Notes: generated from the letters alone by a model not told the origin. Positions 1 to 38,228 are shown, numbered from the stretch's first letter. The stretch is DNA of 38,228 bases from Acidobacteriaceae bacterium (GCA_003135475.1 PLBW01000001.1:1-38228), one strand, 5' to 3'. A program made the numbers and translations.

Positions 1-263
1 GTGATGGTCACCTTCTGTGTATTGGCGCTATCGATGAAGAACACAGCCCTTGTGGCCTTTGGATTGCCTTGGGCAGTTGAGTCCTCCCCGGTACTGTCCT
101 GCTGCGTGATCGAACCAAAGTACTGACTCACGACGCTCAGATGAACGACGTAGCGGCTCGGTAACAATGATTTCGATCCACCACATCCCGCGACCATCAT
201 CATCATGCCGAAAATCACAGCCAGACATGCTGTCGCGAGGGTATCCGTCAGGCGAATTTTCAT
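1..263 (-). CDS. Lipoprotein, 3' part beyond window edge
   Basis: Reading the minus strand from an ATG at 263 gives an open frame of 87 codons that runs off the left edge of the window without a stop. The N-terminus is a clear lipoprotein signal: basic start (MKIRLTD), a hydrophobic stretch rich in Leu, Ala, Val and Met, then the lipobox VAGC followed by GG at about residues 26-30. The mature part begins SKSLLPSRY and is polar. The protein should be exported by Sec and lipidated on the Cys. No catalytic motif is visible in the available part. An overlapping minus-strand frame of 79 codons (28-267) is a shadow of this gene. The function cannot be assigned from the fragment. Confidence 0.72.
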   Translation of the reverse strand, partial: MKIRLTDTLATACLAVIFGMMMMVAGCGGSKSLLPSRYVVHLSVVSQYFGSITQQDSTGEDSTAQGNPKATRAVFFIDSANTQKVTI

Positions 264-366
264 ACATACCGTCGTCTGTCGCTGGCCTCTAAGACCCTTT
301 TCTTCCGAATGGAGACAGGTCGTCTTTGCTGTGGTCTTCGCAAGAAAGCAACGGCAGCTCTTGCGC

Positions 367-3300
367 CTATCTCATTTCGTATGGCGGCGTGCTATAGAAG
401 CATTGCGCGCCTGATATACCTTTTTTGACCGGGCTGAAGGGAATTCCCCAATCGTTGGCGTAATTCGGATCATCGGTGAATTTCAACGGCGCCGGAGGCG
501 TGGTTGACACGCCGGTTTCAAAATCTGTAGGCAGAGTGATCCCGAAGGCGAAGCATCCCTTGAGTGGACAATCGATATCGCTGATGCCCCAGGAGCAAAC
601 GGAATCATCGGTGCATTCCGTGCCCGGAGCGCAGCCGCACTTGCTCATGTCTTCCTCTTTCGGTGCGCAGTAACTCCGTGGTTGGCAGAAATTCGGGGTG
701 TCCTTCGTGAACTCGGAGGCATAGGGTGACAAGTTCACGTTGATGGACACGATACCTTTGCTCTGATCCCAACCCGTTACCTTGACGAATTTCAGATCGT
801 TGCCAGCAGGGTTGAAAACATAGTTCTGAGTGTTGATGGTCGTGCGAAACTGATGCACCAATGCCTCAACCTGAGTGCGCGTTAAGTTCGTAGGCAGATA
901 CATCTGGTAGGTCTGCTCCAGGCTGGGCTTGGCATAGATGAAGTAAACGTAGTAGGTGTGTCCTGGCAGATAGACATTTAGATTGGTTGCTCCGCTCCTC
1001 TGCTGGGTCTCGCGTTTTACCTGATCGTCAATATAGTAGAGACCATGGTTCACTGTGAGAGTGCTACGTTGTCCGGTATCCTGTCCCATCATGCGAATGA
1101 CCGGCCATTTGAAGTTCCTGCTGTCCCTCTGGTAATTAGCATATTCTGTGTCAGTCAGATACTCGCGATAAAGAGGTACCCCGTAGCAGCCCTGCGGGGG
1201 CGATGCTGCCGTACAATCGGCCCCCCACGCCTGGTAGGAATCCATGCCTGAACCTTGCGGGCATCCCTGACGATTAATCCCGCAATCGGCGATCGTTGCC
1301 GTCGTGACATATTCGTAGGGGCTGGTATTCGCCGTCCCCGGCGGACCGGTAGCCGGCTGATCGAGATCGTGAATGTCTGAGGCACACTCGACCGTGACCT
1401 TAGGCGCATTGAAGAAGGGATCCTCATTGACAGAGATCGTTTCCCGCGTTTCGTTACCAACCTGCGCCAGCAAGCCAGTTAACGAACCATCATCGTCGTT
1501 CAGCACCGTCTGACGATCAACGTCGCTGAAATTCTTGAACATGTCCGTCCGCCAGGTGCAATAGCGCTTCTTGATTGCATTGGGATCGGTCCCGAAGGTC
1601 CCATATTCAAATAGCGGTTCAATGACGAAGTGTCGAATACCAACGTTGCGAAAGTACAGATTGTCGGAGTGGAAGGCCGGAGGGTAGAAGAACCCATTCG
1701 ATTGCTTCCAAGCAATGGCGGCATTGGGCAGATAACACGAACGATCTTCAGACGGACCCGACGGATCCGCCGGCAAGCCAAGTTCATTACCATACAGCCA
1801 ATTGAACGAAGGGCAAAATTGCTCGACCTGGTCGCCTGTGCAATTGGCGGAATTGCCGATGTGTGTCTCGGTGACATCTAGATAGGCGTTGCGCTCCTGG
1901 AACGCAGGCCCATCGTAAATGTTGAACAGCTTCTGATTTACGCTGAACGCATCGATGGGGTAGCTGATGCCCTGGTCACGCGAGAGGCAGTAGGCACGCT
2001 GGTTCGGAGGTCCCACGTCGCACTTCAAACCGTCAGGATTGAACGGTCCGCCATTGGAAGTGAAGGGATTTATGTAAGTGCCCGTGTAAGCAGGTTGGGT
2101 CTTGCCGACCAGTACGCTCTTTCGCAGCAGCGACCAGTAGCCGACCGCAACGTCCGCCCGGGTGTAGCCGCCGCTGGTAACGAAAGTAAGACCACCCTGC
2201 TGCACGTCGGTGATGGCGCTGTTTTGCACCAAGAACCACCACGGCCGCAGCCAGACGGCGGCAAAATTCTTGTGCGCCCAGTTGTATGAGGTGGTGAAAC
2301 GATCGATGGTCGTGACGACGCAATTGGCCTGGTCTGGGCCAAAGCCGGCACATGGCGGATTTGCCTGATTAGTACCGCAGTTTGTGCCTGTACACAATGT
2401 TGGGTTGCGCAGGCCGGTCACAAATGGATAATAGCGGTCCCTGCCGGGCGTCCCCTTGTTCGGGGCTTTAGTATTACGAATGGCCTGCAACTCCTGGGCA
2501 TTGCCGCTATTACCTACGCCCGAGCAAGGAGTGGTCGCGCCGACGTTGATGAAAGCCGACATCGCCGTTGAACAAGAGTTGCCCACAAATTTCTGCAACG
2601 GGCTCAATCCTGCTCGATTGATCCCGCCCGGTTGCTGCCCCACCATTTGCTGGCCGGCGTAGCCCTCGAAGTGTTCAAACTGCGAGGGACCGCTGATGCC
2701 GCCCGGCAGCAGCCAATAGCACGCACCGCAAGTGCCCGCTGAGGAGGCGAAGTTATACTCGAAATCATTCCACCCGTTCATGATCCAGAACACGGTGGGG
2801 TGGTCCCAATCGGAATGGTAGGGCGGCTCCTCGCCTAGCCGGTCCGGAGAAGCCAAAATACCCGGGACTTTACGGTCATTCTGCACGTTGTTGACGGCGG
2901 CTCGCGCGAAAACGCCAAGGTTTGTACGCAGGGAGTTGTTGGATTCGGTCCCATCCTCAAGATAGAAGCCATGACCGATCGATTTGTAACCAACATTGCG
3001 GGCCAAGGTAACGTTTTGGGTCGCGTGAACCGTGATCCAGCGGGTCATGGAATCCCACATGGAAGAATCTTTCACGTAGGTGTTGTCAGGTGTGAGCCGG
3101 GCCATGTGGAAGTGCACCGGATACCGTCCCTTGGAGCCACCCTGTCCCAACTGATAGAGCTCTACCCCTTGTACCTGATATGACAGGAAGCCCTGGCGCA
3201 CGATCGTGTGGCCGCCGAAATAGCCTGTGAGGGAGGAGCCGGCTGTGATCCCATCGGAGACGATACGAATGCTGCGCGATAGTAGGCCGACGGCCGCGCG

Positions 3301-4470
3301 GATGTCGATGTTGCGGTCGTCCGCCGTCTGACCTGGCAAGAGGTCAGGACCAATATCACACGCGGTCGAGCCCATCGGCGCATTGCATGGGACATCGCGC
3401 AGCGAGTAGGTTTTGCCCCAATGCGGATAGGCAACGGGCGCAACCAGATCTACGCTGCTGCCGGAGACGTTCGATATCTGCAACTGCTCGGCATGCCCGG
3501 GCAGATAATCCGTCGATGTCACGACAATGTAGTCATTCGGCTTCCAATCGGTTGGCATGCTGCTAAGCGTCAGCGAGCCTTCTCCGCCTTTCAGCGTGGC
3601 ATCTAGCCGCGTCCAACTGCTGCCTGTGACGGCGGGGTTACTGTCATCCCCACCCTGCGACCCCTTATAACCAGACAGGTTGATTGTGCCGCCATAGGAC
3701 AGGGCCAGTACCTTGTGGCCAAAGTAAGCGCCTTGACTTGTGGCGTCATCGTACTGATAGAAACAATCGTCCACTCCGCCGGGCAGTCTGGTCGGCGGCA
3801 CGAGCTGCGAGGTCTTGGTGCAGCTCATGGGATCGCGCATGTTCATCTTGTTGGAGTCCCATACGTCGGGATCACTGGTGGGTACTCCGCATGTAAAGTC
3901 GTTCACAAGGCTGCGGTTAACGAGTTTCTTGCAGCTGACATCGGCCTCGGACTCGCTCCCGTAAAGATGGATAGTCAGGATCTGTCCGCCATTATTCTCG
4001 CCAATCCCTATGGCCTTTAGAACACCTTGGTTCTGCACCAGGATATTGGCCGCATAAAAATCCATGGTTGAATTGCTGAAGGTCAGCGTTCCGTTCCCAA
4101 AAATGTAAACGTTACGAAAGTTATAAGGTGTTTGGGTGCCATCCACCGTGCAGGTCATGTTGGTGATGACCAGGTCCGGCCCCTCCTGTTCTAACGGTGC
4201 ACCTCGGTCCAGCGTGCCACCCTCACAAAGATCGATAGCAATCGCAGGTAGTGGTGAAATGAATGCAGCCAGCAGTAGCAGTGCGAGCAAAGCACCGTGT
4301 CTCGCAGTTGAGCGGAAGCACGATCTAACGCGAGGGAATACGTTTATACCGGACAGGTACGAGGTCGTGAAGCTCATCCTGATTCGGTTTCGAAAAGGGG
4401 CAGACCTCAAAGGTTGAAGACAAAAATGTCGCTTGACGTAGGCTAATTGGTGAAGTGGCGCTGGCATCAT
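367..4470 (-). CDS. Secreted G8 domain / CEMIP-like right-handed beta-helix protein
   Basis: A very large exported protein of about 1,367 residues. The open frame extends upstream to 4650, but the start at 4470 (or the next codon, 4467) is preceded by AGGAG at 3-6 nt, and the upstream extension has no signal character. A long N-terminal region ends in a hydrophobic signal segment (ALLALLLLAAFISPLPAIA) at about residues 58-78. Similarity by eye is to the animal CEMIP/TMEM2 hyaluronan-depolymerising family and its bacterial relatives. I see a G8-type stretch with W-KPNDYIVVTSTDY and YPHWG near residue 310, GLLSRSIRIVSDG, GRYPVHFHM near residue 450 and GHGFYLEDG near residue 495. These are typical of the parallel beta-helix that follows G8. 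The C-terminal part is Cys-rich (CGCAPGTECTDDSVC). The likely role is extracellular polysaccharide binding or cleavage; the substrate is unknown. No obvious cell-wall anchor is seen. Confidence 0.85.
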   Translation of the reverse strand: MMPAPLHQLAYVKRHFCLQPLRSAPFRNRIRMSFTTSYLSGINVFPRVRSCFRSTARHGALLALLLLAAFISPLPAIAIDLCEGGTLDRGAPLEQEGPDLVITNMTCTVDGTQTPYNFRNVYIFGNGTLTFSNSTMDFYAANILVQNQGVLKAIGIGENNGGQILTIHLYGSESEADVSCKKLVNRSLVNDFTCGVPTSDPDVWDSNKMNMRDPMSCTKTSQLVPPTRLPGGVDDCFYQYDDATSQGAYFGHKVLALSYGGTINLSGYKGSQGGDDSNPAVTGSSWTRLDATLKGGEGSLTLSSMPTDWKPNDYIVVTSTDYLPGHAEQLQISNVSGSSVDLVAPVAYPHWGKTYSLRDVPCNAPMGSTACDIGPDLLPGQTADDRNIDIRAAVGLLSRSIRIVSDGITAGSSLTGYFGGHTIVRQGFLSYQVQGVELYQLGQGGSKGRYPVHFHMARLTPDNTYVKDSSMWDSMTRWITVHATQNVTLARNVGYKSIGHGFYLEDGTESNNSLRTNLGVFARAAVNNVQNDRKVPGILASPDRLGEEPPYHSDWDHPTVFWIMNGWNDFEYNFASSAGTCGACYWLLPGGISGPSQFEHFEGYAGQQMVGQQPGGINRAGLSPLQKFVGNSCSTAMSAFINVGATTPCSGVGNSGNAQELQAIRNTKAPNKGTPGRDRYYPFVTGLRNPTLCTGTNCGTNQANPPCAGFGPDQANCVVTTIDRFTTSYNWAHKNFAAVWLRPWWFLVQNSAITDVQQGGLTFVTSGGYTRADVAVGYWSLLRKSVLVGKTQPAYTGTYINPFTSNGGPFNPDGLKCDVGPPNQRAYCLSRDQGISYPIDAFSVNQKLFNIYDGPAFQERNAYLDVTETHIGNSANCTGDQVEQFCPSFNWLYGNELGLPADPSGPSEDRSCYLPNAAIAWKQSNGFFYPPAFHSDNLYFRNVGIRHFVIEPLFEYGTFGTDPNAIKKRYCTWRTDMFKNFSDVDRQTVLNDDDGSLTGLLAQVGNETRETISVNEDPFFNAPKVTVECASDIHDLDQPATGPPGTANTSPYEYVTTATIADCGINRQGCPQGSGMDSYQAWGADCTAASPPQGCYGVPLYREYLTDTEYANYQRDSRNFKWPVIRMMGQDTGQRSTLTVNHGLYYIDDQVKRETQQRSGATNLNVYLPGHTYYVYFIYAKPSLEQTYQMYLPTNLTRTQVEALVHQFRTTINTQNYVFNPAGNDLKFVKVTGWDQSKGIVSINVNLSPYASEFTKDTPNFCQPRSYCAPKEEDMSKCGCAPGTECTDDSVCSWGISDIDCPLKGCFAFGITLPTDFETGVSTTPPAPLKFTDDPNYANDWGIPFSPVKKGISGAQCFYSTPPYEMR

Positions 4471-5621
4471 AGTCTCCTGGCCCTTCCATAGGGCGGCGCT
4501 TGCACCTGCGAACAAAGTTGGCTTGCATCGAAGAAAATAGGGGGGCTTACGGCTCACGGCGAACGATATTACACCCAATCTGTGCTGCGGACAAGCACTA
4601 GCAAGAGCGGCAAAATGAACCAGTCGCAAAAGTTTTCTTCGTTGCTTCACATCTAAAAGTTGTTGTTAGGTTGCGTTCAAGTGCGTGCATGGTCGCCTAT
4701 AGCGTTTGCTGCGGCTTCTGAGTAAATGAGGCGAACCACAGATTCAGTGTTTAAGTCCAGCGGTCAGAGAGCGCCTAGTCCGGAATCCGCAGTGGATGTT
4801 TGTCCGGCACTGGTTGTGGGTGTTACAAAAGGGCAACGGAGAGTACGTTTTGATGCCCACTGGCTAGCGCCTTCCTCAGCTGAATTTCATTGCGATGCAT
4901 TTGCTTTCCATATTGCGCTGATACACCTTTTTCTGCAGCCCAACTGTGATTTTGTGGGGACCATCGGCAAGCTGCCACATTCTGGTCCAACCAGGCACAA
5001 GCTGCCACAATTCGCAAACCGTTGATTTTCGAAAGAGATGCAGGGTAAATGCCTTCAAGCACTTTTCCACTCAGCGCATTCTTCCACGTCTTTCCTAAGA
5101 GCCTTGCCCACCGCTCTGCTTGCAAGTTTCAGGAGCCGAATGGCGTCGACAACAATTCCTGTCATGAAAATGTCACAATGGCGATAACTCGGCCTGACGC
5201 TCCGCCGCGAAAAAGCGGTTTAGACGAAGAGGCAAACCGGGGAAACCAGGAAACCAGAACGGCGTTCATCCGGCATTGTCATTCTGCCTGGCGGGGACTT
5301 GCCAAGAACGCTTTTGGCGCTTTTCTATTTCAAATCGTTTTTGCTCCAAAACGCATGTATCGCGCTCAAACTAAATCGCTTACGCTTTCACGCCAAAAGT
5401 TTCCCCGGACAGCAGTGGCTACGTTCTTTCACCCTCTCTAGAAACTGGGTTGCTCTGCGCATGACCTCTCAATTTGAAATCCGCTGGGTCCGCCGAGGCC
5501 GAGGAATCATCCCTTTTTGGCCGAATCTCGACCCGCACTTTAGGTTGAGCCTCTCGTTTCGCACCCGACCCGGCACTTGTTCAAGGCGCAGCCTGACTTT
5601 CGAGCCGGGCGCGGACTGACC
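4471..5621. other. Intergenic region without a recognisable gene
   Basis: About 1.15 kb between the start of the large G8 protein and the stop of the small gene at 5622. Several frames of 60-130 codons are open on both strands, but none has a convincing ribosome site, domain or sensible composition. A minus-strand frame at 4823-5125 (about 100 codons, rich in Trp and Cys) is the least bad candidate and may be a decayed gene. I see no terminator or RNA gene here. Confidence 0.5.
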
Positions 5622-5840
5622 TTAGGCCGCCCGCCAATGGTCGGGGTTCTTCTTGTCATTCAAGTGTCTGACGCGAGCGACAAGGGGAGCATGCCCCTTC
5701 GCTTTCGCCCAATCGATTGCTTCTTTCTGGGTTCTGAAAGTGCCGAGCTCATGGTTCGCATGGTCTTCGACTACATAATCCTGAATTGGCGACCCTTCAG
5801 GGCGACCCTTCGGACGCGCTTCGACGTAAACGTTTGCCAT
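5622..5840 (-). CDS. Small conserved protein, DUF2188-like
   Basis: A 72-residue soluble protein starting at the ATG at 5840, with GGAGAG about 6 nt upstream. The frame is open 13 codons further, but that extension has no ribosome site. It begins MANVYVEARPKGRPEG, continues with a YVVEDHANHELGTF core and a TQKEAIDWAKAKGH helix, and ends NPDHWRAA. The beta-beta-alpha pattern, with a threonine/glutamine-led helix of the 'T-x-xEAI-xWA' type, resembles small DUF2188-like proteins that are common as single genes in proteobacteria and acidobacteria. The biochemical role is unknown. It stands alone, with no close partner gene on its strand. Confidence 0.7.
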   Translation of the reverse strand: MANVYVEARPKGRPEGSPIQDYVVEDHANHELGTFRTQKEAIDWAKAKGHAPLVARVRHLNDKKNPDHWRAA

Positions 5841-6288
5841 AGTCTTCTCTCCGCTGACATTCTTCGTCAGCAATTGCAATTAGACGAAGTAAAAGATTGC
5901 TGAGTGCTACTCCGACCATACTCGCTTCACCGGCGTCTTTGCAATGCACCTCTTTACCACCGAGGCAGTATTGTGATTATCCGTAAGAGTATCGAACCGC
6001 TCCGTACGGCAGAAAACCCCTGTAATGACGCTGGATTCTGCGCTTCTGATACTCGCAGATCGGTCTACATATCAAAATGGTGGCCCACATCGGGACAAAG
6101 CTCGAACCTTTTGGCAGGGCTTCCTGGACAGCATCGGCAGTGCGCGATTGCAGAGAATTAGAATTCGCGCGGGATTCTCACCTACCAAGGAAGTCGGGAG
6201 GTCATCACTCCGCGGTCTTTCGGCGTATTCAACTCAACAAAAAGACTTCTCTTTATGACCCGAGTGCACTATCCTTTCCGAGAAGACG
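5841..6288. other. Leader region upstream of the ATPase cassette
   Basis: About 450 nt between a minus-strand gene and the plus-strand four-gene cassette, so it should contain the promoter of both. I cannot pick a convincing sigma-70 box pair for the cassette. A plus-strand frame at 6025-6258 is open for 77 codons and includes the short repeat at 6084-6109, but it has no clear ribosome site and is probably a decayed fragment. Confidence 0.4.
6084..6109 (+). repeat. Short repeat R, weak copy 1
   Basis: This 26-nt stretch (cccacatc...gctcgaacct) matches 22 of 26 positions of the sequence at 11779-11804 and is related to the copy at 16306. In the +1 frame it reads P-H-x-x-x-A-R-T, like PHQNTARTWKALL at the other two sites. 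It lies upstream of the four-gene cassette, while copy 2 lies downstream of it. It could be the relic of a gene end or of an integration site. The match is short, so chance is not excluded. Confidence 0.4.
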
Positions 6289-8283
6289 ATGCCCGCCACT
6301 TTGGTCGAACATCAGCTACACATGCCGAGGCTGCGGCGATTTCGAATTGATCGCATGTCGATCTACTCGAAGAAGCCGACGGTCGACGTGTCGTTTGCGA
6401 GCGGTGTGTTTTGCCTCGCAGGCGCGAACGGGCTCGGTAAGTCGACGTTTCTCGCTGCTCTGAACTACGCGATAACCGGAATTGTTCCCGATCCTGAAAG
6501 GAAGTTCGAATCCGTTCCGGAGTACTACGCATACAGTAAAGACTTTGCTGACAATTATTTCGATGGACGGGTAAACGACGCCGACCGCGAAGCCGCTGAG
6601 GTGACGGTCGAGTTTGTTGTTGGCTCGAAGTCCTTTGCGCTAACCCGGGGAATCTTCGAGCGAGACAGCCTTCGTTCATTGCTGATCACTGACTCAAAGT
6701 CAGGCGATGTGCTGTTGAATGGAGCCAAGCTTACGCCTCGGCATCGAGAAGAGCGTTACGCATCTGCGCTCGCAAGAGAGGCTGGACTTACCTCTTTTGA
6801 CCAGTTTGTGTTCTTGCAGCATTTTGTCTTTACCTTCGACGAGCGACGGCATTTGTTGTTCTGGGACCAACGGGTACTTGAACAGGTTCTATATCTTTGC
6901 GTTGGCATTAATTCAGCTGATGCGCATCGAGCCGACACTCTTCGGCGTGACATAGAGAAAGCCGACTCTTTGGTGCGTAACTACCAATGGCAAGCAACGG
7001 CACTGACAGACAAACTTAAACAGCTTGAAGAGGTTGTCGAATCGGATGTTGCTGCTGACAGAGCCTACCGCTTGGCGGTGGAACATCGCGATCTGCTGCG
7101 AGAGCGAGACGCAGCGACGTCGGCAGTAATTAAAGCTCAGGAACGCAAGCAGGATGTCGAGCTGAGTTTTGCTCAACTCACCGGTCAAGTCGCTACTCTG
7201 ACTAGTGAATATGAGGAAGCGTTTCAGGAGTATTTCTCAGCGCGACAAGCCCCACGCTCGCATCCCTTAGTTGCCGCGGCCTTGGATAAGGCCCAGTGCG
7301 GCATTTGTGGCGCTGCTGGTGATGACGTGAGATCAGCAGTTGACCGCAAATTGCAATCAAACATTTGTCCTTTCTGCCAGTCGCCAGTGGTCGAAAAGGC
7401 GAAGGCACCGGAGGCGTTGAAGAAGATTGATAAAGAGCTCGCCGGGGCCAGGGAGAAGCTGAGGAACGCTGGTGAGCGTGTCCAGCGACTTGCTGCAGAG
7501 CTGAAGACCTTCGATGAAATGGCCCTTAAAATCGCTTCACGAGTTGATCGCTTCGAGCGAGAACATAGCTCGGTCCTCAATCTCGCCGAAGTCAAGAATC
7601 CTACTGCTCTACACCGGACGATCACGGGCTATCGTGAGCAAATTGAGTCGCTGTTGAAGAAAAAGGAGACACAACGGGAAAGGCGTGAAGAAAAGAAGAA
7701 AGAGCTCCGCCAGTATCAAAAAGACCTTGTCAAGCAATATGCCGATGCGGAGGAGGTTTTCCTCCCGGCTTTCCGCAATCTGGCCCAGAGCTTCTTAGGG
7801 TTGGATCTTGATGTCCATATTGACACAAAGGCATCTGGTGTATCTCTCATTCTGACTGTCACTGACACTGCTCGCCGCGAGCAGTATCAGTTGTCCGAAA
7901 GCCAACGATTCTTTGTCGACATAGCGCTGCGAATGGCTCTAATCGAACTGACGTCGCGAGAGGAAAGGACCGCATGTCTCCTCATCGACACTCCTGAAGG
8001 AGCACTAGATATCGCCTACGAGAGCAGAGCAGGCGAGATGTTTGCGGATTTCGTTCTGCATGGGTTTAACATCATACTGACGGCAAATATCAATACATCT
8101 AGGTTGCTGCTTAATCTAGCCAGGTTATGCGGTAACAAGCACATGCACCTCAGTCGAATGACAAGTTGGACGGAGCTGTCGGAAGTACAAACGCAGGAAG
8201 AGCATTTATTCATAGAGGCTCTGAGCGCTATCGAGGCTGCGATGAATACAGTGCCGTCACCCCAAAAGCGAGTCCATGCTTAG
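6289..8283 (+). CDS. SMC/Rad50-like ABC ATPase (ABC-3C-type)
   Basis: A 664-residue ATPase and first gene of the cassette. Walker A is GANGLGKST at residues 45-53. A Q-loop-like segment (FVFLQHFVF) follows near residue 178, a coiled-coil region spans about 210-520, an ABC signature-like LSESQRF lies at 535-541, and Walker B is CLLIDTPEGALD at 563-574. In the middle of the coiled coil are two CxxC pairs, C337/C340 and C360/C363. They look like a four-cysteine zinc knuckle at the hinge, rather than the single CxxC of the Rad50 hook. Short SMC-like ATPases of this kind head ABC-three-component and Lamassu-type conflict systems, where they sense foreign or damaged DNA. The ATG at 6289 is used; the ATG at 6322 (MPRLRRFRI) fits the family's N-terminus better and may be the real start. 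The gene overlaps the next by 8 nt. Confidence 0.9.
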   Translation: MPATLVEHQLHMPRLRRFRIDRMSIYSKKPTVDVSFASGVFCLAGANGLGKSTFLAALNYAITGIVPDPERKFESVPEYYAYSKDFADNYFDGRVNDADREAAEVTVEFVVGSKSFALTRGIFERDSLRSLLITDSKSGDVLLNGAKLTPRHREERYASALAREAGLTSFDQFVFLQHFVFTFDERRHLLFWDQRVLEQVLYLCVGINSADAHRADTLRRDIEKADSLVRNYQWQATALTDKLKQLEEVVESDVAADRAYRLAVEHRDLLRERDAATSAVIKAQERKQDVELSFAQLTGQVATLTSEYEEAFQEYFSARQAPRSHPLVAAALDKAQCGICGAAGDDVRSAVDRKLQSNICPFCQSPVVEKAKAPEALKKIDKELAGAREKLRNAGERVQRLAAELKTFDEMALKIASRVDRFEREHSSVLNLAEVKNPTALHRTITGYREQIESLLKKKETQRERREEKKKELRQYQKDLVKQYADAEEVFLPAFRNLAQSFLGLDLDVHIDTKASGVSLILTVTDTARREQYQLSESQRFFVDIALRMALIELTSREERTACLLIDTPEGALDIAYESRAGEMFADFVLHGFNIILTANINTSRLLLNLARLCGNKHMHLSRMTSWTELSEVQTQEEHLFIEALSAIEAAMNTVPSPQKRVHA

Positions 8284-8905
8284 TCCTGAAGCGACATTTG
8301 ACGCTTTATTGATCGCGGATTCTATCCAGCAAAAGCTCGGCGATGCGGCCGAGGGAGAAATCCACCTATTTGCCTATCTCGCCTGTTTGCTTTCTATATT
8401 CGAAAAGTGGCCGGCTTCGCTATGGCTATACACTTTTGCGGGACTTCAAAATGGGGCACCATTTAGCGCGGAGCTTCATAATTCAATTGCATCATGCCTC
8501 AATTCTGGAGACTTAGTCGCAGTAGCGATCCCTGACACTCTCCGTCTAACTTCTGTGGGATGTGAGAAATTGACATTTATGAGGGGCCTCGGCTCTCTGT
8601 CACCACGTACCAGATATCTAGAGGCGGCCTGCTCTACTCTACGGTCGTTGCCAGTTGGCCTGATTAGAACCGCGATGGGAATGGAACCCGGTCTTCGGCC
8701 TGCTATTATTGCGCGCTCGGCGCGATCTCTTCTGACCGGCGCTGCTCTCGACCAGCTCTACGACCATTTTGATGCCGTTAGCAAGACTGTCGGAAACCAG
8801 GCCCGACATCTAATCATTCCAGCCTCCGTTTGGCTTTCATATCTGTTCGACACCGCCAGGAAGACCGACCGCATGCTCTCTGGGACTGAGGTCCAGCATG
8901 GCTGA
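8276..8905 (+). CDS. Putative ABC-3C middle component
   Basis: A 209-residue protein whose start lies inside the ATPase gene (8-nt overlap) and whose end overlaps the nuclease gene by 8 nt, so the three should be made together. It begins with a helical segment. This is followed by a winged-helix-like pattern: FAGLQNGAPFSAELHNSI, then ASCLNSGDLVAV, then LRLTSVGCEKL (about residues 59-103). This 'G-x-PFS-x-EL ... L-x-x-G-x-L ... L-x-L-T-x-x-G' layout, its size and its place beside an SMC-like ATPase are what is known of the small middle components of ABC-3C systems, thought to link the ATPase to the effector. The rest is alpha-helical with no catalytic motif. The assignment rests on pattern and context, not on a search. 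Confidence 0.62.
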   Translation: MLSPEATFDALLIADSIQQKLGDAAEGEIHLFAYLACLLSIFEKWPASLWLYTFAGLQNGAPFSAELHNSIASCLNSGDLVAVAIPDTLRLTSVGCEKLTFMRGLGSLSPRTRYLEAACSTLRSLPVGLIRTAMGMEPGLRPAIIARSARSLLTGAALDQLYDHFDAVSKTVGNQARHLIIPASVWLSYLFDTARKTDRMLSGTEVQHG

Positions 8906-9935
8906 TATAAACCTTGCCACGATGGCTGCAATCATGCGTGACCTTTTCTGGCGGATGGTTTTGGAAGCACACGGCGACCCCGGGGTGCCTGCCCTTGCTG
9001 AACTGATTGATTTTATTCAAGAACTTTATAAGGCAGTGCCTCCCGAACAATGTCGCTTTCGGATAGTCATAGTTAAGCCCTTGGATGATCTTGCACTCCC
9101 GGCGCTCACAGAAGTCGGGTCCTTATATGAAGTCGCTGCCTTGATAGCAGATCATGCGGTGGTTATACAACGACTCAACAGTGGGCTGCTACGTATATCC
9201 ACGACCGATATGGATGTTGTCGGGCTTGCCGCCAATGCTGTGGTATACAGCTTTGAGTCTGGTGTGGAGTGCTTTTACGCGAAAGCTCAACAACAAATCG
9301 TCAAGAACCCCGTGTCTGGGTCGGCCAGCGTTTTTGCTGTTGCTACGTTCACAGATCTCAAGCAGGCTCTTGAGGATTACAAAATGCGGCGGGCCAGGAA
9401 ATGCTCCTGCCCTATTTTGGCAAAGGCCTGGAGGGGAAGAAACCGACTGTTCTTCAAGGCGGCACCAGAAAGAACAATGCAGGAGTCCCTGGCGGAGTTC
9501 TTGGACAGCCATCTGCGCGGCAACGTCGAAGTACGACGAGAGCAGAATGTCAATCCTACCCAGCCCATCGATATTAAGGTTACTTGGTTCATGACGAATC
9601 GTCTAGCACTGATCGAAGTCAAGTGGCTTGGAAAGTCTTTGAGTGCAGCTGGAAAGATAACGAGTCGAACCGATGCCCGCGCTCGTGAAGGAGCAAAGCA
9701 ACTCGCGGCTTATCTAGATGACAACGCATCCGAGGCTCCCATCCAAGAAACGAGAGGATATCTGGTTGTGATCGACGGACGACGTGCAGGCCTGAAGCGA
9801 GGGGCACGACATATCGATCGTCAGAAGGGTTTGAAGTACTCAGATAGAGAAATAGCATATTCGCCAAAATATCACGAGACCAGAGCCGATTTTGAAACTC
9901 CGATTCGACTCTTTGTTGAACCGATCTGCGGATGA
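8898..9935 (+). CDS. PD-(D/E)XK nuclease, putative effector
   Basis: A 345-residue protein overlapping both neighbours (8 nt upstream, 4 nt downstream). The C-terminal half has a restriction-endonuclease core: a helix with QESLAEFLDSHL (about 195-206) that can supply the first acidic residue, D225 in QPIDIKV, then E240-V-K242 in ALIEVKWLG. The D-x14-E-x-K spacing is typical of PD-(D/E)XK nucleases. It is followed by an Arg/Lys-rich helix (AREGAKQLAAYLDD) and a strand (GYLVVIDGRR), as in the end of the fold. The N-terminal 180 residues are of unknown fold and may bind the ATPase or middle component. In ABC-3C and Lamassu systems the third gene is commonly such a nuclease, cutting DNA once the ATPase is triggered. 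With a methyltransferase next door, classical restriction is an alternative. Confidence 0.8.
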   Translation: MADINLATMAAIMRDLFWRMVLEAHGDPGVPALAELIDFIQELYKAVPPEQCRFRIVIVKPLDDLALPALTEVGSLYEVAALIADHAVVIQRLNSGLLRISTTDMDVVGLAANAVVYSFESGVECFYAKAQQQIVKNPVSGSASVFAVATFTDLKQALEDYKMRRARKCSCPILAKAWRGRNRLFFKAAPERTMQESLAEFLDSHLRGNVEVRREQNVNPTQPIDIKVTWFMTNRLALIEVKWLGKSLSAAGKITSRTDARAREGAKQLAAYLDDNASEAPIQETRGYLVVIDGRRAGLKRGARHIDRQKGLKYSDREIAYSPKYHETRADFETPIRLFVEPICG

Positions 9936-11218
9936 CTATGGAACTGAATCGGACCTTTCCCTACCAGGGGGCGACTTACTCGACGACTCAAACGGCTGAT
10001 ACTTTGCCTAGGCACCGGTGGTATCTGATAAAGGAAGGGTTTTCGTCGAAGCTTGTCGAAGCGGCAATCGATGGAGCATCCTTGAGATCGCCGGATATGG
10101 TATTTGATCCTTTCAGTGGCTGTGGAACTGTCGCATTGACCGCAGCACAACATGGTCTCTCGGCTGCAGGGATCGAGGTAAACCCATTTCTAGCGTTTGT
10201 TTCACAAACGAAGTTGGCAACCTGCAACACGCAAAAGCTGTTAGCGTCCAGTGAAAAGGTTCTCGCGGCGGTTCTAAAGCCGCGTCCTGCTAAGTCTCCA
10301 TTGGAAGGCTATTCAACATTTTCACAGTCTGGCGAAAGAAGTAAGTGGCTATTTAACTCAGAGGTCCTTCGTGCATTTGAGACTGGATGGCACGCAACAG
10401 CGACTGCCGGGCCGCGTCAGCGGCGGTTCTTGCGTTTGGCACTGGTAAAGGCGGCGATGGACAGCTGTAACGCCACGGCTGATGGCAAATGTTTGCGATA
10501 CCGGAAAAATTGGAAAGAATGTGCTTTTGATCGCTTCTCTGTAGGCGAGTCATTTGAAAGATATGCTAGTAATATCGCCGAAGATATTGACGAGGTTCGA
10601 CTGTCAGGCTCCGGCATCGTTTACAGCGGGGATGCTCGGTCACTAATTACCTCCATGCGGCGGAGGTTTCGTCTGTGCGTAACGTCACCGCCTTACTTGA
10701 ATTCTTTTGACTACTCTGACGTGTATCGTCCGGAGCTCTTCTTGGCCAACTTTGTAAAGAATACCGCTGAGTTGCGGCGCATTCGTCTTCGCACCATACG
10801 CTCCCATGTGCAGGTTCGATGGGAACCGCCGACAAAGAGCGATTTTGGTGAGATTTACACTAGAACTGCTAAGGATCTTCGAGAGGTCCAAGCGAATCTC
10901 TGGGATAGTCATATTCCGTTGATGGTGCAGGCGTATTTTGAAGATATGAGCCTCATCTTAAGGAATCTTTACAGACTAGCTGCTAAGGACGCTCAACTGT
11001 GGCTTGTAGTTTCTACTTCGGCGTATGGAGGAGTGGAGATACCGGTAGATATGATCCTCGCCGAAGTAGCGGTGAGGTCCGGTTGGTATTTGAAGGAAAT
11101 CGGGATTGTTCGGCACATGCGACACTCTGGGCACCACTGGATGAGACTTCCCGACAAAGAGCGTGCAGAAGCAAAGCTCAGAGAGGCGGTTGTGGTTCTC
11201 ACAAGAATACCAGTGTGA
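9932..11218 (+). CDS. DNA methyltransferase, N4-cytosine/N6-adenine type
   Basis: A 428-residue SAM-dependent DNA methyltransferase whose start codon overlaps the nuclease stop (ATGA). An N-terminal motif X-like segment (PRHRWYLIKEGFS, about 25-37) precedes motif I, DPFSGCGT, at residues 59-66. The catalytic motif IV is TSPPY at 251-255, followed by LNSFDYSDVYRPE. The order X-I-IV, with about 185 residues between I and IV, matches the alpha-like arrangement with the target-recognition part in the middle. TSPPY is most often seen in N4-cytosine enzymes, but N6-adenine is possible. It ends with RHMRHSGHHWMRLP and a short helix. It may protect host DNA from the adjacent nuclease. Adding a methyltransferase to an ABC-3C-like trio is unusual. 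Confidence 0.88.
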   Translation: MTMELNRTFPYQGATYSTTQTADTLPRHRWYLIKEGFSSKLVEAAIDGASLRSPDMVFDPFSGCGTVALTAAQHGLSAAGIEVNPFLAFVSQTKLATCNTQKLLASSEKVLAAVLKPRPAKSPLEGYSTFSQSGERSKWLFNSEVLRAFETGWHATATAGPRQRRFLRLALVKAAMDSCNATADGKCLRYRKNWKECAFDRFSVGESFERYASNIAEDIDEVRLSGSGIVYSGDARSLITSMRRRFRLCVTSPPYLNSFDYSDVYRPELFLANFVKNTAELRRIRLRTIRSHVQVRWEPPTKSDFGEIYTRTAKDLREVQANLWDSHIPLMVQAYFEDMSLILRNLYRLAAKDAQLWLVVSTSAYGGVEIPVDMILAEVAVRSGWYLKEIGIVRHMRHSGHHWMRLPDKERAEAKLREAVVVLTRIPV

Positions 11219-11253
11219 GGACCTAGAAAGGCTGGGGGATCGCTGTCCGAACG

Positions 11254-11535
11254 ATGGTCGTGTCAGAGCGCAATGGAGTTGGACTCTGCTGGACGGCTTT
11301 ACTCAAAATTCCAGGCCTCGTGGGTGACAGACTTGAAATTAAGATACTGGAAGCTTGGATCGGAGAAGTTCGACGGCTTGCAGCCGAGGTTGATCGTGTC
11401 GTTATTGCTGATCAGAAAATTGGGGGATTGTTGGCACACGCGCCAGAAGATTCCGAGGACCACGAATGGCCTCACAGAGTCATACGACAATATCTTGAAG
11501 ACCTCCGGTCAGCCGAGATTGACCTTTTAACATAG
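11254..11535 (+). CDS. Small acidic hypothetical protein or gene remnant
   Basis: A 93-codon frame starting 35 nt after the methyltransferase. Its central part (DRLEIKILEAWIGEVRRLA, then VVIADQKIGGLLAHAPED and WPHRVIRQYLEDL) is a credible amphipathic, helical sequence with reasonable codon use, whereas the alternative frame at 11273-11530 is not. The ribosome site is poor. I do not recognise the family. It may be the conserved end of a larger gene lost by recombination, or a small fifth member of the cassette. Confidence 0.4.
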   Translation: MVVSERNGVGLCWTALLKIPGLVGDRLEIKILEAWIGEVRRLAAEVDRVVIADQKIGGLLAHAPEDSEDHEWPHRVIRQYLEDLRSAEIDLLT

Positions 11536-11546
11536 AGTGGTTCAAT

Positions 11547-11834
11547 ATGCGAGGAGTCATCACTCGCGGCTTCCGCGAACGCGGACAACAGGAGCATAAT
11601 CTCGCAAAACGCATGCGAGAAGCCGCCGGAAGGGTCGATGCCTGGCCTCGCACTCGAACCCTTTTGCTTCGCATGGCAGATGAGTGGGAAGATTTCGCAA
11701 AGCGAGAGCTGCTGGGTCCTATGCCGGTCGAAGGGGCGTGGTGGTCATCACTGTCCCTTCCTCAGACCCCTGTGGTTCCCCACATCAGAACACTGCTCGA
11801 ACCTGGAAGGCGCTGCTCGCTAAACTTGCAATAA
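11547..11834 (+). CDS. Small helical hypothetical protein, possibly truncated
   Basis: A 95-codon frame. Residues 18-54 (LAKRMREAAGRVDAW, then RTLLLRMADEWEDFAKREL) look like the widespread small helical proteins of the type 'LAERM-x-x-A-x-x-x-D-P-x-x-R-x-x-L-L-x-x-A-x-x-Y-x-x-L-A-x-R'. After RELLGP the sequence loses that character and runs into the short repeat at 11780, which is read in another frame. That suggests the true gene was cut at about 11730 and joined to unrelated DNA. No good ribosome site is seen. The function is unknown. Confidence 0.4.
   Translation: MRGVITRGFRERGQQEHNLAKRMREAAGRVDAWPRTRTLLLRMADEWEDFAKRELLGPMPVEGAWWSSLSLPQTPVVPHIRTLLEPGRRCSLNLQ
11780..11818 (+). repeat. Short repeat R, copy 2
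   Basis: 39 nt identical at 37 of 39 positions to 16306-16344, in the same orientation. Both read PHQNTARTWKALL in the same frame, and downstream the two keep a protein-level resemblance (LAIILQQK against ILQILHQK) although the DNA has diverged. That suggests two copies of one decayed coding end. With copy 3 it brackets the lipase and glycosyltransferase genes; with copy 1 it brackets the ATPase cassette. Confidence 0.7.
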
Positions 11835-12001
11835 TATTGCAGCAGAAAGATGTTCAAGTATCGGGTAACACTAAAGTGGCAGGCAGATGGTAAAAATACC
11901 GTCGTATTGTCCCGCACGCCTTGCTAAGATGCTTCTTCTGCTGTTTATAGTCTCTGTCGTTCGGCTCTTTCACGCTATTCTCTCCACACTGGAGTTGAGC
12001 C

Positions 12002-14722
12002 ATGAAGCTTCACCTGACAATCGCTTTCCTTCTCGGCTTAGTATTACTTGCGCCGACGGTCTTGTGTGCATCAGACGAGATCGGTTTACCGGTAGTCTTT
12101 GTTCACGGTTTCTGCGGGGCAGCGGAGGACTGGGAACCAGTGGTTGGGAATGTTCGGAGCTACCTACAATCTCAGTATCCCAACTTATATAGCAACAGCG
12201 CGACGGAGTATTACGCCTACTATGATGTAGTGACCTCTCGGGTGTGGTTTCAGTTCCCAAACTCTCGGTATCGCACGTGGAAGGTTGACCCGCGATCGCG
12301 CTTTTTCCTCGTCGCTCTCAAAGATCCTTCGCAAAGTCTTTACGAAGATTTTGATCCGACATCGGTCGCGCAAGTTCCTATATACGCCAAGGGCAATGAG
12401 CTTGCAAATATTATCTGGGCAATTAAGGCCTCGACTGGTGCGCCTCGTGTTATGGTGATCGCGCACAGCATGGGAGGTCTTGACGTAAGAGCGTATATTG
12501 AGCGCCTTGCAAGTCCTTCGGGCAGCTCACACAACCGCATTGGGTATTATGATGATATTGTATTGCTCGATACTTTGGATACACCGCACGGTGGTACTGA
12601 CTTAGCTGGGATAGACTTGCGTCGATTGCCAGCATGTTGGGCTCAGGCCTCGACTAACAAGACGGAAATGACGCCAAACGGCGTTGGAAGCATCATGCCT
12701 CAGATGGACTATTTCGCAACAGGTGCCAGTCCATTGCCATTTGGTCTCACGATTGCTTCAATTGTCAGCTACTGGAACCTGGAGCAGACCGACGATATCT
12801 TAAGCAGGACGACTCAGGATTTAGCTTCTAATCTCAATGATCCAGGTAGGAATTCCGAGAGTACTTTGCTCAGTATCCCAAATGAATTTGACCATATTTT
12901 TGGTCGGGGTTTTCACGACGGCTGTGGATGGCCTTTGTTCTGGAATCCGTTGCACATCGTCTATTGTACGGGCCGTGCAGCACAAACGCTGACTCGACTG
13001 GAACAGACGATGCAAGTGGTATCACCGGCTATGTACCAAGGTGTCCAGATTGTTCCTGGTATGAGTTATATTCATCTACAGACCAGTATCCAGCTGACGG
13101 CTACAACTCTCTCGGGGGGCCCTGCTATTTGGAGTATTCTGGAAGGGGCCAATGGTGGCAATATAACGCCTACCGGTCTTTATGAAGCGCCTGGCATTCC
13201 CGGACGATATCATGCAATCGCTATTGATAGCCTACATCCTGACCAATATGGCGAAGCTACTATCAGCGTTAGTGCAGCACTCGGGAGCGGATATGCGAAC
13301 ACCCTGCTGGCTACCAACATTGGCAACAATTCCGTGGTCTTGAATGGCGATGCAAACCTCGCCGGCATCCCTGGGTATGTTAACTTTCTGTTCAGCACAG
13401 ACCCAAATATGAAGGATGCGGGTGCAACCGCTAACCAATACTTGCCTGTGGATTCGCAGACGCACTCGTTTGTGCAGCCGCTTAGTGGCCTCCAGCAGAA
13501 TACGAATTACTACTATCAGGCAGCGCTCTACGCCACTGACGGCACACTGCGCAGTCAAGGGAACATCAGCGGTTTTCTGACGACATCTGGCGGCCAGCCA
13601 ATCTGGCCAATGAGCGGCCACGATCAAAAACGGTCAGGGTTAGCACAGTTCACGGGGCCACAAAGCTTTTCTGGGCCGCCCACCTGGACCTTTCTCACAA
13701 CAAGCCCGATTGTCGGCGATTTATCCGTTTCTACGGAGGGTAATATTTACTTTGGAAGTGACCAGCTTTATGCCCTGAAACCGGATGGTACACCGTATGC
13801 CGATCCAGTACCCCTGACTGGCATTGCGACATCTCCTGCGATTGACGAGGCAGCTGGTAACGTCTACGTAGCCACAAATGCAAGCGACCACGGATTCGAT
13901 ATACTGCGTTACACGAAACAGCTGACCAATCGAACTACTGTTTTTCATGTGCCGCCGAACTATTATGGAGGTGGCATAAGTACGCTGATTATAGCGCCGA
14001 ACGGCACCATTTATTTCCTGACAGGGAGATATCCCGGAACTCTCTACTCGGTAGGCGTCTCGAACTGGAGTAATAGTATCTGCCCATCTGAAACGGGTAC
14101 AGGCAGCGTACCGAACGGTCCTGTTCTGGGCGCTGACGGGAGCGTGTACGCGATGTGCCAAGGTGTCGAATCTGGGGCGTCGGGTCTCTATAAACTGGAT
14201 CCCGTAACGGGAAGCGTCCTCGCATACTACGGATATTCTCGCGGCGCGACTGAACCCATGATAGACAGCACAGGAAGAGTATACGCTGGTTACCAAGCTT
14301 TTGGCGGTGCGCAGTATGTTGGCTCATACGACCTCTGGGACAGTAACTTGAATCACCTCAGAGGCAACAGTGGGGACTATACGACGAGCAGAGCGAGTCT
14401 CTTTCAGGATGGTTCCTCGACGGTCCGCATGGGTTATGCTGACGCTAACTATGTCTATCTCGTTGCTGAAGGCGCATATGTGTGGCAAATCATCTCCGAT
14501 GGTTTGACGACACCGTTTTTTACATCGGTTCCGACCGTCGACGCGTCAGGTACAGTCTTCGTCGGCAATGCGACTGGAGTGAAAGCGCTCAGCCAAGTTG
14601 ACGGCAGCATCATTTGGTCTGCGACAACCGGAGATGGCATTACGACTCAGCCTGTGGTGGCAGGATCGGGAACCTTGTATGTCGGGTCGAGCTCTGGGAA
14701 GGTCTATGCGTTCATACACTGA
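12002..14722 (+). CDS. Secreted lipase-like alpha/beta hydrolase fused to a beta-propeller
   Basis: A 906-residue exported protein. The ATG has GGAG 7 nt upstream. The signal peptide covers residues 1-23 (hydrophobic LTIAFLLGLVLLAPTVLCA). An alpha/beta hydrolase domain follows: VVFVHGFCG (oxyanion region, about 31-39), the nucleophile elbow AHSMGG with Ser156, and LDTLDTPHGG, typical of PGAP1/lipase-like esterases. His candidates lie near FDHIFGRGFHDG (about residue 300). Residues 345-425 look like a bacterial Ig/beta domain and 440-525 like a fibronectin III-type domain ending FLTTSG. The C-terminal 370 residues carry repeated blades of the type 'G-x-I-Y-F-G-S...L-Y-A-L' and 'G-x-V-Y-V-A', characteristic of PQQ-like propellers. 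The likely role is extracellular ester hydrolysis with the propeller for binding. No operon partner is obvious; the next gene is 168 nt away. Confidence 0.82.
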   Translation: MKLHLTIAFLLGLVLLAPTVLCASDEIGLPVVFVHGFCGAAEDWEPVVGNVRSYLQSQYPNLYSNSATEYYAYYDVVTSRVWFQFPNSRYRTWKVDPRSRFFLVALKDPSQSLYEDFDPTSVAQVPIYAKGNELANIIWAIKASTGAPRVMVIAHSMGGLDVRAYIERLASPSGSSHNRIGYYDDIVLLDTLDTPHGGTDLAGIDLRRLPACWAQASTNKTEMTPNGVGSIMPQMDYFATGASPLPFGLTIASIVSYWNLEQTDDILSRTTQDLASNLNDPGRNSESTLLSIPNEFDHIFGRGFHDGCGWPLFWNPLHIVYCTGRAAQTLTRLEQTMQVVSPAMYQGVQIVPGMSYIHLQTSIQLTATTLSGGPAIWSILEGANGGNITPTGLYEAPGIPGRYHAIAIDSLHPDQYGEATISVSAALGSGYANTLLATNIGNNSVVLNGDANLAGIPGYVNFLFSTDPNMKDAGATANQYLPVDSQTHSFVQPLSGLQQNTNYYYQAALYATDGTLRSQGNISGFLTTSGGQPIWPMSGHDQKRSGLAQFTGPQSFSGPPTWTFLTTSPIVGDLSVSTEGNIYFGSDQLYALKPDGTPYADPVPLTGIATSPAIDEAAGNVYVATNASDHGFDILRYTKQLTNRTTVFHVPPNYYGGGISTLIIAPNGTIYFLTGRYPGTLYSVGVSNWSNSICPSETGTGSVPNGPVLGADGSVYAMCQGVESGASGLYKLDPVTGSVLAYYGYSRGATEPMIDSTGRVYAGYQAFGGAQYVGSYDLWDSNLNHLRGNSGDYTTSRASLFQDGSSTVRMGYADANYVYLVAEGAYVWQIISDGLTTPFFTSVPTVDASGTVFVGNATGVKALSQVDGSIIWSATTGDGITTQPVVAGSGTLYVGSSSGKVYAFIH

Positions 14723-14890
14723 CTGAAATCTGACTGACCCGCAATTCGAATCGGGCAGGACTATCGGTAGCTGCACAGGCAGGGTGTAGAGCATCGCCCC
14801 TCACCCCGCCCTGCACTAATTCCGTAAAGCCTTCTGTTGTCGAAAGTTACTTGCTATCCTTTAGACAGTCCCAAAATATCTTCACGAACA

Positions 14891-16186
14891 ATGTATCTGC
14901 AACTTAAGCAGTTTCTTTTGAAACATGATCTGGCTGCTATCTTACTCTTGGCGTTCTGTCTCCGATTACTTGGCATCCAACACACCAACGATGTGGTGTT
15001 CCCTGAATTCTTCCGCGATTACTATTCCGTCAGCAGCATTATAAGGGGTACCTCTTTTCCCCTACATGGCCCGCCTTCCATCTTGGGCGGCTTTCATTTT
15101 GGCCCGTTCTATTATTATTATCTTGTGCCGTTCCTATGGCTGTTCCGCCTGCATCCAGTCGGACTCATCATTGGCTCGATCGCCGCATCAGTCGGATCGA
15201 TATACTTCCTTTATAAGCTCGTCTACTTGTGGTTTCGTGATTACTCGATTGCCAGAGTGGCTGCAGTACTCTGCACATTGTCGATTTACAGCGTCCGCAT
15301 GTCGAACTATGTGTCGAATCCAAACCTGCTGCCCTTTTTTGTCCTGTGGTTCTTTTATCACTTAACGCTACTGGCGGACGGCAATGACACATGGCCCAAT
15401 ACTGTCTTGCTGGGCCTGAGCTTCGGTTGCGCCGTGCAGCTCCATGTAACTGCCATGATTGTGCTGCCGTTGGTGTTGGCTAGCGTGTTATTATTCACAA
15501 AAGCGAAGGTGACGACTCGAAGCGTCGTCGTGTTTTTCTCATCGGCAACGGCCGTTCTCGGCCCTTACTTGTATTACGAACTTGTCACCCGACTAGACGA
15601 GGTGCGCAGGCTAGTTCATTTAGGTGCAACGCAATTAGGTGCACATACTGGCGTTCTGGGAAATCTCAGCGCACTTTACAGATTTGCTGAGGGGACGTTA
15701 GTGCCGGCAATTAACCCGGAATATTCATATACCTACTTGGAACCTAATTATCTATATTATCCGCTAGCAGTTGGCGTATTGGTGCTTGCGGGCAGCCTCG
15801 TTTACAAGCTGTTGAGACATCAGTTTGACCTAAATGCTAGTAGCAATATTCACGTGGGTCGTCCCGGTGTGGTCATCCTCATATCGTGGATCGCGTCCAC
15901 AGTAGCGATACTGCTGGTGTACCGAAGATTTGTACGGTACTACTATCTGATCATCTTGTGGCCAGTGCCAATGATCGCACTAGCGCTATTCATATTTTGG
16001 TTTAAGGCGCATTTCAGGATGTACTATTTAGTTATAGGCCTCTGGCTGTTGGTGTGCTTGTTGGAGCTGTATTCGTATGAAACCTTGAGAAGCGGAAGCT
16101 GGTCAGAGTTCTACTCGGAATATAGCCAAATCAGAGCAACCACGAACATAACGGAGATAGGGGCGCCGGGGGTTGTCGTGCACTGA
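14891..16186 (+). CDS. GT-C type membrane glycosyltransferase
   Basis: A 431-residue polytopic membrane protein, by eye about 9-11 transmembrane helices. The frame is open from a TTG at 14837, but the ATG at 14891 gives the usual short, basic N-terminus before TM1 (DLAAILLLAFCLRLLGI). The first extracytoplasmic loop carries an acidic residue, D43 in FFRDYYSV, where the catalytic Asp of GT39/GT83 (PMT/ArnT-like) enzymes sits, followed by the aromatic FHFGPFYYYYLVPF. Such enzymes move sugars from polyprenyl-phosphate donors to proteins or lipids on the outer face of the membrane. It may act on envelope or secreted material, perhaps that of the neighbouring exported hydrolase, but nothing in the sequence proves the substrate. 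No soluble C-terminal domain. Confidence 0.75.
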   Translation: MYLQLKQFLLKHDLAAILLLAFCLRLLGIQHTNDVVFPEFFRDYYSVSSIIRGTSFPLHGPPSILGGFHFGPFYYYYLVPFLWLFRLHPVGLIIGSIAASVGSIYFLYKLVYLWFRDYSIARVAAVLCTLSIYSVRMSNYVSNPNLLPFFVLWFFYHLTLLADGNDTWPNTVLLGLSFGCAVQLHVTAMIVLPLVLASVLLFTKAKVTTRSVVVFFSSATAVLGPYLYYELVTRLDEVRRLVHLGATQLGAHTGVLGNLSALYRFAEGTLVPAINPEYSYTYLEPNYLYYPLAVGVLVLAGSLVYKLLRHQFDLNASSNIHVGRPGVVILISWIASTVAILLVYRRFVRYYYLIILWPVPMIALALFIFWFKAHFRMYYLVIGLWLLVCLLELYSYETLRSGSWSEFYSEYSQIRATTNITEIGAPGVVVH

Positions 16187-16305
16187 GGGCACAGCCGACC
16201 GCGAATGTCGGCGCCGAAACCTTGGTTTGCGATATTGGAGCCTCGGCAGGAGATTCCGCGGGGTCCGGGCCAGTATTAGAGGGCCGGTTATCCCCCGGCG
16301 CACCA

Positions 16306-16344
16306 CCACATCAGAACACTGCTCGAACTTGGAAGGCGTTGCTC
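16306..16344 (+). repeat. Short repeat R, copy 3
   Basis: 37/39 identical to 11780-11818, direct orientation, 120 nt after the glycosyltransferase stop. It is read as HQNTARTWKALL in a frame that continues as ILQILHQKPLDIPAG. It marks the right border of the 12.0-16.2 kb block. Confidence 0.7.
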
Positions 16345-16445
16345 AGAAACATACTGCAAATACTGCACCAAAAGCCGCTTGATATACCCGCAGGAACGTG
16401 CTCTAAATATGTTTCTTGAGGCGAAGCCCTGAGCCTTATCTTGCT

Positions 16446-17678
16446 TCAGCTCTGGTCCCGCTCCCGTAGATGCGCTTCCGTTATTCTGAACAGTTGTACC
16501 ATACGCTGTCCGACAAAATCCAAGGCTTCGCCCCTGAACATGCCTAATAAAGCCTTGTCGCTGCTCCAATCCAGGTAAGGCATAGCAAAGTATTGCCACC
16601 ACTCCCACGATCTTTCCGTTCCACCCCTGCCCAATGCCAGATTCAGCTTATCGCCTAAATCGCCAAGCTGGCGTCCTGGCTCAGGATGTTTCTTGCCGAT
16701 CCCAAAGAACATCTTGGATGCATTTCGCGTCTCGCTTTCGAGGCTGATGCTATATAGTCCCGTCCATTCCGGACTGGCAAGCGAAAGACCCGCACCTTTT
16801 GTCAGCGGTTCAGTCAGCATACTCTCATCGACTACAACCGCGCCTGGTAGTTCCTGCATGAGGCGCTTTTTGAGGGTTGCAATGAATCTGGTTATCACAC
16901 GCTCCTGAATGCGATGTAATCGAGTGCCAACTGCGATTGAGAGCTCCAACTGCTCATCGTTTTGCAACGCATAATCTACAATCAACTCATCTTCAGCGCT
17001 CACCGATCTGCTCCCTTCCCACTCAGGAAAAGTGCGAGCCAGGTATCTGCAAAAATCCCGCAGAAACCACCGGACCCGGTCTGCCTGACATCGATTGATG
17101 CAATCGTCAAGCCAGCCGAACATGACGTCCGGAAAACTTAGGACCTTTATCCGGCCGGCTTCTTTGAGTGACGAAAGCAACTCCTTGGAGATACTGTTTG
17201 GATCTGGATCAGAGCCATCACCTGATAAGTACACGAGCAGGAACCGACCTTGAGACTCTCTCTCCAGATCACGAACGTAATCCGCCAACTGCTCATCTTG
17301 GTCTTCGGCCCAAAGCTTGTTTTCGATTCCCAAGCTAAAGTCGTCCCAGCGAATCTTTATATCGATAAACCGAGGCCGGTTGATAAAGCGAGTTGGTTCT
17401 TCAGCCAAAACCAGAGGCGGCGGCCCGGGACTGCGGCTCGTCAAACCAATCAGAGCTAGGAAGCTCGCTAAGAACACATCGCCTTGCCCGTGACTTCCGT
17501 CCGGCCTGAGCAGATTCGCACTGATCTGCGAAAGCCCAGGTTCGCTGGTGTCGAGATAGTCAAAGCAATTGAAGTCTTCGGCCAGAAATATATTCGCCTG
17601 CTCCCGCAGCTTCTTCGCGAGTCTTTGCGGGGCCTGTATTCCACTGAAGAATCGTTCGAGCGCAGATCGAGTTATCAT
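16446..17678 (-). CDS. PD-(D/E)XK nuclease family protein (PDDEXK_4-like)
   Basis: A 410-residue soluble protein transcribed away from the Rad50-like ATPase gene. The nuclease core is in the first third: SEPGLSQISANLLRP with HGQGDVFLASFL (about 45-73), then D106 in FIDIKI, then E119-N-K121 in LGIENKLW, followed by EDQDEQLADYVRDL and a strand, FLLVYLSGDG. That order and the I-E-N-K plus D-Q-x-x-Q-L pattern are those of the PDDEXK_4 (PF14281) family, often found in defence islands. The C-terminal 250 residues (helices, then a basic region near KKRLMQELPG and GKKHPEPGRQLGDLGDKL) also fit the family's usual length. Substrate and trigger are unknown. It shares a 150-nt promoter region with the divergent ATPase operon. 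Confidence 0.8.
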   Translation of the reverse strand: MITRSALERFFSGIQAPQRLAKKLREQANIFLAEDFNCFDYLDTSEPGLSQISANLLRPDGSHGQGDVFLASFLALIGLTSRSPGPPPLVLAEEPTRFINRPRFIDIKIRWDDFSLGIENKLWAEDQDEQLADYVRDLERESQGRFLLVYLSGDGSDPDPNSISKELLSSLKEAGRIKVLSFPDVMFGWLDDCINRCQADRVRWFLRDFCRYLARTFPEWEGSRSVSAEDELIVDYALQNDEQLELSIAVGTRLHRIQERVITRFIATLKKRLMQELPGAVVVDESMLTEPLTKGAGLSLASPEWTGLYSISLESETRNASKMFFGIGKKHPEPGRQLGDLGDKLNLALGRGGTERSWEWWQYFAMPYLDWSSDKALLGMFRGEALDFVGQRMVQLFRITEAHLRERDQS

Positions 17679-17773
17679 TCCAGGCTGCCTTGCCCCTTTG
17701 CTTAGAGCATAGTAGCCCCTCTCGCATCACATTTCCAGTCGCTCACGAGAGTGACGCAGGGGTGTGTTGGTTC

Positions 17774-17803
17774 TTGACTCCACGTAAAGGCATGGTACCT
17801 TTA
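17774..17803 (+). promoter_or_regulatory. Candidate promoter with inverted-repeat operator
   Basis: In the divergent region between the nuclease and the ATPase operon, a TTGACT box (17774-17779) is followed after 16 nt by TACCTT (17796-17801). Over the spacer and -10 box lies a perfect 6-bp inverted repeat, TAAAGG-N7-CCTTTA (17785-17803). A repressor dimer bound there would block the promoter. No regulator gene is adjacent, so one of the module's own proteins or a distant factor would have to bind. Confidence 0.4.
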
Positions 17804-17828
17804 TGTTATTAGACGAAGCATAACAATC

Positions 17829-17996
17829 ATGATCCAAACTGAAAAGAAACTCCTTGATGAGCTTAAACAGTCGCTGGAGGGGACGATCCCGAAGGCGCTT
17901 GTCGATGCCTATGTTGTCGAGCCTGGCCCTGAAAGCATCGTGGCTTCTTTGCTAAAGATCCTGGAGCAGGAGGTTTCAAGAGATGAACATTCTTGA
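17829..17996 (+). CDS. Small hypothetical protein upstream of Rad50-like ATPase
   Basis: A 55-codon frame whose end overlaps the ATPase gene by 14 nt in another frame. It begins MIQTEKKLLDELKQSLEG and has a second helix around ESIVASLLKILEQEV. Composition and codon use look genuine and the overlap suggests translational coupling, but the ribosome site of this ORF is poor. No family is recognised. It could be a small partner of the ATPase. Confidence 0.55.
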   Translation: MIQTEKKLLDELKQSLEGTIPKALVDAYVVEPGPESIVASLLKILEQEVSRDEHS

Positions 17997-20451
17997 GCTC
18001 CGGGTGGCTGGCCTACGTGGTTTCAATGACCGACAGACCATTGAACTAGGTGGACAGCTAGTGATTTACACAGGCCCAAACGGCGCGGGTAAAACGTCGA
18101 TCGGTGAGTGTTTGGAATGGTTGCTGTATGGAAAGACCTTAAAACGCAGCAGGGGCGACGAGATAAGCAAGAGAGAATACGCTGACAGCTATAAGAATGC
18201 CCACTATTCGGCATCAGACAATCCCTTTGTCGAAGCGGATGTAATCGATCCTAGCGGCGCTAAGCGTGTTGTTCGGAGGGAACTTATTGACGGTGAGGGT
18301 TCGGTACTGACGATCGATGGGACTCGGGCCAGTAGTTTGGAAGAGCTTGGTATTGGCACTCCTTATGACCGCCCATTAATCTTGCAGCACACACTTCAAG
18401 ACTTCATTTTTATGAAGCCGAAGACCCGATATGAGGTTTTATCGGCGATGTTGGGCCTTGAGCCGCTCATCGCTTTTAGAAATGCCGTTGATCAGGCAAA
18501 AACCAATCTCAACAGGAGTTTGCCTGCCAGAATAGTCGAGGCTCAAGCGTATAGCGCCACTTTGGGACGCTCCTTTCAGCAAGAGCCTTTGCTTAGGCCG
18601 GTATGGCTGGCAATTCAGCAGGGAGATTTGAAAGAGGCACACAAACACCTGACTCAGGTAGCACTGGGAAGAGTTGCTCCTGGAACCACCGAAACAGATC
18701 TTAGGCCTGCCCTGCAGTCCGTAAAGTCGTCCAGAGAGCGTGCCCAACTAGATTGGGGTCGCTTTTCCCTGAACCCGGTGCCAAAACCAGAAGCGCATCA
18801 GGCGATTTCAGGACTCGGTGTAATTGACGGCTTGCTTGAAGACTTTCACCAACAATTGGAAACGGCCCAAGCAGTGGCGCAGCCACAGTCAGAGGAACCA
18901 AGCCAACCGACCGTCAGAGAATTCATCAAGTTAGGTTTGCAAATTCATTCGTCTCGTGACGACAAGATCTGTCCATTTTGCCAAGAGGAGACCTTGAGCC
19001 CCGAAAAACTCGATGCGTTAAGGCAAACGGCCGAATTTGTCCCGGCAATGCGTCCGTCGCTTGCTGAAGCGCAAGGTACCCTGGGTCGCTTACAACAGGC
19101 TGTCCGTCAGCACGGGGAATATGTTTCTTTTCTGAGTCCGGCACTTCCATCTCAGGAGCAAGAACAAGTCATAACGGCCCTCACCTCGGAAGTCTCGGGA
19201 TTGACGAATAGCTTCAAAGAGGCAATTGGCGCGATTCGGACCCAAGTTGAACTCGTAAGGTCAAAGCGCAATGCTCTCGATGACAGTATAAAAACTCATT
19301 CGTCACTCCTCGCGAAGCCTACGGGACATAACGGCTTTACCGATCTAACTGAAGCTATCAATCAGTACGCCGATGCGGTGAGAACACTGCCGGCGGTTGC
19401 GAATGGGTACGCCGCCACCTATGCGGCGCTCGACCCTTATGTCAGACAGAAATTGTCATCTACTCAGGAAGTTCAATTCCTTGTGCTTCTGGACAATGCG
19501 CTCGGGCGCTGGAGAGACGTCGAGCTTGCACACCTCGCCGACGGTATGTCTCAACTCTTGCAGGACGTTGTACGTCAGACTCGGCAGTTCATCGAGGACA
19601 AGCAACGCGAGATTCTTGGAGTTCGTGACAAAGACATACGCCGCTGGTACGACATGATGAATCCAGGAGCACAAGTCGGGTACGACTGTATTGTTCCTGG
19701 AACGGACAGCCTTGAGCTGCGAGCGCGATCATTTACGCGAACTATGATGGCTGCGCCCAATCTTAGCGCCAGTCAGCTGAATTGCATTGGTCTTTCGGTG
19801 TATTTGGCCTGTGCTACCAGAACAGCCTCGCCTCACACAATGCTGTTGTTCGACGATCCTGTTCAATCAATGGACGACGAGCACCTGGAAGCTTTTAAGA
19901 AAATTGTAATCAAGAACCTGTTGGATAGCGGCTTCCAGGTCATTATGCTGACCCACATGGATACATTCGCGGACGACATCGAAAAGCTTTACAGGACAAC
20001 GCACAATCCGAACCTGTTTAAGCTGCAGTCATATTCTCAGTCGGGACCGACTGTACAATACACTGGGCCACAGATACAAGGACTCCTTCAAGAAGCTAAG
20101 AAGAATATGGACTCTGTCAACGACGGCTTTCGAAAACAGGCGATCCAAGCATTGCGGCAGTTTGTCGAGAGATTTGTCAAAGATCTGTTTATTGCAGAAA
20201 CAGGCACATCGGTTTCAAAACGTTTTGAGAACAAGAATTGGGGAGAGCTCAAACCGCTACTTCGGCAATGCAAGACATTCGACGCCGCTGATGAATCCAA
20301 ACTCGAAGATACGCACTCGTTTACTAGCCAGTTTATTCACACAGACGGCACTATCCCCGCCAAGATTGCATCGTCGGCACAAATCAGGCCGCACTACAGC
20401 GAGATGGATGGGCTCTTTACGAAGTACAAAAGCGTGTTTGGAATTAAGTGA
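17983..20451 (+). CDS. Rad50/SMC-like AAA ATPase
   Basis: An 822-residue ATPase with a strong ribosome site (AGGAGGT about 9 nt before the ATG). Walker A is GPNGAGKT at 31-38. A Q-loop-like LQHTLQDFIF lies near residue 131, long helical segments span about 150-570, one CxxC hook (C330-P-F-C333) lies inside them, and the ABC signature-like LSASQLNCIG is near 602-611. Walker B is LLFDDPVQSMDDEH at 621-634, with a following LTHMDTFADDI switch. The single CPFC hook resembles the zinc hook of Rad50, which dimerises through Zn. A C-terminal extra domain of about 130 residues (from QAIQALRQFVERFV to FTKYKSVFG) resembles the RAMA/DUF-like tails of defence ATPases, without a known name. With the divergent nuclease it may form a nucleolytic complex on DNA ends or foreign DNA. 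Confidence 0.88.
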   Translation: MNILELRVAGLRGFNDRQTIELGGQLVIYTGPNGAGKTSIGECLEWLLYGKTLKRSRGDEISKREYADSYKNAHYSASDNPFVEADVIDPSGAKRVVRRELIDGEGSVLTIDGTRASSLEELGIGTPYDRPLILQHTLQDFIFMKPKTRYEVLSAMLGLEPLIAFRNAVDQAKTNLNRSLPARIVEAQAYSATLGRSFQQEPLLRPVWLAIQQGDLKEAHKHLTQVALGRVAPGTTETDLRPALQSVKSSRERAQLDWGRFSLNPVPKPEAHQAISGLGVIDGLLEDFHQQLETAQAVAQPQSEEPSQPTVREFIKLGLQIHSSRDDKICPFCQEETLSPEKLDALRQTAEFVPAMRPSLAEAQGTLGRLQQAVRQHGEYVSFLSPALPSQEQEQVITALTSEVSGLTNSFKEAIGAIRTQVELVRSKRNALDDSIKTHSSLLAKPTGHNGFTDLTEAINQYADAVRTLPAVANGYAATYAALDPYVRQKLSSTQEVQFLVLLDNALGRWRDVELAHLADGMSQLLQDVVRQTRQFIEDKQREILGVRDKDIRRWYDMMNPGAQVGYDCIVPGTDSLELRARSFTRTMMAAPNLSASQLNCIGLSVYLACATRTASPHTMLLFDDPVQSMDDEHLEAFKKIVIKNLLDSGFQVIMLTHMDTFADDIEKLYRTTHNPNLFKLQSYSQSGPTVQYTGPQIQGLLQEAKKNMDSVNDGFRKQAIQALRQFVERFVKDLFIAETGTSVSKRFENKNWGELKPLLRQCKTFDAADESKLEDTHSFTSQFIHTDGTIPAKIASSAQIRPHYSEMDGLFTKYKSVFGIK

Positions 20452-20498
20452 CTGAAGCCCCCAGTGATAGAGGGTTCATTGCACCAAGGTTCGTGCGT

Positions 20499-20850
20499 TG
20501 TAGGCAAAATTGTAACTGTCAAAGCCTCAAAGAACCGCGCACTTCAATAGCTTTCAACGAGCGGCATGCAACACGTTCAATATCAATCACTTACGAACAA
20601 CAAATTTCACCAAGTTTCAATATGCTTTGGAATCTAATTCGGGAGTTAGGTTCCCGACCCTAAAGTGCCAGGAGTACGTCCTTTAATTTCAGCTATTTAG
20701 CAATTAGGGGGATGTGGAGATCTGTTGAACTGAGTGGATTTCGACTGTTACAAAAGATGCCCGTATTCACTGCCGAAACGGTTTCCAGATGCCTTCCGCT
20801 GGGTCGCCCACCTGGTCTTTTGCCGAGCGAGTCCAACTACAATTGTGGGA
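20499..20850 (+). repeat. Long direct repeat RU, copy 1 (complete)
   Basis: 352 nt starting tgtaggcaaaattgtaactg and ending near aactacaattgtggga. The first 100 nt recur at 23042 and 30183; the remainder recurs at 26813. It contains a hairpin, TCGGGA...TCCCGA (20639-20657), which is longer in copy 2. No intact reading frame is conserved, and it ends 136 nt before the stop of the ClC gene. Function unknown. Confidence 0.85.
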
Positions 20851-20985
20851 GCGCGACCCTCGAGGGATTTGAGAATGAAGCCCATTTCATAAGTCTTTTC
20901 GGTCGGATTCGCAGAGCTGATCCGTGAAACCCCAAGGATTGCTTCAGGGTAGTCCGGGATACAGAAAGAATCCCCACCTTTAAGC

Positions 20986-22725
20986 CTAAGGCCGACTTGG
21001 CAGGTTGACCCCATAAGAATCCAGCACATCGCGCAGGGTCACGATACCCTCCAGCTTATGCACATCCGCGCGACTCGTTACCGGCAGGACATCGATCTGG
21101 TTTGCGCCCATGCGTTCGAGCGCCAAATCAAGTCCTTGGTCGGGGTGAACGTGTGGAAAAACAAGCCCAGCCACGATCTCCTCCAGAGACTTGGCCGCGC
21201 CTTCCACTTGCTCGCGTTCGAGCGTCGGGAGATTGATAACGCCAACTACACCTCGCCGATCAGTCACCAGCCACGTTCGGGATTCACTCGCACGGACCCG
21301 TTCCAGGGCTTCCCCAATCGTGATCTCGCTGGGCAGCGACTCGCCAGCGGCGCGCATGATTCGAGTTATCTGACGTCGGCCATGCCGCTGGCGTGTCTCC
21401 GCCGTAGGCAGGTGTATGCCATCCTGTACTGCCAAAGCTTCGTAAATGGGTTGCCGCTGCAATCGGGAAGAAATGAAAAGGCTCACCAGGTTCGCAATCA
21501 TCAGCGGCACGATGACCGCGTAGTCCTGCGTCATTTCGAAGATCATCACCACCGAGGTCATAGGGGCGCGCACGATACCCGCGAAGACTGCTCCCATTCC
21601 CACCAGTGCGTAAGCGCCCGGAGTGGCCGTATGGGCGGGCAGCAAATGATGGGCCACGGTGCCCACCGCACCTCCCAACATAGCGCCGATGAACAGCGCG
21701 GGTCCGAAAATACCGCCCGCGTTGCCCGAAGCATAGCTAGTGGTCACGGCTATGAGCTTCAGGACCACCAGCAGAACCATCAAGTTGAGCGCCATCCGTC
21801 CATTCAGGACATCGCCGACGTAGCCGTAACCTACGCCCAAGACCTGCGGCACAAACCATCCCATCAAACCGACCACCAGACCGCCAGCCAAGGGTTGGAA
21901 CCAAACCGTCTTTTGGGGGAAGCGCAGGAAACGCTGCCGCATGCCCAGCAGCAGTTTCGTGAAGGCCACGGAAACCAGCCCGCCAGCCACGCCCAGCACT
22001 GCATAGACGCCAAATTCCAGCGGATGCACCAGTTGGTATTGCGGAACCTTGAATAAAGGGTTGTTACCGAGCAGAAGGCGGAGTACCAACCAGGAGGTAG
22101 CGGAGGCCAGCACCACCGATCCCAGCACCGGCGCGTGGAGGTCGCCCATAATCTCCTCCAGCGAAAACAGTACCGCTGCCAGAGGCGTATTGAATGCGGC
22201 CGCAATTGCTGCCGCGGCGCCGACCGGCAGCAGCGCTTTCACTTTTTCGGGACGCAATCCTAGGAAGCGCCCAAGCACCGAAGCAACGCCAGCGCCAACT
22301 TGAACCGAAGGCCCCTCTCGGCCCAGCGGTATTCCGCTGGCCAGGGTTGCCGATGTGCAAAAGAACTTTCCCAGCACGGTGCGCAGCGTTATCCGGCCTT
22401 CGCGGGCAAACAGCGCAGCCTTGGTCTGCGGCACTCCGCTGCCGCGCGCGTTGGGAAAATAGCGGTACAGCAGATAGCCGATGCCCAGCGAGCCTGCGAC
22501 CGGGAAGAGCACACGTCGCCACGGAGCGCCGCCCGCCGGATACAGCCGCATTCCGGCTCGTTCCGTCAGCAGAATGAAAGCGACAACCGTCAAGCCCGTT
22601 AACGCGCCGATCACCAGCGCCAAAACCAGAAACACCTGATCCTCACGCTGCTGCAACTTGGCTACGAGATATAGGCGCGGCGTCCTCCACCAACTTCCGC
22701 TCGTCGTCTGGCCGCTATCACTCAT
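20986..22725 (-). CDS. ClC chloride channel / Cl-/H+ antiporter with CBS domains
   Basis: A 579-residue membrane protein starting at the ATG at 22725; the frame is open 70 codons further upstream but that extension is not hydrophobic or conserved in style. The ClC signature motifs are all present: GSGVP (95-99), GREGP with the gating Glu137 (135-139), and GGIFGPALFIG later. After FNTPLAAVLFSLEE a Glu pair (190-191) occupies the place of the internal proton glutamate of the E. coli exchanger, so an antiporter is more likely than a pure channel. About 10-12 membrane helices are followed by two CBS domains (from about residue 460, including TWLVTDRRGVVGVI and VLPVTSRADVHKLEGIV) that usually bind adenine nucleotides. 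It lies between repeat copies 1 and 2, the layout expected of a gene carried between direct repeats. Confidence 0.93.
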   Translation of the reverse strand: MSDSGQTTSGSWWRTPRLYLVAKLQQREDQVFLVLALVIGALTGLTVVAFILLTERAGMRLYPAGGAPWRRVLFPVAGSLGIGYLLYRYFPNARGSGVPQTKAALFAREGRITLRTVLGKFFCTSATLASGIPLGREGPSVQVGAGVASVLGRFLGLRPEKVKALLPVGAAAAIAAAFNTPLAAVLFSLEEIMGDLHAPVLGSVVLASATSWLVLRLLLGNNPLFKVPQYQLVHPLEFGVYAVLGVAGGLVSVAFTKLLLGMRQRFLRFPQKTVWFQPLAGGLVVGLMGWFVPQVLGVGYGYVGDVLNGRMALNLMVLLVVLKLIAVTTSYASGNAGGIFGPALFIGAMLGGAVGTVAHHLLPAHTATPGAYALVGMGAVFAGIVRAPMTSVVMIFEMTQDYAVIVPLMIANLVSLFISSRLQRQPIYEALAVQDGIHLPTAETRQRHGRRQITRIMRAAGESLPSEITIGEALERVRASESRTWLVTDRRGVVGVINLPTLEREQVEGAAKSLEEIVAGLVFPHVHPDQGLDLALERMGANQIDVLPVTSRADVHKLEGIVTLRDVLDSYGVNLPSRP

Positions 22726-23041
22726 CTCTGGGGAATGCCCCAGAAGAGCATACCTCACGGGATTGCCTTTGGAAGGCAGAAGTGAAGGTTGCCGGTGCGA
22801 TTTATATCCGTGGAAGTGGCCGTGCTTGGCATTTCGATCCGGGGCGCCACGCGTAGCTCCTGAATTGTCGGCAAACCGGAGGTTGAGTCCTGATGCTCGC
22901 CATAACTGAAAACCTGAGAGGCTCTCGTGGAGCACACGAAACTGCGGGAAAATGGCGCAAATTCAAGGGCCGTTCTCCGCGAGGTGCGCACCAATCTCGT
23001 CAGACATCCAAGAACTATTTCGACGAAGGGCGAACCACAAC

Positions 23042-23140
23042 TGTAGGCAAAATTGTAACTGTCAGAGCCTCAAAGAACCGCAAGATTCAATAGCTTTCAA
23101 CTAGCGGCCTGCAACGACTTCAATATCAATCACTTACATT
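23042..23140 (+). repeat. Long direct repeat RU, copy 2, left half
   Basis: 99 nt matching the first 99 nt of copy 1, interrupted after cacttacatt by the transposon. The right half resumes at 26813. The last 8 nt form the target duplication. Confidence 0.88.
23133..23140 (+). repeat. Target-site duplication, left copy
   Basis: CTTACATT directly left of the transposon, repeated exactly at 26805-26812. Eight bp is the duplication length known for IS1595-family insertion. Confidence 0.85.
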
Positions 23141-23163
23141 GGCAAGAATATACTTGACAGAAG
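23141..23163 (+). repeat. Transposon terminal inverted repeat, left
   Basis: Begins GGCAAGAATATAC; 17 of 23 positions match the reverse complement of 26782-26804. It contains the -35 box of the transposase promoter. Confidence 0.8.
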
Positions 23164-23182
23164 TTAATGATTCTGCTACACT
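23154..23182 (+). promoter_or_regulatory. Sigma-70-like promoter for the transposase
   Basis: TTGACA (23154-23159), 17-nt spacer, TACACT (23177-23182), close to consensus. The -35 box lies inside the left inverted repeat, so transposase bound to its own end could shut down its synthesis, a common self-control arrangement. The ribosome site AGAGG follows 5-6 nt before the ATG at 23211. Confidence 0.75.
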
Positions 23183-23210
23183 TTCTCTTGTAACGTTGTA
23201 AGAGGCTTAT

Positions 23211-24221
23211 ATGGAAGACTTTAACCCAAAGACACTGCAAGAGACCATCCAATTCTTCACTGAGTTCGAGAATTGCCGCTTGTTCATGACGGCCTTGCGC
23301 TGGCCGGACGGCAAAGTGCGCTGTCCGCGCTGCAGCTCGTATAAGGTTAGATACCTTGACAATGCCCGCGTGTACTGGTGCGCCGAGGGCCACAAAACCC
23401 CCAAGTTCTCACTCAAGGTGGGCACGGTATTTGAGGATAGTCCGATTGCCCTTGAGAAGTGGCTCCCCGCCGTCTGGATGCTGGTAAACAACAAGAACGG
23501 CATCTCTAGCTGGGAACTGCATCGCGCACTTGGCGTGACGCAGAAGTCCGCATGGTTCATGCTTCACAGGATTCGCGCTGCAATCAAGACTGGCGGATTC
23601 AAATTTGGCGGTCCCGAAGGTGGAGAGGTCGAAGTGGATGAGACTTTCGTCGGCGGCAAGACCATCAACATGCACAAGAAGAGACGAGCCGAGATGCAGC
23701 GGAAGCATATGGAAATGCGCGGCTCTGACTCTGAACAAGTTCACCGCTACGTGAACAAGACTGCCGTGCAGGGAATGCTTGACCGCGAGCTTCGGCAGGT
23801 GCGTGCCAAGGTCGTGCCGAACGTGAGACGCGATACCCTGCAGAACGAAGTATTGAACCACGTGCGCTTCGGCTCTCGTCTTTACACCGATAACGCGGTT
23901 AGCTACGAGTTGCTGAATTCAGACTATGTGCACGAAGTCGTTAGCCATGCCGATGAATACGTGCGGGGCCGCGTCCACACAAACGGATTGGAGAACTTCT
24001 GGTCGCTGTTGAAGCGGACGTTGCGCGGCACATACGTTGCAGTCGAGCCGTTTCACCTTGACCGCTATCTGGACGAGCAGACATTCCGATTCAATAACCG
24101 CGCTACCAAAGATAACCCGTTGAATGATTCCGACCGCTTCGTATACGCGCTCTCGCAGATCGTCGGCAAGCGGCTCACCTACAAGGAACTGACGGGGAAG
24201 GAGGAGGAGGCGCCCTTCTAA
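23211..24221 (+). CDS. IS1595-family transposase
   Basis: A 336-residue transposase. The N-terminus has a zinc ribbon (CPRCSSYKVRYL ... WCAEGH, residues about 38-64), then a helix-turn-helix-like SWELHRALGVTQKSAWFMLHRIR typical of the family. The catalytic core (ISXO2-like domain) shows VEVDETFVGG with the first Asp near residue 143, LYTDNAVSYELL with the second Asp, and NGLENFWSLLKR giving the N and K of the family's DDNK-type motif. It ends with FRFNNR and a helix, of normal family length, so it appears intact. It cuts and joins the element's ends with 8-bp duplication. Confidence 0.95.
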   Translation: MEDFNPKTLQETIQFFTEFENCRLFMTALRWPDGKVRCPRCSSYKVRYLDNARVYWCAEGHKTPKFSLKVGTVFEDSPIALEKWLPAVWMLVNNKNGISSWELHRALGVTQKSAWFMLHRIRAAIKTGGFKFGGPEGGEVEVDETFVGGKTINMHKKRRAEMQRKHMEMRGSDSEQVHRYVNKTAVQGMLDRELRQVRAKVVPNVRRDTLQNEVLNHVRFGSRLYTDNAVSYELLNSDYVHEVVSHADEYVRGRVHTNGLENFWSLLKRTLRGTYVAVEPFHLDRYLDEQTFRFNNRATKDNPLNDSDRFVYALSQIVGKRLTYKELTGKEEEAPF

Positions 24222-24409
24222 TCCCTTTCGCCGGAAGCGTGGCCCGAAGTCGAAATCTTAGGCTTGGGGCCACGTCTCGGCATCTTCGCTCGTTCCGCTT
24301 TCTCTTCCGCCAGGACTCGGTTCACTTCCGCTTTGGGCGCGCGCATAATCGCCCGCATCGCGTTCTCGAAATTCGTGTACTCTGCCGACGGTTTGGGATT
24401 AGACTTCAT
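24218..24409 (-). CDS. Small basic protein in the transposon
   Basis: A 63-residue protein, convergent with the transposase and overlapping its end by 4 nt. The ATG at 24409 (MKSNPKPSAEYTNFENAM) is preferred over 24427. The pattern 'EY-x-NFE-x-AM-x-x-I-M-x-x-PK-x-E-V-x-R', followed by a basic KMPRRGPKPK tail, resembles small proteins common near mobile and toxin-antitoxin genes. The function is unknown; the tail suggests DNA binding, and the small acidic-basic layout could also be antitoxin-like. No toxin gene is adjacent. Confidence 0.6.
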   Translation of the reverse strand: MKSNPKPSAEYTNFENAMRAIMRAPKAEVNRVLAEEKAERAKMPRRGPKPKISTSGHASGERD

Positions 24410-24519
24410 GCTTGCATGATACAGCACGCTGCAACTCCTGCCATGACCGCTGGGGTTGCAAGTGAAGTTTGGACGCTAATTGCTCTGCTTGCGGCCAACC
24501 AATACGAAAGGCTAAGTCT

Positions 24520-24870
24520 ATGCACGAGATTTCTTCCGAAGTTGCATTTTGGATTTTGAATGCATGGCGACGGATGGCCGCGCAATTACAGGTGAGGGGC
24601 ACCAAGGGGAATGAGTCCAAGATGCTACCAGCGGGTATCTTGTGGTGTGATCCCCAACTCTCGAAAGTCCGCTTGGTCATATTGGACGATTTGGGACAGA
24701 AAGAAGAATGGCCGCTTTCTTTGTCTGGTGCGACGTTTACATTCGGTGTACCCAAGGAATCCGCGTCATTCCCTGAGCTTGCAGGTAATGCTTGGCATGG
24801 ATATTTATTGGCTGAACTTCCAGACGGGGAAACAGTCTTGTTTGCTGAACGCTTCCTTGAGGCAGAATGA
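24520..24870 (+). CDS. Hypothetical passenger protein
   Basis: 116 residues from the ATG at 24520, with GAAAGG about 8 nt upstream; the frame is open further up to a TTG at 24469. Residues 1-20 form a helix (EISSEVAFWILNAWRRMAAQL). The rest is mostly beta: GILWCDPQLSKVRLVILDD, SLSGATFTFGVPKES, FPELAGNAWHGYLLAELPDG. It looks like a small soluble beta-rich protein. No family is recognised. It is the first of four passenger genes in the same direction. Confidence 0.6.
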   Translation: MHEISSEVAFWILNAWRRMAAQLQVRGTKGNESKMLPAGILWCDPQLSKVRLVILDDLGQKEEWPLSLSGATFTFGVPKESASFPELAGNAWHGYLLAELPDGETVLFAERFLEAE

Positions 24871-24895
24871 GAAACAGGCATAATGGTGGCTCCTC

Positions 24896-25198
24896 GTGAA
24901 ATTAAATCGAATACAACGCGCTGTGATCGTGGTTTATTTCCTAGCGATTGCTTACTGCTGCCTCTGGATTCCGTGGTGTTTACCGTGGAATAACACAGGT
25001 GATGATTCAGGCTTGGCCGGGTCTTGGCATGTTGGCTACGGTTGGCTCTGGAGCGGACCACGCCAGTTAAGCTATCAACGAGGGTTACACACCTCACCAG
25101 ACATCCCTTTAATCGTACTGCGCTTGGTTGCAACAACCGCTCTTGCTGGCGCTGCTCTTGCGCTAACGAGTCTGAAAAGTTCATCAACACACAATTAG
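24896..25198 (+). CDS. Small membrane protein (passenger)
   Basis: 100 residues from a GTG at 24896. Two hydrophobic segments, AVIVVYFLAIAYCCLWIPW (about 9-27) and a C-terminal IVLRLVATTALAGAALAL (about 73-90), are separated by a polar, Trp/Gly-rich loop (WHVGYGWLWSGP). This is the shape of a small two-helix membrane protein common in bacteria but without a known role. It lies 25 nt after the previous gene and is likely co-transcribed. Confidence 0.6.
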   Translation: MKLNRIQRAVIVVYFLAIAYCCLWIPWCLPWNNTGDDSGLAGSWHVGYGWLWSGPRQLSYQRGLHTSPDIPLIVLRLVATTALAGAALALTSLKSSSTHN

Positions 25199-25265
25199 CC
25201 CACTAACCTATTTTCGCTAACCCTTTTCGCCACAGAACCAAACTTTTCTTCCGCGAGGCAAACCC

Positions 25266-25712
25266 ATGACCGACGGTAAGCTTGTGTATCAACTGCACTG
25301 CCCGTTGTGTGACGAGACCATTGATCTCCCGCATCAAAGCCCATTAGGAACATTCGTAAATCTACAATGTCAGCCCACGGGTACGTGGCCAATAGCATTT
25401 CTATGTAGAGAGCGCGAGCAACTGTGTCAGATCGCAGCGAATTTTGAGGGGCCGACAACGGCTTTTGTAGGCTCGGCCCCAACGTCAGGCAGTTTGGCTC
25501 TGTGGCTGATTGAATGTCGATGTGCCCACGAAAACTGCGATAAGCCGCTATCCATATACAGTGAACATTTTGCACTCGCCACCAAAAACACGATAATGGA
25601 CACGTTATCTCGCGGTTTATCCAAGTGCTCACCGCCCTTAGTGTGCCCTTCCACGAAACATGAATTTGTGTTGTCGATGGATAAGTTTTGGCTGTACAGA
25701 TTAGATTCTTGA
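25266..25712 (+). CDS. Hypothetical protein with Cys motifs (passenger)
   Basis: 148 residues. The N-terminal CPLCDETIDLPH (residues 12-23) is half of a zinc-ribbon-like motif, and CRCAHENCDKP near residue 95 can supply the other Cys residues. A central segment TAFVGSAPTSGSLALWLIECR lies between them. The ribosome site is GAGGC about 6-8 nt upstream. A zinc-binding or redox role is possible but not shown. The minus-strand frames over this gene are shadows. Confidence 0.6.
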   Translation: MTDGKLVYQLHCPLCDETIDLPHQSPLGTFVNLQCQPTGTWPIAFLCREREQLCQIAANFEGPTTAFVGSAPTSGSLALWLIECRCAHENCDKPLSIYSEHFALATKNTIMDTLSRGLSKCSPPLVCPSTKHEFVLSMDKFWLYRLDS

Positions 25713-25950
25713 CAGGGGCTTGCAAAATGGTTCGCTCCATGCGATGATTTCGCGGAGCGCAACCTGCTCTCCCGACTTGGGTGTCGGTGATTTAATTTTC
25801 TGCGTTAGACCGCTTCGCTTCCCGCTTGCCCGCTTCGAGCGTTCCGGCCTTTCCTGCCCGAACTGTTGATGCTCTGCCTCAGAAAGCAGGGTACTCGCAG
25901 TGGTGTGCGTCCGTCAACCGTTCAACATTCTTTTTGAACGAAAGCCATTC

Positions 25951-26742
25951 ATGGCAATCTTCAGCGCATACTTCGATGAAAGCGGCAAATCCCACAGCCA
26001 GCGCGTCGTGACCTTCTGTGGTGTGTGTGCCCCAGCCAACAAAATTCAGAGCTTCGAGGACGAGTGGAACGGACTTTTGAGGCGCTATGAGATGCCTTAT
26101 CTCTCGATGAAAGAGGCACTTCGGCTCAAGAAGCCGCTAAGTAAGAACGTGAAGGCACTAGGTAAGCGCGAGAGAATCGATGCCCTGAAGCCTTTCTCTG
26201 ATTGCATTCGGGAGCATATTGAGTTGGGGATCTCTGTTGCGGTTGACGTAGAGGCTTACGAGAAAGACCTTTCGGTTGAGGCTCGGCGGCGGCTCGGAGG
26301 AAGTCCAGACCCGCATTACCTTGCGTTCATGAGCGGCATTATGGGGCCAGTGGCCTATGTGCAGAGCGACGATCATGTCAGTTTAATTTGCGATGATGAC
26401 GAGGCCACCGCGCTTAATTGCTATCAGTTCTATCGTCGCGTTCGTAAAATATATCGGCCTGCTCACGATAAACTTATCTCGATAAGTTTTGCCCAAGATC
26501 GCCAATTTCCCCCGTTGCAGGCAGCCGACCTTGTGGCTTCGTTAGTCAGGTTAGAAGCCCACCTCCAATTTGAAAATCGCCCATACGACTATCGAGAATT
26601 GTTCTTACATCTGACTGCTCCGAGTGTTCCAGCTAAGATGATGTGGGGGATTTCCTTCTACGGAAGCGAGCGGATGAAGGCGTTTGGAAAGAAGTTAGAA
26701 AAGAACCCCCTTGGCACCAAAATAACTCATTTGCAGTTCTGA
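25951..26742 (+). CDS. DUF3800 domain protein (passenger)
   Basis: 263 residues starting at the ATG at 25951 (MAIFSAYFDESG); the frame is open to 25900, but the domain begins right here. The YFDESG at residues 7-12 and the later LQAADLVASLVRLE are the two acidic motifs that mark DUF3800 proteins, which are thought to have an RNase H-like fold. FGVC-like strands and SLICDDDEA fall between them. DUF3800 proteins are common in accessory regions, often near transposons or phage-related genes, with no agreed role. It is the last gene of the element, 62 nt from its right end. Confidence 0.8.
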   Translation: MAIFSAYFDESGKSHSQRVVTFCGVCAPANKIQSFEDEWNGLLRRYEMPYLSMKEALRLKKPLSKNVKALGKRERIDALKPFSDCIREHIELGISVAVDVEAYEKDLSVEARRRLGGSPDPHYLAFMSGIMGPVAYVQSDDHVSLICDDDEATALNCYQFYRRVRKIYRPAHDKLISISFAQDRQFPPLQAADLVASLVRLEAHLQFENRPYDYRELFLHLTAPSVPAKMMWGISFYGSERMKAFGKKLEKNPLGTKITHLQF

Positions 26743-26781
26743 GATTGCACCCTGTCACGGCATCTTCACCCTAGCACAGAA

Positions 26782-26804
26782 CTTCCGTTATGTATATTAG
26801 TACC
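26782..26804 (-). repeat. Transposon terminal inverted repeat, right
   Basis: Read on the minus strand it begins GGTACTAATATAC and matches the left end at 17 of 23 positions. Adjacent to the right target copy. Confidence 0.8.
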
Positions 26805-26812
26805 CTTACATT
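26805..26812 (+). repeat. Target-site duplication, right copy
   Basis: CTTACATT, identical to 23133-23140; the RU repeat resumes directly after it. Confidence 0.85.
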
Positions 26813-27065
26813 CACCAAATTTCAACAGGTTTCACCAAGCATTGGAATCTGGTTCGGGAGCCAGGTTCCCGACCCTAAAGTGCCAGGAGTACGTCCTTTA
26901 GTTTCAGCTATTTAGCAATTAGGGGGATATGGAGATCTGTTGAACTGAGTGGATTTCGACTGTTACAAAAGACGCCATATTCACTGCCGAAACGGTTTCC
27001 AAGATGGCTTCCGGTGGGTCGCCCAACCCAATTGTTTTCCGAGCGAGCCCAACTACAATTGCGGA
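26813..27065 (+). repeat. Long direct repeat RU, copy 2, right half
   Basis: 253 nt matching copy 1 downstream of the insertion point, so 99+253=352 nt, equal to copy 1 without gaps around the junction. It holds a strong hairpin, GGTTCGGGA-N7-TCCCGACCC (26851-26875), nine paired positions with one G-T pair. The metallophosphoesterase gene begins 246 nt after its end. Confidence 0.88.
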
Positions 27066-27311
27066 AGCAGAGCTTGGGGTCACCGCGTCTGCACTTCTGC
27101 CTGATGACAATGCGATCTACTTTGGGCGAATGGCAGGCAGATGGGACCCTGTGCCGAACCAAAGAAAACATTGGGCGCTGAAATACCTCGATGTGTGTCC
27201 CAGATCACCGACAAGCTATCCCATGCAGGGATATAGTGCAGCGCTGTTCGGAACTAAAACGGAAATTCCGGTACATACAGGTCTTGAAACGTTTTTGATT
27301 CAGGAGCAAAT

Positions 27312-29081
27312 ATGGCCATCGACGATCCCACTGAGAAACCTGACCCAATTTCCAGCAACAATGTCAGTCGCCGACGATTTATAGAAGTTTCCGCCGGAGC
27401 GGTTGCAGGTATTTCACTGAGTTCGCTGATGTCCGGATGCGGCGGCAGTATCCAAAGTGAGGGGGGATATCCAATCTCTTCTGCGGTCTATACAACTCGC
27501 CAGAGGGCCATAGTGCCTGACTCATTAGCCCCTGATGCTAATACGCCTTTGCCCTGGGATCCTTCACAATTTAAACGAAACGGCTATGGCCTCTGGCATT
27601 ATGTCCCTGGTATTGATCAGGGAAAGGACCCCCGCATCATGCCGGCTGGGTATGACGCTTCATCAGCCGCTAATACTGCATCACTTTTGAGTTTCTTCAC
27701 CCTGGCTGACCCACATGTTTACGACAAAGAATCCCCCAGCCAAGTCTTCTATGATCTGATGCAACACGTTACAAACGGTATACCCGGAATAACCTTTACC
27801 ATGCTCTATACAACTCATATACTTGACGCAGCCATCCAGACGGTCAATGCCCTTCACCAACGAAGGCCCTTTGATTGCGGTCTCTTTCTTGGCGATGCAT
27901 CGAACAACTCTCAATATAACGAACTGAGATGGTATCTTGATGTGATTGACGGTAAGTTCATTACCCCAAGTTCCGGTGCTCATGCTGGAGCAGACACCAT
28001 CGATTATCAGACACCTTACCAGGCTGCGGGGCTTGATAAGACAATCCCCTGGTATCAGACTAAAGGCAGCCACGATAATTTCTGGTTTGGTTCAAACCTT
28101 GTGAAGGGTTACCTCCAACAGAGCTATACCAGCGGGGATATCCTCAGGTTGGGGGATATATTTCTCTATCCTGTTGATGGCTTTGATGAACGCACTTACT
28201 ATATGGGCACAGTCGACGGCAGTACACCTTACGGCAATATTATCGGTGCAGGACCTGTGAGTACCACAAGTGCTATTGAGGTTGCCGCCGATCCCAACCG
28301 TCGTTCACTTACTATGAAAGATTGGATGAGCGAATTTCTTAATACGTCTTCAAATCCGTTGGGTCACGGTTTTACCCAGACCAATATCGACAATAACTTT
28401 TCCTCTTATAGCTTCGAGCCGAAATCGAACATACCCATAAAAATTATTATGCTCGACGACACACAAAGTGAAGAAGATAATACCACTTCCAGCTATGGAA
28501 ATGGCTCTCTCGATCAGGCCCGTTATAACTGGCTTATAAGTGAACTTGATAAGGGTCAGGCTGAGGGTGAGCTTATGATCATTGCGGCACATGTACCGAT
28601 AGGCGTCTCGCCATATAATTCCGGCCAAACCGGAAGCTGGGGACCCTGCTCTTGTATAACGGATACTCAACTGATTGCCACACTTCAGCAATATCCCAAT
28701 TTAATCTTGTGGCTTGCAGGACATCAGCATAATAATCAGGTTACCGCATGGCAATCACCTGATCCCAACCGTCCTGACCGGGGTTTCTGGGAGGTTCAGA
28801 CAGCATCATTAAGGGATTTCCCCCAGCAGTTCCGTACTTTCGATATTGTCCGCAACACTGACAATACTATGTCAATCATTATAACCGATGTTGATCCGGC
28901 AGTCAGAGACGGCTCTCCTGCCGCAATGTCCCGGTTTTATGCTATAGCAGCCAGGGAGCTATACAACTCCCCTACAGTACTTTATAACCCTGCCGGTACT
29001 TACAATGCAGAACTCATCAAACAATTGAGCCCTGAAATGCAGACAAAGATTCAGAGCTATGGAATACCGATACACAAGTAA
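27312..29081 (+). CDS. Tat-exported metallophosphoesterase, TIGR03768-like
   Basis: A 589-residue protein with ribosome site AGGAG 6 nt before the ATG. The N-terminal SRRRFIEV with a hydrophobic stretch is a twin-arginine signal, ending in MSGC that could be lipidated (Cys43). The metal-binding motifs of calcineurin-like phosphoesterases occur in order: D133-P-H135 (TLADPHVYD), LFLGDASNN, GSHDNFW, AAHVPIG and AGHQHNNQ. The Pro in D-x-H, and GSHD instead of GNHD, are small deviations. Between motifs 2 and 3 it has the long insert typical of the RPA4764/TIGR03768 family. It should hydrolyse a phosphoester outside the cytoplasmic membrane. Codon use seems more AT-rich than the neighbours, suggesting transfer. 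It sits between RU copies 2 and 3. Confidence 0.9.
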   Translation: MAIDDPTEKPDPISSNNVSRRRFIEVSAGAVAGISLSSLMSGCGGSIQSEGGYPISSAVYTTRQRAIVPDSLAPDANTPLPWDPSQFKRNGYGLWHYVPGIDQGKDPRIMPAGYDASSAANTASLLSFFTLADPHVYDKESPSQVFYDLMQHVTNGIPGITFTMLYTTHILDAAIQTVNALHQRRPFDCGLFLGDASNNSQYNELRWYLDVIDGKFITPSSGAHAGADTIDYQTPYQAAGLDKTIPWYQTKGSHDNFWFGSNLVKGYLQQSYTSGDILRLGDIFLYPVDGFDERTYYMGTVDGSTPYGNIIGAGPVSTTSAIEVAADPNRRSLTMKDWMSEFLNTSSNPLGHGFTQTNIDNNFSSYSFEPKSNIPIKIIMLDDTQSEEDNTTSSYGNGSLDQARYNWLISELDKGQAEGELMIIAAHVPIGVSPYNSGQTGSWGPCSCITDTQLIATLQQYPNLILWLAGHQHNNQVTAWQSPDPNRPDRGFWEVQTASLRDFPQQFRTFDIVRNTDNTMSIIITDVDPAVRDGSPAAMSRFYAIAARELYNSPTVLYNPAGTYNAELIKQLSPEMQTKIQSYGIPIHK

Positions 29082-29505
29082 TTGTTTTATCCTAAAGAAC
29101 GCAGTTGTCAGTGAGTCTCGGGTCCATCCCCCCGCACAAAGCGTCGGCTGCTTGTGTGTACCCTGCGAGAGCTTGCCATCGTAACTGTTGTAGCATCGCC
29201 ATAGCACTCGTTGACCGCTGGCGGGGCGTTGTTTAGGTAACCTCAGAGACAACCCACAACCCTCGATAGCCGAGAATCCCTGTTTAACGCGCGTCGGGTG
29301 GTCTTCGCTTGTCCCCTCGCATCTCGGGCTGGGGATCGGGAGCTGCCATCTCGCTGTTAACGACTTTGCTATTCGGGGATAACACCACGACAGTTTCAAT
29401 CGGTTTTTCTCCATCGCTTTTATCCTAAAGCGCCCCTCCACCATCCATGCTTATAACAGAACCCGCAATGGCACCGGCGTTAGGTGATAACAGAAAAAAC
29501 TATCA
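29082..29505. other. Intergenic, no gene seen
   Basis: About 420 nt without a supported gene. A minus-strand frame (28959-29444) overlaps the end of the phosphoesterase and has no domain. No terminator with a clear T-run is seen after the phosphoesterase stop. Confidence 0.45.
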
Positions 29506-29653
29506 GTGATGAAGTGTCTTGACGCATCGGGAGCCCTGCGAGTCATTATCGAGAACAAATTCTGGGCTGGCCTGACGGACAACCAGCCAAGTCACCTACG
29601 TACGAGAACTCCGGCAGACCGGGGCGGGGCTGCTGATGTTCGTGGTTGCCTGA
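29506..29653 (+). pseudogene. PD-(D/E)XK nuclease remnant with one-base frameshift
   Basis: The frame from 29506 reads GALRVIIENKFWAGLTDNQP, containing the E-N-K catalytic pair of the PDDEXK_4-type nucleases, and then fails. In the +1 frame from 29591 the match continues: VTYVRELRQTGAGLLMFVVA and stop at 29653. Deleting one A at about 29587-29590 joins the two into a continuous family-like sequence. The N-terminal part and everything after the strand are gone, so it is a broken fragment, related in type to the intact gene at 16446 but not its copy. Confidence 0.75.
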
Positions 29654-29690
29654 AAGACGAATCCCCCGTAATTCCAATTGAGATAGCGAT

Positions 29691-29909
29691 ATGACGCCCG
29701 CTATCACTTCTCCGCTGTTCGCCCACCGTTATCTGGCCGGTGGCAGCATCGAATTCGTCTGCATGAACTGCCTTGACGTGGTTTGCAAGGTTCAGTTCGA
29801 GGAAGATGCTGCCGCTTTACCCCACGCACACGCCTGCAAGAGCGAAAAAACTGAATGTAAGACTTATCTACTTACCGCTGCCATGTCTCCTGTGCCTCGC
29901 CAGAACTAA
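29691..29909 (+). CDS. Small zinc-binding-like protein, Acidobacteria type
   Basis: 72 residues. The pattern FAHRYLAGGSIEFVCMNCLDVVCKVQ (residues about 10-35), then ALPHAHAC, follows the layout 'H-R-x-x-x-G-S-I-x-x-x-C-x-x-C ... H-x-C'. It is found in many short proteins of acidobacterial genomes and is likely a zinc-binding fold. The role is unknown. The C-terminal 25 residues (EKTECKTYLLTAAM) are atypical and may be an extension. Confidence 0.65.
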   Translation: MTPAITSPLFAHRYLAGGSIEFVCMNCLDVVCKVQFEEDAAALPHAHACKSEKTECKTYLLTAAMSPVPRQN

Positions 29910-30159
29910 ACGCAGCACTGTTTTCGCCTACGATGGCTGTGCTCCACAAAAATCTTGTAGTTTTTGCAAAGTGCAACGACTAACGGTGGGGATTCCGGCG
30001 CTCTCAACCCTGACCCGCAATAGTTCCGTCAGGCACAGACGAATTGCTTGACGAGACAAAAGCACGTCGGGACTGACCCCCAAAACTGAGACGCGCGCGA
30101 TTGCTACAGGCCTGAGCCGAACTAGATGGCAGCAAATCACTGGCAGCAACGGCGCTCCT

Positions 30160-30181
30160 CTATTAACTGACTAGTTAATAG
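30160..30181. repeat. 22-bp inverted repeat next to RU copy 3
   Basis: CTATTAACT-GACT-AGTTAATAG, perfect 9-bp arms and a 4-nt centre, ending one base before RU copy 3 begins. It is AT-rich and has no T-run, so it is not a typical terminator. It may bind a protein. Copies 1 and 2 lack it. Confidence 0.6.
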
Positions 30182-30182
30182 A

Positions 30183-30333
30183 TGTAGGCAAATTTGTAAC
30201 TGTCAAAGCCTCAAAGAACCGCACACTTCAATAACTTTCAACGAGAGGCATGCAACAGGTTCAATATCAATCACTTACGGTCAACAGATTTCAACAGGTT
30301 TCAATAGGCTTTGGAATCTGGTTCGGGATTAGG
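30183..30333 (+). repeat. Long direct repeat RU, copy 3 (left part)
   Basis: About 150 nt matching the start of copies 1 and 2 up to ggaatctggttcggga; then it diverges. Same orientation. Confidence 0.85.
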
Positions 30334-30961
30334 TGAGTTACCTCCCAAGTACATATTTATCTGCCGTAGATTCAGCAGGTTGCATTTCCGGGTTATGGAA
30401 CGCTGTTGATCCTTGAGGAATCTCCAGTTACAAATTTGACTACACCAGCACGCCGATCCCACCGAAATGATCCCGAAGTCGTTGAAAACAGGCGGGCATT
30501 TGTGGGCGCGGCTGACACCCGACCACCTGGTATTACACTAGGTGCTTGGGTTCGCTCGGGCCAGCGGTACTTGGGAAGCGGCCCCGAGTCCTAACCAGGG
30601 CATTAGGCAGCTTGCTTTAAATCGGAGTGCCGCAATTCTAGGTAGTCAACGTTAGACTGCCCGAACATGCATATTTCCAACTACGGGGCAGTTAAGGCAG
30701 CAAATTCCACTCGTACCGGGCGGTTTTGGTTTGTTCCACGATCTCTGCCGTCGGTTCAACGGAACCGAACCAGTTCCGCTACCCCCGCAGGCGGCCGTGT
30801 CCCGTGAAACAAGAATCCGGCGGTCTACTTTTACTCCGCCGCATCACGCCGCTTCCGCGGCGTAATGCGGTCTATTTTTGCTCCGGCGCTTAGACATTCG
30901 GCGGAACACGTCATGCTCTCGCGCATAACTATAGGTCCTTTGCGCCTGTGGTTCGCACTTT
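30334..30961. other. Intergenic decay region
   Basis: About 630 nt with no supported gene. Two imperfect near-repeats, 'cggtctacttttactccgccg' type, lie around 30821 and 30869. On the minus strand a fragment ends VEQTKTARYEWNLLP at 30692-30777, which may be the tail of a lost gene. Confidence 0.4.
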
Positions 30962-31168
30962 CGAGAGATTTGGGGCAGCAATGGGCCGGGGCCAGATACC
31001 CGGAGCCACCACCTCACATACGTGGAGCCGTTCGCAGGAGGAGCGCAGATTTTCTTTCGTAAACCGCCTTCGAAGGTGGAAGTGCTCAATGATTTGGACC
31101 ATGAGGTCATTACGTTCTATCGGGTATGCCAGCTTCACCACCTTGCAAGCTTGTTCGCTTTGTGTTAA
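30962..31168 (+). pseudogene. Dam/D12-class adenine methylase remnant
   Basis: The plus frame reads [12 protein letters not shown] region: YVEPFAGGA (motif I, from 31019), then [27 protein letters not shown], as in the N-terminal part of D12-class N6-adenine methylases (such as Dam or DpnM), and stops at 31168. The upstream part lacks the K-W-x-GGK opening and the DPPY motif IV is absent, so the gene is truncated at both ends. It is different in class from the intact methyltransferase at 9932. Confidence 0.72.
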
Positions 31169-31258
31169 TAGCTATTCTCTATTTGCGAAAATCAATGCCA
31201 CGATTCTTAGAGTCGGCCTCTTAGCTGGGCTGCCATCAGAATCATGGGAGGGCGATAT

Positions 31259-31921
31259 ATGTGGACTTCCGTAAAGAAATGTGCGGTGTTGCTGACGCTC
31301 GCATTCTGTACATCATCTCTGGTCGCCCAAGAATCTCCCGCCACAGCCGTTCCTCCAGCGCCTCAGCTAGACTCGCACTACGCGGTCTGGGAGGTGAAAG
31401 TGCCGGAGGGAAGTACCTTGGCAAGGATCAGGGACACCTATACGGCGAAGGGGAAGGTCTGGGCAGCCGCGGTATTGACCGGAGCAGATGTGGAGGATAC
31501 TAGCCCGCTTCCTCTTTGGTTTAGATTGTACCTGAGAGATCATCTGCAACAGTTGCCGACTGAGGGCAGCTACCAGTATGCACGCGTCGCAGATCAGATA
31601 CTAGATTGGATGGTAAACCATCCCGATCTCAAACCGTCTAACAGCAAAGTTTCACTACGCACTGGGAAACTGCGCACAGTGGCAGTTCCCTCGGGCTTCA
31701 ACGTAAATTTGACCAACTTCAACGAGAGGAACAGCGAATCCTCCATCGCGGTCGACTACAGTAATCCTCAGTATGTCATTGCCGCATCTAACAATATCAA
31801 GACCTCTGGCTATCAGAAACAGTTTTATTCGACAGATGGAGGCAAGAGCTGGAACGCAACTCAGTTGCCTGCGCTAGAGGGAATTGACTTGCACTCTGAC
31901 CCGAGTGTTGGAGCCGCATAA
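31259..31921 (+). CDS. Secreted sialidase/BNR-like protein, truncated at 3' end
   Basis: 220 residues from the ATG at 31259, with GGGAGG 6 nt upstream; the frame is also open from 31244 but that start has no ribosome site. It has a signal peptide (KKCAVLLTLAFCTSSLVAQ) and a polar N-terminal domain. From about residue 165 the start of a sialidase-like propeller appears: SSIAVDYSNPQYVIAASN and FYSTDGGKSWNATQLP, an Asp-box-like S-T-D-G-G-K-S-W. It ends SDPSVGAA just when the second blade should begin, about 15-20 residues after the first Asp-box. The stop overlaps the 3' end of the minus-strand gene by 61 nt. It probably is a broken gene rather than a finished one. Confidence 0.65.
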   Translation: MWTSVKKCAVLLTLAFCTSSLVAQESPATAVPPAPQLDSHYAVWEVKVPEGSTLARIRDTYTAKGKVWAAAVLTGADVEDTSPLPLWFRLYLRDHLQQLPTEGSYQYARVADQILDWMVNHPDLKPSNSKVSLRTGKLRTVAVPSGFNVNLTNFNERNSESSIAVDYSNPQYVIAASNNIKTSGYQKQFYSTDGGKSWNATQLPALEGIDLHSDPSVGAA

Positions 31922-33579
31922 CTCGTCCCCAGCTTATCAAGCTGATATTTGTGAGATAGGATAGCGATGAGCGTCTGCGCCGGATGATCATTTATTGCGC
32001 AATTGAGCTGTGTAAGAAGTTGATTTGCGGCGGCATCATTTTTCGACTGAGTGTCCTTGACGACAGCAATTGCAAACTGCTCTTCCGGATAGCCAATATG
32101 ATCGACCAGGTACGACTTCCATCCCGGCAGCGCCTTGCCAGCCAGCCGTTTCGTCTCGTTGAGTCCCATCGTAGACGCCATGACACCATCAGTTATTACT
32201 ACCGCAACCTCTTCTCGCTCGAAAGCGCTTTCGAGGGCCGGGAACGATTTGTATGTAACCACGTTAAGATTAGCAATCCGCTTCTTCAGCTCATCTGCAA
32301 GCCAAGCGTTTGTGGTGCTCTCAACCACTCCGACCTTCCCTCTCTTCTGAGCCAGACAGTCTATGCTGGAACAAGCCTCACTCGTTCTAAAAATAGCTTC
32401 ACTACTGTAATTAAGATAGCCATTCGTGAACGTGACTCCCCCGTACTCTCTTTTCTTTGCCCGGGTCACGGATCCGATATATAGATCGATGTGTCGGCTT
32501 TGAAGCTTTTCTAGCCAGTTAACACCGGCCGGCATCGGCACGATACGAAGCCGTAGGTGACCCGGTGTCCCTTGTTCTAAGTCTTCCAGGGGTTCGCCAT
32601 CTTTCAATGCCGACACTTCGTTATTGCATTCGTCACGATTATAGTGAATGGCGCCGTCTTTTTGTAAAACTAGGCAGTGCTCCACAATGATTTTCAGAAA
32701 GTCCATGTCAAACCCAGTTGGTTTCCCGTCGGGACCAACTCGCGAGAAAGGGATGTCCTGTTCAAACCTAGTCCCGGCCAGTAGCTCCTTCGTGGATTCT
32801 AACCTCTCTTGCATGGACGGATAGACCCTAAAAGTCCTGTATTCACTCCACTCTCTCACCCGGTCGTCGTTAGCACAATGCTTTGAGTCGACGGCAGGAC
32901 CGTTCAGGGCACCAACCGCAACCCGCCACATATAGGTTCCTGGTCCGAGCGCAGCGCGTGACTGTTGATCTGCTGAATCTGTAGCCGCTACAATGCAGGG
33001 GACGCCTGGTCTTAAGTCAGTGAGAGTAGGAGCGCTCAAATGGGCGACTTTCTGTGTGTCGTTATCTCCAGTAAATCCTGCGATTCGCATCAGCTGCAGC
33101 ACATAGTCAGTGGTCTCGTTGTGATTTCCATATTGCCAATGAAGATCTACGTGCTCGCCTATGATTTCCTCATCTGCCCCGGGAACTATCAATTGTGGTG
33201 CTGCCTGCTGTTCCTTGAGATCCGCTAGGTCCCGCTGCCCGCTAATTATCTCGGACTGAAGAGTGTTAACCGTCTGCCGCAATTGCTCACTTTCTTGCTT
33301 ATATTTGTCCATAGCGCTGCCGGCTTGCCATGTGTAGAGTGTGATCACAAGTGTTACTCCAACCACGTAGAGTGTCACGAATAGTACAAGGTCACCGACA
33401 GTAGCAGTCCTTACTTCTGCTTCGCTGGTTCTTACTCCTTCCGCCCATTGAGCGATTCGTCCGAGTGGTCCACTCCTGGGAATCCCCAGTGCCTTACGTG
33501 TCCACCAAACCACAGCTATCACAGCGAACACAGCCATGCACAGCGTGGAAAATATTACAATCATCATGCTGCTCATCAT
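31861..33579 (-). CDS. Membrane-anchored periplasmic solute-binding (SBP_bac_3-like) protein
   Basis: 572 residues from the ATG at 33579, with GAGGGGG about 7 nt upstream; 31 more codons are open without a ribosome site. Two transmembrane helices (residues 5-26 and about 61-84), with a basic loop between them, place the C-terminal part outside. A coiled coil (about 92-125) leads to a beta-sandwich/fibronectin-like domain (HWQYGNHNETTDYVLQL to WSEYRTFRVYP, about 130-265). It is followed by a type-3 solute-binding domain with FSRVGPDGKPTGFDMDFLKIIVEHC and LYIGSVTRAKKREYGGVTFTNGY. No kinase, GGDEF or other output domain. A binding protein held by two helices, without an ABC permease nearby, is unusual. 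The last 20 residues lie in DNA shared with the convergent truncated gene, so they may be altered. Confidence 0.82.
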   Translation of the reverse strand: MMSSMMIVIFSTLCMAVFAVIAVVWWTRKALGIPRSGPLGRIAQWAEGVRTSEAEVRTATVGDLVLFVTLYVVGVTLVITLYTWQAGSAMDKYKQESEQLRQTVNTLQSEIISGQRDLADLKEQQAAPQLIVPGADEEIIGEHVDLHWQYGNHNETTDYVLQLMRIAGFTGDNDTQKVAHLSAPTLTDLRPGVPCIVAATDSADQQSRAALGPGTYMWRVAVGALNGPAVDSKHCANDDRVREWSEYRTFRVYPSMQERLESTKELLAGTRFEQDIPFSRVGPDGKPTGFDMDFLKIIVEHCLVLQKDGAIHYNRDECNNEVSALKDGEPLEDLEQGTPGHLRLRIVPMPAGVNWLEKLQSRHIDLYIGSVTRAKKREYGGVTFTNGYLNYSSEAIFRTSEACSSIDCLAQKRGKVGVVESTTNAWLADELKKRIANLNVVTYKSFPALESAFEREEVAVVITDGVMASTMGLNETKRLAGKALPGWKSYLVDHIGYPEEQFAIAVVKDTQSKNDAAANQLLTQLNCAINDHPAQTLIAILSHKYQLDKLGTSYAAPTLGSECKSIPSSAGN

Positions 33580-33712
33580 GCTATTCCCCCTCGGCCCGCA
33601 TGAAACGCCCAAGGCCCCCCAAAAATCACTCAGGCAACATCCAAGACATGACGCGCTAAGGCCGATGGCCAATTACACAAACAATATCAGTGCCACTCAT
33701 CTATCAGGCCGC

Positions 33713-34891
33713 CTATTGGCCCACAGGCAGTTTCTGCTCATTGTGGAGTCCTGACCGATCCCAGGCCTTCATATACTCCTGGCGGCGCTTCAATAGATCC
33801 TGCCAGAAGCTGATGGTCTTGATTTTGTTCCTGTAGTCTTCACTTGACTCCGTGGACCGCATCGCGGAAGCCGCCGCCTCATTAGCCGGCATATAGCCCG
33901 TTACTTGTGCTGTCCGCCTCTGACTATTTTCTTGAATCATGTAGTCAAGAAATTCATACGCAAGCTCTCGGTGCTTCGAATTGACTGTAATCATCAGATG
34001 ATCTATCCAGCCAGTCGTGTTCTCATCGGGTATCACCTGGGCGATCGGGAAGTCTTTCCCCCGTTCCAACAGTTCACTCGCGACCATTGGCCAGCCCATC
34101 GCAACGACTACCTCTTTGCGACGAAAGGCGGCGGCCAATTCCTCAGGATGAGACCCGGGCCAGGTACCGGCGATATTAGGCTTTAATTGCTGCAGTTTTT
34201 CCACCACGGTGTGGAGTTGCTGGTCGGTGAGATGGTAAATTGCATTAGGGTCTGGATGATTCAGGCCTATCGCTTGGGCCGCCATATACAAGGTCGAGAT
34301 ATCATCCCATACGGAAACCCTACCCCGATACTGAGGGTCCCACAAGATACTCCAGCTCGTAGGCGGCTTTTGTTTGAAAACAGCTGTGTTGTAAAGGAGC
34401 ACGTTAGGTCCCCACATAAAAGGAACACCGTAAATGCTGCTAGACTGGCTGACGAAAGGAATCCAAAGCGACGAAGCCTTTCCTTGTACCAAGTAATCCA
34501 TGTTACGCAGTGTTTGGGATGTTTGCGAATACGTCGGAATCTTAGCCAGGTCCAACGCGAGGACGAGATTGCTGTCCATAATTGTTTTTGTTATGTCGCT
34601 GGACGGCGAGATTACGTCATAGTCGTTCTTCCGGTCGATCAGTTTCTTAAGCAGGTCGTCGCTGGTATTAAAGTAAGAAACCCTGATGGTGCAACCGTGC
34701 TCTTCTTCGAATGGGCCTATGACCGAGGGGTCAGCGTACCCCTCCCAAACCAATAGCTTCAGGGTTGGGCGCTCGCGCTCACAGGAAGTTAACGCGCAGA
34801 GGATGAACAGCAACACAATCAGCAATAATGATTTCAGGCGCTCGGCAATCGTAGAGGAGAACATGGCGTCAAGTTGGCCAGCGCCGCGCAT
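33713..34891 (-). CDS. PotD/PotF-like polyamine-binding lipoprotein
   Basis: 392 residues from the ATG at 34891, with GGAAGG just before it (close spacing); the ATG at 34864 would give a more usual signal length, and the frame opens at a TTG at 34912. The lipobox is LTSC (LLIVLLFILCALTSC). The mature part begins LKLLVWEGYADPSVIGPFEEEHG, with SYFNTSDDLLKKL, YDVISPSSD and YGVPFMWGPNVLLYN, all typical of PotD/PotF spermidine/putrescine-binding proteins. No permease or ATPase gene is close, so it may serve a sensor or another transporter. The gene for the anchored binding protein follows 133 nt downstream on the same strand, and the amine oxidase is upstream. Confidence 0.87.
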   Translation of the reverse strand: MRGAGQLDAMFSSTIAERLKSLLLIVLLFILCALTSCERERPTLKLLVWEGYADPSVIGPFEEEHGCTIRVSYFNTSDDLLKKLIDRKNDYDVISPSSDITKTIMDSNLVLALDLAKIPTYSQTSQTLRNMDYLVQGKASSLWIPFVSQSSSIYGVPFMWGPNVLLYNTAVFKQKPPTSWSILWDPQYRGRVSVWDDISTLYMAAQAIGLNHPDPNAIYHLTDQQLHTVVEKLQQLKPNIAGTWPGSHPEELAAAFRRKEVVVAMGWPMVASELLERGKDFPIAQVIPDENTTGWIDHLMITVNSKHRELAYEFLDYMIQENSQRRTAQVTGYMPANEAAASAMRSTESSEDYRNKIKTISFWQDLLKRRQEYMKAWDRSGLHNEQKLPVGQ

Positions 34892-35517
34892 TTCCTTCCG
34901 GACAGGGCTCAATGGCTAGCTTAGGTAACTCACTAGATCTAGACAAGTTACAATCTGTTTGCCTTAGACTGCGAACGTGCGCTCGGCGAAGGTAGACAGA
35001 CTTTCTTCACTGCGAAATATCGTCTGATCGTTGTTAGTCCGAAATAAAGACATATAGAATGCCTCCCCACGAACATCGGGCATAATTGGCGGTGATTGTA
35101 CCCGGTGGCTCGCAACTTGTCAAGCCATTTTTCTATATGTTCATCACATGATAAGTGAGGTTGATTCGGCAGACGAAGGGTCCTCTCGACTGAGAGAAGT
35201 ATTTCCCATAACGCAGCACCGCGACAGCTTACGCTCGACGGTGATTCAAGGGTTGGGACAGGAGTCGCTGCTGGGAAAACAACTTTGGGTAGTTCTTCGA
35301 CCAGAACATTCTTAGAAGCCCTTGGGAGAACGACGTCACAAAACTTTAGGTGGGTAGTTGCCCGGGAACAAACCGGAACGTTATGAGCGCAACGCATGAC
35401 TCTTCGTGTGCATTTCGTCGCTGGTCTTGCTCCCCACTCACCGACGACGGATCAGAATCCCGTAGAGTTAGAGCTGCCGCACCCAGCTCGATCACTTTGA
35501 GTCTGTGGTTCAGTGCG
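34892..35517. other. Gap between amine oxidase and binding-protein gene
   Basis: About 630 nt. One minus-strand frame (34948-35397, 149 codons) is open, but its composition (many Cys, Ser and Thr, no domain, no ribosome site) is not convincing. It probably contains the promoter of the binding-protein gene. Confidence 0.4.
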
Positions 35518-37017
35518 CTAAGTTGTGTGCAACGTAGCATTTGTGCCGACGGTGTACTCCTTCACCGCGCGATGCGCGGCGTCAATGCCTCCCGCAGTCG
35601 TCGAGACTGGTCCTTCTGAATCTGTATTGGCGAAGAAGATACGTTCCATGGGTTGGCGCGCTACGGGCAGAACATGCTTGTAGTTGCCCGGCAAGGCCAT
35701 ATACATCGGATGGCCGCGCCGATAAATGCGCACCTCGACAGGATCAACATTGTTGTTCGGCGACAGCTTCTGGAAATCCCGCAGTACCTTGCCCGCGACG
35801 CGACGGCAGCCATCCTCGGTCAGCAAGGTGGAACGCTCCTCACGCCGCATTGGCGTGTAACAAGTCAGGATGTTGTACTTCTGTTTGTATCCAGACTGGT
35901 TGCGGACGACCCAGTCAGCGACCGTGATGTCTGTGAATATATTTCCCGGGCACCAGGTGTCATACCCCAGGTTAAACACTGGTCGATCATAGATGAGGTT
36001 CACCACTGGATAGGGAATGTAGTGAATCTGGGAAATGGCCGTTCGTTGCGTCTGCGGCATACCTTCGACAATGCGCGCGGTGATGAACTTCGGCGTGGCC
36101 ATAATGACCCCTTTTGCTGCGACGGTTTCTAGTTTGCCGTTCCGGCTGAAGGTGACGTTGACGCCATGCTTCTGCGGAACCACTGCGACAGTTTCGGCAT
36201 TCAGAAGCATTCGGTCCTGATGCAAATGCAACACTTCTGACAGTCGCTTGCTGATTGCGCCCAACCCACCTGGCCAAGTCGTGCGACGGTCTTTGCGATT
36301 TGCTCCTGCGGTTGTTTGCACAACGTCAACCACGAGCCCCGCGGCAGTTTCCTCCGATGCAGCACCCCAGTTCGAGGGCCCAAAGGTATCCCACCACTGC
36401 TTTACTTCAGGCGCGTATCCTTCTAGAAACTTCCTCAGGGGAACGCTGTCGAGCTCAACTTCGCGCTTCTCCAGGTCGATCGCAAGCATGCTCTCGCGGA
36501 ATCTCTTGAAGCTGTCACGGGTATGTTGCGGATAGGGTAGGTGGTCCAGCCCGTCACCCCAGGTATCGGGAACGAACTCACCATTGATGATGCTCCCATC
36601 CCAATTGTCTACCGGCAGCTGGGGCAACCCGATCTCTTTCGACAAATTGATCGCCGACTCCTCGCCATCCACGAATGCGCCGCCGGTAGAGTACAGCGCC
36701 CCGTTGTATTCCTCTTCGTAGGAATTGCCGCCCCAGTGCGGCTCCTTCTCGAGCAGAAGGAAATCCTCGTCGCGCAGCAGGTAGGCCGAAGTGAGACCAC
36801 TCACGCCACCGCCAACGATCACCACGTCGTACTTCCGTGTCGCCGGCGGATGCGCAAAGCGATGTCCGTCGCGGATTTGGTGGCAAACCAGATAATGGTC
36901 ACCATCGACCTGAACGGGCTCAGAACCGACAGCGAGCAAAGAAAGATCGATGGGGCAGCCTGCAGTGATGCTGCCGGCGACCACAAAGCGGATGAAGTCT
37001 CTTCTAGTCGTGCTCAA
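35518..37017 (-). CDS. Tat-exported FAD-dependent amine oxidase
   Basis: 499 residues. The start is a TTG at 37017 with GAGGAG 6 nt upstream; no suitable ATG follows, so TTG is likely the true start. The Tat signal TTRRDFIRFVVAGS is at 3-16. The FAD-binding Rossmann motif is VVIVGGGVSGLTSAYLL (66-82; GGGVSG at 69-74), followed by LLLEKEPHWGGN, the GG-doublet region of flavin amine oxidases. A C-terminal FAD segment FFANTDSEGPVSTTAGGIDAAHRA ends the fold. The family oxidises amines such as polyamines in the cell envelope, releasing aldehyde, ammonia/amine and H2O2. Together with the PotD-like gene it suggests periplasmic polyamine use, but the substrate is not proven. Confidence 0.88.
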   Translation of the reverse strand: MSTTRRDFIRFVVAGSITAGCPIDLSLLAVGSEPVQVDGDHYLVCHQIRDGHRFAHPPATRKYDVVIVGGGVSGLTSAYLLRDEDFLLLEKEPHWGGNSYEEEYNGALYSTGGAFVDGEESAINLSKEIGLPQLPVDNWDGSIINGEFVPDTWGDGLDHLPYPQHTRDSFKRFRESMLAIDLEKREVELDSVPLRKFLEGYAPEVKQWWDTFGPSNWGAASEETAAGLVVDVVQTTAGANRKDRRTTWPGGLGAISKRLSEVLHLHQDRMLLNAETVAVVPQKHGVNVTFSRNGKLETVAAKGVIMATPKFITARIVEGMPQTQRTAISQIHYIPYPVVNLIYDRPVFNLGYDTWCPGNIFTDITVADWVVRNQSGYKQKYNILTCYTPMRREERSTLLTEDGCRRVAGKVLRDFQKLSPNNNVDPVEVRIYRRGHPMYMALPGNYKHVLPVARQPMERIFFANTDSEGPVSTTAGGIDAAHRAVKEYTVGTNATLHTT

Positions 37018-37408
37018 GCTAACTCCTCGGTAGCCATTGACGCGTGGTCAGCCGCATCTTCTGGATATCTACCGTAACCATGAATATGCTGGAACTTTTC
37101 GGCTCGTCACTTTTCCGTATATAGGATGTAGCCCCCACATTTTGCAGGCCCACCCGGGGATAGTCGTTCCGTTGTGCTCGAAGAGAGACTTATTCACTTT
37201 CTTGCGCCAAATCGCAAATTCGACATTGGAGCGTTCGAGTTTCAGCGGATCTCTCCAAGCTTAGCTCCCCTTTTGATCAGGCACGGAGCTGCTGCTAGCG
37301 CACATAACAGCCGGGAGCAGAAATCAGCCAATATTCGAAAGCGGACTTCGTCGTGTCATGTCGTCAGTTGCTTTTCAACCATAGGTTACAAAGAAATACC
37401 AGCAATCG
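37018..37408. other. Intergenic, no gene seen
   Basis: About 390 nt between two minus-strand genes, upstream of the amine oxidase. Frames on the plus strand at 37037-37506 are shadows or non-coding. It should hold the amine oxidase promoter; I cannot choose boxes with confidence. Confidence 0.4.
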
Positions 37409-37744
37409 TCAGGACGCTGTCGTTCTCTTGTTCCTCTGTGCCCACCTCTCCTTCATCATGGCCGATAGGCGTTTCCGAGCGGCAGGGCTCATGGGCTTTC
37501 GCTTAGGGGCCGATTTTCCATGCCAGATCGCCCAGCGTTTCTTCATCGCCTCCGAGATGCGCCTGCGCCCGGCTGCGCTCATACCACGAGGCTTCTTGCC
37601 GGGGGCTGGCACGACCTGTTTCGCTTTAGGCGGACGACCGCGGCGGGCAGAAGAGGGTGAGGTGAGTTGTTCAAGTGCGGAGATGGCCTTATCAATCCGA
37701 TTGCGTTCGGCCTTGAGATCTGAAACTACGGTTTGGATGTTCAC
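37409..37744 (-). CDS. Small basic coiled-coil protein with DNA-binding-like tail
   Basis: 111 residues from a GTG at 37744, with AAAGGA 5 nt upstream; the frame opens further at 37792 without a ribosome site. The first 35 residues (NIQTVVSDLKAERNRIDKAISALEQL) form a coiled coil. It is followed by an AT-hook-like RRGRPPKAK and two repeats of a basic helix, MSAAGRRRISEAMKKRWA and MSPAARKRLSAMMKERWA, that resemble NUMOD3-type DNA-binding repeats. Such proteins are frequent and multi-copy in acidobacterial genomes; the role is unknown. Confidence 0.75.
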   Translation of the reverse strand: MNIQTVVSDLKAERNRIDKAISALEQLTSPSSARRGRPPKAKQVVPAPGKKPRGMSAAGRRRISEAMKKRWAIWHGKSAPKRKPMSPAARKRLSAMMKERWAQRNKRTTAS

Positions 37745-38228
37745 GGAGTCCTTTCGAATGTTGCGCCAAGCATTGTAGCAGTCGGGTCTCAAATCCAGAT
37801 GGAGCTCGACTCATCTAAGATGGAGAAACCCGTATGGTCAAAATAATCGAACGGGTTGGAAAGCCGCGGCTTGCAGCCTCGACTAGTTTCTTCGGATTGC
37901 CTTCTCCGCGGCCTCGATAAGGCCTACAATCCAGCTTGTGGTTCATCAAAACTAAACGCCGCCGAGTTTCGATGCTGGAGGCCTTTTCTTGGACAGCAGC
38001 GCTTTGTATGGCGTGGTCTTCGAACCGCTCTGAGCATCCCGGAAACGAGAGGGAGAGCTTGTCTGCCAAGATCCAGGCGTGAATCTCCCTCCGATCCTGG
38101 CGGAGGTTATTTGGAGCTGGAAATTGTTAGGCCGCGACAGTATAGCGGTGATGCAGCCCACCGAGTCGCGGCGACGAGATAACCTTGTGGCGATTCGAAG
38201 GCATTGATGCTGGAACTCGACCACCAGG
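37745..38228. other. Right-edge region without a supported gene
   Basis: The frames at 37815-38069, 37856-38182 and 37952-38224 show no domain or ribosome site. A gene may begin beyond the edge. Confidence 0.4.

Follow-up and report, generated by a model that had tools for sequence, protein, structure and literature searches.

An IS1595-family transposon of a soil Acidobacteriaceae bacterium belongs to a lineage that swaps its cargo, probably often for defence-type genes

We analysed a window of 38,228 nt (the whole stretch of DNA, GCA_003135475.1 PLBW01000001.1:1-38228, from an Acidobacteriaceae bacterium of soil), in which a 3664-bp transposon of the IS1595 family occupies positions 23141-26804 (Table 1). 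The initial annotation had assigned the interval 23133-26812 to the element; the site was right, and this interval also takes in both target duplications, which lie outside the element proper. The exact 8-bp duplication that had been reported is present, CTTACATT being found exactly twice in the window, at the two edges of the element. The agreement of the inverted ends at 17/23 positions was reproduced as well (19/26 over the full repeats), and among 100 block shuffles the ends flanked by an exact 8-bp duplication agreed at 15/26 positions at best.

Table 1. Position and strand of the features of the transposon and of its target repeat in the window
Feature	Position	Strand	Remarks
Uninterrupted target repeat, copy 1 (empty-site homologue)	20499..20852	+	alignment with joined flanks
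Left target-site duplication CTTACATT	23133..23140	.	exact pair, single pair in window
Left inverted repeat GGCAAGAATATACTTGACAGAAGTTA	23141..23166	+	fits lineage consensus GGCAATAATATACTTGACTNACC
Likely transposase promoter: TTGACA (in left repeat), 17-nt spacer, TACACT	23154..23182	+	consensus match only
IS1595-family transposase, 336 aa	23211..24221	+	Pfam DDE_Tnp_IS1595, Zn_ribbon_IS1595
asb, small basic protein, 69 aa	24218..24427	-	convergent, 4-nt overlap with transposase stop
Acidic orphan ORF, 116 aa	24520..24870	+	no homologue in related genomes
Membrane protein, 100 aa, GTG start	24896..25198	+	homologues in 5/199 other related genomes
Cys-rich protein, 148 aa	25266..25712	+	homologues in other genomes and C204
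Non-coding spacer ahead of DUF3800	25713..25950	+	fold z-score -2.4
DUF3800 protein, 263 aa, RNase H-like (predicted)	25951..26742	+	PF12686, AlphaFold2 model; frame open from GTG 25900
Right-end motif CCCTGTCACGGC, inner edge of conserved right end	26750..26761	+	25/92 elements
Right inverted repeat GGTACTAATATACATAACGGAAGTTC, - strand reading	26779..26804	-	19/26 against left repeat
Right target-site duplication CTTACATT	26805..26812	.	second half of exact 8-bp pair
Second uninterrupted target repeat copy, shorter	30183..30334	+	runs across insertion site

The gene at the left codes for the transposase, as had been annotated, and both Pfam domains of the family are above their cut-offs: DDE_Tnp_IS1595 (ISXO2-like DDE; E 3e-37, 128.5 bits, cut-off 27) and, at the N-terminus, the IS1595 zinc ribbon (26.9 bits, cut-off 25.4). 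It is the sole transposition gene recognised in the element, in which no TnsA, TnsB or TnsC gene was found. IS1595 elements duplicate 8 bp of target and have inverted ends beginning with GG; both hallmarks are present in the window element and in four further copies of the lineage in the same assembly (C204, C205, C162 and C97), which have exact 8-bp duplications, the same type of ends and differing cargo.

The stretch 23141-26804 is one clean insertion into a member of an existing repeat family. Its flanks, when joined with a single duplication, are 88% identical to copy 1 of the repeat in an alignment of about 356 columns that has small gaps only and none at the junction, in agreement with the earlier claim that the insertion came after the repeats were formed. 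Three more copies are unbroken at the insertion point (window 30183-30334, C226:43714-43859 and C106:522-670), so that four copies without insertion are present in the same genome. It could be argued that the end pair is a chance match and that the IS is in fact shorter, the supposed passengers being ordinary genes of the chromosome next to it, given that IS1595 elements, in plant pathogens, are typically about 1 kb long with a single ORF (PMC11092175). We consider this hardly credible: no shuffle gave a comparable end pair, the unbroken repeat copies are compatible with the whole unit only, and the final 54 nt of the element match the right end of a relative, L048. The repeat itself is dispersed and non-coding, with a core of about 150 nt and a length of up to 354 nt, and its five copies in the genome (the four above and 23043-27068, split by the element) sit among unrelated genes, such as those for a ClC channel and a Tat-exported phosphoesterase. 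As no tRNA was detected in it, we rejected the possibility that the flanking repeat is a tRNA.

Genome contigs were scanned with an alignment of the transposase, which gave 80 loci, mostly of Acidobacteriota, and elements were bounded by matched ends together with a search for the duplication. In this way we bounded 57 elements, those of the window's own genome included, with lengths of 1727-5899 bp (median 2649), ends GGCAATAATATACTTGACTNACC and CWAATTWG as favoured target. From the viral contigs of IMG/VR we used the best 80 of 363 relatives of the transposase (loci L258-L337) and bounded 35 elements (median 2525 bp), whose origin is no proof of carriage by phages because such contigs may contain host DNA. 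The total was 92 bounded elements, with no near-identical pairs; the sampled loci are the closest relatives of the window transposase, that is, a subset of IS1595 elements. None of the 92 (1.7-5.9 kb) was a bare IS, although the method was able to detect one of 1.1 kb. TTGAC was retained in 87 elements, and in 74 of these it is paired with TANNNT at a spacing of 15-19 nt.

The small basic protein next to the transposase, which we call asb, had been annotated as a passenger, and in this the relatives do not agree. A homologue was found in 77/92 elements, mostly convergent with the transposase, against 4 matches in 810 kb of flanks. By set, it was present in 28/35 viral elements and in 49/57 genome elements, the latter count being partly circular because the asb model was built from that set; the viral set and the flanks are independent of it. 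Directly convergent genes number 36 in the genome set, and 15 of them overlap the transposase by 4 nt, like that of the window. A search of 60 genomes in which asb was the only query retrieved 30 loci, 22 of which had the transposase no more than 1.5 kb away. Being such a near-constant companion, asb probably belongs to the transposition module rather than to the cargo, and its constancy would support a part in transposition or its control. In 13 elements it has another position within the element or is read from the opposite strand, and therefore it is no by-product of the transposase frame. An AlphaFold2 model of modest confidence predicts a two-helix hairpin with a basic tail.

We also considered a toxin-antitoxin-like pairing of asb with the cargo that would retain the element in the genome, with DUF3800 as the toxin and asb as the antitoxin. 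Such a pair would fit the presence of asb in 27 of the 29 elements with DUF3800, the in-frame fusion of the two proteins in L067 and L188, and the location of toxin-antitoxin genes in the transposition module of some Tn3 elements (PMC7157771). However, asb is also present in 50 of the 63 elements without DUF3800 and accompanies all types of cargo, being fused in frame even to a methyltransferase (L070); for this reason its role as an antitoxin of DUF3800 only was rejected as the main reading, and we regard the toxin-antitoxin explanation as distinctly improbable. DUF3800 and asb genes are also adjacent outside bounded elements, in the left flank of L118 and at L172:3834-4917, where no transposase was found; both pairs are possible decayed elements.

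Sister elements swap cargo but retain the left module together with a short stretch at the right end. In 12 pairs of close sisters, one of which is formed by the window element and L048, the left module is 72-87% identical, the last 21-61 nt are kept and the cargo DNA is essentially unrelated, its homology being limited to asb and to one 173-nt stretch (L291/L292); C205/L127 and C205/L283, which match over the transposase only, were excluded from these pairs. When the 29 carriers of DUF3800 are mapped onto a maximum-likelihood tree of all 92 transposases, their distribution requires 26 changes, no fewer than with shuffled labels (24.7), and 13 changes are forced when only well-supported branches are used. 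DUF3800 is scattered at random over the tree, and cargo exchange outpaces the divergence of the transposase.

The conserved right end often carries the motif GCCCTGTCACGGC, which was found in 25/92 elements, in every case at a distance of 45-69 nt from the right end, and 0-1 times in control windows. The longest right-end homology between sisters begins at this motif, which may mark the junction with the cargo, bind a protein or act as a terminator; no counterpart was found at the left end. It has just four exact copies in the genome, two inside IS1595 elements and two (C68 and C80) in regions without a transposase match, and was rejected as a wider genomic site.

As regards the cargo of the window, the initial annotation had listed five unrecognised passengers. 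All five ORFs are present and four of them have no family match, but DUF3800 matches Pfam, the only one to match a known family, and asb is probably no passenger; no window protein matches the PADLOC defence models. For the orphan ORF, zero homologues were found among 249 other related genomes, and no homologue of the membrane protein in other genomes adjoins a transposase of the window type. Homologues of the Cys protein were found in 16 further genomes of the family and in element C204 of its own genome (36% identity), with none in plasmid records, and a related transposase lies near it in only 4 of the 17 genomes that have it. The passenger set that had been expected to recur in other IS1595 elements is not a fixed one: the Cys, DUF3800 and membrane proteins recur separately. 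Scatter of the passengers outside any element had been named as evidence against the annotation; here they lie within 23141-26804, while homologues of these three proteins are mostly found elsewhere. In C204, a cargo gene related to L033:7299-8090 (L009:2394-3149) appears to be interrupted by a stop codon that leaves two ORFs, which points to decay of the cargo.

The DUF3800 protein of the window (PF12686, E 4.5e-9, 37.6 bits, cut-off 21) is predicted to fold like RNase HII. Its AlphaFold2 model, from a 19-row alignment, has a pLDDT of 80 and a pTM of 0.81, and its first 23 matches in the PDB are all type 2 RNases H (best E 3.7e-5), with TM-scores of about 0.35-0.55. In the alignment D9 is invariant, and D193 and an acidic residue at position 10 are each present in 18/19 rows. 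At the sequence level, hhalign found no relation to the RNase HII profile (probability 0.3%) and a search of the PDB with the DUF3800 profile gave no match; therefore we call the protein RNase H-like, not RNase HII.

DUF3800 is enriched in the lineage, being carried by 29/92 bounded elements against 3 matches in 810 kb of flanks. Pfam matched 15/104 cargo ORFs to it and an iterated model raised the count to 19/57 elements; in the viral set the iterated model found it in 10/35, 6 of which are confirmed by Pfam alone. Element C205 carries a different DUF3800 gene together with a ClpP-like protein, and thus both DUF3800 genes found in the genome lie within IS1595 elements. The family is also present outside these elements: 200 related genomes contain about 75 DUF3800 genes, and of 40 loci sampled, 10 had a transposase of the IS1595 type nearby. 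In the right repeat, the inward TTGAC has been retained by 13/19 elements in which DUF3800 reads inward from that end and by 2/10 in which it is on the opposite strand (Fisher p 0.02, 29 elements), so the right repeat may supply a promoter to the cargo. No structured RNA of the kind associated with DUF3800 was found with Rfam in the window, in the element or at 10 related loci. The spacer ahead of the gene folds better than 198 of 200 shuffles and could be a structured RNA.

Among the cargo families of the relatives are RelA/SpoT-like synthetases, ClpP, SocA, PemK, HEPN and PIN proteins, a type IIG restriction enzyme and an N6/N4 methylase with an Mrr domain; toxin-antitoxin genes are carried by some relatives. 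PD-Lambda-5 A and B were matched at 7.5e-112 and 1.5e-108, the B protein lying in L070 (7681-10104) beside a 440-aa ORF that is likely A; an AriA/PDC-M38-like pair is present in L095:1246-3011, and restriction-modification and RelA/SpoT genes in L081:3583-6417 and L065:5466-8172. With ORFs called mechanically and families tallied as proteins per family, 104 cargo ORFs gave 29 Pfam families against 140 in 104 flank ORFs. The flank families are mostly housekeeping ones, and neither DUF3800 nor RelA/SpoT is among the 25 families listed; the flanks contain one AbiE pair. Since most cargo ORFs have no family match, the term 'defence-type' rests on a minority of them plus association. Our literature search, which covered few of the subscription journals, found no paper on defence cargo in IS1595 elements.

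The cargo might be neutral filler, if the transposase tolerates any DNA and bystander genes are captured and replaced randomly; very rapid turnover, the numerous ORFs without homologues, and the orphan and membrane ORFs without known function are what this would produce. Yet random capture predicts housekeeping genes and a breadth of families like those of the flanks, and would yield neither 29 diverse DUF3800 genes in 92 elements nor complete two-gene defence pairs. We hold neutral filler to be rather unlikely and favour, with reasonable confidence, a cargo-swapping IS1595 transposon whose modules are often of defence or conflict type.

In the favoured reading, the transposition module would be made of the left repeat with its built-in promoter, the transposase, the convergent asb and a short right end (the inverted repeat, plus GCCCTGTCACGGC in a quarter of elements), and an exchangeable cargo module would occupy the space from asb to the right end. 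In the IS1595 family the transposase mobilises the unit between its ends; here the transposase, with the -35 box of its promoter in the left repeat, would move the whole unit into AT-rich 8-bp sites, and asb, read convergently, probably helps or limits transposition. The cargo may be kept because the host or the element gains from it, most often in conflicts with phages or with other mobile DNA, and would be replaced over time with both ends retained. The DUF3800 protein of the window may act as an RNase H-like nuclease in a conflict module, perhaps together with the neighbouring Cys, membrane and orphan proteins.

Siguier, Gagnevin and Chandler reportedly described in 2009 IS1595-family IS with passenger genes ('tIS'), as cited in PMC7986276. 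The window element resembles them in transposase domains, 8-bp duplication, inverted ends and passengers: DUF3800, the Cys protein and others without a transposition role lie inside 23141-26804. In contrast to that description, cargo is here present in 92/92 relatives, asb is a near-constant second gene, sisters exchange cargo, DUF3800 dominates and a right-end motif is shared. Passenger-carrying IS1595 elements are thus already known, and the entirely cargo-bearing lineage is a variant that may overlap with the subgroups of 2009. In Tn7-like transposons, too, the ends are fixed and the cargo between them varies, with an enrichment of defence and toxin-antitoxin genes (PMC8649781), but here a single IS1595 transposase and a small protein stand in place of TnsABC(D/E), in units of 2-6 kb with an 8-bp duplication and no target-site proteins. 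Tn3-family elements with toxin-antitoxin genes share a small accessory gene beside the transposition genes and exchangeable passengers (PMC7157771), but here the transposase is different, asb is not a known antitoxin and no resolvase was found. DUF3800 proteins occur near Cas12a2 and other class 2 CRISPR loci (PMC10910872, PMC12669027), and an RNase H fold has been reported for those near Cas12a2 (PMC10910872). The window protein is of the same Pfam family, with that fold in a predicted model; unlike them, it has no TPR domain in a Pfam scan, no known ncRNA in the window, and is cargo of a transposon.

A broader claim, which we make tentatively as a possibility somewhat against the odds, is that this is an undescribed compact cargo transposon, with an IS1595 transposase, a near-obligatory small partner and cassettes fixed at the asb and right ends, serving as a 2-3-kb shuttle of defence genes mainly in Acidobacteriota and viral contigs, and that DUF3800 is an unrecognised RNase H-like defence family. 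In draft genomes from soil, the limits of these elements can be set with single-base precision. As the whole lineage bears cargo, can be bounded and exchanges cargo fast, its cargo provides a compact list of candidate conflict genes that is headed by DUF3800. In addition, asb offers a testable partner protein for IS1595 transposition, and the question is raised of how cargo is replaced with both ends preserved. Two other regions of the window appear defence-like by eye: 6289-11218, where an SMC-like ATPase is accompanied by two more ORFs and by a protein resembling DNA methylases, and 16446-20451, with a second SMC-like ATPase adjoining a possible nuclease.
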